Assembly: GCF_000695095.2 (NCBI RefSeq)
Contig: NZ_CP011454.1
Coordinates: forward strand, 744,001-808,000
DNA: 64,000 nt
Direction of reading: 5' to 3'
From: Gemmatimonas phototrophica
GTDB taxonomy: Bacteria > Gemmatimonadota > Gemmatimonadetes > Gemmatimonadales > Gemmatimonadaceae
Under the pieces are notes generated by a model that saw only the letters and a program-made list of their open reading frames with translations, made no database searches and was not told the DNA's origin. The translations under genes and the position numbers were made by a program. Position 1 is the first letter of the stretch, and the number at the start of each line of letters is the position of its first letter. This document shows, one piece after another, positions 1 to 64,000 of this stretch.

Positions 1-1389
1 GGCTTCCACCGCCCCGGAGGCACTGGCGATACGCGAGCGGAACCGCTTGACGTTCTCCGTGACTTCGTTGGCGGCATTGGCACTCTGTTCCGCCAGAGCG
101 CGGACCTCCTGTGCCACCACGGCAAACCCACGTCCGGCGCTGCCGGCGCGTGCCGCCTCAATGGCCGCATTGAGCGCCAGCAGGTTGGTCTGCGTGGCGA
201 TCTCGGAGATGACACTCACGAAGTCGTCAATCACACTCGTGGAGTCGCGCAGTGCCATCATTTCCTGACGCGACGCGGCTACCACTTCCCGTGCGTTGAG
301 CAACGTATCCACGGCCACCTGCACCTGATCGCGGGCGCTGTTCGTGGTCGTGCGGATCTCGCGGCCCACTCGGTCGGTTTCGTCCGCTGCCTCACCAATC
401 GTGGCGCCGGCTTCCGCCAGCTCCTTTACCGTTTCTCCCGCATGCTTGAGCGCAGACAGCTGCACACCAGCGCCGTGCGAAATGTCCATCACGGCCGTGG
501 TGACATGCTGCGATGACGCCGCGGCCGACGAGGCCGACGCGGACAATTCGCTGGCGGCCAGCGTTACCTGATCGGCTTCTTCCTGCACCCGCGACAGCAG
601 GATGCGCAGCCGTTCACGCGCCTGCTGCATGGCATCAATAAGCTCGGCGTATTCCTGGGCCACGCCACCAAAGCGGAGATCAATCTCCGGGTCGCGCAGA
701 TCGCCGGCGCCAATGGCCATCATCTCGTCGCGCAGCTGCACCAGCGGATCGGTCACGGCCCGCGCCGTGGACAACCCGAAAAAGGCGGCTACGCCAAAGG
801 CCAGGGCCACCACCACGGCGAGACTCGCCTCGGCATTGAAGAGGCCGTCCCGCATGGACTCCATGGAGGCGTCCGCCCCGCTGCGTGCGCCTTTGCGCAG
901 GGCCTGCAGTTCGTTCTCGATGGCGTCCATGTCGCGCGTGGTTTGCGCGAGCACGCGGTCGGCGTTGGCCGTTTGCCCCGCCACCTGCCACGCGCGTGTC
1001 ACCGCAATGCGCACTTCGAGGGAGGCCTGCAGTCGTCCGATGTTCTCCAGGTGCCGCCGTTCGCTCGAGTTGAGCGCACCACGGCCCAGGGCATCATTGC
1101 GCAGCTGTTCGGCCTGCGTCACCAACGTGCGATACACCTGTTCGTCGTCGCTGGTGCCGGTGCTGAGGTAGCGCAGCCCGGCGACCAGTTCGCGCAGCAC
1201 GGTGTTGGTGGCGCGTTCAATGAACTCCGACCGGTCGGCCAACGCGCGGACCGTGTTTTCGGCGTCGCGATTACTGCGCGAGAGCCCGTACCAGCCCAGG
1301 AGACCGGCCACGAGCAACAGCGTGATGGAAATCCCGAAGCCCGCAATGAGTCGGGCGCGAATGGTGGTGAGGCGCCAGATACCGCTCAT
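1..1389 (-). CDS. Methyl-accepting chemotaxis protein, 3' end outside the window
   Basis: This is a chemoreceptor that would signal to a CheA/CheW array at the inner membrane. From the ATG at 1389 the protein has a membrane segment at about residues 13-33, a periplasmic or extracytoplasmic region of about 155 residues, a second membrane segment near residues 190-212, a HAMP-like linker and then the cytoplasmic signalling coiled coil. The highly conserved tip is visible as [16 protein letters not shown] followed by [15 protein letters not shown]. The frame is still open at base 1, so the C-terminus is missing. The ATG overlaps the stop of the upstream binding-protein gene by four bases (1386-1389), which fixes the start and implies translational coupling. 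Ligand specificity cannot be read from the sequence, but the coupled binding protein is an obvious partner. Confidence 0.95.
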
Positions 1390-2651
1390 GGCCGACCTCC
1401 CGATCCGCTGGCCGGCCCCGTGGGGGGCTCACCGGGCACCCGGGTAATGACCACCGTGCGTCCCTTGATGTCATGGTTCTTCTCGAAGGCAATGCGGCCC
1501 ACGACGCCATCCACCGACGGCGCCCCGTTGCCAACTTGCTCCAGCGCGAGCCGCAACGCCGCCCGCGTACGCACCCCATTCGCCACGGTGCGCCCAACCA
1601 CGATCGCGGCGTCGTAGGCCAGCGCCGCAAACATGTCGGGGGCGCGGCCAAAACGGGCCTTGTACGCGGGCAGGAAATACTGGGCTTCTTTGCTGGAGGC
1701 CCGGGACTCATCGAAGAAGGCCACGTAGCGCGCACCGGCGGCATCGCCGTCCTCTTTCATGTTCTCCGTGCCATCGCCTCCAATGAAGGGCACCGTGATG
1801 CCTTTGCGGCGCAACGCGCGCATGAGTTCCAGAGCATCAGCGCCGTCACCGGGAAAGAGCAGCACATCGGGGGCGAGCGACGCAATGAGCGCCGCGTAGG
1901 CGTCAAACTCCACGACGCCGGTGAGGTACGGGTCACGCATGACCACCGCGCCCCGCCCCTGTTCGAACGTCTGGGCGAAGGTGGCGGCCCAGTCGCGGCC
2001 GTAGGAATCGTTGCGATACACGATGGCCGCACGGCGGGCACGCAACGTGTCGAGCACCCACTGAGCGGTGTACATCGCGGCGTTGGCGTCCGAGGGCGAT
2101 ACCCGGAAGAACCACGGGCTGATCCCGCTCAGGCGCGGCGACGACGAGGTGGGGGAGATGGCGACCACGCCGTTGGCGCCGTCGTGTTCGGTGTCGGCGT
2201 ACACCGGAATCGCTTCGAGCGTATTGCCGCTTTCGGGGTGTCCCACCACGGCAATCACGGAGGGATCTTCGCGCAGTTGCTGGGCGACCCGCACTGCACT
2301 GTTGGCGGTGGAGTCTGGCAGGCGCACGCGAAACCGCGGGCCACCGCCCTGTTCATTAAGCCGGGCGACCGCGACTTCGACCCCGTGCACCACCTGGATG
2401 TAGTTCGGCGATCCGGGAATGGCACCCACGCCAATCGCGAGCGGGCCGGACATGGCACCGTCGTCTGCCCGCCGACAGCCGGCGCTGGCAAGGGTGAGCG
2501 CCCAGGACGCCAGCAGCGCTAGGGGAACTCGACCGCAGTGGGGACGGCGCGCTACCGCGGCGAAGGGCGTCGGGGGCCCGGAGGGGCGGGAAGGTGGCAC
2601 GGAGGATTTCACACCGAAAAGACGATCCGGACGGCCCCCCGGAAACGGCAT
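1386..2651 (-). CDS. Branched-chain amino-acid-type periplasmic binding lipoprotein (Peripla_BP_6 family)
   Basis: A 421-residue type-I periplasmic binding protein of the LivJ/Peripla_BP_6 fold. The N-terminus is a lipoprotein signal ending in the lipobox LASAGC near residue 60, so the mature protein should be membrane-anchored. The family is visible in [23 protein letters not shown], the [17 protein letters not shown] region and [11 protein letters not shown]. The start at 2651 leaves an unusually long, Pro/Arg-rich stretch before the signal core, but it has a GGAGA ribosome site about 5 bases upstream, so I keep it. No ABC permease or ATPase lies nearby. Instead its stop overlaps the start of a chemoreceptor, which suggests a sensory role rather than transport. 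The ligand is unknown. Confidence 0.88.
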
Positions 2652-2915
2652 ATAAATCTCCGATTTTTAGCCGTTTTCGACCGGTTCATTAGGACCGCTT
2701 TCGGACTGAAAAACCCTCTAAAAATTGTTTAGAAAGTTATGGACTCAAGAAAAGTCTGACAAACCCCGAAAAGACTCAAAGAATTGCTTGCGAGGTTTTG
2801 AAACCACGGTTTAGCTTCGCTTCAGTAGTCCCACCACCCCTCCCTTTGCCTCGTGCCCGGTTCCTCAAAAACCGCGCACGGGGTGAAGGGATCCCACACT
2901 CCCTCAGGAACCGGC
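2652..2915. promoter_or_regulatory. Divergent intergenic region with an AT-rich promoter tract
   Basis: About 264 bases separate the leftward binding-protein gene from the rightward oxidase operon. Bases 2660-2820 are much richer in A and T than the surrounding coding DNA, with several A-tracts, and must hold the promoters for both directions. I could not find a convincing -35/-10 pair: TTGCTT at 2784 is 20 bases from TTTAGC at 2810, which is too long for a standard sigma-70 spacer. The imperfectly repeated word GACTCAAAG / GACTCAAGA (2743 and 2773) may be a regulator site. Confidence 0.4.
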
Positions 2916-4232
2916 ATGGTTGGCACGTTCCGCCCGCGGCGAATGGCTTCCGCTGCGCTGCTGGGCGCTCTGGCCCTCGGGCTCGCAGCCTGCGGCGGCG
3001 AGTATCCGAATTCGACGTTCAATCACAACACCGACTTCAACGCGGACATCGACGCGTTGTGGGACAAGCTCCTGTTCTGGGGCACGATTGTCTTTGTCGG
3101 CGTTGAGGCTGCTCTCGTCTACACGATTTTCCGTTTCCGTCGTCGCCCTGGTGCGCCGACGCCCAAGCAGGTGCATGGGAACACGGTGCTGGAGATCACC
3201 TGGACGGCCATTCCCGCCGTCATCCTGATCTTCATCGCCATCCCCACCGTCCGCACGATCTTCAAGACACAGGCGAAGGCCGCTCCGGACGCATTGCAGG
3301 TCGAAGTCATCGGCCATCAGTGGTGGTGGGAGTTCAAGTATCCCCAGCTGGGCATCACGACGGCCAACGAGCTGTATCTGCCCAATGGGCGGACGGTGAA
3401 CTTCCAGCTCAAGACGATCGACGTGCTGCACTCCTTCTGGATTCCCCAGATGGGCGGCAAGCGCGATTTGATCTCGAACCGCACCAACTACCTCTGGTTC
3501 ACGCCGAACAAGGACCTGCCGTCGTCGGCGTGGAACGGGTTCTGTGCCGAGTTCTGCGGCCCGTCGCACGCGAACATGAAGTTCCGCGTGTACACGGTGA
3601 CGCCGCAGGAATTCGACCAGTGGTCGGCGCACCAGAAGCAGAACGCGATCTTCCCGACAGTGGCAGCGGCACCGGCACCGGCTGCCGTGGCTCCGGTCCC
3701 GTCGGGAACGGGTGCGACCCCGGTGTTGCTCGCCTCCGTGCAGGGCGCGCAGCCGGTGGCGGCCGATTCGGCCGCTCCCGCCGCGGCTCCTGTCCCGGTG
3801 TGGGCATTCCCCCGCGAGAAGTTGGAGTCGGAATTCAAGTACACCATTCCGACGGCCAAAATTCCGGTCTCGGTCACCTTCGATGAGTCGCTGCTGGCCA
3901 AGGGCGACGCCGAGAAGGGGCGTCAGCTGTACAGCAAGTCGACCTGCATCGGCTGCCATGCCATTGGTGGCACGCCGTTCAACATGGCGAACGTGGGCCC
4001 GAATCTGACGCATGTCGGGACGCGCTACACGATTGCTGGTGGTCTCTACCCGAACGACGCGAAACATCTCGCCTACTGGATCAAGAACGCTCCGGCGCTC
4101 AAGCCGGGCAGCCTCATGCCCACGCTCGGCAAGGGGCTGACCGATCCGAAGACGAAGATGGTCGTGACGATGGGCGGTCTTACCGACGCCGACATCGCGG
4201 ACATCGTGGCGTACCTGCAGGCGCTCAAGTAA
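2916..4232 (+). CDS. ctaC: Cytochrome c oxidase subunit II fused to a C-terminal cytochrome c domain (caa3 type)
   Basis: Subunit II carries the binuclear CuA centre that receives electrons and passes them to subunit I. The 438-residue protein begins with a lipoprotein signal (lipobox LGLAAC), followed by two transmembrane helices (about residues 47-70 and 92-112). The CuA ligands are all present: His172, Cys210, Cys214, His218 and Met221 in CAEFCGPSHANM. After an Ala/Pro-rich linker comes a class I cytochrome c with CIGCH at residue 344 and the axial Met401 in SLMPTL. This fusion defines the caa3 subtype, which carries its own electron donor. The ATG at 2916 is preceded by CAGGAA at a proper distance and is preferred to the in-frame ATG at 2853. 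First gene of the ctaCDEF operon. Confidence 0.96.
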   Translation: MVGTFRPRRMASAALLGALALGLAACGGEYPNSTFNHNTDFNADIDALWDKLLFWGTIVFVGVEAALVYTIFRFRRRPGAPTPKQVHGNTVLEITWTAIPAVILIFIAIPTVRTIFKTQAKAAPDALQVEVIGHQWWWEFKYPQLGITTANELYLPNGRTVNFQLKTIDVLHSFWIPQMGGKRDLISNRTNYLWFTPNKDLPSSAWNGFCAEFCGPSHANMKFRVYTVTPQEFDQWSAHQKQNAIFPTVAAAPAPAAVAPVPSGTGATPVLLASVQGAQPVAADSAAPAAAPVPVWAFPREKLESEFKYTIPTAKIPVSVTFDESLLAKGDAEKGRQLYSKSTCIGCHAIGGTPFNMANVGPNLTHVGTRYTIAGGLYPNDAKHLAYWIKNAPALKPGSLMPTLGKGLTDPKTKMVVTMGGLTDADIADIVAYLQALK

Positions 4233-4272
4233 GACGCCGTCACCGACTCACGCTTACCTGACTCTCGACACG

Positions 4273-6156
4273 ATGGCTACCATCGCTGCTGCGCCCCCAT
4301 ACACCCAGGCCAAGGCCGCACCCGTTGATACCGGGTTGTGGTCCTGGCTCACGACGGTGGACCACAAGCGCATCGGGGCGCTCTATCTCATTACGGGGTT
4401 GTTCTTCTTCGTCGTCGGTGGCCTCGAGGCCGCCGTCATTCGTGCACAGCTGGCGGTTCCGAACGGCACGCTCGTGTCGGCGGACATGTACAACCAGCTG
4501 TTCACGATGCACGGCACGACGATGATCTTCCTCGCCGTCATGCCGCTCTCCGCGGCCTTCTTCAACTTCCTCATCCCCCTGCAGGTCGGGGCTCGTGACG
4601 TCGCCTTTCCACGACTGAACGCGTTCTCCTACTGGATCTACCTGCTGGGCGGCATCTTCATCACGGTGCCGATCTTCTTCTCGGTGGCACCGGACGGCGG
4701 CTGGTTTGGCTACGCGCCGCTCAGCACCAAGGCGTACTCGCCGCAGATCAACATGGATTTCTGGGTCATCGGCCTGCAGATCCTGGGTATCTCGTCGCTG
4801 GCCGCCGGCTTCAACTTCATCACCACGATCATCAACATGCGGGCGCCCGGCATGTCGCTCATGCGCATGCCGATCTTCACGTGGATGTCGTTCGTGGTGC
4901 AGTTCCTGGTGGTGCTGGCCTTCCCCGTCATCACCATCGCGCTCGTGTTCCTGCAGTTCGACCGCTTCTTCGGTACGAACTTCTACACGGTCGCCAAGGG
5001 CGCCGACCCGTTGCTCTGGCAGCACCTGTTCTGGGTGTTCGGCCACCCCGAGGTGTACATCCTCATTCTGCCGGCCTTCGGTCTCGTCTCCGAAGTGCTG
5101 CCCACGTTCTCGCGCAAGCCGCTCTTCGGTTACCCGGTCATGGTGTACTCGGGTATCCTCATCGGCTTCCTCGGCTTCGGCGTCTGGGCGCACCATATGT
5201 TCTCGGTGGGCATGGGGCCCATTGCCGACTCGGTCTTCTCGCTCGCGACGATGCTCATCGCGATCCCGACCGGCGTGAAGATCTTCAACTGGATGGCCAC
5301 CATGTGGGGCGGTCAGATCCGCTTCACCGTCGCCATGAAGTTCGCCGTCGCGCTCGTCGCGCTGTTCACGGTGGGTGGTATCTCGGGCGTCATGCACTCC
5401 TCGCCCCCGGCCGACCTGCAGCAGACCGACACCTACTTCATCGTCGCGCACTTCCACTACGTGCTCTACGGCGGTTCGGTGTTCGGCATCTTCGCCGGCA
5501 CGTACTACTACTTCCCGAAGATCACGGGCCGCTTCCTTTCGGAGAAGCTCGGCAACTGGCACTTCTGGATCTCGCTCATCGGCATGAACCTCACGTTCTT
5601 CCCGATGCACTTCAGCGGGCTCCTCGGCATGCCGCGCCGCTACTACCAGTACGACGCGGGGCAGGGCTTCGAGATCTTCAACCTGATGTCCACCGTCGGC
5701 ACGCTGATCCTCATGATCGGTACGCTCTTCGGGCTCATCAACATCTGGAAGAGCTGGAAGGGTGGTGAGATGGCGTCGAGCAACCCCTGGGGTGCCGCCA
5801 CCATCGAATGGTCCATTCCGTCGCCGCCGCCCGACTACAACTTTGCGGAGCTGCCGCAGATCAAGTCGCGCTATCCCATGTGGAATACGAAGGAAGGCGC
5901 GGAGCTGGTGCACGAAACCACGTACGAAGAGGAGAAGGGGCGTCACATCCCCACGTCGCAGGAGTTGGGCATCACCATGCCGAATCCTTCGATCTGGCCC
6001 CTGATCACTGCGGCCGGCATCATCACGATGTTCTGCGGCCTGCTCTTCCTGGAAAAGAGCACGACCACTGGCGTTGCGATCATGCTGATCGGCACGCTCT
6101 GGTGGGTGGGCTCACTCTACAAGTGGCTGCTGACGCCGCTCGAGGACCATCACTGA
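4273..6156 (+). CDS. ctaD: Cytochrome c oxidase subunit I (aa3 type)
   Basis: The catalytic subunit, holding low-spin heme a and the heme a3-CuB site where oxygen is reduced to water with proton pumping. The protein has 627 residues and at least 12 membrane helices. The low-spin heme ligand is His80 (MHGTTMIF). CuB ligands are His258 in GHPEVYI and His307/His308 in AHHMF. The remaining heme ligands are His393 and His395 in AHFHYVLYGG. The Glu of HPEV is the D-channel residue typical of the A1 class. An approximately 110-residue C-terminal extension follows helix 12 and ends with two further hydrophobic segments, as in some caa3 enzymes. It begins 40 bases after ctaC and ends one base before ctaE. 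No strong ribosome site precedes the ATG. Confidence 0.97.
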   Translation: MATIAAAPPYTQAKAAPVDTGLWSWLTTVDHKRIGALYLITGLFFFVVGGLEAAVIRAQLAVPNGTLVSADMYNQLFTMHGTTMIFLAVMPLSAAFFNFLIPLQVGARDVAFPRLNAFSYWIYLLGGIFITVPIFFSVAPDGGWFGYAPLSTKAYSPQINMDFWVIGLQILGISSLAAGFNFITTIINMRAPGMSLMRMPIFTWMSFVVQFLVVLAFPVITIALVFLQFDRFFGTNFYTVAKGADPLLWQHLFWVFGHPEVYILILPAFGLVSEVLPTFSRKPLFGYPVMVYSGILIGFLGFGVWAHHMFSVGMGPIADSVFSLATMLIAIPTGVKIFNWMATMWGGQIRFTVAMKFAVALVALFTVGGISGVMHSSPPADLQQTDTYFIVAHFHYVLYGGSVFGIFAGTYYYFPKITGRFLSEKLGNWHFWISLIGMNLTFFPMHFSGLLGMPRRYYQYDAGQGFEIFNLMSTVGTLILMIGTLFGLINIWKSWKGGEMASSNPWGAATIEWSIPSPPPDYNFAELPQIKSRYPMWNTKEGAELVHETTYEEEKGRHIPTSQELGITMPNPSIWPLITAAGIITMFCGLLFLEKSTTTGVAIMLIGTLWWVGSLYKWLLTPLEDHH

Positions 6157-6157
6157 G

Positions 6158-6847
6158 ATGAGTGCCACTACTGTTTCCGCTTCCCACGGGGATGGCCACG
6201 CGCACGCGGGCGGCCATCACACCTCGCTGGGGCTCGACAACCGCAAGATCGCCATCTGGGCCTTCATTGGCTCAGAATGCATGCTCTTCGCCTCGCTGAT
6301 CTCCACGTACCTCATCTACAAGGGACGCAGCCCGCAGGGGCCCTTCCCGCATGAGCCGTGGACCAATCCGGCGACCGGCGAAGTCATGAAGCCGATCCTC
6401 GACATCCCGGTCACCTCGGCGTCCACCTTCGTGCTGCTGATGTCGTCGGTGGCCATGGTAATGGCGCTGAACGCCGTGCAGACGAAGCACGAGCCCAAGG
6501 TCTCCACGTGGGACAAGATCAAGGGCTCGTCCAAGCTGTGGCTGTGGATGACTGCCGGCCTCGGCACGGTGTTCCTTGGCTTCCAGGCGTACGAGTTCAC
6601 GTCGTTCATCAACGAAGGGCTGACCATCCGCACGAACCTGTTCGGGTCCAGCTTCTTCACGCTCACCGGCTTCCACGGCGCGCACGTGACGGTGGGTGTG
6701 CTGTGGCTCTTCACGCTGCTGGCCATTGACTACAAGCGCGGGTTGCAGCCCAAGGATGCCCTGCTGGTGGACATCGCGGCGCTGTACTGGCACTTCGTTG
6801 ACGTGGTCTGGATCGTGATTTTCCCGCTCATTTACCTGATCAAGTGA
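6158..6847 (+). CDS. ctaE: Cytochrome c oxidase subunit III
   Basis: Subunit III is a membrane protein that stabilises the oxidase core and binds lipid. The 229-residue protein starts with a His-rich segment (SHGDGHAHAGGHH), followed by five to six hydrophobic helices. The family signature is seen in FHGAHVTVGVLWL and in the C-terminal ALYWHFVDVVWIVIFPLIYL. Its ATG lies one base after the ctaD stop, so the two are almost certainly co-translated. The short five-helix form is the usual one in caa3 operons. Confidence 0.96.
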   Translation: MSATTVSASHGDGHAHAGGHHTSLGLDNRKIAIWAFIGSECMLFASLISTYLIYKGRSPQGPFPHEPWTNPATGEVMKPILDIPVTSASTFVLLMSSVAMVMALNAVQTKHEPKVSTWDKIKGSSKLWLWMTAGLGTVFLGFQAYEFTSFINEGLTIRTNLFGSSFFTLTGFHGAHVTVGVLWLFTLLAIDYKRGLQPKDALLVDIAALYWHFVDVVWIVIFPLIYLIK

Positions 6848-6854
6848 GGCGCTG

Positions 6855-7178
6855 ATGTCCGGACATTCCGAAGCTCACGCGCACCCCTCGGTCGGCACGT
6901 ACGGCAAGATCGCCCTGATCCTCACGATCATCACGGTCTTTGAGGTCTCGGCGTACTACATCCCGGCGTGGGAATCGAGCGCGATCTACGTGCCCAGCAT
7001 GTTGAGCATGTCGGCGGTGAAGTTCTTCCTGGTTGTCGCCTACTACATGCACCTCAAATACGATCACAAGCTGTTCCGGGCGCTGTTCACCGGACCGTTT
7101 CTGGTCGCCGGCCTCACGCTGATCGGCTTGCTGTTCCTGTTCAGCAAGCTGGTCATCCGGTTGGGGCTGCTGAGCTAA
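6855..7178 (+). CDS. ctaF: Cytochrome c oxidase subunit IV, prokaryotic type
   Basis: A 107-residue small subunit of the bacterial oxidase. It has three predicted membrane helices: IALILTIITVFEVSAYYI, the segment around SAVKFFLVVAYYMHLKYD, and LVAGLTLIGLLFLFSKLVI. The VAYYMHLKYD motif is typical of the COX4_pro family. It starts seven bases after ctaE. The hairpin-rich family 3 repeat immediately downstream (7200-7376) may end the transcript. Confidence 0.93.
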   Translation: MSGHSEAHAHPSVGTYGKIALILTIITVFEVSAYYIPAWESSAIYVPSMLSMSAVKFFLVVAYYMHLKYDHKLFRALFTGPFLVAGLTLIGLLFLFSKLVIRLGLLS

Positions 7179-7196
7179 ACAGCTCGTCGAACGTTT

Positions 7197-7378
7197 GACC
7201 CGGAACCCGAACGCGCGATTCAGAACTGATCAGTTCTGGGTCATGAGTTCGGGTTTTGAGTTTTGGGTTGGACTGCGGTTCAACCGTCGACCCGAAACTC
7301 GAACCCAGAACCCAGAACCCAAAACTGATCAGTTCCGGGTTGTGAGTTCGGGTGTTGAGTTTTGAGTTGCTCATCCGT
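7197..7378. repeat. Intergenic repeat family 3, two tandem hairpins centred on TGATCA
   Basis: Two successive imperfect palindromes, each centred on AACTGATCAGTT (about 7227-7238 and 7325-7336). The arms are degenerate runs of AACCCAGA / CCCGAACTC on one side and their complements on the other. The spacing and position after ctaF suggest a role as a transcript end or a stable 3' hairpin, but there is no clean U-run. Related copies lie near 40.6, 47.0, 61.2 and, in modified form, 62.25 kb. Confidence 0.7.
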
Positions 7379-7398
7379 TGCCTGATTAGATTTCGCCT

Positions 7399-8304
7399 AT
7401 GTATCTGCTTCATCCTGTCGCCCGCCTGTCGCTTACGGAGTTCTCGGTCCACCCGAGCACAACGATTGGCATTGCCCTCTTTGCCGCGGCGTATATCTGG
7501 CGCGCGAAACAGGGGCCCAGTGCGGCGGACCGGTTCCCCGTTGGTGTGACCGCCGACAGCGCGGACGCCAATCAGCTGGACGCTGCGGCGGCGCCAGCGG
7601 GGCCAACGCCCATGCAACGGCTTGCCTACTTCTCGTCGCTGGTGCTGCTGTTCTTTACGCTGAACGGGCCGCTGCACGACCTGAGCGATTTCTATCTGTT
7701 CAGCGGGCACATGGTGCAGCACCTCATTCTCACGCTGGTCGTGCCGCCGCTCATGATTGCCGGTACGCCGGGATGGATGCTGCGTCCCATGTTGCGCCGC
7801 GCCGCGCTGTTCCCGGTGGCGCGCAAGCTCACCAGCACGGCGTCGAGTTTCGTGATCTTCAACGTGGTGCTGGCCTTGTGGCATTTGCCGCCCATGTACA
7901 ATCTCGCGCTGGCCAACCACGGCGTGCACATCCTGCAGCACCTCATGTTCATCGCGGCGTCGGTGCTCATGTGGTGGCCGCTCATGTCGCCGCTGCCGGA
8001 ATTGCCGCGGGCCGCCTATCCGGCGCAGATGCTGTACTGCTTCCTCATGGTCATCCCCATGTCGATCATTTCGATCTACATCGCCATGGCGGATTCCCTC
8101 TTGTATCCCGCGTATGCGGTGGCGCCGCGTATTCTGGGCATCACGCCATTGCAGGATCAGCAGTACGGTGGGCTGATCATGTGGATCCCGGGCGGCGTGT
8201 TCTTCTATGCGGTCATGACCGTGGTGTTCTTCAAGTGGTCGGCCCGCGGGGAAGATTCCGAAGAAAGTGCGCAGGTGGGGTGGGTGCCGCGGACGCAGCC
8301 ATGA
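7399..8304 (+). CDS. ctaG: Cytochrome c oxidase assembly factor CtaG (caa3_CtaG family)
   Basis: A 301-residue polytopic membrane protein required for assembly of active caa3 oxidase, probably acting in copper or cofactor delivery. About seven hydrophobic segments can be seen. Family hallmarks are LHDLSDFYLFSGHMVQH and the following LVVPPLMIAGTPGWML, plus a His-containing segment around LANHGVHILQHLMFIA. This is the Bacillus-type CtaG, unrelated to the mitochondrial Cox11-type protein of the same name. It lies downstream of ctaCDEF and its stop overlaps the next gene's ATG (8301-8304), so translation of the two is coupled. Confidence 0.93.
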   Translation: MYLLHPVARLSLTEFSVHPSTTIGIALFAAAYIWRAKQGPSAADRFPVGVTADSADANQLDAAAAPAGPTPMQRLAYFSSLVLLFFTLNGPLHDLSDFYLFSGHMVQHLILTLVVPPLMIAGTPGWMLRPMLRRAALFPVARKLTSTASSFVIFNVVLALWHLPPMYNLALANHGVHILQHLMFIAASVLMWWPLMSPLPELPRAAYPAQMLYCFLMVIPMSIISIYIAMADSLLYPAYAVAPRILGITPLQDQQYGGLIMWIPGGVFFYAVMTVVFFKWSARGEDSEESAQVGWVPRTQP

Positions 8305-9209
8305 AGCGTCCGGTGAAGGGCAAGACCAGTGGTCGTGGGGGCAAGCCGCTCCGTCGCGGCGCCAAAGCCAACGCCGCTCAGGACGCGGCCGAGGAACCGC
8401 GCGAGGTACGGGCCGGCACGCAGGCGGGCTACCACGCTCCCACCCGCGCGGCCCATCGCAAAGGTCTCTCCAAAAAGCTGGTCGAGAAGGAGCGCGAAGA
8501 AGCCCCCGCGCGCGAGCAGCGGGAGCGGGAACAGCGCGAGTACGAACGTCGGCAACGCGAGATGCGCGAGCAGGAGCGGCGCGACCAGGAACTGCGGGAC
8601 CAGCCGAAGCGGGAGCCTGCACCGCGCGCGCGCGGGGCGAGCATCGCACCGCGTGGGTCATCCACTCAAGGCGCCCGGCGGAATGGCCCCCTGAGCACGT
8701 CTGCGGCCGGCAAGGGGGCGCCACACACCAAGGCGCCGCACGCCAGGACGCCAGACGCCAGGACGCCAGACGCCAGGACGCCGCACACCAAGACGCCAAA
8801 CGCCAAGACGCCGCGCCCGAAAGCACCGAGTGCGGCGCCGGTGGTTCGCCCGCCAGTGCCTGCCGACGTGCCCAGCGCGCCTGACAGCGGACTCACGGTG
8901 CGCGTCTCGCGCATTCTCAACGTGCCCGCCAGCGCCGTGTTTCGCGCGGTCAACGATCCCGACAAACGTAGGTGGGCGCCCACGCAGCTCTTTCGCATCG
9001 TGAGCGTCCTCGCGCCGCGATTCATTCGACTGGCCTTCCCCGACGGCACCCTCGTGGCCATGTCCGTCGCCCGGCAAGGGAACGCCCGCTGCACGGTGAG
9101 CCTCGAACTCACCAAACTGCCCGTTGGCACCGACGAGCGCATGGTGAAGGCCACGTGGGACGAAGCCCTGTCGGGACTCCAGGAACAGCTGGACGCCAGC
9201 TGGGACTGA
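8301..9209 (+). CDS. Basic, repeat-containing protein with C-terminal START-like (SRPBCC) domain
   Basis: A 302-residue protein in two unlike halves. Residues 1-190 are low-complexity and highly charged: a Glu/Arg-rich probable helix (KEREEAPAREQREREQ) followed by Pro/Thr/Ala/Lys-rich DNA-encoded minisatellite repeats of DARTP/HTKTP type. Residues 200-302 resemble the SRPBCC fold: VSRILNVPASAVFRAVNDP at the start and a C-terminal helix WDEALSGLQEQLDAS. SRPBCC domains bind hydrophobic ligands or act as co-chaperones; no specific ligand is implied here. No signal peptide or membrane segment is visible, so it is probably cytoplasmic. The ATGA overlap with ctaG hints at a role linked to oxidase assembly, but that is inference. 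Confidence 0.8.
   Translation: MKRPVKGKTSGRGGKPLRRGAKANAAQDAAEEPREVRAGTQAGYHAPTRAAHRKGLSKKLVEKEREEAPAREQREREQREYERRQREMREQERRDQELRDQPKREPAPRARGASIAPRGSSTQGARRNGPLSTSAAGKGAPHTKAPHARTPDARTPDARTPHTKTPNAKTPRPKAPSAAPVVRPPVPADVPSAPDSGLTVRVSRILNVPASAVFRAVNDPDKRRWAPTQLFRIVSVLAPRFIRLAFPDGTLVAMSVARQGNARCTVSLELTKLPVGTDERMVKATWDEALSGLQEQLDASWD
8736..8821 (+). repeat. In-frame minisatellite inside the START-like protein gene
   Basis: Five to six imperfect copies of a 15-base unit resembling GACGCCAGACGCCAG, each encoding a pentapeptide of the form (A/T)(R/K)TP(D/H/N). The three-codon-multiple unit length means copy-number change would not shift the frame. It lies in the disordered linker before the SRPBCC domain. 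Confidence 0.8.
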
Positions 9210-9610
9210 CCGCGGCACGGGTGACGGAGAGGTGAGATGTCTGATGGCGGATGTCAGATGTCTGAGGGTGAGCTGGAAACTGCGTTATGGGTTAGCGGGT
9301 TACCGAGTAACAGCGGAACTGCAGTTACGACCGCTGTTCCCCACGTGAGTGAGGGGCAGGTACGCGCCGATGCCAGCACTCGCACCTCTCACCTCGCTTT
9401 CATCGCGCCTCTCACCTTCGATATCCATCGCACCTCGCGATTCGCAACGCTCTCTCCTCTACGTCGCGACTCGCAACGCTCTCACCTCCACGTCGCGACT
9501 GGGCGGCCCCTATCTCGCGATCGTCGCCCCTCGACAAACTCCGTTGGTGTAGCGACACTCCGACAGATCGCTCCCGCGCCCATCGACCACGCCCTTCGCC
9601 CAATCGCCTC
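9210..9610. repeat. Gene-free stretch with a partial family 2 repeat and a segment shared with 60.0 kb
   Basis: No gene is seen in these 400 bases. Bases 9230-9262 are short reiterations of GATGTCTGA words. Bases 9277-9318 (GGAAACTGCGTTATGGGTTA onward) recur in reverse complement near 60000-60052. Bases 9378-9475 are one arm of repeat family 2, with CTTCGATATCCATCGCAC at its core. The sequence then contains a short direct duplication of ACGTCGCGACT / CGCAACGCTCTC words up to about 9510. The promoter of the lipoprotein gene at 9611 must lie in the remainder. Confidence 0.7.
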
Positions 9611-10186
9611 ATGTCTCCGCGCCCCCGACTTGCCGCGTCGCTGACGCTGGCTGCGCCGCTTGCCCTGCTGCTCGCCGCCTGTGGTGACGGGTCCGGGGCC
9701 AAAGACTCATCCGTCAGTGGCAACAAGCAGGCCGCGGCGGTTCCCCAGTGCGCCAATGCCGATACCACGGCGCTCCGTCGTGCAGTGCTCGACTACATCA
9801 CCACCGCCGATCCACTGCCGCAGCGGTTCCTAAGCGCCTTTGGGACCGATTCGGCGCTCCCGGAAGACGGCTTCAAGGCGCTGCAGGACAAGGGCCCCAC
9901 GTACTTCTACAACGACAACCCCAAGAATCAGGCGCAGGTGCGCCAAAAGCTGGCCGATGCCGGGCCGTACACCTCCATGCTGGTGGTCTACAAGGGGCGT
10001 ACCGAAAGCGATAACGGCAACACCGTCACCTTCTCGCTGGGTGGCCACTACATCGGCGGCGAGCACGAAGGAAAGGTCTCCCCGGTGCGACAGATCATGG
10101 TGCGCTGCGACAGCACCGGGGCCTGGCGGTTGCCGAAGCCGACCACCGCGCCGGCTGCTGCCAGCCCCGCGGACGCCAGCAAATGA
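9611..10186 (+). CDS. Lipoprotein of unknown function
   Basis: A 191-residue protein with a clear lipoprotein signal: a basic start (MSPRPR), a hydrophobic core and the lipobox LLAAC near residue 27. I do not recognise the mature domain. It is small, acidic-to-neutral and ends in an Ala/Pro-rich tail. A short segment (VVYKGRTESDNGNTVTFSLGG) looks like beta structure. The stop overlaps the ATG of the acyltransferase gene by four bases, so it is the first gene of a three-gene unit with that enzyme and dacB. This makes an envelope role plausible. Confidence 0.85.
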   Translation: MSPRPRLAASLTLAAPLALLLAACGDGSGAKDSSVSGNKQAAAVPQCANADTTALRRAVLDYITTADPLPQRFLSAFGTDSALPEDGFKALQDKGPTYFYNDNPKNQAQVRQKLADAGPYTSMLVVYKGRTESDNGNTVTFSLGGHYIGGEHEGKVSPVRQIMVRCDSTGAWRLPKPTTAPAAASPADASK

Positions 10187-11379
10187 CAGGGTCCCTGAAG
10201 ACGGAGCGACTCGTCTCGCTTGACGTCTTCCGTGGCATGACCGTCGCCGGGATGTTGCTGGTCAACAATCCCGGCACCTGGTCGGCGATCTATCCGCCGC
10301 TGCAGCACGCGCCGTGGCACGGCTGGACACCCACCGATCTCATCTTCCCGTTCTTCCTCTTCATCGTCGGCATCACCACGGAGCTGTCGCTGCGGGTGCG
10401 GCGGGCACGGGGCGACGATGACCAGGCCATCCTGCGACAGATTCTCCGTCGCGGGGCGCTCATTTTTCTCTTCGGCTTCCTGCTCTCCGGCTTTCCGTTT
10501 TTCACCTGGTCGTCGTCGCTCGACGGCGCGTCCTTCGGGGCCCGGGTGCTGGATCGCATTGAGCATTGGCGCGTCATGGGCGTGCTGCAGCGCATTGGAT
10601 TGGCCTACATCGTGGGCGGGCTGCTCACCTGGCGCACGTCGGTCAAACAGCAGGTGGCCATCTTGGCGGCGTTGCTGCTGAGCTACTGGGCCCTCATGAC
10701 GCTGGTGCCGGTGCCGGATACCGGCGTGCCGGGCCGCTTTGTGCTCGATAAACCGGACCAGCTGCTGAGTGCGTGGCTCGACCGCGTGGTGTTGGGCACC
10801 AACCATCTGTGGGTGGGGGGCAAAACGTGGGACCCCGAAGGGCTGCTCAGCACGCTCCCCGCGGTCGGGACCATGATCTGCGGGACCTTTGCTGGCAAAT
10901 GGATTGGCGAGCAGCAGCGTCCGCTCGCGGAGCGTCTCGCCGGCCTCTTTGCCGTGGGCGCGCTGGCCATGATGCTCGGCGCCATCTGGCATTGGGTGTT
11001 CCCCATCAACAAGAACATCTGGACGAGCTCGTACGTGGTGTTCACGGCCGGGATCGGGGCCGTCTCGCTGGCTACCTGCATGTGGCTCATCGATGTGCAG
11101 CAGCTGCGACGCTGGACCCATCCGTTCGTCATTTATGGGACGAATCCGATGCTGGCCTTTCTGGGCTCCGGATTGATGGCCCGTTGCATCTCGTCCATTT
11201 GGACGTGGGAAACGCAAAACGGAACGCGGACCTCGGCTCAGGGGTTTGCCTTCACTACGATGTTTGCTTCTTGGCTTCCGCCGCGGGAAGCGTCGTTTGC
11301 TTACGCCGTCAGCTTCGTGGCCCTCTGGTATCTGATCCTGTGGGCGGCATGGAAGCGCGGATTCGTACTCAAGGTCTGA
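10183..11379 (+). CDS. HGSNAT/NagX-like multispanning acyltransferase
   Basis: A 398-residue integral membrane protein with about ten hydrophobic segments, related to human heparan-alpha-glucosaminide N-acetyltransferase and bacterial NagX (DUF5009/DUF1624-like). The family motifs are RLVSLDVFRGMTVAGMLLVN at the N-terminus, followed by WHGWTPTDLIFPFFLFIVG, where the His is the expected acetyl-carrying residue. Members move acetyl groups from cytoplasmic acetyl-CoA to amino sugars on the other side of the membrane. Its position between a lipoprotein and a peptidoglycan peptidase suggests cell-wall amino-sugar modification or recycling, but the substrate is not shown by the sequence. The ATG overlaps the previous stop, and dacB follows after four bases. 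Confidence 0.88.
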   Translation: MTGSLKTERLVSLDVFRGMTVAGMLLVNNPGTWSAIYPPLQHAPWHGWTPTDLIFPFFLFIVGITTELSLRVRRARGDDDQAILRQILRRGALIFLFGFLLSGFPFFTWSSSLDGASFGARVLDRIEHWRVMGVLQRIGLAYIVGGLLTWRTSVKQQVAILAALLLSYWALMTLVPVPDTGVPGRFVLDKPDQLLSAWLDRVVLGTNHLWVGGKTWDPEGLLSTLPAVGTMICGTFAGKWIGEQQRPLAERLAGLFAVGALAMMLGAIWHWVFPINKNIWTSSYVVFTAGIGAVSLATCMWLIDVQQLRRWTHPFVIYGTNPMLAFLGSGLMARCISSIWTWETQNGTRTSAQGFAFTTMFASWLPPREASFAYAVSFVALWYLILWAAWKRGFVLKV

Positions 11380-11383
11380 CGTC

Positions 11384-13048
11384 ATGAACCGTTGCATTTG
11401 CTGGTGTGCACGTTCGTCGCTCGTTTCGGTGTGCACACTGGCCCTGTCCGCTCTGGTGGTCACTCCGGTGGTTCCGCGTGCGGCGCTGGCCGCACCGGTT
11501 TTCGCGCCGGTGTCAGCCAACACGGTGGCTGCGGCCGGCGTGCAGCAGGTGCGCGAGCGTCAACCCAAGCGCACCACCACCAAGAAGACTCCCGCCCGCT
11601 CCAAGCGCACCACGTCTGCCCCCAAGCGTCGCGCGCCGGTCATTCCGGTCCTGCGCCACACCACCCCGCGGGGGGCCGAGGCTCTTACCGCGGATCTGGG
11701 CGTGCTGCTGGGCAGTCGCACCCGGAACGGCGACTGGGGCGCCATGGTGGTGAGCATTACGCGCGGCGACACGCTGTTTGCGCACGGCGCTGGCAGTCGG
11801 TTGGTCCCGGCCAGTACCATGAAGCTGTTTACCGCGGCCATTGCGCTGGAGAAGCTGGGGGCCGAACACACCTTCAGCACCGACGTCCTGCGCGACGGTG
11901 CGCTGGCTCCTGATGGCACCCTGACCGGGAACCTCGTGTTGCGCGGCGACGGCGATCCGTCGCTCTCGCCCCGCTTTGTGCGCGGCGGTCCAGGTGCGTC
12001 CATGGCGCTGCTGGCGCAATTTGTCGCTGGCGCCGGCATCCGCCGAGTGACCGGCGATGTGGTGGCCGACGCCAGCGGTTTTGAAAGCCGGCGCATTCCT
12101 GAGGGCTGGTTGACGCGCTACGCCGGGGCGGGATATGCCGCCCCCTTCTCCGCCCTCACGCTCAACGAGAACATCGTCATTGTCGGGGTCACACCGGGCA
12201 AGGCGGGGGGCGCCGGACAGGTGTTTCTGGAGCCCGCCACGGCGGGGCTGACCATCACCAACACCGTGCGTACGGTTGCGGGGGGGGGTACCCGCATCAG
12301 TGCCCGTCGCATTGGTGATGATCGCGTCGTGGTGTCGGGCACCATTGGCGCCCGGGCCGGCACGTCGCGCTATCAGCTCGTGGTCGGCGACCCGGTCACC
12401 TTCACCGCCGGCGCCTTCAAGACGGCGCTGGAGGCGCATGGCGTAAAGGTGGACGGGACGCTTCGCGTGGGGCGCACCCCCGACAACGCCGCCATGGTGA
12501 CCAGTCTCCCGTCGCCACCGCTGGCCCGGCTGGTCAGTGTGATGAATCGCGAGAGCATCAACATCTTCGCGGAATTGCTCTTCCGGAACGCCGCGCGTGG
12601 GCTCGAGAAAACGAACATCGGGTCCGCCGAAATGGCATCGCAAACACTGCAGCAGTTTCTCACCCGTCAGGTGGGCGCATCGCCCGATGCGGTCAGTGTC
12701 ACCGACGGCAGTGGACTCTCCGTACTCGATCGCGTCACGCCACGCGCGTTGGTCCAGTTGCTTGATCATGCGCACCAGGCCTCGTGGGGGAGCGCCTTTC
12801 ACGCGTCGCTGCCCGTGGCGGGTGAATCGGAGCTGTTACGCAATCGCATGCGCGCCACGCCGGCCCAGGGGAACCTGCACGCCAAGACCGGCACGACGAA
12901 CGATGTGATTGGCCTCTCGGGCTACGTCACGGCGGAGAACGGCGAGATTTTGGCCTTTGCCTTTCTGTACAACGGCAAGGACCGCTGGCACGCGCGCGAA
13001 ACCATCGACGCGATGGGCCCAACCATGGCGGCCTTCTCGCGGGACTAA
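11384..13048 (+). CDS. dacB: D-alanyl-D-alanine carboxypeptidase/endopeptidase, PBP4 (peptidase family S13)
   Basis: A low-molecular-mass penicillin-binding protein that trims D-Ala or cuts D-Ala cross-links in periplasmic peptidoglycan. All three active-site motifs are present: SxxK at Ser144/Lys147 (PASTMK), SxN at Ser391 (SINIF) and KTG at Lys501 (HAKTGTT). The N-terminus has a hydrophobic export segment, followed by an unusual basic Lys/Arg/Thr-rich linker (about residues 60-90). The 554-residue length exceeds Escherichia coli DacB (477) mainly because of this linker, which might bind anionic wall polymers. It is four bases downstream of the NagX-like gene and ends the operon. Confidence 0.94.
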   Translation: MNRCICWCARSSLVSVCTLALSALVVTPVVPRAALAAPVFAPVSANTVAAAGVQQVRERQPKRTTTKKTPARSKRTTSAPKRRAPVIPVLRHTTPRGAEALTADLGVLLGSRTRNGDWGAMVVSITRGDTLFAHGAGSRLVPASTMKLFTAAIALEKLGAEHTFSTDVLRDGALAPDGTLTGNLVLRGDGDPSLSPRFVRGGPGASMALLAQFVAGAGIRRVTGDVVADASGFESRRIPEGWLTRYAGAGYAAPFSALTLNENIVIVGVTPGKAGGAGQVFLEPATAGLTITNTVRTVAGGGTRISARRIGDDRVVVSGTIGARAGTSRYQLVVGDPVTFTAGAFKTALEAHGVKVDGTLRVGRTPDNAAMVTSLPSPPLARLVSVMNRESINIFAELLFRNAARGLEKTNIGSAEMASQTLQQFLTRQVGASPDAVSVTDGSGLSVLDRVTPRALVQLLDHAHQASWGSAFHASLPVAGESELLRNRMRATPAQGNLHAKTGTTNDVIGLSGYVTAENGEILAFAFLYNGKDRWHARETIDAMGPTMAAFSRD

Positions 13049-13124
13049 GGGGAGGCGTTGTTCGACCAGTTCCGGGCCGTCAACCCAAACATGGGGGTCA
13101 GTCGCGAGCGGGGTTGGAACGGCC

Positions 13125-13220
13125 TTACGAGGACTGCTCCGTGCGGGTGGAGAGAGCGTCTTGTCGAAGACTGGCCCCGGCATGAGTCGAGCGGCGTAGT
13201 GCAGCCGCACGGTTGTTCAT
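13125..13220 (-). CDS. Candidate 31-residue microprotein of family 1, right-type frame
   Basis: A 31-codon open frame from ATG to TAA with THAGASLRQDALSTRTEQSS as its last 20 residues. Right-type frames of the same length, from ATG to TAA and ending EQSS, occur three times at 54.2-54.9 kb, and a homologue with a lost stop lies at 34.9 kb. In a hand comparison with the 54239 copy there are 23 base differences, 12 of them at third codon positions, a mild sign of protein-level constraint. No ribosome site precedes the ATG. The frame could be open only because the repeat itself is conserved, so translation is unproven. Confidence 0.3.
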   Translation of the reverse strand: MNNRAAALRRSTHAGASLRQDALSTRTEQSS

Positions 13221-13227
13221 TTTTTGA

Positions 13228-13323
13228 ATGATTGAATGCCAGGAGGTGGAGAGTGGCTGTCGCTTCCACCGTCGCCGTCCTCGTTTGAACGCCGTGTCAC
13301 AACACACGGACCAGTCCTCGTAA
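13228..13323 (+). CDS. Candidate 31-residue microprotein of family 1, left-type frame
   Basis: The mirror frame of copy A: ATG at 13228, seven bases from the opposite start, ending TAA at 13323, again 31 codons. It reads MIECQEVESGC at the start and ends TDQSS. The left-type frames at 34.8 and 54.2 kb have ATT in place of this ATG and read ILDxEEVES, so only copy A has a standard start codon. The C-terminal half resembles the right-type peptide because the arms of the element are inverted repeats. A perfect AGGAGG lies inside the frame at 13251, not before it, which argues against translation from this ATG. Confidence 0.2.
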   Translation: MIECQEVESGCRFHRRRPRLNAVSQHTDQSS

Positions 13324-13395
13324 GGCAGTTGTGCGGTGCCGGCCCACACACCAGTGCCGGTTGCGGCACCGCCGCCCTGCTGCCGGCTCCCCGAT

Positions 13396-16300
13396 TTACC
13401 GCCCGCGGCGATGCTTGCGGGCTTTACCCGTTGGCAGCGCACCGCGCACCAGTTTGGCGCCCGCACGTGGGTCGAGTTCCATACCACGCGCGGTCGTGAG
13501 GGCGCGATATCCCGCCACTCCAAAGCCGCCGGTGCTGGTGGCCGCCACGACCGTGCTGTTGTAGCCCACCGCGAAGCCGCCGCCGTTGCCCGCCGGGGCG
13601 CCCGTCACCGCCCACAGCAGGTCGGTGGAGCCGGAGGTCATGCTGCTCCAGCTGGTGCCGTTCCAGCGCAGAATCGTGCCCGTTTCACCGGTGGCGTACA
13701 CATCGTTCTGATTGGCGCCCCAGACAGATGTGAGCACACTCGATACCGGCATGCTCATTGCGCTCCAGGTGGTGCCGTTATGACGATAGGCAATGCCACC
13801 AGTCCCGCTCGAGTTGGCACCGACGGACAGCACCGTGGCCGGGCCGGCCGACCAGATACCCGCCATCGTCCCGGCGGTCGGCGCGTTCATCGTGTTCCAC
13901 GATGTGCCGTTGAAGCGCAGCGTGGTTCCGTTCTCGCCCGCCGCGTACACATCGTTGGCAGACGACCCGTACACCACCCACAGCGCGGAGCTGGACGTGG
14001 CCACGATGCTCCAGCTGGTGCCGTTGAAGCGCAGCACTTCGCCGCTCGAGGTGACCGCGTAGACACTGTTCGACGCCGATCCCCAGAGGCCGTACACACT
14101 GCCCGTGGAGGGGAACGACATGGCGGTCCAGCTGGAGCCATTCCAGCGCAGCATCGTGCCGTCATCACCACCGGCAAACGCTTCGGTGGTGCTCGTACCC
14201 CACACCGCGTTCAGTGTCGTGGTCGTGGGCGTGCTCTGCCGCGACCAGGTGCTGCCGTTCCAGCGATAGATGAAGCCAAACTCGCCCACCGCCCACGCAT
14301 TGCTGGTGGCGGTGCTCCAGGCGTCAATCAGATCGGGGGCCAGATTCACCGTTTCCCAGGTGGTACCGGAGAGGCGCATTACACTGCCGCGCTGCCCGCT
14401 GGTCCACACATTGCCGCTGGCGTCAATCGACGTCCCAAAGAGGCGCGGCGCGTACGGCGTGGTCACCAGCTGCACGCTGTTGTTGTTGAGCGAGTACAGC
14501 CCGTTGTCGCTCGCGATGTAATAGCGATTGCTGTTGGCCGTGCTCCCCGACACACTGTACAGGTCTGCCGTGACATTGCCGCCGTTCACGGTGCTCCAGG
14601 ACGTTCCGTTGAAGCGCAGCACGGTCCCGAAGGTGCCCACGGCTACCACGTCCGACCCGCTGATGCCGGTGACACCATACAGCGTTTCGCTGGTGCCCGA
14701 GGTCTGACGCGTCCACGTGCTGCCATTCCAGCGCAGCACTTCGCCCGACGTGCCTACTGCCACCGCGACACTCCCGGCGACCCACACGCTGTTGAGCGTC
14801 TGCGTGGAGCCCGTCGTGGTGCTGCTCCAGCTGCCGCCGTTCAGACGCAGCGCCACGCCGCCAGCACCCACCGCAAAGCCCGACGTGGGGCCATCCAGAT
14901 GCACGCCGTTCAGCGTCTGCGTTACGCCGCTGCTCATGGCCGACCACGCAGTTCCGTCAAAGCGGGCGATGACGCCATTGGTCCCCACGGCCACGGCTGC
15001 GCTCACCCCTGTGGCGCTCACCGCGAGGAATTGCGTGCTGAAGGTGGTGCCGCGTGTGGCGAGGCTCCACACGCCACCCACCATACGGAACACATCTCCC
15101 TTGGAGTTCACCGCAAAGGCGGAATTGGCATCGATGCCATCAAACGACACCACATCTTCGTGCAGCGCGCCGCCAAGGCGTGAGGCTGTCCACGCCGTGG
15201 CCAGTTGCGTTGGCGTTGCGGAGACCGTAATGGCCGCCGTGGCCGTCTTGCTGGGGTCGGCCGTAGACGCCACGGTAATGGTGGCACTGCCGTTCGCCAT
15301 GGCCGTTACGAGGCCGGTGAAATTCACGCTGGCCACCGAAGGATTGTCGCTGCGGTACGTCACGCCGGCCGACGCACCCCCCGTGACCTGCACGGTGGGC
15401 ACGAGCTGCACGGTCTGGCTGCTCTGCAGCGAAATGGCGGCGGGGCTCACGCTGAGCGAGCGCACACCCGGGGCCGAGGATACCGTAATGGCCGAGGACG
15501 CGCGACGGGTGGTATCGGCTACCGACACCGCTGTAATCGTGGCCGATCCCAAAGCAATACCGGTAATCTGCCCGGCGCCCGAAACCGTAACCACGGCGGC
15601 GTCGCTGGTGCGCCAGGTCACGCTGGTGTTCACACCGGCGTCGGCCTGCACACTGGCCCCCAGGTAGGCCACTTCACCCGGCTCAATCGTGAGACTCGTG
15701 GGCGTCATTGTCACCGTGGGCGCGTTGCGCACCGTAATGAGTGACGTGGACTGCCGTGTGGTATCCGAGACGGACACCGCGGTAATCATGGTGGTCCCGG
15801 CGGCCACGCCGGTTACCAGCCCGGTGGCACTCACCGTGGCAACCGCCGGGTTCCCGGTGCGCCATGTGACTTCCTGCGACGCGCCCGGATCACCCGTGAG
15901 CGTGACACCGAGCTGCCGAGTGTCCCCGGCTGCGATGGATACCGCGGAGGGCTGAACCTCAACGTCGCGCACCAGCGGCACGATGTTGATGGTGGCCGTA
16001 CCGCGTCGGGTGGTATCGGCGTTCAACACGGCCGTCACCGTCGCGGTGCCCTGCGAGACGGCAGTGACCAGTCCACTGGACGCCACCATGGCCACCGATG
16101 GGTTGGACGAACGCCACGAGACTGCGGACGGGAATCCTTCCTCGGCCTGCACCTGCGCGCTCAGTTGACGCGTCTGCCCAAGGCCCATCGTGGACGAGGA
16201 GGGCGACACCGTGACGAAGCGCGGAACGCGCACCTGCAGCACCACCGAGTCCTTCATGTTCGTGAAGGCGGTGGACTGCACACGAATGATGGCCGTACCA

Positions 16301-17163
16301 AGGCCAATGGCAATCACCCGGCCACTGCTCGTGACCGTGGCAACGGACGGCGCGCCGCTGCTCCACTCAATGGCGCGCGATTCGTTGCCATCAACGTCCA
16401 CCACGGCGGTGAACTGACGATCTTCGCCCAGGAACAGCTCCTCGGGCACATTCGAAATGACGACACTGCGCGGACCGGTGACGGTCAGCGCCGTGGTCGC
16501 CGTGATGCGCGAATCGCCAATGGCGCTTACGCGAATGGTGGTGGTGCCCAGACTCACACCGGTCACGACGCCACTCGCCACATTGGCGATGGTGGGATCG
16601 GCACTTTCCCAGCGCAGCGCCGTGGCCGCACCCTGTTCGGCGTCGAGCGTGGGCGTCAGAATCATGCTGCCGCCAGCGCGCACCTGCGATGATGCGGGGA
16701 GCGTAATGCCGCGAATGATGCTGACCGTGACGGCGAGGTCCTGCGTGACCGCGCCCGACGTGGCGCGAATGGTCGTGCGTCCCGGCGCGCGGGCGGTAAT
16801 CGTGGCCGTGTTTCCGGAGCCCGACACATCGGCCACCGTGATATCCGCACTGGACCAGCTCACCGTGGCTGACGACAGCAAATTGCCGCTGCCGTCTCTC
16901 ACCAGTGCCGTGACATTCTCCGACGCGCCCACCGCGCCCAGTCCAACGGCGCTGGCTGACAGATCAATGCGACTGGCCACCGGCGTAACCGGCGGACCAC
17001 CACCACCCGTGCCCGGGCCCGTGGCATCACCGCCGCCACCACAGGCCGTGAGCAGGGCGAATCCCAGCATGGTGATGACTCGCGGCAACACGCGAACCCC
17101 GACAGCGCGGGAGCACGGTGCAGCAACAACGCGCGAGCCCGAAAATTTCATGGTCGTGAACAT
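13396..17163 (-). CDS. Giant lipoprotein: seven Big_2 Ig-like domains followed by a beta-propeller repeat region
   Basis: A 1255-residue surface or periplasmic lipoprotein. The signal ends in a lipobox (ALLTAC) followed by a Gly/Pro-rich spacer. Seven consecutive bacterial Ig-like group 2 domains of about 80 residues can be counted to about residue 640, each with a core such as TGLVTGVAAGTTMITAVS. The rest is a run of blades of about 43 residues with the repeating words FNGTSW / AVGTNGVIARFDG, a seven- or multi-bladed propeller. The extreme C-terminus is basic (KARKHRRGR). Big_2 domains are common in adhesins and the propeller may bind a ligand, but no substrate can be named. A paralogue lies immediately upstream; both point leftward. 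Confidence 0.9.
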   Translation of the reverse strand: MFTTMKFSGSRVVAAPCSRAVGVRVLPRVITMLGFALLTACGGGGDATGPGTGGGGPPVTPVASRIDLSASAVGLGAVGASENVTALVRDGSGNLLSSATVSWSSADITVADVSGSGNTATITARAPGRTTIRATSGAVTQDLAVTVSIIRGITLPASSQVRAGGSMILTPTLDAEQGAATALRWESADPTIANVASGVVTGVSLGTTTIRVSAIGDSRITATTALTVTGPRSVVISNVPEELFLGEDRQFTAVVDVDGNESRAIEWSSGAPSVATVTSSGRVIAIGLGTAIIRVQSTAFTNMKDSVVLQVRVPRFVTVSPSSSTMGLGQTRQLSAQVQAEEGFPSAVSWRSSNPSVAMVASSGLVTAVSQGTATVTAVLNADTTRRGTATINIVPLVRDVEVQPSAVSIAAGDTRQLGVTLTGDPGASQEVTWRTGNPAVATVSATGLVTGVAAGTTMITAVSVSDTTRQSTSLITVRNAPTVTMTPTSLTIEPGEVAYLGASVQADAGVNTSVTWRTSDAAVVTVSGAGQITGIALGSATITAVSVADTTRRASSAITVSSAPGVRSLSVSPAAISLQSSQTVQLVPTVQVTGGASAGVTYRSDNPSVASVNFTGLVTAMANGSATITVASTADPSKTATAAITVSATPTQLATAWTASRLGGALHEDVVSFDGIDANSAFAVNSKGDVFRMVGGVWSLATRGTTFSTQFLAVSATGVSAAVAVGTNGVIARFDGTAWSAMSSGVTQTLNGVHLDGPTSGFAVGAGGVALRLNGGSWSSTTTGSTQTLNSVWVAGSVAVAVGTSGEVLRWNGSTWTRQTSGTSETLYGVTGISGSDVVAVGTFGTVLRFNGTSWSTVNGGNVTADLYSVSGSTANSNRYYIASDNGLYSLNNNSVQLVTTPYAPRLFGTSIDASGNVWTSGQRGSVMRLSGTTWETVNLAPDLIDAWSTATSNAWAVGEFGFIYRWNGSTWSRQSTPTTTTLNAVWGTSTTEAFAGGDDGTMLRWNGSSWTAMSFPSTGSVYGLWGSASNSVYAVTSSGEVLRFNGTSWSIVATSSSALWVVYGSSANDVYAAGENGTTLRFNGTSWNTMNAPTAGTMAGIWSAGPATVLSVGANSSGTGGIAYRHNGTTWSAMSMPVSSVLTSVWGANQNDVYATGETGTILRWNGTSWSSMTSGSTDLLWAVTGAPAGNGGGFAVGYNSTVVAATSTGGFGVAGYRALTTARGMELDPRAGAKLVRGALPTGKARKHRRGR

Positions 17164-17373
17164 AGGAGCGGCCTTTGGGAACCCACATGACTTCCGTCAC
17201 AAAGACGAGTAAGTCATGGTCTCGGCACGCCCCGGCACGGGGAGCCTCACAACCGTCACACCACGGGCACAAACGTTACGGAGAGGGCAGAGGGGCCTGG
17301 GCCTCTCTGCCCTCTCCGGTCTGGGATTTGCGATTTGAGACCGCCGAGTCGGGCTTCGGCGGTCTCGCGTCTG
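17164..17373 (-). terminator. Two strong hairpins between the paralogous lipoprotein genes
   Basis: The upstream gene ends at 17374. Just beyond it lies a perfect 11-base-pair stem, GAGACCGCCGA paired with TCGGCGGTCTC (17337-17366, 8-base loop), and then a second stem at 17281-17316 built on GAGAGGGCAGA and its inverse. Neither has a clear U-run on the minus strand, so one may be a terminator and the other an mRNA-stabilising hairpin. The remaining bases must hold the promoter of the gene starting at 17163. Confidence 0.6.
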
Positions 17374-20292
17374 TCAGCGCTTCCGCTGCCGGCTCACACC
17401 GTCTGCGGCTTTCGCGCGTCGCCAGCTCGCGCGGGTCCCCGGCTCCAGATCGCGCGCGGTCTCTCTTCTCATCGCGGCACGGAATGCGCCGTTGGTGCCG
17501 GCGACCACGGTGCCGTTTTGCCCCACGGCAAAAGCGGCCCCATTGGCGTTGGGTGCGGCCGATAGCGCCCACAGCAGATCGAGTGTGCCCGTGGTGAGCG
17601 TGCTCCACGTATTGCCGTTGTAGCGCAGCAGCAGACCGGCCGCGCCCGTGACATACAGGTCGTTCACGCTGGGGCCCCACACCGACGTCAGCACGCGCGT
17701 GCTCCCCACCTGCAGTGAATTCCACGCGTTGTTGGAGAACTGGTACGCCGCCCCCGCCGATCCCGAGCCGTTGCCACCAACGGTAAACACGTTGCCAATG
17801 CCCGTCAGCCACACGCCCGACAGTGTCCCGCTCCCGGCGGGGATGGCCAGCGGTGTCCAGGTGGCTCCGTTCCAGCGCAACACCGTCCCGTTCTCTCCTG
17901 TGGCTACGATCTCGCTGTTCGAGGCGCCAAAAATGGACCACAGGGGATTCGCGATACTCGCCACAAGGCTCCACGTGGTGCCGTTCCAGCGCGCCACTTC
18001 ACCTGCCCGCGTGGTGGCATAGACGTTGTTGCTGGCGTTCCCCCAGAGCGCGTAAATGCTGCTGGTGCTGGGGAAGGTCGTGGTCAGCCACGCCGATCCG
18101 TTCCAGCGCAGCATCGTCCCGTTTTCACCGGCGGCAAAGGCTTCAGCCGCTGAGAACGCCCAGACCGTGTTGAGGTGCGCCGTGGTGGGGGTGACCAGTC
18201 GGGTCCACGTGCTGCCATCCCACCGCCAGGTGAATCCGTACTCGCCCACGGCAAAGGCCGACGTGGGTGAGGCACTCCATACATCGAGCAGATCCGGAGC
18301 AATGTTGTTGGTGGTCCACGGTGTGCCACTGCGCACCACAATGCCCCGCTGTCCGCTGGCCCACACCCCGCCACTGCCATCGACGGTGACGCCATACAGT
18401 TTGGGCGCATAGGGGGTGGCCACAGCTGTCAGCGTGTTGCCATCGAGCTGTGCCACGCCGGCATCACCGACCAGAAAGCGGCGCCCTGCGTTGGCGGCAC
18501 TCCCGGCAATCTGGTAGAAGCTTCCCGTGATGCCGGCCGGAGGCACCAGGCCCCACGCGGTGCCATTGAAGCGCAACAGGGTGCCCGAGGCACCAACGGC
18601 GACCACATCGTTGGCGGTCACCCCGTGCACGCCAAAGAGATCTTCGTTGCTTGGCACCGTGACCGTGCTCCACACCGCACCGGTGCGGCGCAGTACCGTG
18701 CCTTCACCGCCCACGGCATACGCCACATTGTCGCCAGCCCACACGGCGTTGAGCGCCTGCGTGCTTCCGGAGGGTTCCGTGCTCCATGCCGTGCCGTTCC
18801 AGCGCAGCACCGTGCCGTTGGCGCCCGTGGCATACGCGGTGGTGCCGTTCTCCATCCACACGGCATACAGGTCACGCGTACTCCCCGAGGTCATGGCGCT
18901 CCACGACGTGCCGTCGAAGCGCACAATGCGTCCTCCCAGACCAACGGCGATCACGTTGTTCGCCGCCGCCGCGTGGACCGCGTAGAACGTGGTGCCATGC
19001 GTGCTTCCCAGCGTGCTCAGCGCCCATGTCGTGCCATTCCAGCGATACACATCGCCTACCGAGTTCACCGCGAAGGCCACGCCGACCTGCGGCGACACAA
19101 TGGAAATCACGTCTTCGTACAACGCGCCGGTGAGTCGCGACGCATTCCAGGTGCTGGCGAGGCGAGGCACCACGTTCACGGTAACCGTGTCGCGGCGCGT
19201 GGGATCCGCTACGAGCGACGCCGTGATCAGCGTGCTGCCCAACGTCACCCCGGTAACCACGCCCTGTGCATTCACGGTGGCCACTTGAGGGGCGCTTGAG
19301 TTCCACTGCAGAGCGGTGTTCACACCGGGGTCGGCTACCACCGTCGCGGTGAGCGTGGTGCTCGTGCCCGGATTGACCGCCACGCCTCGTTGCCCAATGG
19401 AGACCGCCGTGGTGCGGGGCGCCACGGTGATCGTACTCGTTGCCCGTCGGGTGGTATCGGCGGTGGACAGGACCGTGACCACGCTGGTCCCTACCGCGAG
19501 GGCGGTGACCAGTCCGGTGCTGCTCACCGACGCCACCGTCGGAGTGGCTGATCGCCAGGTAACCGTGGTGGGGAGCCCCGCATCGGCCGTCACGGTGGCG
19601 ACCAGCTGCCGCGTGTCGTTGATATTCAGCGTGGCGGTGGTTGGCGTAACGGTCACCGCACGTACCACCTGCACGACGTTGACGGTGGCGCTCGCCCGCA
19701 ACGTGGTGTCCACGGTGGAGAGCACCGTGATCTGGGCCGAGCCCTGCGCGACACCCGTGACGACCCCGGAGGCGGAGACGGTAACAATGTTGGTCGCGCT
19801 GCTGCGCCACGTGACGGTCGTGGCGAGCCCCGGATCGATGACCAGGGTGGCCGTCATGGGCGCGGATTGCCCTGTGCCGATATTCACCACGGTAGGGGAA
19901 ATGGCAATGGTGCGCGCCGGCTGCACCACCACCAAGGCGGTCCCGCTGACCGCGCTGTTGGCGGTACTGGTGGCGCGAATCGTGGCGGTGCCACTGCCCA
20001 CACCGGTCACCACCCCGGTGCTGCTGACATTCGCGACGGCTGGCAGATCCGAACTCCAGGTCACGGTGGTGGCCGCACCCGCGGCGGCGTCCACCAGCGC
20101 ACTCAGCGTCTGCGTTTCTCCCACCCGCACCGTCGCGGTGCTCGGCGTAATCGTCACGCTCCGTACGGTGGGGGGCGGTGGCGGGGTGACCCCGCCTCCG
20201 TCACCACCACCACCACAGGCGCTTACACCAACGGACAGTACGGCACAGGCACACACAACGGCCCAACGGAACCGCGGGGAGGACGGGACCAT
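17374..20292 (-). CDS. Giant lipoprotein: four Big_2 domains followed by a beta-propeller region (paralogue)
   Basis: A 972-residue paralogue of the neighbouring 1255-residue lipoprotein. The lipobox is GVSAC, followed by a Gly tract and a Pro tract. I count four Big_2 domains (about residues 40-375), each ending with a segment like TGVVTGVGSGTATIRATS, then the same propeller type with FDGTSW and RWNGTTW blades. The domain junction sequence, with SRLTGALYEDVIS, closely matches SRLGGALHEDVVS in the neighbour. This shows the pair arose by duplication and that the Ig-repeat number has since changed. The C-terminus is again basic. Export and lipid anchoring are well supported; the function is unknown. 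Confidence 0.9.
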   Translation of the reverse strand: MVPSSPRFRWAVVCACAVLSVGVSACGGGGDGGGVTPPPPPTVRSVTITPSTATVRVGETQTLSALVDAAAGAATTVTWSSDLPAVANVSSTGVVTGVGSGTATIRATSTANSAVSGTALVVVQPARTIAISPTVVNIGTGQSAPMTATLVIDPGLATTVTWRSSATNIVTVSASGVVTGVAQGSAQITVLSTVDTTLRASATVNVVQVVRAVTVTPTTATLNINDTRQLVATVTADAGLPTTVTWRSATPTVASVSSTGLVTALAVGTSVVTVLSTADTTRRATSTITVAPRTTAVSIGQRGVAVNPGTSTTLTATVVADPGVNTALQWNSSAPQVATVNAQGVVTGVTLGSTLITASLVADPTRRDTVTVNVVPRLASTWNASRLTGALYEDVISIVSPQVGVAFAVNSVGDVYRWNGTTWALSTLGSTHGTTFYAVHAAAANNVIAVGLGGRIVRFDGTSWSAMTSGSTRDLYAVWMENGTTAYATGANGTVLRWNGTAWSTEPSGSTQALNAVWAGDNVAYAVGGEGTVLRRTGAVWSTVTVPSNEDLFGVHGVTANDVVAVGASGTLLRFNGTAWGLVPPAGITGSFYQIAGSAANAGRRFLVGDAGVAQLDGNTLTAVATPYAPKLYGVTVDGSGGVWASGQRGIVVRSGTPWTTNNIAPDLLDVWSASPTSAFAVGEYGFTWRWDGSTWTRLVTPTTAHLNTVWAFSAAEAFAAGENGTMLRWNGSAWLTTTFPSTSSIYALWGNASNNVYATTRAGEVARWNGTTWSLVASIANPLWSIFGASNSEIVATGENGTVLRWNGATWTPLAIPAGSGTLSGVWLTGIGNVFTVGGNGSGSAGAAYQFSNNAWNSLQVGSTRVLTSVWGPSVNDLYVTGAAGLLLRYNGNTWSTLTTGTLDLLWALSAAPNANGAAFAVGQNGTVVAGTNGAFRAAMRRETARDLEPGTRASWRRAKAADGVSRQRKR

Positions 20293-20323
20293 GACCAGAT
20301 CGTGAAATGAGAAAGCGGGTCGG

Positions 20324-22228
20324 TCAGGCCGGCGGCCCCACCGTTGAAAACTCCTGCGTGACGTTTCGCGGCGCCGTCATGGCCGCCGGATTGAGAATGT
20401 CATCGAGCTGGGCACGGGTCAGCAACCCCCGCTCCAACACGATCTCAAAGACCCCGCGTCCGCTGGCCAGCGCCGTGCGCGCTACGTCTGTTGCTGCTTC
20501 ATAACCAATCACCGGCACCAGCGCTGTCACGATGCCGATGGAATGCTCCACAAAGTGACGCATCCGGTCCGCATTGGCTGTGATCCCGGTGACACATCGT
20601 TCCCGTAATACCAGGCAGGCGTTGCGCAACATGTCGATGCCGCGCAACAGACGATAGGCAATGATCGGTTCAAAGGCGTTGAGCTGCAGCTGTCCCGCCT
20701 CCGCCGCCATCGTGACGGTCACGTCGCCGCCGATCACTTCAAAGCACACCTGATTGACCACCTCCGGAATCACCGGATTCACCTTGCCGGGCATGATCGA
20801 CGACCCGGGCTGCATGGCCGGCAGGTTGATTTCGCCAAACCCGGCCCGCGGGCCCGACGACAACAGGCGCAGGTCGTTACAGATCTTGGAGAGCTTGGTG
20901 GCGGTCCGCTTCATGACGCCGGAGAGCTGCACAAACGCGCCGGTATCGCTGGTGGCTTCCACGAGATCGGGCGCCGTGAGCACCGGGACTTCGGAAATGC
21001 GGGTGAGATGTGCTGCCACCAGCTCGGCGTATCCTGGCGGCGCGTTGATGCCGGTCCCGATGGCGGTGGCGCCCAGATTGATCTCACGAATGAGCAGCTG
21101 CGCCTCGGCGAGCCGGTCCACGTCTTCGCGCAGGGTGTGCGCGAAGGCCATGAACTCCTGCCCCAGCGTCATGGGCACGGCGTCCTGCATCTGGGTACGC
21201 CCCATCTTGATGAGCGGCGCGAACTCCACCCCCTTCACCTCGAACGCATCACTCAGGCGACTCAGTTCGGCGCGAAAGGTGGCGAGGCTCTTGTGCAACG
21301 CCACCCGCACGGCCGTGGGATACACGTCGTTGGTGGACTGACTGAGATTCACATGATCGTTGGGGCCGATGACCTCGTAGTCGCCGCGTGACGCGTTGCA
21401 CAGCTCCAGCGCCCGATTGGCAATGACTTCGTTGGCGTTCATGTTGGTGCTTGTCCCGGCACCACCCTGAATCATGTCCACCAGGAAGTGCTCGTGATGC
21501 CGGCCGGCACGGATCTCCCGGGCGGCGCGCACAATGACGTCGCACTTGTCCTGCTCCAGCAGCCCCAGTTCCTGATTGGTGACCGCAGCGGCTTCCTTGA
21601 CGGCCGCGAGCGCTTCAATGAGCACCGGGAATTCGCGCAGCGGGATACCGGTAATGGGGAAGTTCTCGAGCGCCCGCAGCGTCTGCACGCCGTAGAGTGC
21701 TTCAAAGGGGACGTCCCGTTCGCCCAGCAGGTCATGTTCCTTGCGGGTGCGATTTCCGCCAAACCCGAGGGTGCGTCCGCGTCCTACCAGTGTGGCATCG
21801 GCGCGGCGGAGCCGGGCGGAGATGGCGCGGGCGGCCTTGGCCACGAGTGCGGCGTAGAGTTGCGGGGCTTCGCGGGTAATGTCGTCGAGCTGCGCGCGGG
21901 TGAGCATCACGCAGGAGCCCGGCATGATGACACGTGCCGTGGTGCCGTGATTGCTGTCGTCGAGCAGGAGCCCTTCGCCCACGGCTTCCCCCGGGCCGAG
22001 GGTCACGAGACGGGTGGAACGTCCGTCGGCGGCCTTTTCAATGGCCACCGCCCCACTCAGCAGGATGGCGAAACGCTGCCGGCTGTCCCCCTCGTTGAAA
22101 ATGGTCTCGTCCGCGGCGAGCTCCTGCGGCGTGACGTGGCGGGCGAGCTTCCAAAGATGCGCGTCAGTGAATCCCTCGAGAAACGAGGTCTCGCGCAGCT
22201 GATCGGCGATTTTGGCCGGAAGGGGCAT
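20324..22228 (-). CDS. aspA: Aspartate ammonia-lyase with N-terminal cyclic-nucleotide-binding domain
   Basis: The C-terminal 470 residues form an aspartase, which converts L-aspartate to fumarate and ammonia. The fumarase/aspartase signature GSSIMPGKVNP is intact, as are the substrate loop GGAGTSTNMNANEVIANRA and SQSTNDVYPTA. Residues 15-145 are an added domain of the cNMP-binding (CRP-like) fold: NEGDSRQRFAILLSGAVAIE, then LGPGEAVGEGLLLDDSNHGTTARV. That fits the phosphate-binding cassette region, but the Arg/Glu pair of true cAMP binders is not clearly conserved. Normal aspartases have about 470-480 residues. The fusion suggests allosteric control by a nucleotide or another small ligand, which is inference. 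Transcribed divergently from a glycosylasparaginase that would generate aspartate. Confidence 0.93.
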   Translation of the reverse strand: MPLPAKIADQLRETSFLEGFTDAHLWKLARHVTPQELAADETIFNEGDSRQRFAILLSGAVAIEKAADGRSTRLVTLGPGEAVGEGLLLDDSNHGTTARVIMPGSCVMLTRAQLDDITREAPQLYAALVAKAARAISARLRRADATLVGRGRTLGFGGNRTRKEHDLLGERDVPFEALYGVQTLRALENFPITGIPLREFPVLIEALAAVKEAAAVTNQELGLLEQDKCDVIVRAAREIRAGRHHEHFLVDMIQGGAGTSTNMNANEVIANRALELCNASRGDYEVIGPNDHVNLSQSTNDVYPTAVRVALHKSLATFRAELSRLSDAFEVKGVEFAPLIKMGRTQMQDAVPMTLGQEFMAFAHTLREDVDRLAEAQLLIREINLGATAIGTGINAPPGYAELVAAHLTRISEVPVLTAPDLVEATSDTGAFVQLSGVMKRTATKLSKICNDLRLLSSGPRAGFGEINLPAMQPGSSIMPGKVNPVIPEVVNQVCFEVIGGDVTVTMAAEAGQLQLNAFEPIIAYRLLRGIDMLRNACLVLRERCVTGITANADRMRHFVEHSIGIVTALVPVIGYEAATDVARTALASGRGVFEIVLERGLLTRAQLDDILNPAAMTAPRNVTQEFSTVGPPA

Positions 22229-22525
22229 AGGTGGGGTGGTGGGGACGGGGTACGGCAGGGGACAGCGTGGTGGGGCGGGGAATGATGGCAGATGGCAGCC
22301 ACACAGATGGCAGTTGGCAGGAACAGCAGTGTATTGCTCCCTGCCGTCTGGGTGGCTGCCGTCTGCCTCCTGCAGTTACCGGTCCATCAGCAGGCACAAG
22401 AACTATCCACTCAACTATCCACTGAATAGACGTCCCTGCCGCCCCACTCGCCACAGCGCCAATTGTTCGGTATCGTCGGAGGTCCTCATACCACCACGCC
22501 AACCGTCCCAGTTCCGGAATTGCTC
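22229..22525. repeat. Divergent promoter region with a family 4 GGCAG hairpin
   Basis: Between the aspartase and glycosylasparaginase starts lies an imperfect inverted repeat. The left arm is at 22284-22321 with GATGGCAGCCACACAGATGG and the right arm at 22339-22368 with CTGCCGTCTGGGTGGCTGCC. The same words recur at 34.5 and 40.55 kb. A short duplicated word, ACTATCCACTGAA / ACTATCCACTCA, lies at 22403-22428. No clear promoter boxes were found. Confidence 0.6.
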
Positions 22526-23569
22526 ATGACCGTGTCCCGTCGCGATTTCCTTGAACGCTCCGCCCTGCTGGCGGCGGCCGGTTTTGTCCCGCGGTCGTTG
22601 GAGGCCGAGACGGTGGCATCGGTGGCGGCGCCGGTGGGGGCCCCGTTTCGCGGGCGCCCCTGCGTGGTCTCGTCCTCGAACGGCATTCGCGGCGTGAAGG
22701 TGGCCTACGACAAGATGCTCGCGGGTGAGGATCCGCTGGACGCCGCCATTGCAGGGGTGAATATCCAGGAGCTCGACCCCAACGATCAATCGGTGGGGCT
22801 GGGTGGGTTGCCCAATGAGGAGGGGGTGGTGCAGCTCGACGCCTCCTGCATGCACGGCCCCACGAAGCGGGCGGGGAGCGTGGCGTGCATTGAAGGCATT
22901 GCCACCCCGTCGCTGGTGGCCAAGGCGGTCATGGACTACACCGACCACGTCATGCTCGTGGGGGAGGGGGCCACACGCTTTGCCCGCGCCATGGGCTTCA
23001 AGGAGCAGAACCTGCTCACGGAAAAGTCCCGGCAGGACTGGATGCGATGGAAGTCGCGCCTCAACGCCAGCGATGCCTGGCTCGACCACAACGACGACAT
23101 CAAGATCAAGTTCACCACGGGCACGATCAACATGAACGCGGTGACCGCGGCCGGCGACCTGGGCTCGGTGACGACCACCAGTGGTATGGCCTGGAAGGTG
23201 CCGGGGCGCATTGGCGATTCGCCTATTGTCGGGGCCGGGCAGTACTGCGACAACACGGTCGGGGCGGCGGGGAGCACGGGGCGGGGTGAGGCCAATATCA
23301 AGACCTGCGCGTCGTTCCTCATTGTGGAGTTCATGCGCCAGGGGATGGCGCCGCAGGCGGCCTGCCTCAAGGCCCTGGAGCGGGTGGTGGCCATGACCGA
23401 GACCCGCCTCCTGGGGCCGGGTGGGCGCCCACGCTTTGACCTCGAGTTCTACGCCCTCACCAAGAGCGGCGACTTCGGGGGCGCGACGCTGTACTCCGGC
23501 GGCAAGTTCGCGGTGTGCGACGAACGCGGGGCGCGACTGGAGACGGCGGCGTACCTGTACCAGCGCTGA
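22526..23569 (+). CDS. Tat-exported N4-(beta-N-acetylglucosaminyl)-L-asparaginase
   Basis: A 347-residue Ntn-hydrolase of the glycosylasparaginase family, which cleaves the bond between N-acetylglucosamine and asparagine to give aspartate. The N-terminus is a twin-arginine signal (SRRDFLERSALLAAAGF), so it is exported folded. The self-cleavage region is KFTTGTINMNAV, with the Thr after Gly as the expected nucleophile. It is followed by the family-conserved GRIGDSPIVGAGQYCDN and GSTGRGE. The start at 22526 is chosen because it begins right at the Tat signal; an in-frame ATG at 22463 would bury it. Divergent from the aspartase, with which it could form a path from glyco-asparagine to fumarate. 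Confidence 0.92.
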   Translation: MTVSRRDFLERSALLAAAGFVPRSLEAETVASVAAPVGAPFRGRPCVVSSSNGIRGVKVAYDKMLAGEDPLDAAIAGVNIQELDPNDQSVGLGGLPNEEGVVQLDASCMHGPTKRAGSVACIEGIATPSLVAKAVMDYTDHVMLVGEGATRFARAMGFKEQNLLTEKSRQDWMRWKSRLNASDAWLDHNDDIKIKFTTGTINMNAVTAAGDLGSVTTTSGMAWKVPGRIGDSPIVGAGQYCDNTVGAAGSTGRGEANIKTCASFLIVEFMRQGMAPQAACLKALERVVAMTETRLLGPGGRPRFDLEFYALTKSGDFGGATLYSGGKFAVCDERGARLETAAYLYQR

Positions 23570-23863
23570 CCGTCGGTGCGCGGGTCGGCCGGCCGCGGGA
23601 CGCGGCCCGCCTCCGGTGGCACCGGGATGAGAGGTGAGAGGTGGACGTGAGAGCGTTGCGAGCCCCGAGGTGCGATGGATATCGACGGTGAGCGGCGAGA
23701 TGACCACGACGATGAGAGGTGCGGGTGCTGGCGTCCGCCGAACTGCACGAGCGGATCGGGTCCGAGTGAGCCGGCGCCGGCCGACGCGCCGGGGCTCTGC
23801 CCGGGCCGGGCCGCCGAGCCACGAAGCCGCCAGTCCACCGTCGAGACTGATTAAATTGCCGGA
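23570..23863. repeat. Intergenic region with one arm of family 2
   Basis: Bases 23630-23735 contain one arm of repeat family 2: GAGAGCGTTGCGAG, then GAGGTGCGATGGATATCGAC, then GACGATGAGAGGTGCGGGTG. No second arm is seen, so this copy is truncated. The last 100 bases are plain GC-rich sequence and must include the leuS promoter. AATTGCCGGA precedes the leuS start. Confidence 0.65.
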
Positions 23864-26296
23864 ATGTCCGAAATCGACGCCCCCACGCCGTACCTCCCGT
23901 CTGCCGTTGAGCCCAAGTGGCAGGCGCGCTGGACCGAACGCGGCACCAATACCGCCAAGCTCGACGCGCCCGCAAATCCGTTCTACGCGCTCATGATGTT
24001 CCCCTACCCCAGCGCCGAAGGGCTGCATGTGGGGAACCTCTTCGCGTTCACCGGGAGCGACATCTCCGCCCGCTTCCACCGGCTGCTCGGCCACGACGTC
24101 TTCCAGCCGCTTGGCTTCGATGCCTTTGGCATTCACTCGGAGAACTACGCGCTCAAGGTGGGGGCCCACCCCATGGAGCTCACGCCCAAGAACGTCGCCA
24201 ACTTCACGCGACAGCTTGGACGCGCCGGCTTCATGGTGGACTGGAACCAGAAAGTCGATACCTCGCGCCCCGACTACTACAAGTGGACGCAGTGGGTCTT
24301 CCTGCAGCTGCACAAGCAGGGACTCGCGTACAAGAAAGCCGCCGCCGTGAACTGGTGCCCCACCGACAAGACGGTGCTCGCCAACGAACAGGTGGAGAAC
24401 GGACTTTGCGAACGGTGTGGCACGGCGGTGGAGCAGCGCTTCCTCGAGCAGTGGTTCTTCCGCATCTCCGAGTACGCGCCGCGCCTGCTGGCCAACCTCG
24501 ATTGGCTCGACTGGTCGCACGTGACGCGCCAGGCGCAGCGCAACTGGATTGGCAAGTCGGAAGGCGCCGAGCTCACCTTCAGTATTGCCGGACACGATGC
24601 GTCGGTGACGGTGTTTACGACGCGCGCTGATACGATTTACGGCGCCACGTATCTCGTGCTCGCACCAGAGCATCCGCTTGTGGGCGCGCTCACGAGCGAT
24701 GCGCAGCGCGACGCAGTGGCGCAGTACGTCGATGCCACCAAGAAGCAGGACCTCATTTCGCGCAAGAGCAGCAAGGAGAAGACCGGCGTCTTCACCGGCG
24801 CGTACGCCGTGAATCCGGCAACGGGACAGAATATTCCCGTGTGGATTGCCGACTACGTGCTCATGGAGTACGGCACCGGCGCCATCATGGCCGTGCCGGG
24901 ACACGACGAGCGCGACTTCGAATTCGCGCAGGTATTCAACCTGCCCATCGTGCGTGTCGTGGCGGGTCCCGACGATCACGCCGACACGCCGCTCGGCGAC
25001 AGCGCCTTCACCGACGATGAGCAGGGCCGGCTGGTGAACTCGGGCGAGTTCGACGGACTCGCGGTGCAGGACGCCAAGCGCACCGTTACCACGTGGCTCG
25101 AAGGCCAGCAGCATGCGAAGGCGGTAACGAACTTTCGCCTGCACGACTGGTGCATCTCGCGGCAGCGCTACTGGGGCCCCCCCATTCCCATCATCTACTG
25201 CGATGACTGCGGCGCCGTGCCGGTGCCCGAGTCACAGCTGCCGGTGGAATTGCCGTTCATTCCCGACTTCAAGCCGGATGACAGCGGCATCTCGCCGCTC
25301 GCCCGTCACGAAGAGTGGTACCGCGTGCCCTGTCCCACCTGCAGCAAGCCGGCCCGCCGCGAAACCGACGTGAGCGATACGTTCCTCGATAGCGCCTGGT
25401 ACTTCCTGCGCTATCCGAGTGCCAACAACAGTGACGTGCCGTTCGATGCCGCCCGCACCCAGACGTGGCTGCCGGTCAACTCGTACATTGGCGGCAACGA
25501 ACATGCCGTGCTGCACCTGTTGTACTCGCGCTTCATCACCATGGTGCTGAAGGACGGCGGCTTCATTGATTTCGAAGAGCCGTTCACACGCTTTCGCGCG
25601 CACGGCATGATCATCCGTGAAGGCGCGAAGATGTCGAAGTCGAAAGGCAACGTCATCAACCCCGACGTGTACATGGAAGAGTGGGGCGCCGATGCGTTCC
25701 GCATGTATCTCATGTTCCTCGGCCCGTACGAGGAAGGCGGCGATTTCCGCGATCAGGGCATCAGTGGCGTGCGTCGCTACCTCGACCGCCTCTGGACGTC
25801 TGTGCGTGACGCCACCACCGAGGGTGCCCCCGATGCGGACGTGTTGCGCAAGCTGCATCGCACCATCAAAAAGGTAGGCGAAGACACGGCCAATCTGGCC
25901 TACAACACCGCCATCGCCGCCATGATGGAGTATCTCAACGCGGTACGGCGCAGCGACCGGGTGCCGCATCGTGATGAGGTGTTGTCGCTGGTGCAGCTCA
26001 CCGCCGCGTATGCGCCGCACCTGGCCGAGGAATGCTGGGAGCAGCTCGGGCACATCGGGAGCGTCTTCGACGCCGGCTGGCCCACGTTCGATCCGGCCAT
26101 GCTGCTGGACAACGAAGTGGACCTCGTGGTGCAGGTCAACGGCAAGGTTCGTGGCAAGATCCGCGTGGCGGTGGAAATTACGCAGGACGCGGCGATGGCT
26201 CTCGCCTTGGCTGACGAGGGCGTCGCGCGCTTTGTGACCAGCGAGATCAAGAAGGTGATTTTCGTCCCCAAGCGCTTGTTGAATATCGTCGTGTGA
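23864..26296 (+). CDS. leuS: Leucyl-tRNA synthetase
   Basis: An essential class I aminoacyl-tRNA synthetase that charges tRNA(Leu). The 810-residue protein has the HIGH-type motif as HVGN at residue 55, the inserted CP1 editing domain (the TTRADTIYGATYLVLAPEHP region), the WCISRQRYWGPPIPIIYC segment and KMSKS at Lys589. A zinc-binding-like pair of CxxC motifs is visible (WCPTDKT and CERCG). The C-terminal anticodon-binding and tail domain is complete, ending in KKVIFVPKRLLNIVV. The length is typical for bacteria. The histidine kinase gene follows after 16 bases, an unusual neighbour for leuS. Confidence 0.98.
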   Translation: MSEIDAPTPYLPSAVEPKWQARWTERGTNTAKLDAPANPFYALMMFPYPSAEGLHVGNLFAFTGSDISARFHRLLGHDVFQPLGFDAFGIHSENYALKVGAHPMELTPKNVANFTRQLGRAGFMVDWNQKVDTSRPDYYKWTQWVFLQLHKQGLAYKKAAAVNWCPTDKTVLANEQVENGLCERCGTAVEQRFLEQWFFRISEYAPRLLANLDWLDWSHVTRQAQRNWIGKSEGAELTFSIAGHDASVTVFTTRADTIYGATYLVLAPEHPLVGALTSDAQRDAVAQYVDATKKQDLISRKSSKEKTGVFTGAYAVNPATGQNIPVWIADYVLMEYGTGAIMAVPGHDERDFEFAQVFNLPIVRVVAGPDDHADTPLGDSAFTDDEQGRLVNSGEFDGLAVQDAKRTVTTWLEGQQHAKAVTNFRLHDWCISRQRYWGPPIPIIYCDDCGAVPVPESQLPVELPFIPDFKPDDSGISPLARHEEWYRVPCPTCSKPARRETDVSDTFLDSAWYFLRYPSANNSDVPFDAARTQTWLPVNSYIGGNEHAVLHLLYSRFITMVLKDGGFIDFEEPFTRFRAHGMIIREGAKMSKSKGNVINPDVYMEEWGADAFRMYLMFLGPYEEGGDFRDQGISGVRRYLDRLWTSVRDATTEGAPDADVLRKLHRTIKKVGEDTANLAYNTAIAAMMEYLNAVRRSDRVPHRDEVLSLVQLTAAYAPHLAEECWEQLGHIGSVFDAGWPTFDPAMLLDNEVDLVVQVNGKVRGKIRVAVEITQDAAMALALADEGVARFVTSEIKKVIFVPKRLLNIVV

Positions 26297-26312
26297 CCTT
26301 CGCCCTCCACCG

Positions 26313-28211
26313 ATGAACGTGATGTTCATTATCGCCGTCGTCAGCCTTACGCTGCAATTCTCGACGACGGCGTTGCTCTCGATTCTCGGTCGGGCCCCGC
26401 GCTGGCGCCGTGTGCGCTGGTTCGGGGCAGTCACGTTGACGGCGGGTCTTTACAGTACGGTCGATGCCTTCGCGGCCCTGCGGGCAGCGGAGTCGGTGAA
26501 TACCAGTTGGAGTCTGCAGTTCAATCTGGTCTTTGCCACTCTCCACGGAGCGGCGTGGCTGGTGTTCACGTATATGGGGCCCAACGGACGGTGGGATTCG
26601 TTGCCGCCGTGGGTTCGCCGCATCACCATAGGGGGAACGCTCGTCGCCCTGATCGCCTCCATCAGCGGCGAGGTTGCCTCGGCGGAAACCTCCATGCTCG
26701 TGGTGCCGGCGTTCGATGTGAACTTCCAGCGCAGCACCCTCTCGCTGCTGGGCAATATGCTCGCGCTGGTCCCGTTTGGATTTCTGGCGCTGAGCATGTA
26801 TCGCACCTGGCAGCTGCGTATGCTGGGTGAGCCGGGGACCACCGCCGTCTTCATCGGTTTTACGCTCTATCTGCTGGCTGGCATCGAAGAATTCCTCGTC
26901 GCGGCCGGCGTGGTGCAGTTCATCTTTCTGGGTGACCTCGGCTATGTCTGCGTCGTGGTGCCGGTCACCTTGCAGCTCTTCCGGCGCTTCCGGGATGATG
27001 CCGACCAGCTGGATCTGCTCACGGACCATCTGGCAGACGAAATACGCCGGCGCACGGATGAGCGCGATCGCGCGCGTGAGCAGATGCTCGAACAGCAGCG
27101 CCTGGCGGCGCTTGGCCGTCTGGCCGCCGGCGTGGGGCACGAAATCAACAACCCGCTGCAGTATCTGCAGTTCACGCTCGAGGAACTGCGGGAGTGCGCG
27201 CGCGGGATGGAGAACGCGGACGCCCTCACCATGATCGAGCAGTCGTTTGAGGGGGTCGATCGCATCAAGCAGGTGGTGGAAGACCTGCGTACCTACGTGC
27301 GCCCCAGTGACATTGAACTGGGGCCACTCGATCTGCGCGAGGTGGTACGGGCCGCATTACGCGTGGGGGCTCCGCAGTGGCGGCAGGGGATTACGATCAC
27401 CACCGAACTCGAACCGGTGCCATTGGTGCTGGGACATGAAGGACGATTGGTGCAGGTCGTGCTCAATCCGCTGGTGAACGGCATGCAGAGCATGCTGCAT
27501 GCGAATGATCCCAAGGCGACGTCCATGCAGGTGCGCACCGGCACGACCTCGCGCGGCTGGGCCCAGATTACGATTACCGATCAGGGCCCCGGCTTTGACG
27601 GCGATGTGGTGTCCCGATTGGGGGAGCCCTATGTCACCACGAAGTCGTTGCAGGGGGGCACCGGGCTGGGCCTGTTCGTGTCACGCGGTATTGTGGAAGC
27701 GCACGGCGGGACGATGCACTTCGCCAATGCCCCGAGCGGCGGCGCGGTGGTGTGTATTGAGTTGCCGCCCCTCGATGACGAACGCGTGTTGCCGTTGTCA
27801 ACGAGCACCGCGGTCACCGCCGAGCCACCACAGGCAACCACTGTGTCGCTCCGGGTGCTCATGGTGGAAGACGATGAGCAGGCGCTGCGCGCTCTGCTGC
27901 GCGGGCTGGAAGCGGAGCAGCTGCAGGCGACAGGCTTTACGCATGGCGCCGACGCGCTGGCATGGCTTGACCAGCACGAGGTCGATGTGGTGGTCACCGA
28001 CCTCATGATGCCCGGCATGTCCGGCTGGGAATTCGCTGCTGCCCTCGCGCAGCGGCATCCCTTACTCCGCGAACGCCTCGTGGTACTCACCGGCGGGGCC
28101 TCCACCAGTGAAGCCCAAGCCTTCGTCGAAGACGCCACGCTGTTGGTACTCGAGAAGCCCATTGGGCGCGCGGAACTGGCAACAGCATTGAGACATCGCG
28201 CGCGCTCTTGA
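26313..28211 (+). CDS. Hybrid sensor histidine kinase with membrane sensor and C-terminal receiver
   Basis: A 632-residue signal-transduction protein. Residues 1-225 contain about seven hydrophobic segments resembling a 7TM sensor, followed by a short coiled coil. The dimerisation H-box is GVGHEINNPLQYL with His276. The ATP-binding domain shows GPGFDGD and GGTGLGLFVSRGIVEAHGG. A receiver domain begins at about residue 515 with VLMVEDDEQ and has its phospho-acceptor Asp563 in VVVTDLMMPGMSG and Lys at KPIG. No dedicated response regulator or output gene adjoins it, so the phosphate may pass from the internal receiver to a distant partner. The signal is unknown. It starts 16 bases after leuS and may be co-transcribed with it. 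Confidence 0.92.
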   Translation: MNVMFIIAVVSLTLQFSTTALLSILGRAPRWRRVRWFGAVTLTAGLYSTVDAFAALRAAESVNTSWSLQFNLVFATLHGAAWLVFTYMGPNGRWDSLPPWVRRITIGGTLVALIASISGEVASAETSMLVVPAFDVNFQRSTLSLLGNMLALVPFGFLALSMYRTWQLRMLGEPGTTAVFIGFTLYLLAGIEEFLVAAGVVQFIFLGDLGYVCVVVPVTLQLFRRFRDDADQLDLLTDHLADEIRRRTDERDRAREQMLEQQRLAALGRLAAGVGHEINNPLQYLQFTLEELRECARGMENADALTMIEQSFEGVDRIKQVVEDLRTYVRPSDIELGPLDLREVVRAALRVGAPQWRQGITITTELEPVPLVLGHEGRLVQVVLNPLVNGMQSMLHANDPKATSMQVRTGTTSRGWAQITITDQGPGFDGDVVSRLGEPYVTTKSLQGGTGLGLFVSRGIVEAHGGTMHFANAPSGGAVVCIELPPLDDERVLPLSTSTAVTAEPPQATTVSLRVLMVEDDEQALRALLRGLEAEQLQATGFTHGADALAWLDQHEVDVVVTDLMMPGMSGWEFAAALAQRHPLLRERLVVLTGGASTSEAQAFVEDATLLVLEKPIGRAELATALRHRARS

Positions 28212-28603
28212 TCAGATCTGAGAATCAGCGGTGAGAGCGTTGCGAGTTCCGAGGTGCGATGGATATCGAATGTGAGAATGCCAGACAACTACGACAATGC
28301 GAAGTTCGAGTGCTTACGTCCGCACTTTCTTGCCCCCCCGGACGCCGCTGGCACAGCGGCCCTCCCCGCCGTTACCCCAAGCCCGTGTGGGGCACGGAAG
28401 CGCAGACGCCAGCACTCGGACCCCTCACCTCGCTGTCATCGCGCCTCTCACACTCGATATCCATCGCACCGCTCGACTCGCAACGCTCTCCCTTCTCCGT
28501 CCCACCTCGGTAGGCGCCGTTGCCGGAAGGGGCGCCTGCCTGTCCCGGAAACCCTCCGCCGTTACCCCGTGTCAGATGGTCAAACGTCTTACACGAGGCT
28601 TTC
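28212..28603. repeat. Family 2 palindromic element, complete copy
   Basis: Bases 28229-28500 hold a full two-armed copy. The left arm includes GAGAGCGTTGCGAG and GAGGTGCGATGGATATCGAA; the right arm includes CTCGATATCCATCGCACC and CGACTCGCAACGCTCTC. The roughly 140-base middle has its own small hairpins (GCCGCTGGCACAGCGGC at 28344-28360 and CCCCAAGCCCGTGTGGGG). No frame is conserved between copies, so it is probably not coding. A GAGG ribosome site of the next gene lies at 28594. Confidence 0.75.
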
Positions 28604-29803
28604 ATGGTTCTGTATGGTCTTCGTCCGCGCGGGGTCGCGGGCTATCTGGTCGTGGCGGTTGGCGCGGTATCGCTGGGTGCGGCGCTTGCGCCGTGCCGTG
28701 CGCAGGGCATGCAGGAGCGCGAGGTCCGGATCATGCGCGCACCTGGTGGCGTGACCATCATGCGTGGCGGGCCGGCCAATCGTGCCGTGCTCGGCGTGAT
28801 GCTGGGCGAGGGCTCGGCGGCGGATACGGCTGGCGTGAAGCTGGAGTCTGTGGATGCCAACAGCCCCGCCGCCAAGGCGGGGCTCAAGGCCGGTGATGTG
28901 ATCACGGCCATCAACGGCGTGAGCCTCAAGGTGGCTCGTGAGGATGCGGAGGATCTGGCCCTGACCGGATTGGCCCAGCGGCGATTGCAGCGGGTCATGG
29001 CCAAGGCCAAGCCGGGTGACGAGGTCACGCTGCAGGTGCGGAGCGGCGCCAGCAATCGCACCGTGACCGTGAAAGCTGTCGCGCCGGACGAATTGAACGG
29101 CGAAAACGAACGGGTGGTGGAACGGGTCATCACGCGCGGCCCCGATGGGCAGATCACCGAGCGCCGCACGGGTGCCCCGCGCGGCATGGTGGGCGTGAGC
29201 ATTGGTGGTGCCGGTAATAAGCGCGATACGCTGGGCTTGTTCATCAACAGCGTGGTGAGCGGCGGCCCCGCCGAGAAGGCCGGCATTGTGGAGGGCGAGC
29301 GCATCGCGGCCGTGAATGGTGTGGATGTGCGGGTGCCACGTGAGGACACCGACGACGAACAGGCTGCTGCGGCGCGCGTGGATCGGTTCGTCCGTGAGGT
29401 CCGGAAAGTAGAGCCCGGCAAGACGCTCTCCCTGCGCGTGTACAGCGGTGGTCGCTACCGCGAGGTCACCGTCACCGCCGCTGCGGCAACGGACCTTCCG
29501 CAGGAAGGGATGCAAATTCGCATGGGCGACGGTGAATTCCGCGTGCGGGCTCCGCGCGCGCCCATGCCGCCGGCGTCACCGCGTCAGCCACGGATCTTTG
29601 AGTTCAACAGCGACGGCCCGCGCGCCAGGATTCGTGTGGACGGCGAGGCGCTTGAACTGGACGGTCTGCACCTCGAAGAGATGATGGAAACCATGGGACG
29701 GACGCTGCGGGAACGCATCCGGGGGATGGAATTGGAGCTACGCGAGGCGCCGGGACGGTCGGGGGTGGTGCGGCGAACGGGAGGGAGGGCGGCCGCGATC
29801 TAA
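28604..29803 (+). CDS. Exported protein with two PDZ domains
   Basis: A 399-residue protein with an N-terminal hydrophobic export segment (GYLVVAVGAVSLGAALAPC). It has two PDZ domains: the first around LGVMLGEGSAADTAGVKLES and AAKAGLKAGDVITAINGVSL, the second around MVGVSIGG and AEKAGIVEGERIAAVNGVDV. There is no trypsin-like or other protease domain, so it is not a DegP-type protease; it may act as a scaffold or adaptor in the periplasm. The C-terminal 130 residues are Arg/Pro-rich with a charged helical region (LEEMMETMGRTLRERIRG). The start at 28604 has GAGG ten bases upstream. Confidence 0.85.
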   Translation: MVLYGLRPRGVAGYLVVAVGAVSLGAALAPCRAQGMQEREVRIMRAPGGVTIMRGGPANRAVLGVMLGEGSAADTAGVKLESVDANSPAAKAGLKAGDVITAINGVSLKVAREDAEDLALTGLAQRRLQRVMAKAKPGDEVTLQVRSGASNRTVTVKAVAPDELNGENERVVERVITRGPDGQITERRTGAPRGMVGVSIGGAGNKRDTLGLFINSVVSGGPAEKAGIVEGERIAAVNGVDVRVPREDTDDEQAAAARVDRFVREVRKVEPGKTLSLRVYSGGRYREVTVTAAAATDLPQEGMQIRMGDGEFRVRAPRAPMPPASPRQPRIFEFNSDGPRARIRVDGEALELDGLHLEEMMETMGRTLRERIRGMELELREAPGRSGVVRRTGGRAAAI

Positions 29804-29848
29804 GGCGGCTGTGATCCAGGGCGTCTAGTGCCGTTTCGACGCTCAACC

Positions 29849-29931
29849 AGGGAGCAGGGAGCAGGACGCAGGGGGCAGGGAGCAGAATCAACATCTGCCT
29901 CCTGTCCCCTGCGTCGTGCTTCCTGCCCCCT
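29849..29931. repeat. Long imperfect hairpin of GCAGG words
   Basis: The left arm GGGAGCAGGGAGCAGGACGC continues into CAGGGGGCAGGGAGCA, and after an 11-base loop pairs with TGCCTCCTGTCCCCTGCGTC and the following GTGCTTCCTGCCCCC. The stem is over 30 bases long with a few mismatches. It lies 45 bases after the PDZ gene and may end that transcript. The rest of the gap up to 30072 holds the promoter for the RND operon; nothing else is seen there. Confidence 0.65.
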
Positions 29932-30072
29932 TCCCCGTGATCCTCTCTCCGACTGCCCAGCCCGCCTCGGCAACACTCCCCCCCTCTCTGGCGTAGACTA
30001 CATAGTCCATTCCTCGTAAACCCTTCCTGTTGGTGGGGTTTCCGTGCCTACAGCCCTGCGTTCGCCCCGCGA

Positions 30073-31317
30073 ATGACCCCGATTGTCACACCGACGCTGT
30101 CTTCGCGTTGGTTCTCCATACAGCCAGTTCCCGTTGCCCTTTCGTGTGTGGCCCTTTTCACGCTCAGCGCGTGCAAAGAGAAGCCAACGCCGCAACGTCC
30201 CACGCCCACCGTCACCGTCATCACGGTGGCCAAGGCGCCCCTTCCGTACATCATCTCCGGCAACGGACAGGTCGAGCCCAACCGCACGGTCGCGGTGCAG
30301 TCACTTGTCTCCGGCCAACTCACGCGCGTCGCCATCGCCGAAGGCGATGAGGTGCGCGAGGGTCAGGTGCTTTTTCAGATTGATCCGCGTCCCTTCCGCG
30401 CCGAGGTGGAGCGCACGCAGGCGACGCTGGCGCGCGATGAAGCCACACTCGTGCGGGCCCGCGCCGACTCGGCGCGCTTCGCCACGCTCGCCAAAGACGG
30501 CTACATCACCAAGCAGCAGCTTGATCAGGCGTTCTCCGAAGCCTCGGCGCTGGCGGCGACCGTGTCTGCCGGTCGCGCGACGCTGCAGCGGGCGCGATTG
30601 GATCTCGAGAACACCACCGTGAAGGCGCCCATTTCGGGACGCACCGGCCAGCTGCTCTACAAGGCCGGTTCTCTGGTGCGCGCGTCGGCCGATCAGTTGG
30701 TCACCATCAACGAAGTGCGCCCCGTGCTCGTGCGCTTCCCGGTCCCCGAGAAGGACTTCGAGCAGATGCGCGAGCGCGCCGGCCTCGATAAGGCGCTGGC
30801 CGTGCAGGTCATGCCCGGCGGGGACTCCAGCAAAGTGGTGAGCGGCGTGCTCACCTTCGTGGATAATCAGGTGGATCGTGCCACGGGCTCCGTGCTGCTC
30901 AAGGCGCGTGTGGCCAACGAAGATCGCGCGCTCTGGCCAGGCCAGTTTGTGAATGTGGCGCTGCAGCTGAGCGTGGATGAAGACGCCATTACAGTGCCGT
31001 CGGAAGCGGTGGTCACGGCCGGGACGAACACCTTTGTGTACACCATGGAAGACGGCAAGGCCAAGCGTACCACGGTCAAGGTCGGGCGAACCGCCGGCAC
31101 CAAGGTGAAAATCGACAGCGGTCTCGTGGGTGGCGAGCAGGTCATTACCGAAGGGCAGGCGCGCCTGCGTGACGGCGCGTCGGTGCAGTTGCGGAAGCCG
31201 GCTGGCGCAGGGCGCCCTGGTGGCGCACGTGGTGGACAAAACGGTGCCGCCGGTGCGCCGTCACCAAACGCAGAAGCGGGCAACGGCCGTGGAGGCCAGG
31301 GAGGCGCATCCCGATGA
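30073..31317 (+). CDS. RND efflux periplasmic adaptor (membrane fusion protein, AcrA/MdtA type)
   Basis: A 414-residue adaptor that links an inner-membrane RND pump to an outer-membrane channel. It starts with a lipoprotein signal (lipobox FTLSAC). The lipoyl half-motifs are seen in GNGQVEPNRTVAVQSLVSGQ and IAEGDEVREGQVLFQIDPRPF, flanking an alpha-helical hairpin of about residues 110-180 with LARDEATLVRARADSARF. A beta-barrel and membrane-proximal domain follow, and the last 35 residues are Gly/Ala-rich and probably disordered. The stop overlaps the pump's ATG (31314-31317), so the two are translationally coupled. No TolC gene is attached; the channel could be encoded at 40.7 or 47.1 kb. Confidence 0.94.
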   Translation: MTPIVTPTLSSRWFSIQPVPVALSCVALFTLSACKEKPTPQRPTPTVTVITVAKAPLPYIISGNGQVEPNRTVAVQSLVSGQLTRVAIAEGDEVREGQVLFQIDPRPFRAEVERTQATLARDEATLVRARADSARFATLAKDGYITKQQLDQAFSEASALAATVSAGRATLQRARLDLENTTVKAPISGRTGQLLYKAGSLVRASADQLVTINEVRPVLVRFPVPEKDFEQMRERAGLDKALAVQVMPGGDSSKVVSGVLTFVDNQVDRATGSVLLKARVANEDRALWPGQFVNVALQLSVDEDAITVPSEAVVTAGTNTFVYTMEDGKAKRTTVKVGRTAGTKVKIDSGLVGGEQVITEGQARLRDGASVQLRKPAGAGRPGGARGGQNGAAGAPSPNAEAGNGRGGQGGASR

Positions 31318-34300
31318 GTCAGAACGTGCCGCAGCAGCTTCCTCCCAACGACGTGCCGCCCGAGACGGTCGGCAACAGCAACATGAGCGAGATCTGGATT
31401 CGCCGACCCATCATGACCACACTGGTCATGACGGCGATCCTGATTTTCGGGGCGGTGGCGTACAACAGGCTGGCCGTGAGCGACCTGCCCACCATCGACT
31501 ATCCCACCATCACGGTGTCGGCCGGTCTCCCGGGGGCAAGTCCGGAAGTCATGGCCACGTCGGTTGCCACGCCGCTCGAACAGCAGTTCGCCACCATCTC
31601 CGGCATCGACAACATCACGTCGTCGAGCTCGCAGGGCAACACGAACGTCACCATTCAGTTCAACCTGGATCGTGACATCGACAAGGCGGCTGCCGACGTG
31701 CAGTCGGCCATTTCCAAGACGCTGCGTCAACTGCCGCAGGGGATCAATCCGCCGTCGTACAACAAAGCCAACGCGGCCGATTCGCCCATCATGATGTTCT
31801 CGCTCACCTCCGACGTGATGTCGCGCGCGGAGTTGAACGAATACGCGGAAACGTTCATCGGCCAGAAGCTCAGCACCGTGGCCGGTGTGGCGCAGGTGCA
31901 GATCTACGGCGCGGCCAAGTACGCCGTGCGTGTGCAGCTCGATCCCGGCGCGCTCGCCCAGCGCGGCATTGGCATTGACGAAGTGCAGCAGGCCATCAAC
32001 CAGGGGAACTCCAACTCCCCCGCTGGCGTGCTCATGGGACCTACCCAGTCGTTCACGCTGCAGGCCACCGGGCAGCTCAAGAACGCCGCCGAGTTCCGCC
32101 AGCTGGTCGTCGCCAATCGCAACGGGTTGCCAGTGCGCCTTGGTGACCTTGGCAACGTCTACGACGGGTTGCAGAACCTGCGTGGCTTCAGCGAAATCAA
32201 CGGCGTCAGCAACATCTCACTCGCCATCATCCGCCAGCCCGGCGTGAACACGGTGGCCACGGCCAACGCCGTGGAGCGTGAAATGGAGCAGCTCGTCGAG
32301 CAGCTCCCGCCGGGGGTGAAGGCGTACACGGTCTTCAGCCGCGCTGAGACCATCGAAGAAGCCGTGAACGATGTGAAGTTCACCCTGGTGCTCACCGTGG
32401 CGCTGGTGGTGCTGGTGATCTTCCTGTTCCTGCGCAATGCACGCGCCACGATCATCCCGTCCCTTGCGCTGCCGTTCTCCATTATCGGCACCTGCATTGT
32501 GATGTGGGCGCTGGATTACAGCCTCAACAACCTCACGCTCATGGCGCTTACGCTCGCCGTGGGCTTCGTGGTGGACGACGCCATCGTGATGCTCGAGAAC
32601 ATCGTGCGTCACATGGAAATGGGGAAGTCGCCCATGCGGGCGGCGCTTGACGGCAGCAAGGAAATCAGCTTCACCATTCTTTCCATGACGCTGTCGCTGG
32701 TGGCGGTGTTCATTCCGCTGCTGTTCATGCCGGGCATCGTGGGGCGGCTCTTCCGCGAATTTGCAGTCACCATTGGCGTGTCCATTCTCGTGTCCGGCTT
32801 CGTGTCGCTCACGCTCACGCCCATGCTCGCGGCCAAGTTTCTCAAGGGCGGTGAAGGGCATGAAGAGCCCAAGGGCGCCTGGCGCTCGGTGGAGCGGATC
32901 TATCAGGCCTCTGAGGGGGCGTACGTTTCCTCGCTCAATTGGGTCATGCGCCACCGTGGGCTCACCATGCTCTTCAGCGCCTTCACGCTGGCGGCCACGG
33001 TCGTCCTGTTCATGATCATCCCCAAGGGCTTCCTCCCCTCCGAAGATACCGGACGTCTGCAAGGGTCGGTGGAAGGGCCGGAAGGCATTGGCTACGAAGC
33101 GCTGTCCGCCAAGGGCCGCGAGGTGGGCAAGATCATCGAGCAGAGCCCGTACGTGGAACGCGTGAGTGTCTCCATTGGCGGCGGACCCGGCGGCGGCAGC
33201 AACAGCGCGCGCCTCATGCTCACGCTCAAACCGCGCGATACGCGTCCGCACGTGGATGTCATCATGCGCGAAATCACCCGCGCCACGTCAAACGTGCCCG
33301 GCGTGCAGGTGTTTCTGCGCAATCCGCCCCCCATCAACATTGGCGGCCGTCGCGGTAACAGTGCGTATCAGGTGTCGCTGCAGGGCGCCGACATTGCGGA
33401 GCTCTACACCAGTGCGCGCGCGCTGGAACAGCGCATGCGAGAGCTGCCGGAACTCGAAAACATCTCGAGCGACCTGCAGGTGGGCAATCCGCAGGTGGGT
33501 ATCGTGATCGACCGCGAGCGCGCCTCCGCACTCGGGGTGAGCGCCAGCCAGATCGAAAACGCGCTCTACAATGCCTATGGCTCGCGCCAGGTGTCCACCA
33601 TCTACACGCAGGTCAACCAGTACCAGGTCATTCTGGAGCTCAAGGAAGATTTCCAGAAGGATCCGGCCGCGCTGAGCCAGCTGTTCATCCGCTCCAACAC
33701 GGGCAGCCTCGTGGCACTCGGCTCCGTCGCCTCCTTTACCAAGGGGGTGGGGCCGGTGTCGGTGCAGCACAACGGGCAGCAGCCCGCCGTCTCCATCTCG
33801 TTCAACACGCGCCCCAACGTGGCGCTTGGCACTGCGGTTGACGCCGTGCAGCGGGAAGCGGCGGCGGTGCTGCCGGTGGGTGTCACGAGTGCCCTGAGCG
33901 GCGACACGCAGGCGTTTGCCGAAGCGCAGGGTGGCCTGCTCGCGCTGCTCCTGGTGGCCATCTTTGTGATTTACGTGGTGCTGGGCATTCTGTACGAGAG
34001 CTACATCCACCCGATCACCATTCTTTCCGGCCTGCCGTTTGCGGCGGTTGGCGCGCTGGCCACGCTCATGATCTTCAATAAAGATCTGAGTGTTTACGCG
34101 TACGTGGGCATCATCATGCTCATCGGCCTCGTGAAGAAGAACGCGATCATGATGATCGACTTCGCCACGGAAGCCGAGCGCAAGGACGGCATGTCACCAC
34201 ACGATGCCATTCTCGAAGCGGCGCGCGTGCGTTTCCGTCCCATCATGATGACCACCATGGCGGCCCTCATGGGCACGTTGCCCATCGCCATTGGCTTCGG

Positions 34301-34490
34301 GGCCGGCGGTGAGTCACGTCAGCCGCTCGGCCTTGCCGTGGTGGGCGGGCTGGCGTTCTCGCAGCTGGTCACGCTGTACGTCACGCCGGTGGTGTACACG
34401 CTGCTCGACCAGCTCGTACACTCGCGCAAAATCAAAACGAAGGCCGTGCAGAGTGGGGCGTTCGACGCCATTCCGCTGGCAGGGGATTGA
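31314..34490 (+). CDS. RND multidrug efflux permease (HAE1 family, MdtB/AcrB-like)
   Basis: A 1058-residue proton-driven inner-membrane pump, the expected full length. Twelve membrane helices and two large periplasmic loops are present. The proton-relay pair is seen in helix 4 as AVGFVVDDAIVMLENIVRHM, and the conserved Lys of helix 10 lies in GLVKKNAIMMIDFATEAER. The N-terminal WIRRPIMTTLVMTAILIFG and TVSAGLPGASPEVMATSVA are typical of the family. Substrates are probably drugs, detergents or similar amphiphiles, but cannot be specified. A good rho-independent terminator lies about 70 bases downstream. Confidence 0.96.
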   Translation: MSQNVPQQLPPNDVPPETVGNSNMSEIWIRRPIMTTLVMTAILIFGAVAYNRLAVSDLPTIDYPTITVSAGLPGASPEVMATSVATPLEQQFATISGIDNITSSSSQGNTNVTIQFNLDRDIDKAAADVQSAISKTLRQLPQGINPPSYNKANAADSPIMMFSLTSDVMSRAELNEYAETFIGQKLSTVAGVAQVQIYGAAKYAVRVQLDPGALAQRGIGIDEVQQAINQGNSNSPAGVLMGPTQSFTLQATGQLKNAAEFRQLVVANRNGLPVRLGDLGNVYDGLQNLRGFSEINGVSNISLAIIRQPGVNTVATANAVEREMEQLVEQLPPGVKAYTVFSRAETIEEAVNDVKFTLVLTVALVVLVIFLFLRNARATIIPSLALPFSIIGTCIVMWALDYSLNNLTLMALTLAVGFVVDDAIVMLENIVRHMEMGKSPMRAALDGSKEISFTILSMTLSLVAVFIPLLFMPGIVGRLFREFAVTIGVSILVSGFVSLTLTPMLAAKFLKGGEGHEEPKGAWRSVERIYQASEGAYVSSLNWVMRHRGLTMLFSAFTLAATVVLFMIIPKGFLPSEDTGRLQGSVEGPEGIGYEALSAKGREVGKIIEQSPYVERVSVSIGGGPGGGSNSARLMLTLKPRDTRPHVDVIMREITRATSNVPGVQVFLRNPPPINIGGRRGNSAYQVSLQGADIAELYTSARALEQRMRELPELENISSDLQVGNPQVGIVIDRERASALGVSASQIENALYNAYGSRQVSTIYTQVNQYQVILELKEDFQKDPAALSQLFIRSNTGSLVALGSVASFTKGVGPVSVQHNGQQPAVSISFNTRPNVALGTAVDAVQREAAAVLPVGVTSALSGDTQAFAEAQGGLLALLLVAIFVIYVVLGILYESYIHPITILSGLPFAAVGALATLMIFNKDLSVYAYVGIIMLIGLVKKNAIMMIDFATEAERKDGMSPHDAILEAARVRFRPIMMTTMAALMGTLPIAIGFGAGGESRQPLGLAVVGGLAFSQLVTLYVTPVVYTLLDQLVHSRKIKTKAVQSGAFDAIPLAGD

Positions 34491-34558
34491 TGTAGCGGCC
34501 AACCGCCATACGGCAGGCAGCAGCCACACAGACGGCAGCATTGCAGGACGTGAAAAGG

Positions 34559-34586
34559 GCCCCGGCGCAACGCACCGGGGCATTTT
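34559..34586 (+). terminator. Rho-independent terminator of the RND operon
   Basis: A seven-base-pair GC stem (GCCCCGG with CCGGGGC, 9-base loop) is followed directly by ATTTT. It lies 69 bases after the pump stop codon. Just upstream, 34509-34546, a single family 4 arm (CAGCAGCCACACAGACGGCA) is present. Confidence 0.8.
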
Positions 34587-34597
34587 CATGACCTGCG

Positions 34598-35012
34598 TTC
34601 AAGAATGCAAAAACGAACAGCCCCGAGGCAACTGTACGCCGCCCGACTCATGCCGGAGGCCGTCCTCGTCTGGACGCCCCATCCGCCCACACGGAGCAGT
34701 CCTCGTTCAGCAGTTCCAGCCCCACTCGCCCCCCGCACTGGCGTGAGGGCCAGCAAACAGCAACGGCCTTACGAGGACTGTCCCGTGGCAGCCGACAGGG
34801 AGTCTGACCGAGGACTGCGACGATGTGTGCGACGAGCACTCTCCACCTCCTCAAAATCCAAAATCGAAAAAATGGACAACGTCGCGGCTGCAGTACGCTG
34901 CCCGACTCATGCCGGAGCCAGTCCTCGGTTGGACGCTCCGTCCGCCCACACGGAGCAGTCCTCGGAATGCAGTTCCAGCCCCACTCGCGACAGGCACTCT
35001 CCACCAGCTTGA
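34598..35012. repeat. Family 1 elements, copies B (half) and C (complete)
   Basis: Copy B (about 34600-34735) is only the right half: CATGCCGGAGGCCGTCCTCG, then ACACGGAGCAGTCCTCG. It lacks the left arm and the TAA. Copy C (34745-35000) is complete. It has left outer end GGCCTTACGAGGACTG, the conserved central AAAATCCAAAATCGAAAAAA and right end CACGGAGCAGTCCTCG. The flank CAGCAAACAGCAAC before copy C is also found before the 54.1 kb array. The element fills most of the 550-base gap between the RND terminator and the PAS kinase gene. Confidence 0.75.
34872..35012 (+). CDS. Candidate microprotein of family 1, right-type frame with lost stop
   Basis: This frame begins ATGGACAAC in copy C and reads HAGASPRLDAPSAHTEQSS, matching the right-type peptide at 13.1 and 54 kb. 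The usual TAA is replaced by GAA, so the frame continues for another 15 codons to 35012. The lost stop suggests that this copy is either not translated or decaying. No ribosome site is visible before the ATG. Confidence 0.2.
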   Translation: MDNVAAAVRCPTHAGASPRLDAPSAHTEQSSECSSSPTRDRHSPPA

Positions 35013-35043
35013 GATTCACGACAACTCTGTCCTATTGCACGGC

Positions 35044-36999
35044 TTATGCAATCAGCGCTCTCACTGCCTCGTAAAGCTCATCCGCGTTGAACGGCTTCTG
35101 CAGAAATCCCACCTGGTGTCCCACGTTCCGCTTCACGTCGCTCTCGTTGTAGCCACTCATCATGAGCACCGGCACACTCGGACGCACTGCACGGAGCGCT
35201 GGGAGGGTTTGCTCGCCGTTCATTACGGGCATAGTCAAGTCGAGCATCACCAGCGACCACTGATCGGGCTGCGCGGAAAAGCGCGCGAGCCCGTCCGCAC
35301 CGTCCACCGCTTCCGTAACGCGGAAGCCGCGTTTGCGAAGCAGGGCTGAGGCCACGTTGCGAACGCTGGCTTCATCGTCAATGAGCAACACGTGCCCATC
35401 GTGACGCCAGCCATGTACCGGGGCGTTGGATGTTGGTCCCGCGTCGCGGGCGGGAAAGAGCAGCTTGACGGTGGTGCCCACGCCTAGCTCACTGTACACC
35501 CGGATCGCTCCGCGGTGTGCTCGCAATATGCCCATGGCGGCCGCGAGCCCGAGGCCACGGCCGGTGAACTTGGTGGAGAAGAACGGTTCAAACATGCGCC
35601 GAATGGTGACGGCATCCATGCCGCTCCCGGAGTCACGCACCTCCACGAAGACATACGGACCCGGCGTGGCCACTGAACCCGGCACACAGGTGGCGAGATA
35701 CTCTGGTGTCACCTGCTGCCGACCCGTGATGATCTGTACCGTGCCCACCTGTTCCTGCAGCGCGTCGGACGCGTTGGTGACCAGGCTCAGGACCACCTGA
35801 CGGAACTGGTTGAGGTCCACATCAATGCGAGGCAGCTCCGGCGAGAGCGCCATTTCCAGCTCCGCGCTTCGGGCAATGGCGCTGCGCAGGAGGGCGCTCA
35901 TCTCCTTGATGGACGACGTGACATCGGCTGCTTCAATGACGTAGCGCCCCTTCCCCGCATAGGCGAGCAATTGACGGGTCAACTCTGCCGCCCGCTGGGC
36001 GGCGTGCTCAATTTCAAGCAAACTCTCGCGCGCCGCCGGGTTGTCGTGCACTTCGAGTTGCGCCAACGAAGCGTTGCCCAGAATGCCTACCAGCAGATTG
36101 TTGAAGTCGTGCGCAATACCGCCGGCCAGCACGCCAAGGGACTCCAGCTTCTGCGCCTGCTGCATCTGCGCGTCTTGGCGCTGGTGCTCCAGCTCAGCGG
36201 CCACCTGATCGGAAATGTCCAGCGACGTGCCAACCACGCGGGCGGGGACACCATCCTCATCCCGGACCAGCATGATATGCGTCAAGAGATGCCGCTCGGC
36301 GCCATCACTCCGACGAATCCGGTGCTTGAGCCGTTGCGTCTCCCCCGTGGTGATCGCCGTGCGCCACGCCTCGCGCAGGAGCGGGGAATCCTCCGGGTGC
36401 ACAAAATCGAGACGCGGCGTCTGGCGGATACGTGCCTGGTCAAAGTGCGCCGGATCCAACCCGCAAATGCGAATGAGCTGATCGGACCAGAACGCCTCGT
36501 CGGTTCGCAGGTCAAGATGAAAGCTGCCAAGGTTGGCCGCTTCCTGCGCGAGGCGGAGTGTTTCCTCACTGTCGCGCAGGCGCTCCACATTCCGCCGCTG
36601 CTCGGTCACGTCTTCCAGCACCGCAATGACCCCGTCGTCGGCGGGATAGGCATACACCGACTCCCAGCGGTCACTCGTCAGATCATGGCGTTCAAAGCGC
36701 GCCGGCGTACCGGTATCAAGCACGCGCTGATAGGCCTGATGGAAGATGGAATCGCGCAACGTCGGATAGCAGTCCCAGACGTTGAGCCCAACCAGTGCCT
36801 CGCGATCAATGCTCGCGTACGCAGCGGTGGCACGATTCACAAAGCGAATCCGAAACTGACGGTCGAGGACCAGTTTGGGATTCGGACTCAATTCAAGCAT
36901 CTCGACCTGCTCCGGCGTCATGGGCCGGAACGGCGGAATTCCCGCGTCGTCGGACGCGGTCACTGGTCTGTTCATCACTGTCTGCCCGCTGATCGCCAC
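35044..36999 (-). CDS. PAS-domain hybrid histidine kinase with C-terminal receiver
   Basis: A 651-residue cytoplasmic sensor kinase with no membrane segment. It has two PAS domains (about residues 30-130 and 145-265; the second contains GETQRLKHRIRRSDGAERHL, a PAS_3-like form). A short coiled coil leads to the H-box GGIAHDFNNLLVG, with His297 as phosphorylation site. The ATPase domain shows VRDSGSGMD and RGLGLAAAMGILRAHRG. The receiver domain starts near residue 536 (HVLLIDDEASV) with Asp587 in MLDLTMP. This is the common HDFNN-type soluble hybrid kinase. The genes on either side are unrelated, so the signal and output remain unknown. Confidence 0.93.
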   Translation of the reverse strand: MAISGQTVMNRPVTASDDAGIPPFRPMTPEQVEMLELSPNPKLVLDRQFRIRFVNRATAAYASIDREALVGLNVWDCYPTLRDSIFHQAYQRVLDTGTPARFERHDLTSDRWESVYAYPADDGVIAVLEDVTEQRRNVERLRDSEETLRLAQEAANLGSFHLDLRTDEAFWSDQLIRICGLDPAHFDQARIRQTPRLDFVHPEDSPLLREAWRTAITTGETQRLKHRIRRSDGAERHLLTHIMLVRDEDGVPARVVGTSLDISDQVAAELEHQRQDAQMQQAQKLESLGVLAGGIAHDFNNLLVGILGNASLAQLEVHDNPAARESLLEIEHAAQRAAELTRQLLAYAGKGRYVIEAADVTSSIKEMSALLRSAIARSAELEMALSPELPRIDVDLNQFRQVVLSLVTNASDALQEQVGTVQIITGRQQVTPEYLATCVPGSVATPGPYVFVEVRDSGSGMDAVTIRRMFEPFFSTKFTGRGLGLAAAMGILRAHRGAIRVYSELGVGTTVKLLFPARDAGPTSNAPVHGWRHDGHVLLIDDEASVRNVASALLRKRGFRVTEAVDGADGLARFSAQPDQWSLVMLDLTMPVMNGEQTLPALRAVRPSVPVLMMSGYNESDVKRNVGHQVGFLQKPFNADELYEAVRALIA

Positions 37000-37131
37000 G
37001 GCAATGGCGATGTCATTTCTGGTCTGAGTCCGGCGTCGGACTCCTGACCATTTCCATATTTCGGAGAGCTGGCGCGGGAATCATAGAACCGCCCGTTCCA
37101 CCCTACAAGGGCACGGCGGTGCTGTAGCCGC

Positions 37132-37160
37132 AAAAAGGGAGTAGCCGTGTGGCTACTCCC
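37132..37160 (-). terminator. Rho-independent terminator of kup
   Basis: A perfect ten-base-pair stem, GGGAGTAGCC with GGCTACTCCC around a GTGT loop, is followed on the minus strand by TTTTT. It lies 33 bases past the kup stop codon and is the cleanest terminator in the window. Confidence 0.9.
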
Positions 37161-37193
37161 CTCAAATTCTCATGCTGCATGTGGGACGAACCG

Positions 37194-39326
37194 CTAGAAC
37201 TCGATCTGCGTCCCCAATTCCACCACGCGGTTGGGTGGGATGCAGAAGAACTCTGTGGCCGAGCGGGCGTTCCGCGACATGATGGCAAAGATGATTTTGC
37301 GCCACCGCGACAGCACGATGCGGTCGCCGGGTTTTGCCCCAACGGGGATAAGGCGCTCGCGCCCCAGGAAGTAGCTGGTCTCCATGGGCTTGCAGCGAAT
37401 ACCCATCTGGTCCACCACTTCGAGGACGTTGGGCACGTTGGGCGTTTGCATGAACCCGTACGACGCCACGACCCGCCAGAAGCCGTGCCCCAGCGAGGTC
37501 ACGCGCACCCGTTCCGACGCATTGGTTTCCGGCACATCGGCGGTTTTCACCGACACCAGCAACACCCGCTCGTGCAGCACCTTGTTGTGCTTGAGGTGGT
37601 GCAGCAGCACCGGCGGCACGCCATCGTCGCTGCCCGTCATGAACACGGCCGTGCCCGCCACGCGGTGCACCTTCGACTTCTCCACGCCATCGAGGAACAG
37701 GCCAATGGGCATGGTGCCATCGGTCAGGCGGTCGGACAACAGGCGACGTCCACGCTTCCACGTGAGCATGAGCATGAACAACACCACGCCCAGGGCCATG
37801 GGTACCCAGCCGCCGTTCAGCAGCTTCACGATGTTCGCGCTGAAGAAGAACAGATCCACCGTCACGAAGACTGACACCAGCAGCATGGCCTTCCACGGTT
37901 CCCACCGGAAGCGGAGCCGCGCCACCATGTAAAAGAGCACACTCGTAATGAGCATCGTGCCCGTGACGGCAATGCCGTACGCTGCGCCCAGCGCCGAGGT
38001 ATTCTGGAACGACACCACGATGATGAGACAGCCAATCGCGATGAACCAGTTGACCTCGGGGATATAGATCTGCCCTTCTTCTTCCACCGACGTATGCCGG
38101 ATCTCCATACGGGGAATGAAGCCCAGGGCAATGCCCTGACGCGTCGTGGAGAAGGCGCCGGAGATCATGGCCTGTGACGCCACAATGGCGGCCAGGGTGG
38201 CGATGATCAGCAGCGGAATGAGAAACCAGTCGGGCGCGAGCAGAAAGAAGGGGTTCTCCGACGCTGAAGGATTCTCCAGCAGCAGCGCCCCCTGACCGAA
38301 GTAGTTCAGCAGCAGCGACGGAAAGACGAGCAACACCCAGGCGTAACGAATCGGCTTGCGGCCAAAATGTCCCATGTCGGCGTAGAGGGCCTCACCGCCG
38401 GTGATGACCAGCACCACCGAGCCCAGCACGAAAAACGCCATCGTTCCATGCGCGCGCACGAACGCGACGGCGTACATGGGGTTCACCGCGGCCAGAATGG
38501 ACGGCTGCTGCAGAATCTCGTGCAACCCCAGCACCGCAATGGTGATGAACCACACCAGAGTAATCGGACCGAACGCCTTGCCTACCAGGTCGGTCCCAAA
38601 GCGCTGCACCGCGAACAGCGTACTGAGAATCACCACCGTAATGGGGACGATATACGCCTTCAGCGATGGCACGGCATACTCAAGTCCTTCCATGGCGCCC
38701 AGCACCGACATGGCCGGCGTAATGATGCCGTCGCCGTACAGCAGCGCGGTGCCGAAGAGGGCCAGCGCGACAAAAATGCCCCCCTTTGTAAAGCTTTGCG
38801 GCGTGCCGCGCGGAAAGATCAGCGCGAGCAGGGCGAATTGGCCGCCTTCACCACGATTGTCGGCGCGCAGGACGAAACTGATGTACTTGACGCTGATGAC
38901 CAGCGTGAGTGCCCAGACAATCAGCGAGAGAATGCCAAACACGTTCTCTCGCGTGGGGGTCAGCCCGTAGGCGTGACCAAATATCTCCTTGACCGAGTAC
39001 AGCGGACTGGTGCCGATGTCGCCGTACACGACCCCAAGGGCGGTCAGCGTCAGAATTGCCAGCCGTTTCCCGGTGGGATTCTGTTCCTTGTGGTGCCCGC
39101 CGGCGTGCGACTGGACGGGAAACATGCCGGTATGGGCATGGAGCTCGTCGCCTGGCTGTGCTGATAGCGCATCGACCTTCCCCGGCTCAGCAATCGGGCC
39201 GGTGGGGTGCCGAAGCGGCTCCCCATTGGTAGAAGGGGGCTCTTCGGTCGCCTGCACGTCCTTGGCGGATTCTGAAACGGCCTCGGATTTTTCAACCGAG
39301 GCCGGGATCTTCTGGTCGTCGGACAT
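37194..39326 (-). CDS. kup: Potassium uptake transporter Kup
   Basis: A 710-residue proton-coupled K+ importer of the KUP/HAK family in the inner membrane. The signature GVVYGDIGTSPLYSVKEIF begins near residue 96. About twelve membrane helices follow, then a long cytoplasmic C-terminal domain ending in EFFCIPPNRVVELGTQIEF. Most bacterial Kup proteins have about 620-670 residues; the excess here is an acidic, Pro-rich and probably disordered N-terminal extension of about 85 residues. A later start (the Met near residue 68) would remove most of it, so the exact start is uncertain. It is divergent from the porin gene and ends at a strong terminator. Confidence 0.95.
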   Translation of the reverse strand: MSDDQKIPASVEKSEAVSESAKDVQATEEPPSTNGEPLRHPTGPIAEPGKVDALSAQPGDELHAHTGMFPVQSHAGGHHKEQNPTGKRLAILTLTALGVVYGDIGTSPLYSVKEIFGHAYGLTPTRENVFGILSLIVWALTLVISVKYISFVLRADNRGEGGQFALLALIFPRGTPQSFTKGGIFVALALFGTALLYGDGIITPAMSVLGAMEGLEYAVPSLKAYIVPITVVILSTLFAVQRFGTDLVGKAFGPITLVWFITIAVLGLHEILQQPSILAAVNPMYAVAFVRAHGTMAFFVLGSVVLVITGGEALYADMGHFGRKPIRYAWVLLVFPSLLLNYFGQGALLLENPSASENPFFLLAPDWFLIPLLIIATLAAIVASQAMISGAFSTTRQGIALGFIPRMEIRHTSVEEEGQIYIPEVNWFIAIGCLIIVVSFQNTSALGAAYGIAVTGTMLITSVLFYMVARLRFRWEPWKAMLLVSVFVTVDLFFFSANIVKLLNGGWVPMALGVVLFMLMLTWKRGRRLLSDRLTDGTMPIGLFLDGVEKSKVHRVAGTAVFMTGSDDGVPPVLLHHLKHNKVLHERVLLVSVKTADVPETNASERVRVTSLGHGFWRVVASYGFMQTPNVPNVLEVVDQMGIRCKPMETSYFLGRERLIPVGAKPGDRIVLSRWRKIIFAIMSRNARSATEFFCIPPNRVVELGTQIEF

Positions 39327-39420
39327 GGGGTTGTTTCGGGAAGCCTCAATCTACCGTAATGACGACAAAAACGTAGGGAAGCTACAGGTGCTAACCTTCC
39401 ACCGTTCCCTCAACCTTGTC

Positions 39421-40539
39421 ATGCGACGACGTGCACTCCTCGCGGCCGCAGCGCTCCTGACGGCCGCCCCCGGCTCCTTCCTGGCCCAAGCGGTCTCCCC
39501 GCCGCCTGCGGATTCCACCCTACGGGTGTCGATGGGCGGCTTTCTCGACACGTATCTGGCATGGGACACCGGCCGGCCCCGCTCCCTCGACCGTGGCTAT
39601 ACCACGCAGGCGGTACGGCACGGCGAGTTCAACGTGAACCTCGCCTTTCTCGACGCCACCCTGACCGCGCCACGGGTACGGGGCCGTCTTGCGCTGCAGG
39701 CCGGCACCTCGGTGCAGGCCAACTACGCCGGTGAACCGCGTACTGGTCAGGTGAGCGGGCCGGAGCTGGCCCGCCTCCTCCAGGAAGCCTACGCCGGGTT
39801 TGCCGTGCGCCCCGATCTGTGGGTTGATGCCGGGGTCTTTTACTCCAATGTCGGCATGGAAGGGTGGGTGTCGCGTGACAATCTCACGTACACCCGCTCG
39901 CTGGTGGCAGACTTCTCCCCCTACTACTCCGCCGGCCTGCGGGCCACGTGGCAGGCCACCAGCCGCCTCACCGCTCGCATCGATCTGATCAACGGCTGGC
40001 AGATCATTTCGGAAAACAACGAGGCCAAGACCCTCGGCGCCCGTCTTGATTACGCCCTCTCGCCCGCCTCAAAGGTGAGCTGGTATGCGCTGGCGGGCCA
40101 TGAGCCCGGCGTGGGGCTGCGCGCCTTCAATGGACTGGGGTTCAGCACCCGTCGTGCCAACGGACTGGAACTCAGCGGTCAGGTTGATCTGGGCACACAA
40201 CAGCGCGACGACTCCATCACGATGGCTCCGCAGCGCAACCGCTGGTATGGCACCATGCTCACGGCGCGCCTGCCCATCAACCGCTCCGTCAGCCTCACCG
40301 GTCGCGTCGAGCGCTTTGTCGATGAAGAGCAGGCGGTCGTCGTAACGCCCGTTACCCAGGGCATGCGCGCCAACGGCGCGTCCGTTGGTCTCGATGCGCG
40401 CCTCGCGTCGCTCCTCATGTGGCGGAGCGAGGCCCGGTTGCTGCGCGCTGATGCCGACATCTTCCCCGATCGGCGCGCCGCCAATGAGCGGTCACGAAAC
40501 AACGCACTGCTGGTCACGTCGCTGGCGGTGACGTTTTAG
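39421..40539 (+). CDS. Outer-membrane beta-barrel protein (porin-like)
   Basis: A 372-residue exported protein. The signal peptide runs to about residue 22 (AAAALLTAAPGSFLAQA). The mature part alternates aromatic and polar residues in amphipathic strands, such as SMGGFLDTYLAWDT, GEFNVNLAFLDATL and SVSLTGRVERFVDE, and ends with a hydrophobic strand closing in Phe (ALLVTSLAVTF), the usual outer-membrane insertion signal. It resembles the BBP2-type outer-membrane beta-barrel family. The substrate is not known. It is divergent from kup with 94 bases between the starts, so shared regulation is possible. Confidence 0.85.
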   Translation: MRRRALLAAAALLTAAPGSFLAQAVSPPPADSTLRVSMGGFLDTYLAWDTGRPRSLDRGYTTQAVRHGEFNVNLAFLDATLTAPRVRGRLALQAGTSVQANYAGEPRTGQVSGPELARLLQEAYAGFAVRPDLWVDAGVFYSNVGMEGWVSRDNLTYTRSLVADFSPYYSAGLRATWQATSRLTARIDLINGWQIISENNEAKTLGARLDYALSPASKVSWYALAGHEPGVGLRAFNGLGFSTRRANGLELSGQVDLGTQQRDDSITMAPQRNRWYGTMLTARLPINRSVSLTGRVERFVDEEQAVVVTPVTQGMRANGASVGLDARLASLLMWRSEARLLRADADIFPDRRAANERSRNNALLVTSLAVTF

Positions 40540-40544
40540 TCACA

Positions 40545-40693
40545 GCAGCCCCTGCCAACGGCCATCTGTGTGGCTGCCGTCTGCCGTCTTGCGGTTTCGC
40601 ACAAACCCAACACCCAAAACACAAACCCACGACCCAAAACTGATCAGTTCCGGGTCGTGGGTTCGAGTTACGGGTCGTGAGTATTCGTAAGCC
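40545..40693. repeat. Convergent gap with family 4 and family 3 repeats
   Basis: Bases 40555-40600 contain the family 4 words GGCCATCTGTGTGGCTGCCG. Bases 40600-40690 are a family 3 palindrome centred on AACTGATCAGTT (40638-40649) with ACCCACGACCCAA on one side and CGGGTCGTGGGTTCGAG on the other. The gap lies between convergent genes, so the hairpin may end both transcripts. Confidence 0.7.
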
Positions 40694-42061
40694 CTACAAT
40701 TCCCGCCCGATCAATGCACTCAGCTGCGCCCGCGCAATGCGCCCGTCAAAACGCGCCTGAATGAGCGCCTGACGCGCCTGATTCAGCTGCGTCTGTGACG
40801 TGAGCAGATCGAGCAGCGTGCTCGCGCCCAGCGCGTAGCGCTGCTGCTGCACCCGCAGATCTTCTTCGGCCGCGGCAATGGCCGCCATCTGCACCTGCAC
40901 GCGCGCCTGCGCATTGTTCAGCGCGCGCAGCTGCTGCGTAAGATTCTGCCGCGCCCCCAATCGCGCATCGCGCAACTGCGCTTCGGCGTTGCGCATGGCC
41001 ACATCGCTCTGCACCGTCTGCTGTTCACGAATGAGCCCGTTGAACAGCGGATAGCTGAAATTGAAATTCAGCTGCTGCCGATTGGGGTTACCCCCCGAGA
41101 AGAGCCACAAATCGCTGCTCGAAAATTTCGAACTCGTTTGCGTGTACGAGTAGTTGTACGACATGGTGAGCGACGGCAGATACGCCGACCGCTGTGACTT
41201 GCGGCTGGCCCGGGCCGCCATGAGGCTGGCCTCCGACTGCATCACCGCCGGGCTCCGGCCAATGAGGGCTTCCAGCTCGGGCTCGGTGGGCAGCTCGGCC
41301 AGCGTGTCCGTGCTGTCTTCGAGAGCCGGCGTTACCAGCAGCTGCGACCCGATCACGCGCGTCAGCGCGGCATTGGCCACCCGCAAGTCGTTCTGCGACG
41401 TCAGCACGGCCAGCTGGGCGTTCCCCAGCTGAATGGCCGAACGCAGCGAGTCGGATTTGGTGGCCACCCCCGCAGCAAAGCGCGCCGACGAGGCCTTGAG
41501 CTGCTGTTCGGCCTGCTCCAGCTGGGCCCGCGCCGCGGCCTCGCTTTCGCGCGCCGCCAGCGCGGCGTAGAACTGCTGCTTGGTCTGCAGCGCGGCATCG
41601 AAGCGGGCCTGAATGGTGGCCGCATCCGCCGCATCGGCGGTGGCACGTGTGCGCGACAGTTCGTACCAGCGCTGGTTGCCATCGAACAGCTGCAGCGTGG
41701 CGGCCAGCCCGTTGTTGTAGTTCCACGGGTCACCGCGCAGCGGTACGAGGGTACCCTGGAAGAACTGCACACCCTGCGAGCGTGCACTGCCGGCGTTCAT
41801 GGTGAGCGTGGGAATGTACGCCGCCACGGCCGACCGACCGGCCGCTGCAGCGGTACGCTCCTGTCCCCGTGCCGCCACAACCGCGGGGGCGTTCCGCTGG
41901 GCCTGTTCAATGGCCTCGCGCAGCCGAATGGGGCGCGCCTCTTCCTCTGAGCGCGTCTGCGCCCCGGAAGACAACGGGGCGGCCAACAGCACCGCCCCTG
42001 CCAACGCGACTGCCCTGCGGTACATCGATTGATCCATCATGCGAAACATCGGACCGGTCAC
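40694..42061 (-). CDS. TolC-family outer-membrane efflux protein
   Basis: A 455-residue outer-membrane channel protein. A signal peptide (AVALAGAVLLAAPLSSGAQT) is followed by two repeated helical and strand halves rich in Ala, Gln and Arg, as in TolC. The conserved region LREAIEQAQRNAPAVVAARG opens the mature protein, and SYLPSLTMSYNYSYTQ-like strands appear in the second half. The first possible start is a GTG at 42061 overlapping the upstream stop by four bases; an ATG 12 bases further in is equally possible. It is the last gene of the sigma/anti-sigma/Spy-like operon. It may supply the outer channel for the RND pair at 30-34 kb, which lacks one. Confidence 0.92.
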   Translation of the reverse strand: MTGPMFRMMDQSMYRRAVALAGAVLLAAPLSSGAQTRSEEEARPIRLREAIEQAQRNAPAVVAARGQERTAAAAGRSAVAAYIPTLTMNAGSARSQGVQFFQGTLVPLRGDPWNYNNGLAATLQLFDGNQRWYELSRTRATADAADAATIQARFDAALQTKQQFYAALAARESEAAARAQLEQAEQQLKASSARFAAGVATKSDSLRSAIQLGNAQLAVLTSQNDLRVANAALTRVIGSQLLVTPALEDSTDTLAELPTEPELEALIGRSPAVMQSEASLMAARASRKSQRSAYLPSLTMSYNYSYTQTSSKFSSSDLWLFSGGNPNRQQLNFNFSYPLFNGLIREQQTVQSDVAMRNAEAQLRDARLGARQNLTQQLRALNNAQARVQVQMAAIAAAEEDLRVQQQRYALGASTLLDLLTSQTQLNQARQALIQARFDGRIARAQLSALIGREL

Positions 42062-42453
42062 CTGGGGGTCCCGCGCGCCTTCGCCGCACTGTCGGCGATG
42101 CGCTGGTTGCGTTCAATGAGCCGACGAAAGCTGTCCTTCTGTGCTTCATCCAGCGGCGTCATCATGAGCACGCGTGCACTGTCACGCACGGAATCGAGCG
42201 CGGGGCGCACGATGGCCATGATTTCGCGGGAGCGCGCCCGACGCCACTCCCAGGCCGAGTCCACGACCGCCTTCTGGTCGGCGGTGAGCTGCAACTCCCG
42301 GGCGAGTTCCTCACGCACCGATTTGTCGTCGTTGAGCATGACTACCGGCTTGCTCACTACACGAGCCGCCGCAAACCCCAGCGCACTGCCGGTCAGCAGC
42401 GCGCCGAGGATGAACATCATGGCCAGCGATTTGGGACGGGGGGTGGTAGACAT
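42058..42453 (-). CDS. Spy/CpxP-like periplasmic protein
   Basis: A 131-residue protein with one N-terminal membrane anchor or signal (LAMMFILGALLTGSALGFAA). The rest is helical and has the paired LTxxQ-type motifs of the Spy/CpxP group: LQLTADQKAVVDSAW and PLDEAQKDSFRRLIERNQR. Members are ATP-independent chaperones or metal/envelope stress sensors. It lies between a membrane anti-sigma candidate and a TolC-family gene, which fits an envelope-stress response unit. Its stop overlaps the TolC-family start. Confidence 0.82.
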   Translation of the reverse strand: MSTTPRPKSLAMMFILGALLTGSALGFAAARVVSKPVVMLNDDKSVREELARELQLTADQKAVVDSAWEWRRARSREIMAIVRPALDSVRDSARVLMMTPLDEAQKDSFRRLIERNQRIADSAAKARGTPR

Positions 42454-42465
42454 CTCGCGAGCCGC

Positions 42466-42903
42466 TTAGTAGTCGAGCGGATTCAGAAACCGTTCCGGCG
42501 CATCAGGGGAGAGATGCCGGCGCCCGCCCGTGAGCGTGGTGCCTTCAAGCGGTAGCGGCATAGCGGTTTCCACCGCCGCCCGTGCCGCCATTTCCTGCGC
42601 CTTGGCGTTGTCCTGCTGGTCGCGCACGAACGAGGCCCCGGCCGCCAGCAGCGCCAGCGTGGCGGCGATCATACCCGCCGCGCGAATTTCCGCGCCGCGC
42701 AGTTCGGCAAAACCACTCCACCACGACGGCCGCAGCTCACGCACCACCCCGCTGGTGGCCAGCGAGATGCGCTGCATGATGCTGTGCTCCATCCCTTCCC
42801 AATACGCTTCGCTGCGTGGCGCCGCATAGTGCGCCGACAACGAGGCAGTCACTTGAGGATCCGCGCCTGGGCTGCGCCCGTCGTCGTTCCGTGTGACAGT
42901 CAT
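42466..42903 (-). CDS. Candidate membrane anti-sigma factor
   Basis: A 145-residue protein with a single predicted membrane helix at about residues 74-92 (AAGMIAATLALLAAGASFV). The 70 N-terminal residues would be cytoplasmic and the short tail periplasmic. No zinc-finger HxxxCxxC motif is present, so it is not a ZAS-type anti-sigma. The assignment rests on size, topology and a four-base overlap with the sigma factor stop at 42900-42903. Expected role: hold the sigma factor inactive until an envelope signal releases it. Confidence 0.7.
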   Translation of the reverse strand: MTVTRNDDGRSPGADPQVTASLSAHYAAPRSEAYWEGMEHSIMQRISLATSGVVRELRPSWWSGFAELRGAEIRAAGMIAATLALLAAGASFVRDQQDNAKAQEMAARAAVETAMPLPLEGTTLTGGRRHLSPDAPERFLNPLDY

Positions 42904-43463
42904 GATTCACTCCGAAGATTGCTCAGCTGGCGCCGCAAGTGCGCCCGGGCATGATGCAGGTCCGACCGGGCCGTACCCTCGGGAATTCCGAGAAGGGCAC
43001 CGATCTCCGCGTGCTTGTATCCCTCGACGTCATGCAGCACAATCACCGCGCGCTGCCGTTCGCCGAGCGTATTCAGCGCGCGCGACAGTCGCGCACGCAG
43101 TTCATCTGCTTCAGCCGGATCCTTGTGCGGACTCGACAAGGTTTCCGGTAACTCATCGGCATCGCGCACCTTCCGACGGCGTGCAATGTCCAACGCGGCG
43201 TTCGCCACAATTCGGTGCAGCCACGCCCCGAACGCCTGCTCAGGACGAAACCGTTCGAGCGCGCGGAAGGCATGCAGAAACCCTTCCTGCACCGCATCCT
43301 CGGCATCGTCATGGGATAAGACGATTGCGCGGGCCACAGCGTAAGCACGCCGCTGGTGACGGCGCACCAGCCCCGCAAACGCCACGTTGTCCCCCGCCTG
43401 AGCCGAGAGCACCAGCTCCCGCTCCTCGAGCGCCTCGGCCGTCATGGGTCGCTCAGGACCCAT
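42900..43463 (-). CDS. ECF-type RNA polymerase sigma factor
   Basis: A 187-residue sigma-70 family factor. Region 2 is seen in RRAYAVARAIVLSHDDAEDA followed by VQEGFLHAFRALERFRPEQAF, and region 4 in LGERQRAVIVLHDVEGYKHA followed by EIGALLGIPEGTARSDLHHAR. Region 3 is absent, as in all ECF factors. I choose the ATG at 43463 because GAGGGAA lies 11 bases before it; the ATG at 43445 has no ribosome site. The reading frame stays open upstream but is only GC-rich filler. It leads a four-gene unit with an anti-sigma candidate, a Spy-like protein and a TolC-family channel. Confidence 0.94.
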   Translation of the reverse strand: MGPERPMTAEALEERELVLSAQAGDNVAFAGLVRRHQRRAYAVARAIVLSHDDAEDAVQEGFLHAFRALERFRPEQAFGAWLHRIVANAALDIARRRKVRDADELPETLSSPHKDPAEADELRARLSRALNTLGERQRAVIVLHDVEGYKHAEIGALLGIPEGTARSDLHHARAHLRRQLSNLRSES

Positions 43464-43543
43464 ACGGAGAGTTCCCTCGAGGGGAACAGCAAAAGGCGTT
43501 GGAAGTGGGATGGCAGTCACGGGATCGGGTGGGTTCACCCGAA

Positions 43544-44164
43544 TTACGCATCGCTGGAAATCGTCGTTGAAGCCGAGGCTGCCGGCGGGACCCCGCCAAG
43601 CCCCAAGGCCTCGGCGTTTTCCTGCATGGCGGCCAGCACAATGCCGATATGCTCGTCCAGCGGCACGCCCAGCGCCTCGGCCCCCTGCACGATATCGTCC
43701 CGGTTTACCCCGCGGGCGAAGGCCTTGTCCTTCATTTTCTTCCGGACGCCAGCCACATCCACGTCCCGCACCGCCTTGGACGGCTTCACCAGCGCCGAGG
43801 CGGTGATGAGCCCGGTGAGCTCGTCTACCGCAAAGAGCGCCTTGGCCATGGTGCTGACCCGCGGGACCCCGGTGTAATGGGCGTGCCCCAGCACCGCCTC
43901 GCAGATGGCCTCCGGCCACCCGAGCGACCGCAGGTGGCGCACCCCTTCGGCCGGATGCTCCGCGTCCGCTGCCTGTGCTTCGTTGGGAAAGCGCTCGTAG
44001 TCGAAGTCGTGGATGAGCCCGGCAACGCCCCAGCTCTCCTGATCTTCACCCAGCTTCAGGGCGTACGCCCGCATGGCCGTTTCCACGGCCAGCATGTGTT
44101 TCCGCAAAGACTCGGACTGGGTCCACTCGTGGACCAGCGACAAAGCATCGGCGCGCGTGGGCAT
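43544..44164 (-). CDS. HD-domain metal-dependent phosphohydrolase-like protein
   Basis: A 206-residue soluble protein. The HD-superfamily metal ligands are visible as HMLAVETAMRAYA, GLIHDFDYERF, HPAEGVRHL and LGHAHYTGV, giving the H...HD...H...D-like pattern. HD proteins hydrolyse nucleotides or related phosphates; no specific substrate is suggested. I choose the ATG at 44164 since the homologous part begins right after it; an earlier ATG at 44203 exists. The C-terminus is Ala/Ser-rich. It stands alone between the sigma operon and the efflux operon. Confidence 0.85.
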   Translation of the reverse strand: MPTRADALSLVHEWTQSESLRKHMLAVETAMRAYALKLGEDQESWGVAGLIHDFDYERFPNEAQAADAEHPAEGVRHLRSLGWPEAICEAVLGHAHYTGVPRVSTMAKALFAVDELTGLITASALVKPSKAVRDVDVAGVRKKMKDKAFARGVNRDDIVQGAEALGVPLDEHIGIVLAAMQENAEALGLGGVPPAASASTTISSDA

Positions 44165-44242
44165 TCGTGCATTCTGGTGGAATGGGGGCGGGAGGGCAAC
44201 CACGGAACCATACGACCGGCACCCCCCCGCCGCGGTACTGGC

Positions 44243-45877
44243 TCAGTGCGCGTCCACCTTGACCGGAACAGTTCGCCCCGTTCTCCAGAGCAGCAGCAAC
44301 GGCAGCGCACTCACCAGCAGCACACCGGAGATGAGGTAAATGCGTGAGAACGCCATCACGCTGGCCTGCGCGCCCATCTGGCGGTCCATCACCATGAGCG
44401 CCTGTTGTTTGGCCGTGGCCACATCAAAGCCGCGCGCCACCATGCCACGGGTAAGGCCGCCCAGCCGCTCCATGGTGGCCGGGTCGTAGCTGCCCACATG
44501 CTCCGCCAGCAGCGCCTTGTGCACCTTGGTCTGGTGCGAAAGCATCGTGGCCATGACGGCAATGCCCAGGGAGCCGCCCAACTGCCGCATAAGATTGAAC
44601 ATGCCGGTGCCCTGTCCCAGCTTCTGCATGGGCAGGCCGGCCATACTCGCACCCGTGAGGGGGACAAAGAGGAGTCCCAGTCCCACGCCGCGCAAAATGA
44701 GCGGCCAGAACATGTCGTCCGGCCCCGCATCGAGGGTGAGCTGGGACAACGTGTACATGGACGCCAGAAAGAGCAGGGCACCCACCACAATGAGCGGGCG
44801 CGCGTCAATCTTTGACGCCGCACGACCCATAATGCCCATGCTTACCGCACTGGCAATCGCCCCCGGCAGAATGACCATCCCCGTTTGCTGCGCGGTGTAA
44901 CCGTGCAGCGTTTGCAGGAACACCGGCAGGACAAACACCGAGCCGTACAGCGCCACCCCGAGGAAGGCCGCAAAGGCCACCCCCGGCGCCAGCTGCCGCG
45001 ACTTGAGGACGCGGAAATCGATGATGGGTTCGTCGATGGTGAGCTCGCGCCACACCAGCAACACTGCCGATACCACCGACACGATGGCCAGCATGGTCAC
45101 GAAGCGCGATTCAAACCAGTCGAACCGTTCGCCGCGCTCCAGCATCCACTGCAGTGAGCCCACCGCGAGCGTCAGCAGCACAATGCCCAGCACATCCACC
45201 GAACTTGCGCGTACCTGGTGCGCCGCATCCTTCACGTAGGCCCACACCATCAGGCCGGCAATGATTCCCAACGGTACGTTGATGTAAAAAATCCACGGCC
45301 ACGCGTACGCATCCACAATGAAGCCGCCCAACGTGGGCCCCAGCGTAGGCCCCACCATGACGCCCACGCCGAAGATGGCCTGCCCAATGCCCCGCTCCTG
45401 CGGCGGGAACGCCTCAAAGAGCGTGGTTTGCGCGGTACTCAGCAGCGCGCCGCCCCCCAGCCCCTGCAGCACGCGCCAGAACACCAGCCCCCACAGCGAG
45501 GTGGCCGCGCCGCAGAAAAAACTGGCCACCACAAAAATGGCAATCGAGCCCGTGAGATACCGTTGCCGGCCAAAGTAGGCCGACAGCCAGCTCGACATGG
45601 GAATCACGATGACGTTCGCAATGATGTAGCTCGTGCTCACCCACGCGATCTCGTCGAGCGTCGCGCCCAGCGTTCCCATCATGTGCGGAATGGCCACGTT
45701 CACGATGCTCGTATCCACCAGTTCGAGCACCGCGGCCAGCGTCACCGCAATCGCAATGAGATACTTGTGCTTGTACTGATCATCCGGCAGCGCTCCGGTT
45801 CGCTCGTGTGCATCCGCTTCAGCCGCGGCTTTCAGCTGCTCCACGTGCAACGTGCGCATCACATCGGTACTCACCAC
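44243..45877 (-). CDS. emrB: DHA2-family drug:H+ antiporter (EmrB/QacA type)
   Basis: A 544-residue major facilitator protein with 14 membrane helices. Motif A-like GRQRYL lies between helices 2 and 3, and the DHA2 motif ELVDTSIVNVAIPHMMG is in helix 1. Motif C-like GPTLGPTLGGFIVD is in helix 5. It exports hydrophobic drugs in exchange for protons. It starts 9 bases after the EmrA-type adaptor, so the two form a pump. With the TolC-family gene and TetR regulator upstream this is a complete tripartite efflux operon in the order tetR, tolC-like, emrA, emrB. Confidence 0.94.
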   Translation of the reverse strand: MVSTDVMRTLHVEQLKAAAEADAHERTGALPDDQYKHKYLIAIAVTLAAVLELVDTSIVNVAIPHMMGTLGATLDEIAWVSTSYIIANVIVIPMSSWLSAYFGRQRYLTGSIAIFVVASFFCGAATSLWGLVFWRVLQGLGGGALLSTAQTTLFEAFPPQERGIGQAIFGVGVMVGPTLGPTLGGFIVDAYAWPWIFYINVPLGIIAGLMVWAYVKDAAHQVRASSVDVLGIVLLTLAVGSLQWMLERGERFDWFESRFVTMLAIVSVVSAVLLVWRELTIDEPIIDFRVLKSRQLAPGVAFAAFLGVALYGSVFVLPVFLQTLHGYTAQQTGMVILPGAIASAVSMGIMGRAASKIDARPLIVVGALLFLASMYTLSQLTLDAGPDDMFWPLILRGVGLGLLFVPLTGASMAGLPMQKLGQGTGMFNLMRQLGGSLGIAVMATMLSHQTKVHKALLAEHVGSYDPATMERLGGLTRGMVARGFDVATAKQQALMVMDRQMGAQASVMAFSRIYLISGVLLVSALPLLLLWRTGRTVPVKVDAH

Positions 45878-45886
45878 GCGCTCCGC

Positions 45887-46918
45887 TTATTGCACGATGA
45901 TGTTGGCCAGCACCGACATGCCGGGGCGCAACGGGCGGTCCTTGTCCAGCGCCTTGGTAATGCGAATGCGCACCGGCACCCGCTGTACCACCTTGGTGAA
46001 ATTGCCGGTGGCGTTATCCGGCGGTAGCAGCGCGAACTTGGCGCCGGTGGCCGACGCAATGCTCTCCACCACGCCTTCCACCGTGGCGCCCGCGTAAGCA
46101 TCCACTTCCAGCTCCACCTTCTGCCCGGCCCGTACACGCGCCAGCTGCGTTTCCTTCACGTTGGCCGTGACGTACACCCCCGAGTCGGCCACAATGCTCA
46201 TGAGCGTCTGGCCGGCCTGCACCAGCTGCCCCACTTCCACCTGCTTGCGTGACACGGTGCCCGACAGCGGCGTGGTGATGCTGGTGTACGACAGCTGCAG
46301 CGCCGCATTCTCTCGCGCCGCCTCGGCCGCCGCCAACCGCGCCTGCGCCAACCGCACACCCGCTTCCGCGTTGGCAATGCCACTCGTGGCTGCCGACACC
46401 TGACGCGACATCGCCTCCAATTGCGCCTCGGCGGCCGTGGCCATGGCCTGCGCCGCATCCAGCTGCGCGAGACTGATGATCTGCTTGGCCGCCAGTTCCT
46501 TGGCGCGCGCCAAGTCACTCTGCGCCTTGGTGAGCTGCGCTTGTGCTGCTGCCACCTGCGCCGACCCAACGTCGCGCTGACTCGATGCGGTGCGCACCAT
46601 GGTCGCTGCCTGCCCATCAACCCCGCGTCCGCCAGCCGTTGCGCGCGCTGCCGCCAGATCCGCGTCGGCCTGCGCCAGCTTCACCGCATACTCCCGATCA
46701 TCGAGCCGCACGAGTTCGGCGTTGGGTGCGACCGTGGCATTCTCGTCGACCTTCACCGACTGCACATAACCACCCACCTTGGCCACGATGGGCACAATGT
46801 GCCCCTCAACCTGCGCGTTGTCGGTGGATTCATGCGTCCGACCATACGACCACTTGGTATACCCCCACCCACCAACACCAACCACCACCGCCCCCAACAC
46901 GATCAGCCTGATATTCAT
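45887..46918 (-). CDS. emrA: HlyD/EmrA-type efflux adaptor
   Basis: A 343-residue membrane fusion protein. A single N-terminal membrane helix (IRLIVLGAVVVGVGGWGYT) anchors it in the inner membrane. The lipoyl halves are GHIVPIVAKVGGYVQSVKV and VRLDDREYAVKLAQADADL, and the long coiled coil with Ala/Gln heptads spans about residues 75-205. The beta-barrel region contains SYTSITTPLSGTVSRKQVEV. It would connect EmrB to the outer-membrane protein encoded upstream. The ATG at 46918 has no obvious ribosome site. Confidence 0.93.
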   Translation of the reverse strand: MNIRLIVLGAVVVGVGGWGYTKWSYGRTHESTDNAQVEGHIVPIVAKVGGYVQSVKVDENATVAPNAELVRLDDREYAVKLAQADADLAAARATAGGRGVDGQAATMVRTASSQRDVGSAQVAAAQAQLTKAQSDLARAKELAAKQIISLAQLDAAQAMATAAEAQLEAMSRQVSAATSGIANAEAGVRLAQARLAAAEAARENAALQLSYTSITTPLSGTVSRKQVEVGQLVQAGQTLMSIVADSGVYVTANVKETQLARVRAGQKVELEVDAYAGATVEGVVESIASATGAKFALLPPDNATGNFTKVVQRVPVRIRITKALDKDRPLRPGMSVLANIIVQ

Positions 46919-47083
46919 ATATGCGTTAGTAGAAACTGAAAACTCAAAACTCCAACTGAAAACTCAAAACTCCAACTGAAAACTCAAAAGTGATCAGTTG
47001 CCGCTTTTGCAACCCAAACCCAAGACTCGAAACTGATCAGTTCCGGGTTCTGGGTTCGAGTAATGAGTCGTGAGTCAACAGCC
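46919..47083. repeat. Family 3 repeat between the TolC-like and EmrA genes
   Basis: The 165-base gap holds three direct copies of AACTGAAAACTCAAAA-type words (46936-46990). Next comes a GTGATCAGTT and then a full palindrome centred on AACTGATCAGTT near 47031-47042 with flanking ACCCAAGACTCGA / CCGGGTTCTGGGTTCGAG. The hairpins lie inside an operon, so they may weaken or process the transcript between tolC-like and emrA. Confidence 0.65.
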
Positions 47084-48427
47084 TCACGGTATCCGGCGGA
47101 CTTGCCCCATCGCTTTCGCCAGCGCAACCCGGGCGCCCTGGTACGTGGCCAGCGCATCGTTGCGGAGCGTGCGCGCCTGATTGAGCGACAGCAGTGCCGC
47201 AATCACATCGCCGTTGCCGGCCACGCCGGCGCGGAATCGCTCCTGCGCCTGCGACACTTCCTGTTCTGCCAACTGCAGTCGTTCGCGCACCGCGTCCACC
47301 TGTTCACCGGCCGACGCGAGATCGAGCAGCGCCGTACGCACCTCGAGCGTCCCCTGCGCGCGCAAATCCTTGAGACGCGCATCGGTCTCGCGTGCCACCG
47401 CCAACTGTTCTTCCAGTCGCGACTCACGGCGGAAGCCATCAAAAATCCCGACCGACAGCTGCACACCCCACGAATACGTGGGGAGCAACCGCTCGTAGTT
47501 GCGCCCAATCACCCCGTGCTCCACCACCGCCGACAGCTGTGGTGTACGTTCCCAGCGAATGGCCTTCGCGGCCTGCTGCTGGGCGCTTTCCTGTGCCTTG
47601 AGCGCCCGCACATCGGGGCGCGCGTCCATGGCCGCGGTGAGTGCGTCGCGCTCCGAGGGGAGCGAAGGCTCAAAGGGGAGTGCGGCCAGAGAGTCAGCCA
47701 GCTCAAGTGGCCCATCACTGGGCATGCCGGTCACGCGACGCAACTCCAGCATGGTGCGATCGCGTTCGTTGCGCGCCTGAATGATCTGGGCGCGAACACT
47801 CGACAGCTGTGATTGCGCGCGCGTGACATCGAGCGCGATGCCTACCCCGGCCTGCAACTGATCCTGCGCAATGCGCACCAGATCGGCCGCGAGGGCACTG
47901 TCGGCCCTTCGGGCGCTGAGCTGCGCCTCCGCCCGCGCCGCGCGCACATAGGTGGCCGCTGCCACTGCTGCGGCCCCTTCGGCCTGCGCCTCCAGCTCCG
48001 CGCCTGCGGCTCCCGCTGCCCCCTGCGACGCCCGCCACAGCTGATACTTGCCGAGGTCGATGAGCGGCGCCTGCACGCGGTAGCGCAGGTCGATGGTGGG
48101 CACCGGACCAAGCAGTTCGCCGTCGGGGCGCAGCAGAGGCTGTCCCGTGACCGGATTGGCAAACGAGAATCCGAATGTTGCCGAATTGAGGGTGCGTTCG
48201 GCTTGCTGCACCGCGGCCGCCAGATCGGGGTAGAGCGCGCCGCGTCGCTGCGTCACACGGGCGTTGGCCTGTGCAATGCGTGCCTTGGCCACGTCCACCG
48301 CGCCACTCTGTTTGCTGGCGAGGCGTGCGGCATCGCCGAGCGAGAGGCGAGTCTGCGCGTGCAAGGGAGTGGAGAGACCCGCGAGCGCTGCCGCCGCAGC
48401 AATGGGTGCAAGAAGACGATGCCGCAT
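47084..48427 (-). CDS. TolC-family outer-membrane efflux protein of the Emr operon
   Basis: A 447-residue outer-membrane channel protein with a signal peptide ending near LSTPLHAQ. The mature part starts with TRLSLGDAARLASKQSGAVD and shows the two-fold repeated helical barrel pattern of TolC, including GVQLSVGIFDGFRRESRLEE in the second half, a family hallmark. I choose the ATG at 48427: it overlaps the tetR stop by one base (TGATG) and begins with the signal peptide. The longer upstream frame overlaps tetR. It completes the tripartite pump with EmrA and EmrB. Confidence 0.92.
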   Translation of the reverse strand: MRHRLLAPIAAAAALAGLSTPLHAQTRLSLGDAARLASKQSGAVDVAKARIAQANARVTQRRGALYPDLAAAVQQAERTLNSATFGFSFANPVTGQPLLRPDGELLGPVPTIDLRYRVQAPLIDLGKYQLWRASQGAAGAAGAELEAQAEGAAAVAAATYVRAARAEAQLSARRADSALAADLVRIAQDQLQAGVGIALDVTRAQSQLSSVRAQIIQARNERDRTMLELRRVTGMPSDGPLELADSLAALPFEPSLPSERDALTAAMDARPDVRALKAQESAQQQAAKAIRWERTPQLSAVVEHGVIGRNYERLLPTYSWGVQLSVGIFDGFRRESRLEEQLAVARETDARLKDLRAQGTLEVRTALLDLASAGEQVDAVRERLQLAEQEVSQAQERFRAGVAGNGDVIAALLSLNQARTLRNDALATYQGARVALAKAMGQVRRIP

Positions 48428-49077
48428 CAGCTGGCCGTTGGTTTCAGGGAATGCAGATAGAAATCGAGCATTTGCTCGAGCACCTGGTAGTCGGTCCCCA
48501 GGGCAGGGTGCAGGTCGCGATTGGCGGCCCAGGTGGCGTGCGACATCCAGATGGCCGAGTACATGCGGGCGGCAATGGTGGCATCTACCGGGCGGAACTC
48601 GCCGCGCTCCACGCCGCGCGCGATGATGGCCGAGACCAGTCGGCGCCCGCGGGCAATGACTTCGTTGGCGTAGAACGCCACGAGATCCGGAAACTGCTTG
48701 AGTTCGGCCATGACCAGTCGATGCAGCGTCATGACGCGCTCGGTGCGCAGGAACTCCCACCACGCGGTCCCCAGGAGTCGCAGCAGCGATTCGGCGGAGT
48801 CGTTGGGGCCCCACTCGTCGCGTTGCGCTTCACCGGTGGCAATGGCGGTCACGATGGTGCTGTGCACCATCTCCCGAAACAGCGCTTCCTTGTTGGGGAA
48901 GTAGAGGTAGATGGTGCCCTTGGCCACACCGGCGCGCTTGGCGATGTCGTCGAGGCGAGCGCCGGCGAGCCCGCGCTCCCCGAATTCATGGAAGGCGGCG
49001 TCGAGGATCTGCTGGGGGCGCGCCTCCGGATCCCGCCGGCGCGTGAGCGTTTCGGTACTGACTGGCTGGTCAGTCAT
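48427..49077 (-). CDS. TetR/AcrR-family transcriptional regulator
   Basis: A 216-residue repressor-type regulator. The N-terminal helix-turn-helix is RPQQILDAAFHEFGERGLAG, then ARLDDIAKRAGVAKGTIYLY, with the conserved YFPNKEALF after it. The C-terminal ligand-binding part is variable, as is usual. First gene of the efflux operon, so it most likely controls its own transcription together with tolC-like, emrA and emrB. A palindrome over its start codon is a candidate operator. Confidence 0.93.
   Translation of the reverse strand: MTDQPVSTETLTRRRDPEARPQQILDAAFHEFGERGLAGARLDDIAKRAGVAKGTIYLYFPNKEALFREMVHSTIVTAIATGEAQRDEWGPNDSAESLLRLLGTAWWEFLRTERVMTLHRLVMAELKQFPDLVAFYANEVIARGRRLVSAIIARGVERGEFRPVDATIAARMYSAIWMSHATWAANRDLHPALGTDYQVLEQMLDFYLHSLKPTAS
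49059..49076 (-). promoter_or_regulatory. Candidate TetR operator overlapping the start codon
   Basis: The 18-base sequence TGACTGGCTGGTCAGTCA is a near-perfect palindrome with TGACTG and CAGTCA outer arms. TetR/AcrR operators often have TGACTxxC-like half-sites. It overlaps the ATG of the regulator itself, so bound protein could block both transcription and translation start. No binding evidence exists beyond symmetry and position. Confidence 0.4.
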
Positions 49078-49104
49078 ACTTTAAATGAAACAAAACTGGA
49101 TACA

Positions 49105-49137
49105 AAAGACAACGGGTCCGGCATCGGCCGGACCCGT
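49105..49137 (-). terminator. Rho-independent terminator of the cyclophilin operon
   Basis: A perfect 11-base-pair stem, ACGGGTCCGGC with GCCGGACCCGT (loop ATCG, 49112-49137). On the minus strand it is followed by TGTCTTTTG. It ends the transcript that carries ppiB and the 61-residue membrane protein and lies just upstream of the TetR promoter. Confidence 0.8.
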
Positions 49138-49171
49138 GTTGACCCCGAAGGGTCGTTCCAACAGAAGGAGC

Positions 49172-49357
49172 TCAGACGACCGTGGGGGCCACGACCGAGA
49201 TGGAGGCCTTCTTTTCCGCCTTGTGGTGCTCTGCGAAGCGCGCGTTGGTCCAGAGCACAATGCCGTACAGGATTGCGCCAATGACGATCGCGCCAACAAT
49301 CAGCCCGGTAAAGGCCGGGCCGATGTCGGGATTGGTGTCGTGCTGATGACCAGCCAT
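49172..49357 (-). CDS. 61-residue single-helix membrane protein of unknown function
   Basis: A small protein with one strong membrane helix (GPAFTGLIVGAIVIGAILYG, about residues 13-35), a His/Asp-rich N-terminus (MAGHQHDTNPD) and a basic-then-hydrophobic tail. It sits 36 bases downstream of the cyclophilin gene and 35 bases before a strong terminator, so it is probably a real gene co-transcribed with ppiB. I do not recognise the family. Confidence 0.65.
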   Translation of the reverse strand: MAGHQHDTNPDIGPAFTGLIVGAIVIGAILYGIVLWTNARFAEHHKAEKKASISVVAPTVV

Positions 49358-49393
49358 GGTGGGTTCGCCTGGGGAGTGATGGTCCGCGACTGC

Positions 49394-49855
49394 TTACTCG
49401 GCGTCGGCCACGCGGACCGATACCATGTGATCATTCTGTGCGATGGACGGCAACAGGTCCAGTCCCGACGTGATCTGGCCGAACACGGTGTGCACGCCAT
49501 TGAGGTGGCGGGTGTTGGACTCGCTGAGCACCATGAAGAACTGGCTGCCGCCCGTGTCCTTGCCGGCGTGCGCCATGGAGAGCGCGCCCACCTTGTGCTT
49601 GTGCGGATTGCCAGCGGTTTCGCACTTGATGCGCCACCCCGGGCCGCCCGTACCCACCGGACCCTTGCCATCCTTGGTGTGCGGGCAGCCTCCCTGCACC
49701 ACAAAGTCGGCAATCACGCGGTGAAACTTGATGCCATCATAGAAGCCGCTATTGGCCAGCTTCTCAAAGTTCTCAACCGTAATGGGCGCCTCGCCGGCAA
49801 ACAGCTCGGCGACAATGGTGCCCTTGTTCGTCTCAAAAGTTGCCAACTTGGCCAC
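49394..49855 (-). CDS. ppiB: Peptidyl-prolyl cis-trans isomerase, cyclophilin type
   Basis: A 153-residue cyclophilin that speeds proline isomerisation in protein folding. The active-site strand [21 protein letters not shown] and the upstream [15 protein letters not shown] are intact. There is no signal peptide, so it is cytoplasmic. The start is GTG at 49855 with a weak GAGAT ribosome site. A tiny membrane protein follows in the same unit. Confidence 0.95.
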
Positions 49856-49917
49856 GGGATATCTCGGTTAGAGGTTCCCGAAAAGTAAACTTTGGGGGGG
49901 GAGACGCGCGACTGCCG

Positions 49918-50240
49918 AGATGAGAATCCGAGGTGAGAGCGTTGAGACTCTCGAGGTGCGATGGATATCGAGTGTGAGAGGCGAGATAACTACGACGATG
50001 AGAGGTCCGAGTAGTTGCCTCCGCCCGTGTGTGCCCCCCACTGGCTTGGGGTAACTGCGGGGACGGCCGCCGTGCCGGCGGCGTCCGGGGGGGGCGCTTC
50101 GCGCCTCCCCGGGGCGGACGCAAGCACTCGCACCTCCCCGGGCGGACGCAAGCACTCGCACCTCTCAGATCGCTTTCATCTGGCCTCTCACCCTCGATAT
50201 CCATCGCACCTCGATAGTCTCAACGCTCTCACCTCTTATT
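49918..50240. repeat. Family 2 palindromic element, complete copy with internal duplication
   Basis: The left arm has GAGAGCGTTGAGACTCTCGA and GAGGTGCGATGGATATCGAG; the right arm has CTCGATATCCATCGCACCTC and GTCTCAACGCTCTCACC. The middle (50020-50165) contains stems such as GCCGCCGTGCCGGCGGC. A direct duplication of GGACGCAAGCACTCGCACCT, separated by a CCCCGGG, is unique to this copy. It lies between the cyclophilin and sugar transferase genes. Confidence 0.75.
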
Positions 50241-50245
50241 CCCGC

Positions 50246-50335
50246 CTCGGCGGTCTCAGATCTCAGACCCCAAACGACCGAACCCGCCGGCGCTGGGCGC
50301 CGGCGGGCTCGATTTCAGATCTCAGATTTCAGATC
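50246..50335 (-). terminator. GC hairpin after the sugar transferase gene
   Basis: A perfect 11-base-pair stem, CCCGCCGGCGC with GCGCCGGCGGG (50283-50307, 3-base loop), lies about 28 bases past the stop codon on the minus strand. It is flanked by repeated CAGATCTCAGA words (50253-50338). There is no strong U-run, so termination is probable rather than certain. Confidence 0.65.
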
Positions 50336-51034
50336 TCAGTTCGCCCCGAACCGCTTGAGGATGACCGGGACTGTGCGGGCCAGGATCTTGATGTCCGTGC
50401 TCAGGGCCCGCTGGTTGAGATAGGTGAGGTCAAAACTCACTTTCCGACGCACGTCGTCCACATTGCTGTCGTATGCCTGCGACACCTGGGCCAGCCCGGT
50501 AATGCCGGGGCGCACGCGGTGGCGCAGGGTGTACCCGTCCACCTCGTCCTTGAGCATCATCACGATGCTCGGGCGCTCCGGGCGCGGACCCACCAGGTTC
50601 ATGTCCCCGCGCAGCACGTTCCACAGCTGCGGCAGCTCATCAATACGGGTCGCCCGCAGGAACGACCCGACCGGTGTGATGCGCGGATCGTTCGAGGTGG
50701 CCCACACCGCGCCGGTCCCCTGTTCCGCGTCCACGACCATCGTGCGCAGCTTGTAAATCGTGAAGGGACGGCCACCTATGTTCTCACCACGACGGCATTC
50801 CGACTGGTTGCCTCGCGTGCGCCGGTCCAGCCCAACCCGCACCTGCCGGTAAATCACCGGCCCACGTGACGTGAGACGCACGGCCAGCATGGCCAGCAGC
50901 AACACGGGCAGTGTGAGCACCATGAGCGCTCCCGCGAACGCCACGTTTGCGGCCCGGACAAGGTCCGGATTTACCCCCACTTCACGCACCGACACGTCCT
51001 GATCAATAAATGGAGCGTCCCAAAGGCGCAGCAT
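50336..51034 (-). CDS. Undecaprenyl-phosphate sugar phosphotransferase-type glycosyltransferase
   Basis: A 232-residue bacterial sugar transferase of the WcaJ/ExoY type, which starts an exopolysaccharide, capsule or glycan by moving a sugar phosphate to undecaprenyl phosphate. One membrane anchor lies at about residues 28-52 ([20 protein letters not shown]). The catalytic block is complete: [34 protein letters not shown] and GPRPERP. A C-terminal [14 protein letters not shown] follows. I choose the ATG at 51034 because GAGAGGA lies 6 bases before it; a longer frame opens at 51079. No other polysaccharide gene adjoins it, so the rest of the pathway lies elsewhere. Confidence 0.92.
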
Positions 51035-51054
51035 CGCATTCCTCTCGGTATTCA

Positions 51055-51221
51055 TGAGCAAACCAGTATCTGTTCTCATACCATTTCCTGAGAGCAGAAA
51101 TCATACCATGAAGTAAAATGCATCTTTAGAAATGTGAAGATCTACCAATTTCCCCACCGGTGGTGTACCAAAATCCTCCATTCCACCATCAGGGATACCT
51201 TTCTTTAACTGATCCCAGGGG
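51055..51221 (-). promoter_or_regulatory. AT-rich leader upstream of the sugar transferase
   Basis: This tract is far poorer in G and C than its surroundings. On the minus strand it has an extended -10 element TGGTATGAT (51100-51108), and the word ATGGTATGA is repeated 25 bases downstream (51076-51084). No good -35 is present, as expected for an extended -10 promoter. It also contains a short frame ending LVDLHISKDAFYFMV, which I regard as chance. The repeats may be a regulator site for polysaccharide control. Confidence 0.4.
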
Positions 51222-52049
51222 CTACTCCGCCACCCCGGCGCTCGGGCAGACATCGTGCACCACGCACCGCCCGCACTCCGGCTTGCGGGCAAAACAGGTC
51301 CGGCGGCCGTGCCAGATCAGCAAATGGCTCAGTAGCGCCCAGTCCTGCTGCGGAAAAAGCGGCATCAGCTCTTTCTCAATCCCAATGGGGTCGGGCTCAC
51401 GGGTCAGCCCAAGCCGCCGAGACAGCCGCTGCACGTGGGTGTCCACCACCACGCCTTCGTTGATGTCAAAGGCGTTCCCCAGAATCACGTTGGCCGTCTT
51501 CCGCCCCACCCCCGGCAACGGCACCAGCTCGGCGATGGTCCGCGGCACCTCCCCGCAGTGCTTGTCCACCAGCCGGTTGGCCATCCCCACCAGGCTCTTG
51601 GCCTTGGCCCGGAAGAACCCGGTGGTGCGCACCAGCGCCTCCACATGCTCAATGGGCGCCACACTCAGCGCCTCCGCCGTGGGGTACGCAGCAAACAATG
51701 CCGGGGTCACCATGTTCACCCGGACGTCGGTGCACTGCGCCGACAGAATGGTGGCGCACAACAGCTCAAAGGCATTGGTGTGATCGAGCTCGCAGTGCGC
51801 ATCGGGATACTCGGCCTTGAGCCGCTCCAGCACCACCGCCGCCACCTGCTTTTTGTCCGCCTTGGTGCGCGGGCTCTTCGCCACCGGCGCCGCCCGCTGC
51901 GACGGCTTGAGGCCGTACGTCTTTGACGTCTTGCGTGTCTTTGGCACCACCGGCGCCGCCTTGCTCGGCCCCTTCGACTTCGTCGCCGCCTTGGCCGGCT
52001 TCTTCACGCTGAGCGGCTGACGGGGACTGCTGTTTGATGCACGGGCCAT
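51222..52049 (-). CDS. nth: Endonuclease III with basic N-terminal extension
   Basis: A DNA glycosylase/AP lyase that removes oxidised pyrimidines in base excision repair. The 275-residue protein has the helix-hairpin-helix LVPLPGVGRKTANVILGNAF with the catalytic Lys of GRKTA, the catalytic Asp in VVDTHVQRL, and the [4Fe-4S] cluster Cys pattern C-X6-C-X2-C-X5-C near the end (CFARKPECGRCVVHDVC). E. coli Nth has 211 residues; the additional 60 N-terminal residues are Lys/Ala/Pro-rich and probably disordered, perhaps aiding DNA binding. It is downstream of polX on the same strand, 205 bases apart. Confidence 0.95.
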   Translation of the reverse strand: MARASNSSPRQPLSVKKPAKAATKSKGPSKAAPVVPKTRKTSKTYGLKPSQRAAPVAKSPRTKADKKQVAAVVLERLKAEYPDAHCELDHTNAFELLCATILSAQCTDVRVNMVTPALFAAYPTAEALSVAPIEHVEALVRTTGFFRAKAKSLVGMANRLVDKHCGEVPRTIAELVPLPGVGRKTANVILGNAFDINEGVVVDTHVQRLSRRLGLTREPDPIGIEKELMPLFPQQDWALLSHLLIWHGRRTCFARKPECGRCVVHDVCPSAGVAE

Positions 52050-52170
52050 TGCTTGTAAGTCAGAGTCCGAAGTGCCGGAACGATGGAGGTGAAGAGCTGA
52101 GGAGCTGAGGAGAAAAACCGCAAAAGATTATGTGGTCCTCCCCACCTCATATCCTCCCCACCTCCACCCA

Positions 52171-52242
52171 TCAGGCACAACCCAGCTGTCAGGCACAACC
52201 CAGCTGTCAGGCACAAACCCGCTGTCAGGCACAAACCAGCTG
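52171..52242. repeat. Four tandem copies of an 18-base unit
   Basis: The unit TCAGGCACAACCCAGCTG is repeated four times (starting at 52171, 52189, 52207 and 52225), the first two identical and the last two slightly changed. It lies just past the polX stop. It encodes nothing convincing in either direction. Copy number may vary among strains. The rest of the 205-base gap (52050-52170) shows only a short AGCTGAGG duplication. Confidence 0.85.
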
Positions 52243-52253
52243 GCCACCGCCCT

Positions 52254-54035
52254 CTACACCACCCGCAGTCGCGCCGGGCTCAACGACGTCACACCGGCAC
52301 CACTGCGCCGCGCCGCCGCAAAGGCCATGACCTCTTCGGCAGACCGGGTATTGAGCACGTTTGTCGCCGAGAGCCAGCCTTTGCGCGCAACGGCCACGCC
52401 GAGTTCGAGGTTGTCGAACCCCTGCGGCGAATGGGCGTCGGGACCGATGCTTACCATCGCGCCCTTTTCGGCGGCAATGCGGCAGGCGCGCCAATCAATG
52501 TCGAGTCGATGCGGGTCGGCGTTGAGCTCAATCGCCACCCCCACCTGCGCCGCCTTCTCCATAATAGGCTCGAGGTTGATGGCGTACGGCTCACGCGTGA
52601 GCAGCAGCCGCCCCGTGGGGTGTCCCAAAATGGTGAGATGCGGATCGTCGAGCGCCTTGAGTACGCGGTTGGTCATCTGCTCCGCGTTCATGCCGTAGCG
52701 CGTGTGCACCGACCCGATCACGAAATCAAAGTGATCGAGAAACGCCGCGTCGTAGTCCACGCGCCCGCAGGGGAGAATGTCGGCCTCGATCCCCTTGAGC
52801 ACTCGGAATGCCAACCCTTCAGCGGCGAACGACGCGTTCAGTGCATCGATTTCGGCGTGCTGCTCCAGAATACGATCGCGCGACAGACCGCCGGCGTAAG
52901 TGTTGGACTGCGAGTGATCGCTCACCCCCAGATAGCGCAGACCGCGCGCATACGCGGCGCGCGACATCTGCTCAATGGTGGCCGCCCCGTCGCTGTACTG
53001 CGAATGACAGTGCAACGCCCCGCGCAAATCGTGCTCCTGCACCAGCAGGGGCAGGGCCCCACGCGCCGCCGCCTCCACTTCACCCGCTGCCTCGCGCTGC
53101 TCGGGGGGCACGTAGCTCATGTTCAGCTGTTCGTACAGCGCCTGTTCGGTGGCAATGCTCACCACCGCACCATCGGCGTCGCGCAGTTCGTCGTTGGTGA
53201 GCGTAAAGCCCAACGTGGCGGCGCGCTCGGTGACCTGCTTTACGTGCGCCATGCTCCCGGTCGCGCGCCAGAGCGCCAGCGCAAACTGTTCGGGCCGCAC
53301 ACAGGCCAGGTCTACCCGCACACCATTGTCGAGCCGCAACGCCAGCGAACGTCCGCCGCCGCCAAACACTTCCTTCACGCCACGCAGCTGCGCCAGCGAC
53401 GCCGCCACAATGCTGGGGGACCCGCGCACCGCCGCCACGATATCCACGTCGCGCACAATCTCCATGCGGCGACGAATACTGCCGGCAATGGCGAGCTCCA
53501 GCACATCGGCATGGTCGCGCAGCGCATCGGCCACACGCTCGGCTTCCGCGCGCGCATGCTGCCAGAGCACATACGCGCCCGTGGCCCGCAAATCGGCCAA
53601 CCCCTTGAGCACCTTGTCGGCCGTACGCGCCCCGAACTTGGGGAGCGCCGCCAACCGGCCGTCCTGCGCCGCCTGCTCGAGCTCCTGCAGCGAATCAATG
53701 TGCAGATTGTCGTGAATGGAGCGAATGCGCGCCGGGCCCAACCCCGGCACCCGCAGCATCTCCATGAGCCCTTCCGGAGTCTCCTCCTGCAAGCGCTCCA
53801 GCAGCGACGAGCTGTTGCTCTCGGCGAGGTCACGCAGCACCTCCAGCGCCGCCGGCGCGAGGGCATCGGGCCCGGCCAGCTCCCGCCGCAGCGCCTCCGG
53901 CAATTCGCGCTCACCCAGCGCCGCCGTAGACCGCGCCGCCAACTGCATGGCCTTCACGGTAAACGTGTCTTCGCCGTGCAACTCGAGAAGCACGGCAATC
54001 TGATTCAACGCGTGACCAGCGGAGCGGCAATCCAT
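52254..54035 (-). CDS. polX: DNA polymerase/3'-5' exonuclease PolX
   Basis: A 593-residue family X polymerase fused to a PHP domain, used in DNA gap repair. The N-terminal 8-kDa-like region starts ALNQIAVLLELHGEDTFTVK. A helix-hairpin-helix with VPGLGPARIRSIHDNLHIDS follows, then the polymerase motif AGSIRRRMEIVRDVDIVAAV with its two catalytic Asp residues. The PHP domain (about residues 330-590) carries metal-ligand motifs HCHSQYSDG, GVSDHS, GIEADIL, GSVHTRYG, GHPTGR and NADPHR. This is the standard bacterial PolX architecture with a normal length. Confidence 0.95.
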   Translation of the reverse strand: MDCRSAGHALNQIAVLLELHGEDTFTVKAMQLAARSTAALGERELPEALRRELAGPDALAPAALEVLRDLAESNSSSLLERLQEETPEGLMEMLRVPGLGPARIRSIHDNLHIDSLQELEQAAQDGRLAALPKFGARTADKVLKGLADLRATGAYVLWQHARAEAERVADALRDHADVLELAIAGSIRRRMEIVRDVDIVAAVRGSPSIVAASLAQLRGVKEVFGGGGRSLALRLDNGVRVDLACVRPEQFALALWRATGSMAHVKQVTERAATLGFTLTNDELRDADGAVVSIATEQALYEQLNMSYVPPEQREAAGEVEAAARGALPLLVQEHDLRGALHCHSQYSDGAATIEQMSRAAYARGLRYLGVSDHSQSNTYAGGLSRDRILEQHAEIDALNASFAAEGLAFRVLKGIEADILPCGRVDYDAAFLDHFDFVIGSVHTRYGMNAEQMTNRVLKALDDPHLTILGHPTGRLLLTREPYAINLEPIMEKAAQVGVAIELNADPHRLDIDWRACRIAAEKGAMVSIGPDAHSPQGFDNLELGVAVARKGWLSATNVLNTRSAEEVMAFAAARRSGAGVTSLSPARLRVV

Positions 54036-54238
54036 GTCCCAAATCTACCTGAAGCCACGCACATCTGGGAGCGCAACCACTCGTGTCGAGGTCAGCCACA
54101 TGGACCAGTGTCGCGGCTGGCAAACAGCAACAGCTTTACGAGGACTGGCCCGTGTAGCTGGACAGGGCGTCCAAACAAGGACTGTGACGGTGAAGGCGAC
54201 CAAGACTCTCCACCTCCTCACGATCCAAAATCCCAAAA

Positions 54239-54334
54239 ATGAATCACCTCGCCGAAGCGGTACGCCGCTGGAATCATGCCGGCGCCAGTCCTCGTCTGGA
54301 CGCCCTGTCCGCCCCATCGGAACAGTCCTCGTAA
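54239..54334 (+). CDS. Candidate 31-residue microprotein, array copy D
   Basis: ATG to TAA in 31 codons, starting MNHLAEAVRRWNHAGA and ending PSEQSS. It is one of three near-identical frames in the array, and the frame at 13220 (minus) is a diverged homologue of the same length. No ribosome site precedes the ATG; the upstream sequence is CCAAAATCCCAAAA. Another frame on the opposite strand (WRVLVAFTVTVLVWTPC) is also open and preceded by AGGAGG, so coding cannot be assigned by openness alone. Confidence 0.3.
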   Translation: MNHLAEAVRRWNHAGASPRLDALSAPSEQSS

Positions 54335-54497
54335 GGCAGTTCCACTCCAGCTCGCGACTCCCACCGGTGCATGGATTGGCACCGATCAACTGCATGACGA
54401 GGACTGCCCCGTGCAATTGGACAGGGCGTCCAAACGAGGACTGTGACGGTGAAGGCGACCAAGACTCTCCACCTCCTCACGATCCAAAATCCCAAAA

Positions 54498-54593
54498 ATG
54501 AATCACCTCGCCGAAGCGGTACGCCGCTGGAATCATGCCGGAGCCAGTCCTCGTTTGAACGCCCTGTCCGCTCAAACGGAGCAGTCCTCGTAA
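54498..54593 (+). CDS. Candidate 31-residue microprotein, array copy E
   Basis: The second array copy, again exactly 31 codons and ending QTEQSS. It differs from copy D by only a few residues (Asn for Asp in LNALSAQT). The mirror frame of this copy has lost its TAA (TCA in its place) and runs two codons further before TGA. Confidence 0.3.
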   Translation: MNHLAEAVRRWNHAGASPRLNALSAQTEQSS

Positions 54594-54756
54594 GGCAGTT
54601 CCACTCCAGCTCGCGACTCGCACCGGTGCATGGATTGGCACCGATCAACTGCATGACGAGGACTACCCCGTGCAATTGGACAGGGCGTCCAAACGAGGAC
54701 TGTGACGGTGAAGGCGACCAAGACTCTCCACCTCCTCACGATCCAAAATCCCAAAA

Positions 54757-54852
54757 ATGAATCACCTCGCCGAAGCGGTACGCCGCTGGAGTCATGCCGG
54801 AGCCAGTCCTCGTCTGGACGCCCCGTCCGCCCAACCGGAGCAGTCCTCGTAA
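54757..54852 (+). CDS. Candidate 31-residue microprotein, array copy F
   Basis: The third array copy, 31 codons, with RRWSHAGASPRLDAPSAQ and ending PEQSS. The differences from copies D and E are single codon changes. As with the others, translation is not supported by a ribosome site. Confidence 0.3.
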   Translation: MNHLAEAVRRWSHAGASPRLDAPSAQPEQSS

Positions 54853-54948
54853 GGCAGTTGCGGTTCAACCCAAGCCGGCCTACGGAGCGGTCTTCGTGAT
54901 GCCGTTTCGACGCGGCCAACCACCAATGCCGCCGTCGAGGATGCACGC

Positions 54949-55404
54949 CTAGTTCTCGACCCCCGCCAGGTGCTTCATTTGCACGACCAGTTCCAGCATT
55001 TGCGCTTCCGTCAGTTCCATTTCCTGGTGCGCCGCTTCGGCGTCGAGCAGTCCTGTGCGCATGCTCACGCCCACCTGGTTCATGTAGCGCACTTTGGCCA
55101 GCACTTCGAGCGTGATCTGCCGCAGCCCGTGGTAACGACGCTTTTCGGCGTTGGCGCGGCGGTAGCGCTGCGCCAGCTCCTCCGGTTGCAGATCTCTTAC
55201 CAGTCCCAGCACGTCATCAATGGATCGGCCGGGGAAATTGGCGCGGTCGGGAATGCCGCTGTTGCTCCATCCGCTTTCGGCAAAGAACAGTCGCCCCACA
55301 AACTCAATGCCATCGTGCGCCGTGTGCAGCGTGACGCGCACATCGCGCCCATCCACCGTGATGGTTGAGAGTGGCGTCAGGGTAACGGGGCCGAAAGGAA
55401 CCAT
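54949..55404 (-). CDS. Conserved-looking protein of unknown function downstream of the peptidase
   Basis: A 151-residue soluble protein I do not recognise. The first half looks like beta structure (VTLTPLSTITVDGRDVRVTL and FVGRLFFAESGW); the second is helical and charged (QRYRRANAEKRRYHGLRQIT and a final MELTEAQMLELVVQMKHLAG). No signal peptide or metal motif is seen. It lies 15 bases after the alpha/beta hydrolase gene on the same strand, so the two are probably co-transcribed. Confidence 0.75.
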   Translation of the reverse strand: MVPFGPVTLTPLSTITVDGRDVRVTLHTAHDGIEFVGRLFFAESGWSNSGIPDRANFPGRSIDDVLGLVRDLQPEELAQRYRRANAEKRRYHGLRQITLEVLAKVRYMNQVGVSMRTGLLDAEAAHQEMELTEAQMLELVVQMKHLAGVEN

Positions 55405-55419
55405 GAGTGCGTGCGGTTG

Positions 55420-56289
55420 TTACGGGCGGCGATCAAGAAACCGTTCAATGGCGTCGAAGAGCGGGGCCGGGCTCTCGATGTAGGGCACATGCCCGCAATC
55501 GTCGAACACCACCAGCTCCCCGTCCAACGCCTCCGCTGCCGCCTGCGCCGACGCCAACGGGATGGGGTCCTGCCTTCCATGGAGGACGAGCGTAGGCACA
55601 TGCACGGCACGCAGCGACTCGGTGAGATCGAAATCCCCCAGCGACTGCCACACCGCCTGCTGCACTTTGCCAGTGACCCGGAACGGCGTCAGCGAGACGG
55701 CCCGCGACGGATTGGCGAAATAGCCGGCCACACTCAACTCAAAGGCCCGCTGCCGATACGCCGTCGGGTCCGACTCCCGCAGCCCCGATGCCTGCAGTGC
55801 CTCGCGCAACGCCATGATGGCGTCGCTTCGTCCCCGTTCGGCCAGCGCCGCCTCAAACTCGTCGCGCCACCCCCGGGTAATGGGCGCCGGTGACACCAGC
55901 ACCAGCCGCGCCGGTGCCACCAGCGAGGGGTCCACCGTGCACTGCACGGCGTACAGCATCGCGAGCAGCGCGCCCCACGAGTACCCCACCAGCGTGGGCC
56001 CCATCATGGCGGGGGGCACCAGCCCGCACTCACGGATCACCTGCGCGAGATCCGCCACCTGCGTCTGCCACGTGATAGGCGCGCTGTCTCCCGTTTTCGA
56101 CTGTCCGCCGCCGCGCTGATCGTACGTGATCACGCGATGCCGCTCCGCCAGCGCCAGCATCTGCGGATACAGGTAGTCGTGGTGCGCCCCCGGCCCACCG
56201 TGCAGCAGCAGCAGCGGATCGCCCTGTGGCGGGCCATCCTCGCGCAAAAAGAGCGGGACCGGGGTGGTGGTGGTAAAACGGGATTCCAT
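55420..56289 (-). CDS. Alpha/beta-hydrolase, proline iminopeptidase type
   Basis: A 289-residue serine hydrolase of peptidase family S33. The oxyanion motif HGGPGAHHDY is present, the nucleophile is Ser104 in GYSWG, the acid is Asp241 in HGRQDP and the base is His267 in DDCGHVPY. ITYDQRGGGQS is a hallmark of proline iminopeptidases, which remove N-terminal proline, but tripeptide or other esterase activity is possible. There is no signal peptide. It is divergent from the HEAT-repeat gene with 70 bases between the starts. Confidence 0.9.
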   Translation of the reverse strand: MESRFTTTTPVPLFLREDGPPQGDPLLLLHGGPGAHHDYLYPQMLALAERHRVITYDQRGGGQSKTGDSAPITWQTQVADLAQVIRECGLVPPAMMGPTLVGYSWGALLAMLYAVQCTVDPSLVAPARLVLVSPAPITRGWRDEFEAALAERGRSDAIMALREALQASGLRESDPTAYRQRAFELSVAGYFANPSRAVSLTPFRVTGKVQQAVWQSLGDFDLTESLRAVHVPTLVLHGRQDPIPLASAQAAAEALDGELVVFDDCGHVPYIESPAPLFDAIERFLDRRP

Positions 56290-56359
56290 ACGGACGAGGG
56301 AAAAGGGGACAGTCGCTCAACGCGAGTGGCAATCCGCGAGCTGCAGTTATCTTACCACG

Positions 56360-58012
56360 ATGCCCCCCCTCGGTTACCGTCGCTCTACCCCCTCGTCGTC
56401 TCCCGCCGTCTCCGGTGTGCAGGCGGCGATCCCCGACGGGCGCGCCGCGCGCGGCACCCTGCGCTCGCTGGCGCTGCTGGTGGATCGCATGGCCACCCTG
56501 GGAGTGAGCACCCCCGGCGCCCTCAACGACCCGGCGGTCGCGGTGGCCGTGCGTGACGCACTGCGGCAGTTCACCTCTCGCATTCGCGATAGCGCCATGA
56601 TCTGCAAGGTGGTGGAGGGGCAGTTCGTGCTGGGTGCAGACCCCGTGGATCGTGGCCTTACGCGCGATGACCCCCTGCTGGGCACGCTGCTCTTCCGCTG
56701 CCTCTCACTGGGAATTGGGAGTATTACCGTGCGACAGGGCGCCGCCCCCGGCGAACTGCTCACGCTGGCCTCGCTGCTTTCGCAGCCGCGTACCGCGGGC
56801 ACCCCGGTGGCCACCAACGAGACGCCCACGTCGCTCAGTGCGCTCAGCGATCATCAGCCGTCGCGCGAACTGCTGCGGTCGTGGAGTGTGCAGGTGGCGC
56901 CCGCCGAGCTCATGACCAGTCGGCTCGAAACGCCGGCGGCGGGAAATCCGGCGTTCTCCGAGGCGTCTGACGAGAGCGCCTTCAGCGACGCGTCAGAGCG
57001 TGACGGACTGCTGCACCAGGCGGTGACAGCCTTTGCGCGCTTCGCCAACGCGCACGACGACCTCACCGCCAGCAAGGCGGCCGATGCGCTGCTGGAGGTG
57101 CTGGACACCGCCGAGTTCCGCGGTGATGCCCGGGTGCTGGAGGGGATCGCCGTGGCCACCGTGACCCATCAGCACACCGTGAGTACCGGCCCCGGACGGC
57201 TGGCGGTGGAGCGGGTGTTTCGCCGTCTGCAGCACCGCAGCAGCCTCGACCTGCTCGCGTCGCGCATTCCGCTGCTCCCCGATCGCACGCTGCTGTTGGA
57301 GCTGCTCTCACGCGCCGGTGAAACGGCGGTGGATGTGCTGGTCAAGCAGCTCATGAACGCCAATGATGCGGCCTCGCGTCGCGCCTATTTCGACAGTGTG
57401 GTTGCCCTCGACCTTGGCGGCACCGTGCTCTTTGAGCTGGTGCGCGACTCGCGGTGGTACGTGGTGCGCAACGCCGTGGCGCTGCTGGGGGAAATGGGGG
57501 TGGAGCAGTCCGACAGCGCCATGCTCCCCCTGCTGCAGCACGAGGACGAACGCATTCGGGTGGCTGCCGCGCGCGCGCTGGTGCGGCTGGGCACGGCCAA
57601 GGCGCTGCACGGGCTGCACGCCGGTGTGGACGATCCCAACGCCGAAGTGCGCCGCATGGCCGCCGTGAGCTACGGCCTCGCGCCCACCGCCGCCGGTGGG
57701 ATGCGCCCCCCCGCCGCCCGTCTGGCCATGGCCCTCGAAAAGGAAACCGACGAGGACGTGGCCCTCGAAATGCTCGCCTCACTCGGCAAACTGGGCAGCG
57801 CCGACGCCATTCAGCGTCTGCTGCGCATCACCATGGCCCAGCAAAGTCAGGCCGGCGAAGCTCCCGACAAACCCCGCGAAGCCTGGCTCCGCATTGCCGC
57901 CCTCGAAGCGCTGGTGAAAGCCCGCGGCAACGCCGTCATGCCGTATGTGGACCAACTGGTGAACGACGCGGACCCGGAAGTAGCGCAGGCGGCCTTCCGC
58001 TTGCGGGGCTGA
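56360..58012 (+). CDS. HEAT-repeat protein of unknown function
   Basis: A 550-residue soluble protein. The C-terminal 250 residues are HEAT/PBS-lyase-like helical repeats, with blocks such as RWYVVRNAVALLGEMGVEQS, EDERIRVAAARALVRLGTAK and PNAEVRRMAAVSYGLA. The N-terminal 300 residues are helical with no recognised domain; they include a Ser/Glu-rich acidic stretch (FSEASDESAFSDASERDG). HEAT repeats are binding surfaces, so a scaffold role is likely. I choose the ATG at 56360 because the in-frame start at 56264 lies inside the divergent peptidase gene. Confidence 0.85.
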   Translation: MPPLGYRRSTPSSSPAVSGVQAAIPDGRAARGTLRSLALLVDRMATLGVSTPGALNDPAVAVAVRDALRQFTSRIRDSAMICKVVEGQFVLGADPVDRGLTRDDPLLGTLLFRCLSLGIGSITVRQGAAPGELLTLASLLSQPRTAGTPVATNETPTSLSALSDHQPSRELLRSWSVQVAPAELMTSRLETPAAGNPAFSEASDESAFSDASERDGLLHQAVTAFARFANAHDDLTASKAADALLEVLDTAEFRGDARVLEGIAVATVTHQHTVSTGPGRLAVERVFRRLQHRSSLDLLASRIPLLPDRTLLLELLSRAGETAVDVLVKQLMNANDAASRRAYFDSVVALDLGGTVLFELVRDSRWYVVRNAVALLGEMGVEQSDSAMLPLLQHEDERIRVAAARALVRLGTAKALHGLHAGVDDPNAEVRRMAAVSYGLAPTAAGGMRPPAARLAMALEKETDEDVALEMLASLGKLGSADAIQRLLRITMAQQSQAGEAPDKPREAWLRIAALEALVKARGNAVMPYVDQLVNDADPEVAQAAFRLRG

Positions 58013-58029
58013 GGGCCGGCATCGCTTGT

Positions 58030-58335
58030 GGGGCCAGCTTGCGATGTCAGAATCAGAAGTCAGATGGGCGACGATCGAGATTGCGATGGATATCGACTGT
58101 GAGAGGGTCGAGATAACCACGACAATGAGCGGTCCGAGCACTTCATCCTCTCGGGGAGTGCCCCACACGGGCTTCTGGTAACGGCGGGGACGACCGCTGT
58201 TCCAGCGGCGTCCGTGGGGGGCACATCCGTGCGGAGGCAACTACTCGGACCTCTCAACTCGCTTTCATCGGGCCTCTCACATTCGATATCCATCGCACAT
58301 TCGGGCATCACACCTCTGATTCTCAACTCAGAAGT
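58030..58335. repeat. Family 2 palindromic element, complete copy
   Basis: The left arm carries TGCGATGGATATCGACTGTG and the right arm CACATTCGATATCCATCGCA. The middle has a stem pairing GTGCCCCACACGGG with the distant GTGGGGGGCAC, plus GACCGCTGTTCCAGCGGCGTC. Outer ends carry CAGAATCAGAAGTCAGA and its inverse TCTGATTCTCAACTCAGAAG. The element lies between convergent genes and may end both transcripts. Confidence 0.75.
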
Positions 58336-58367
58336 CTGATGCCCGATGCCCGCTACCCGCTGCCTGT

Positions 58368-59441
58368 CTATCGCGCCGTAAAGTCCGTCGCTGCGGTCAC
58401 GCGTCTGCACGTCTCGGCAATGAGTTCCGCCGCGCGGTCGAGGTCTTCCAGCGACACCATCTCGTTGGGCGAGTGCATGTAGCGGTTGGGGATGCTCACC
58501 AGGGCCGTGGCCACGCCGTTGCGCGCCAGGTGCATGGCGTCGGCGTCGGTACTGGTGAAGCGCCCCGCGGCGTGAATGCTATAGGGGATCTCCAGCGCCT
58601 TGGCGGTATCGGCGAGCAGGCGATACACCACCGGCGACACCACGGACCCGCGGGTGAGCACGGGGCCGCCGCCCATGGTGTGCTCGCCGATCTCTTCCTT
58701 CTTCATACCGGGGTGATCGGTGGCGAAGGTCACGTCCACGGCAATGGCCATCGTGGCGTCGAGCGACTGCGCCGCCACGCGCGCGCCGCCGCCGCTGTAG
58801 CCAATCTCTTCCTGGGCCGTGGCCGCGGCCACAACCCGTGCCGCGCCGGGCTTGGCCGCGTATCGGCGCAGCGCCTCCAGCACCACGAACGCCCCTATGC
58901 GATCGTCGATGCTGCGCGAGACAATGCGGCCGTTCGGCATCTCCAGCGTACGCGAATCAATGACCCCCGCGTCGCCTACCTCGAGATGCTCCAACGCTTC
59001 CGCCTTGTTCTTCACCCCGATGTCCACCCACAGATCAGTGATCTTCGAGGCCTTCTCGCGCTCGTCCGGCTTCATGAGGTGAATGGGCTTCTTGCCAATT
59101 ACCCCCAGCACGTCGCCATTGCGCCCCAGAAAGCGGATGCGCTGCGCCACCAGCACCTGCGGGTCCCAGCCGCCAATCGGCTCGAAGTAGATGTAGCCGT
59201 TGTCGTCGATATGCGTGATGATGATGCCGATCTCGTCGATGTGACCGGCCAGCAGAATCGTGGGGCCCGTGCCGTCGCCTTCGACGGTAGCCAGAGAGTT
59301 ACCAACCACGTCGGCACTGATATGCGCCGCAAAGGTGGCCGCTTCGGTGCGCCAGACGCGCGCCGGCGCGCCTTCGAAGCCCGACGGACCGGGCGTATCG
59401 AGCAGGCGCTTGAGAAAGGCGATGGAGGATTCGGAAAGCAT
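58368..59441 (-). CDS. M42-family metallo-aminopeptidase
   Basis: A 357-residue cytoplasmic aminopeptidase of the M42 (FrvX/PepA-like) family, which forms large tetrahedral assemblies and removes N-terminal residues from peptides. The metal-binding His/Asp is in LLAGHIDEIGII, the catalytic Glu in TAQEEIGYSGG and further ligands in VDVTFATDHPG and near the C-terminal NRYMHSPNEMVSL. The length is typical. Divergent from the TSUP gene, with 29 bases between the two starts. Confidence 0.94.
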   Translation of the reverse strand: MLSESSIAFLKRLLDTPGPSGFEGAPARVWRTEAATFAAHISADVVGNSLATVEGDGTGPTILLAGHIDEIGIIITHIDDNGYIYFEPIGGWDPQVLVAQRIRFLGRNGDVLGVIGKKPIHLMKPDEREKASKITDLWVDIGVKNKAEALEHLEVGDAGVIDSRTLEMPNGRIVSRSIDDRIGAFVVLEALRRYAAKPGAARVVAAATAQEEIGYSGGGARVAAQSLDATMAIAVDVTFATDHPGMKKEEIGEHTMGGGPVLTRGSVVSPVVYRLLADTAKALEIPYSIHAAGRFTSTDADAMHLARNGVATALVSIPNRYMHSPNEMVSLEDLDRAAELIAETCRRVTAATDFTAR

Positions 59442-59470
59442 GCAGCAAATATAGGTGCTATTCTCAAGGC

Positions 59471-59827
59471 ATGACCCTCCTGCTTCTCGCCATCGGACTC
59501 GGCGCCGGCATCCTGTCGGGCGTCTTCGGCATCGGCGGCGGCATCATCATCGTGCCGGCGCTGGTCTACCTCGCCAAGATGTCCCCGCAGCAGGCCGCGG
59601 GCACGTCACTCGCCGCGCTCGTCCTCCCCCTCGGCGCCGCCGTGGGCGCCTGGACGTACTACAAGGCCGGCCACCTCGATCCCAAATACGCCCTCCTCAT
59701 CGCCCTCGGCATGGCCGTAGGCGCATTCGGCGGCAGCTGGATCGCCACCAACATCGACGGCGACCTGCTGCGCAAGGCGTTCGCGGTGCTGATGGTGATC
59801 ATGGCCGTCAAAATGTGGGTGGGGTAG
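59471..59827 (+). CDS. Half-length TSUP-family (TauE/SafE) membrane protein
   Basis: A 118-residue protein with four hydrophobic helices. The family signature GAGILSGVFGIGGGIIIVPAL is in the first helix, and SPQQAAGTSLAALVLPLGAAVG follows. Full TSUP anion exporters have two such modules in about 250 residues; this one ends after one. Stand-alone half modules occur in the family and probably dimerise. The transported anion (sulfite, sulfoacetate or other) cannot be deduced. Confidence 0.88.
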   Translation: MTLLLLAIGLGAGILSGVFGIGGGIIIVPALVYLAKMSPQQAAGTSLAALVLPLGAAVGAWTYYKAGHLDPKYALLIALGMAVGAFGGSWIATNIDGDLLRKAFAVLMVIMAVKMWVG

Positions 59828-59859
59828 GAGACGCCAGACGTTCCGACCGGAGAGGTCGG

Positions 59860-60075
59860 ACGACGAGGTCAGAGCGTTGCGAGTCGCGAGGTGCGATGGA
59901 TATCGAATGTGAGAGTGTCGAGATACCTATGACGATGAGAGGTCCGAGTAGGTGCCTCCGCACGTCTGTACCCCTCACGGATGCCGCTGGCCGCAGTCTC
60001 CGCCGTTACTCGGTAACCCGATAACCCATAACCCATAACGCCGTTTCCATCGCAACTCGCAACGCTCAGATCTCA
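59860..60075. repeat. Family 2 element, left arm with a shortened right arm
   Basis: The left arm is typical (AGAGCGTTGCGAGTCGCGAG, GCGATGGATATCGAATGTGA, CTATGACGATGAGAGGTCCG). The right arm is mostly replaced by the segment TTACTCGGTAACCCGATAAC, then CCATAACCCATAACGCCG, which is also found inverted at 9277-9318. Only CGCAACTCGCAACGCTC of the normal right arm remains. CAGATCTCAGATCTCAACTC ends the element. Confidence 0.7.
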
Positions 60076-60079
60076 GATC

Positions 60080-60985
60080 TCAACTCTCAACTTTCACCGC
60101 GTGGTGTGTCTCTACTGGCGAGAACAGCGTCGGCGCAAAGATCGACGCCATCGCTTCTATGCCGTCAACCACGCGCGGTCCCGGTCGTGACGTGAGGCCG
60201 TTCGCGTCGAGCGCCCACACTTGTTTGCCGGCCATCCAGCTCCACTCCGGCAACGTGAGGCAGCGCTTCGCTTCCGCAGTCGCCGCTGCGAGCGAATAGC
60301 CGCAGGGCGCAAAGAGTACGATGTCCGGATCGCCCGCGCGCAGGGCGTCCATGTCGATGGGCGACGAGTGTGTGCCCGCCACGCCCAGCACATCGAGGCC
60401 GCCGGCGCGCGCGATCTGCTCCGGGCCCCAGTGCCCCGCGACGTACAGTGGGTCGGTCCACTCCACCAGCGCCACGCGCGGACGCGGGGCCTGCGCGCCC
60501 TTGAGCGTGAGATGCACATGCTTTACGCGGTCCCGCAATCCGGCCAGCAGTTCATCGGCTTCGTCGCGCATGTCCACCGCATCGGCGACGGCCTGGATAT
60601 CGCCGTAAATGCCGTCGAGTGTTTCGCCCTTGAGCGTCACGACTACCGGCGCCGGCGTGATCTTCGCGGCCAGTGCCCGCACATCGGTCTCACTCACGGC
60701 GCACACATCGCACAGCGCCTGCGTGAGAATCACCGTGGGGTGCAGTGCGGTAATGCGCTTCTCGTCGAGCGTGAAGAGCGCGATGCCCTGATGGTTGTGC
60801 TCACGCACCGCCGCATCAATCGCAGCCGGGTCGTGGGTGTCGGGAATGGCGCTCTTGGTAACCCGCGCCCGCGACCCCACCACATCGGGGTAGTCGCACT
60901 CGTGGGTAATGCCCACGAGATGATCCGTAGCGCCCAGCAGGGCCACAATCTCCGTGGCGGCGGGCAGGAGGGAGACGATTCGCAT
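60080..60985 (-). CDS. Cobalamin-binding-type periplasmic binding domain protein without signal peptide
   Basis: A 301-residue protein of the BtuF/type III binding fold. It opens with MRIVSLLPAATEIVALLGAT and GITHECDYP, and contains the central connecting region with HLTLKGAQAPRPRVALVEWT and the late GVAGTHSSPIDMDALRAGDPD. Homologues bind vitamin B12 or similar corrinoids. There is no signal peptide and no BtuCD transporter gene next to it, so it may act in the cytoplasm or bind another ligand. The C-terminal HHAVKVES is unusual. Confidence 0.85.
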   Translation of the reverse strand: MRIVSLLPAATEIVALLGATDHLVGITHECDYPDVVGSRARVTKSAIPDTHDPAAIDAAVREHNHQGIALFTLDEKRITALHPTVILTQALCDVCAVSETDVRALAAKITPAPVVVTLKGETLDGIYGDIQAVADAVDMRDEADELLAGLRDRVKHVHLTLKGAQAPRPRVALVEWTDPLYVAGHWGPEQIARAGGLDVLGVAGTHSSPIDMDALRAGDPDIVLFAPCGYSLAAATAEAKRCLTLPEWSWMAGKQVWALDANGLTSRPGPRVVDGIEAMASIFAPTLFSPVETHHAVKVES

Positions 60986-61026
60986 GCCCGAGTATGCAGT
61001 CGCGCGTGTGCTTGCGGAACCGCCCG

Positions 61027-61130
61027 CGAGGGGCCGGACACCCCCTTCGCGCGTTGCTTCGGGGACGGCCGAGCGCTGGCGCGCCGGCGTCGCCCCCTCA
61101 GAGACGCGCGGCGGCGGGTCCGGCCCCTCG
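61027..61130. repeat. Perfect 13-base inverted repeat with 78-base spacer
   Basis: CGAGGGGCCGGAC (61027-61039) pairs exactly with GTCCGGCCCCTCG (61118-61130). The spacer is GC-rich and has its own small stems. It lies 40 bases upstream of the divergent B12-type gene. The purpose is unknown. Confidence 0.6.
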
Positions 61131-61156
61131 TGGGCTGGCCGTGACCCGCGGGACTG

Positions 61157-61260
61157 AGAACTCAGCGCTCAGACTCCAAACGCAAAACCCGAACGCACAA
61201 CCCGGAACTGATCAGTTCCGATTGGTGAGTCAGGGTTTCGAGTCTTGGGTTGAGGCGGCC
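61157..61260. repeat. Family 3 repeat upstream of the PEP-CTERM gene
   Basis: A palindrome centred on AACTGATCAGTT near 61207-61218, with AACCCGAACGCACAACCCGG on one side and a GTGAGTCAGGGTTTCGAG on the other. It separates the B12-type gene from the PEP-CTERM gene's AT-rich promoter. Confidence 0.65.
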
Positions 61261-61315
61261 TCATGTGCTACATGAAACATTGCTCATATATGAACAATAC
61301 TTTATATACGCGCGG
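61261..61315 (+). promoter_or_regulatory. Promoter of the PEP-CTERM gene with palindromic operator candidates
   Basis: A sigma-70-like promoter: -35 TTGCTC (61280-61285), 17-base spacer, -10 TATATA (61303-61308). Between them lies the near-perfect palindrome TGCTCATATATGAACA (61281-61296), and upstream is TCATGTGCTACATGA (61261-61275). The tract is strongly AT-rich. The overlap of a palindrome with the promoter suggests a repressor site. Confidence 0.65.
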
Positions 61316-61346
61316 GTATCTCTCAGTCCCCCCCAACTCCCCCGCA

Positions 61347-62075
61347 ATGAAACGATCGCTCGTTCCTGCTCTGGCCTTGCTGATGGCCGGTGTCGCCACC
61401 CCACTCACGGCTCAGTCCGCCTGCACGACCTCCTTCACCGGGTTCCCCGCCGCCACCTTTGGCGGCAGTGGCATTCCCAACAATCCGGTGCAGGTCACGC
61501 AGTGCCAGCAGTTGGGTCTCACGCTCGTGCTGGGCGCGTCGCAGCGCTTCAGCAATCCGCCGCTCACGAACGACGGCAACGGCACCTATACCGCCCTGGC
61601 GGGCATCGACAACAATCCGCCCAGCCCCGCCGATCCGTATGCCCGTTGGAATTTCAACTGGTACATCGGTGGCACGAACGCGCGGAACTACAATTACCGA
61701 CTCTTCTACGATTTCAATCCCGCCGCCAGTAACGGTGGCCTCGGGTGGGTGCGCACCGTTGGTTCGTTTGCGCTCCCCAACCCGTCGCAGGGCTCGTGGA
61801 ACCTCGGCATGGATTTCCTCGACCCCATCATCGACATCCCTTTCGTGATCGATGATCCCAACTACCCCACGTTCGATCCGAACGCGGTGGGTGCCTATTC
61901 TTTCCGTCTCGCGGCGTACGAAAAAGATGGAGCATTGGGACTGCGTGACGGCAATCGTATCGCGATGGCCAGCATCATGGTGAACACCACCACCGTGCCA
62001 GAGCCCTCCACGGTCGCCCTCATGGCCGCCGGTATCCTCGGCCTGGCCGCCGCCGCCCGCCGTCGTCGCGCCTAA
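61347..62075 (+). CDS. Exported PEP-CTERM protein
   Basis: A 242-residue protein with a signal peptide (RSLVPALALLMAGVATPLTAQ). It ends with a PEP-CTERM sorting tail: VPEPSTVALMAAGILGLAAA, followed by ARRRRA. This tail is cut by an exosortase, and such proteins are usually surface glycoproteins linked to exopolysaccharide. The middle is beta-rich and contains NWYIGGTNARNYNYRLFYDF; I recognise no enzyme domain. An exosortase gene is not in the window. The ATG at 61347 directly precedes the signal peptide; the in-frame ATG at 61263 lies upstream of the -10 element. Confidence 0.9.
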   Translation: MKRSLVPALALLMAGVATPLTAQSACTTSFTGFPAATFGGSGIPNNPVQVTQCQQLGLTLVLGASQRFSNPPLTNDGNGTYTALAGIDNNPPSPADPYARWNFNWYIGGTNARNYNYRLFYDFNPAASNGGLGWVRTVGSFALPNPSQGSWNLGMDFLDPIIDIPFVIDDPNYPTFDPNAVGAYSFRLAAYEKDGALGLRDGNRIAMASIMVNTTTVPEPSTVALMAAGILGLAAAARRRRA

Positions 62076-62095
62076 CCAACTGGTGCCCCGCGTAA

Positions 62096-62127
62096 ACAAA
62101 GCGCCCGGCATCTGCCGGGCGCTTTGT
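62096..62127 (+). terminator. Terminator of the PEP-CTERM gene
   Basis: A perfect 15-base-pair stem, ACAAAGCGCCCGGCA with TGCCGGGCGCTTTGT around a TC loop. The A/T ends of the stem supply the U-rich side. It lies 20 bases after the stop codon and is nearly symmetric, so it may also stop leftward transcripts. Confidence 0.85.
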
Positions 62128-62227
62128 GCAACGAGCCACAGGGAGAGGCGGTGTCAGCCCCGAGCCGATCATCACCCCGCTGCGCGTCTCTGAGGGGGCG
62201 GTCGGGACACGCGTGGCTGGCATCTCA

Positions 62228-62292
62228 ATACTCAAACTCACAGCTCACGGCTTGAGCTTTGAGCTGTGAGTGCGAGTTTTGAGTAATGAGTA
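62228..62292. repeat. Hairpin resembling family 3 without the TGATCA centre
   Basis: AATACTCAAACTCACAGCTC pairs with GAGCTGTGAGTGCGAGTTTT and then GAGTAATGAGTATT. The word style (AACTCA / GAGTTT) matches family 3, but the centre is CACGGCTTGAGCTTT instead of the usual core. It lies immediately past the amidohydrolase stop. Confidence 0.6.
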
Positions 62293-63972
62293 TTACTTGG
62301 CGTACACCAATCGCCCGCCCAGGTAAGTCGCCAGCACGGAGGTGCGCAGCACCATCTCCGCCGGCACCTTCATGATGTCCTGATCGAGAATCACGAAGTC
62401 CGCGTACTTCCCCGGCGTAATGCTCCCCATCTCCTGCTCCTGAAAGCCCGCGTACGCCGGCCACAGCGTCATGCTGCGTAGCGCGTCTTCGCGCGACATG
62501 CGTTCGGCGGGAAACCAGCCCCCCATGGGCCAGTCGCGCGCGTCCTGCCGGGCAATGCTGGCGTGGAACGAGATGAGCGGGTTCACCTCTTCCACCGGGA
62601 AATCCGAACCGTTGGGAATCACCACCCCCGTCTGCAGCAGCGACTGCCACGCGTAGGCGCCGTAGAGCCGAGTGGGCCCCAGCCGCTTGCCAATCCAGTA
62701 CATGTCGCTCGTCTGGTGGCTGGCCTGCATGCTGGGAATGACGCCCAGCTGCGCGAAGCGCGGGATGTCGTCCTGATGCAGAATCTGGGCGTGCTCCACG
62801 CGGAAGCGATGGTTCGCCATCGGCGTCTTGTCCAACGCCTTTTCGTACGCGTCGAGCACCACGCGGTTGCCACGATCGCCAATGGCGTGCGTGTTGATCT
62901 GGAAGCCCGCCTTGAGCCCGGCTTCGGCCACTTCTTGAATGTGCGCCGGCGCCGAGAGCAGCAGGCCGGTGTTGTTGGCGTCGTCGCTGTAGGGCTCCAG
63001 CAGTGCGGCACCGCGCGAGCCCATGGCGCCGTCGGCGTACAGCTTCACGGCGCGCACCCACACTTGCCCGTCGTAGAGCGCCGAGCGTGGGCCCATGCCG
63101 AAGTAGTGCGTGAGGGCGGCCGCGTTGTCGGAGATCATGATGTAGAGGCGCAGGTCGAGCTCTTTCTGCTTGGCCATGTCCTCGTAGAGCTCAATCATTT
63201 CGCGCGACGCGCCGGCGTCGTGCATGCCCACCAGCCCCCAGCGGTGCATGAGCTTCACGGCGTCCTTGTGCATGGCGCGCCACTCTTGAATGGAGGGGGT
63301 GGGCACCTTGCTGCTCACAATGCCTTCGGCGTTGTCCACCAGTACGCCAGTGGGCACGCCCTTGGCATCGCGTACGATCTTGCCGCCGCTCGGCTCCTTC
63401 GTGGCGGCCGTGAGCCCGGCCACCTTCATGGCCGCCATGTTGGCCAGCTGCGCGTGTCCGTCAATGCGTTCCAGCAGCACCGGGTGGTCGGGGAGCGCGG
63501 CGGTGAGTGCGTCGTGTGTGGGGAAGGCGGTGCTCCCCCAGGCGTTCTGGTCCCAGCCGCGCCCAATGATCCACTGCCCCTTGGGGGTGGTTTTGGCGCG
63601 CTCCACCACGCGGGCAATGACCTCGTCGTAGCTCCTGGTGCCTACGAGGTCTACGCTGCGCAGCTTTTTGGCGAGGTTGTTGAAGTGGGCGTGTCCGTCC
63701 ACCATGCCCGGAATGATCGTGCGCCCGCCGGCGTCCACCACCTTGGTGTTGGCGCCCTTGAGGGACGCCGCTTCGCGCGCCGAGCCGGTAAAGACAATGC
63801 GCCCGTTGCGCACGGCGAACGCCTCCACGAGGGGGCGGCTGTCGTCGACGGTATAGACCCGGGCGTTGGTGACAATGAGGTCGGCCGGGGTCTGCTGGGC
63901 CGTGGCGGGCTGGGCCAGCGAGGCGAGGGCAGCGACGGCGAGGGCCGCGGCGCGTGGGGCAGGAGCAAGCAT
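62293..63972 (-). CDS. Exported amidohydrolase (YtcJ-like family)
   Basis: A 559-residue metal-dependent hydrolase of the amidohydrolase_3 / YtcJ group. A signal peptide ends at AQPATAQQ. The metal-binding HxH is in GMVDGHAHFNNLAKKL, then FQINTHAIGDRGNRVV and FRVEHAQILHQDD supply further His ligands, and NGSDFPVEEVNPL the Asp. It probably cleaves an amide or formamide; the substrate is unknown. The end AYLGG-type C-terminus is present (VLATYLGGRLVYAK), so the gene is complete. The ATG at 63972 is 28 bases from the window end. Confidence 0.93.
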   Translation of the reverse strand: MLAPAPRAAALAVAALASLAQPATAQQTPADLIVTNARVYTVDDSRPLVEAFAVRNGRIVFTGSAREAASLKGANTKVVDAGGRTIIPGMVDGHAHFNNLAKKLRSVDLVGTRSYDEVIARVVERAKTTPKGQWIIGRGWDQNAWGSTAFPTHDALTAALPDHPVLLERIDGHAQLANMAAMKVAGLTAATKEPSGGKIVRDAKGVPTGVLVDNAEGIVSSKVPTPSIQEWRAMHKDAVKLMHRWGLVGMHDAGASREMIELYEDMAKQKELDLRLYIMISDNAAALTHYFGMGPRSALYDGQVWVRAVKLYADGAMGSRGAALLEPYSDDANNTGLLLSAPAHIQEVAEAGLKAGFQINTHAIGDRGNRVVLDAYEKALDKTPMANHRFRVEHAQILHQDDIPRFAQLGVIPSMQASHQTSDMYWIGKRLGPTRLYGAYAWQSLLQTGVVIPNGSDFPVEEVNPLISFHASIARQDARDWPMGGWFPAERMSREDALRSMTLWPAYAGFQEQEMGSITPGKYADFVILDQDIMKVPAEMVLRTSVLATYLGGRLVYAK

Positions 63973-64000
63973 CGGAGCAGTGGGGCCGGAGGGCAGCGCC

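Follow-up and report, generated by a model that had tools for sequence, protein, structure and literature searches.

The gap between polX and a neighbouring 151-aa gene in Gemmatimonas phototrophica holds three direct units of a palindromic intergenic repeat family that is found at 25 places in the genome. Taken together, the evidence makes it probable that this is an orphan, non-autonomous family that dispersed long ago and later expanded at single loci by recombination or slippage, with its hairpin at gene 3' ends. The analysis covered a window of 64,000 bases (genome positions 744001-808000) and the whole 4,716,552-base single contig of the one genome representing the species.

The sequence-only reading had described three almost identical head-to-tail copies at exact 259-base spacing, spanning 54115-54870. 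The repeat finder and TRF independently confirmed the copies and their spacing (start-to-start distances of 259 and 259 bases), and a three-unit array at 54118-54859 is far above chance expectation. TRF placed the array at 54138-54859, with a period of 259, 2.8 copies, 95% matches, 0% indels and a score of 1325. The copies are highly similar but fall short of near-identity: unit 1 is 92-94% identical to unit 2, and unit 3 is 97% identical to it, depending on the span compared. The array is also slightly longer than described: the profile search detected linker-like sequence upstream of unit 1, from near 54091, and a weak right-arm remnant past unit 3, at about 54879-54934. The parts of the array are listed in Table 1. 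No tRNA, gene or promoter-like site was found in the polX/151-aa gene gap, and the product of the 151-aa gene had no Pfam match. On the other side of polX, downstream of the gene, window positions 52171-52242 carry an 18-base tandem repeat in four copies.

Table 1. Features of the polX-gap array, its flanking genes and the other family loci in the window (window positions).
Feature	Position	Strand	Remark
Single family unit in convergent gene gap	13087..13367	-	
Second window array, in a convergent gap: right-half unit joined to a full unit by a 64-base linker	34595..34983	+	
PolX-type DNA polymerase, flanking (DNA_pol_B_thumb, PHP, HHH_5)	52254..54035	-	Pfam
Unit 1 (259 bp)	54118..54376	+	repeat finder, TRF
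Unit 1 left arm; two direct ACGAGGACTG-type motifs	54129..54184	+	79% complementary to 54286-54341
Unit 1 right arm	54286..54341	+	repeat finder
Linker of units 1/2, 64 bases between conserved arm motifs, outer arm ends included	54333..54396	+	
Unit 2 (259 bp)	54377..54635	+	repeat finder, TRF
Unit 2 left arm	54388..54443	+	84% complementary to 54545-54600
Unit 2 right arm	54545..54600	+	repeat finder
Linker of units 2/3	54592..54655	+	one base off linker 1/2 in 64 bases
Unit 3 (224 bp; no further full unit after it)	54636..54859	+	97% identical to unit 2
Unit 3 left arm	54647..54702	+	
Unit 3 right arm	54804..54859	+	
Decayed extra right-arm remnant (weak)	54879..54934	+	genome 798879-798934, E = 0.05
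151-aa gene, flanking; 3' end toward the array's right end; synteny conserved in congeners	54949..55404	-	

The repeat unit, which has no protein-coding capacity, is a long imperfect palindrome in which two 56-base arms, 79-84% complementary, enclose a 101-base loop, and every arm holds a direct pair of ACGAGGACTG-type motifs. On both strands, folding is far stronger than in shuffles (z of -7.8 and -8.3), and the arm stems are nearly invariant across 26 copies. Such folds and stems would suit a gene family amplified from a structured non-coding RNA gene or a cis-regulatory RNA, which we nevertheless consider very improbable: an Rfam search of the unit gave no match even at E up to 1, the family is absent from all congeners, the polX gap showed no promoter-like site, and RNA covariation sought over the 26 copies revealed two-sided change in only 2 of 42 stem pairs. 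Because compensatory change in the stems is almost lacking, covariation does not support an RNA role for the fold, and recognition of the sequence itself would explain the conserved arms equally well. Cross-pairing between the arm ends of neighbouring units was also checked by eye and, being inconsistent, was set aside.

A family profile built from the 26 copies was used to search the genome in pieces. About 36 units, fragments counted, were recovered at 25 intergenic loci, dispersed and in both orientations. Eight of these loci are head-to-tail arrays in one register, with linkers of 63-68 bases and, where intact, periods of about 256-262. Linkers of different arrays are alike (0.65-0.79 over the middle 34 bases), and linker-like sequence also occurs in some outer flanks of loci. 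The earlier claim that the linker was private to the polX-gap array is thus contradicted, since linkers of this length, in the same register, are present at seven further loci and beside a remnant at an eighth. Moreover, partial copies retain the right end: three solo right ends (genome positions 809295, 3658462 and 916518) were found and no left-only copy, and the upstream remnants at several array edges are right-end pieces too. A collapsed unit at genome 1113297-1113407 has lost its middle, and its two ends are fused to form one short palindrome.

Full units within an array are 92-98% identical, whereas units at different loci average 79% and reach 90% at most (343 pairs). No pair of loci is recently related, and identity within arrays far exceeds that between loci; this makes dispersal an old event and puts local amplification or homogenisation after it. 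Recent local amplification, as first proposed for the polX gap, is supported in this relative sense: the units differ by 3-8%, and the site is one of eight such arrays rather than a special case. In the polX-gap array, all 18 differing core columns lie outside core positions 50-144; divergence from units 2 and 3 is greatest in unit 1's left arm, and the three inner loops are identical. This pattern could plausibly result from exchange between neighbouring units. Furthermore, within-array differences avoid columns that are conserved at other loci (10/67 against 33% expected, p = 0.001), which suggests that constraint acts on the units in place.

The single register, the exclusively head-to-tail joins of all eight arrays, the solo right ends and the right-end remnants could also be products of insertion as multimers, made on a circular or rolling-circle intermediate whose right end is fixed and whose left end varies, instead of later local duplication. 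We regard this as unlikely. Profile searches of the genome found neither a Y1/RAYT gene (PF01797; 5 of 14 controls matched) nor a reverse transcriptase gene (PF00078; 3 of 14 controls matched), and a search for Y2/IS91 (Y2_Tnp) matched zero controls and so was uninformative on Y2. Shared flank words averaged 5.95 bases, compared with 5.51 in mismatched pairs; target-site duplication was hence not seen in this test, which is a weak one, the element ends not being sharply defined. The divergent left arm and identical inner loop described above fit local exchange better than multimer insertion, and decay at array edges beside selected gene 3' ends could likewise preserve right ends. The bolder proposal, in which a rolling-circle-like or circular-template element leaves arrays as its direct insertion products and is moved by an enzyme type new to palindromic repeats, would be a long shot.

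The inverted ends with their paired direct repeats, the dispersed intergenic copies and the restriction to one species are equally features of a classical MITE of a DDE transposon, whose paired motifs would be bound by a transposase acting in trans and whose arrays would arise by adjacent insertion. We give this origin an outside chance. When the genome was searched for the end sequence (E up to 10), neither a gene between a pair of ends nor a full-length parent element was found; the same weak test gave no target-site duplication, and independent insertions are not expected to produce a constant register.

The genome encodes an integron integrase (4315487-4316422; E = 1.5e-113), and hairpin arrays recall attC arrays. 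However, the 40 kb around the integrase contain no family sequence, the loci are scattered and occur in either orientation, and no unit carries a cassette or gene, so the arrangement of attC sites, with repeats beside the integrase and cassettes between them, is not reproduced. Misassembly is also an unlikely source of the array because the genome is a single contig, 99.96% complete, and every unit has private differences. An integron attC-type array or an assembly artefact can accordingly be given next to no probability. Near the integrase (locus L121), two possibly attC-like repeat pairs were observed at L121 positions 425-597/4149-4317 and 1207-1330/5569-5693.

The history of the site was then read from relatives. 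BLAST of 60 related genomes gave no family match, nor did a distant BLAST search of plasmids and phages, and a profile search of 29 congeners returned only weak matches (best E 0.003), which were not accepted. When GTDB was scanned for the pattern GCCGGRGCCAGTCCTCGT, the 62 single matches fell in unrelated genomes and were attributed to chance; viral contigs yielded 8 single matches, which were likewise discarded. With the syntenic site placed through a PolX search, polX and the 151-aa gene proved adjacent in 20 congeners, separated by 33-272 bases (median 96), and the gap in all 20 was free of sequence of the window's repeat family. An identical array at the same site in relatives, which would speak against local amplification, is thus missing from these 20 genomes, and the amplification is not refuted. 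Because the 20 congeners keep the gene order without family sequence, the array was most likely gained in the G. phototrophica lineage; the congener flanks are too diverged for an exact empty site to be read.

In 6 of the 20 congeners, the gap contains a hairpin that folds strongly (z below -3) but is unrelated to the family. In the nearest relatives, the element in the gap belongs to a palindromic family dispersed in those genomes (58-67 matches per genome, both palindrome strands counted), and this family had no match in the G. phototrophica genome. Two further observations concern these hairpins. A AGGGAGCAGGG-type hairpin at window 29849-29931 is similar in style to the polX-gap hairpins of some congeners (L153, L156), and in one close relative (L148, genome G006), upstream of polX, a frame beside the hairpin resembles by appearance an integrase-core (rve-like) transposase.

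All 25 loci lie in gene gaps, with a gene overlap of no more than 10 bases at two of them. Of 23 loci, 18 have their right end pointing toward the neighbour's 3' end (p = 0.011); in tandem-gene gaps the count is 11 of 13 (p = 0.022). This bias is modest, was noticed post hoc and uses gene calls from a simple codon-usage script; most of the neighbour genes have Pfam matches. With respect to replication, 16 of 24 loci were co-oriented, which is not significant (hand count, assuming an origin near position 1). Strong folds were present in 5/5 convergent, 9/18 tandem and 2/4 divergent gaps of the window, and unrelated hairpin families are found in other convergent gaps there.

On the chromosome scale, no family locus lies within 1.42-3.37 Mb. 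If 25 points were placed at random, a gap of this size would arise with a probability of about 1e-4, although the loci are not independent. This empty zone agrees with the scarcity of repeats published for the terminus region: for G. phototrophica, the reported count is 4 repeats within the strand-biased terminus region and 86 in the rest of the genome (PMC11237797). Two other intergenic palindromes were noted in the window. The second family (GCGATGGATATCGA.. arms; 28233-28490, 58060-58319 and 59865-60081) has about 45 genome loci and is nearly absent from 1.42-3.17 Mb. The third group, with centre AACTGATCAGTT and degenerate ACTCAAAACCC-type arms, lies at 7205-7353, 40605-40682, 46955-47075 and 61173-61250.

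The account that we favour, old dispersal followed by local expansion, would run as follows. The family is probably an anciently dispersed, non-autonomous element, the enzyme for which has been lost or is yet to be found. Single loci would later have expanded, contracted and been homogenised through unequal recombination of neighbouring units or slippage at the palindromes, and the polX-gap locus would have reached three units in this way. The best reading of the sequence comparisons is that the family is now quiet in dispersal and expanding locally. Less firmly, its hairpin probably acts at gene 3' ends, and the element might persist there if long hairpins in that position are tolerated, or are of use in ending or stabilising transcripts. 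The family thereby offers a clear case, outside REP/RAYT, in which dispersed palindromic intergenic repeats have gone on to amplify in tandem with a constant register. In addition, the polX gap is bare in most of the Gemmatimonas species examined and contains unrelated long hairpins in at least seven, G. phototrophica included; this makes it possible to test whether selection favours long hairpins at 3' ends, with any available repeat family serving as their source.

Among known systems, MITEs share with the family a short, non-coding form, inverted ends and dispersal between genes. The arrays of constant register differ from them, and the family is not classed as a proven MITE because no parent transposon was found and no target-site duplication was seen in the weak test. 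REPs are defined as imperfect palindromes of 20-40 bases, typically tagged GTAG or CGTC (PMC3733652); no GTAG tag was identified in the family units. The CGTC-tagged REPs are likewise dispersed, dimer-forming palindromes without a dedicated transposase, but their stems measure 8-9 bp and their loops 4-5, compared with the 56-base arms and 101-base loop here, and head-to-tail arrays, common in this family, are rare among them (PMC3733652). The repeats of PMC11237797 share the terminus scarcity, and the sections of that work concerning them give counts and lengths, not structure, arrays or linkers. In organisation, the family most resembles BIME-2 of Escherichia coli, in which bacterial interspersed mosaic elements built from REP pairs stand in tandem; BIMEs are described as length-variable between strains, and a role in transcription termination has been proposed for them (PMC2817692). 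Both are extragenic, species-specific and multicopy, with inverted palindromic modules in tandem and recurring linkers. The family is nevertheless not filed as REP/BIME because its 56-base arms, in a 259-base unit, exceed the REP size and the genome lacks a cognate RAYT (Y1). It is a new variant among palindromic intergenic repeats.
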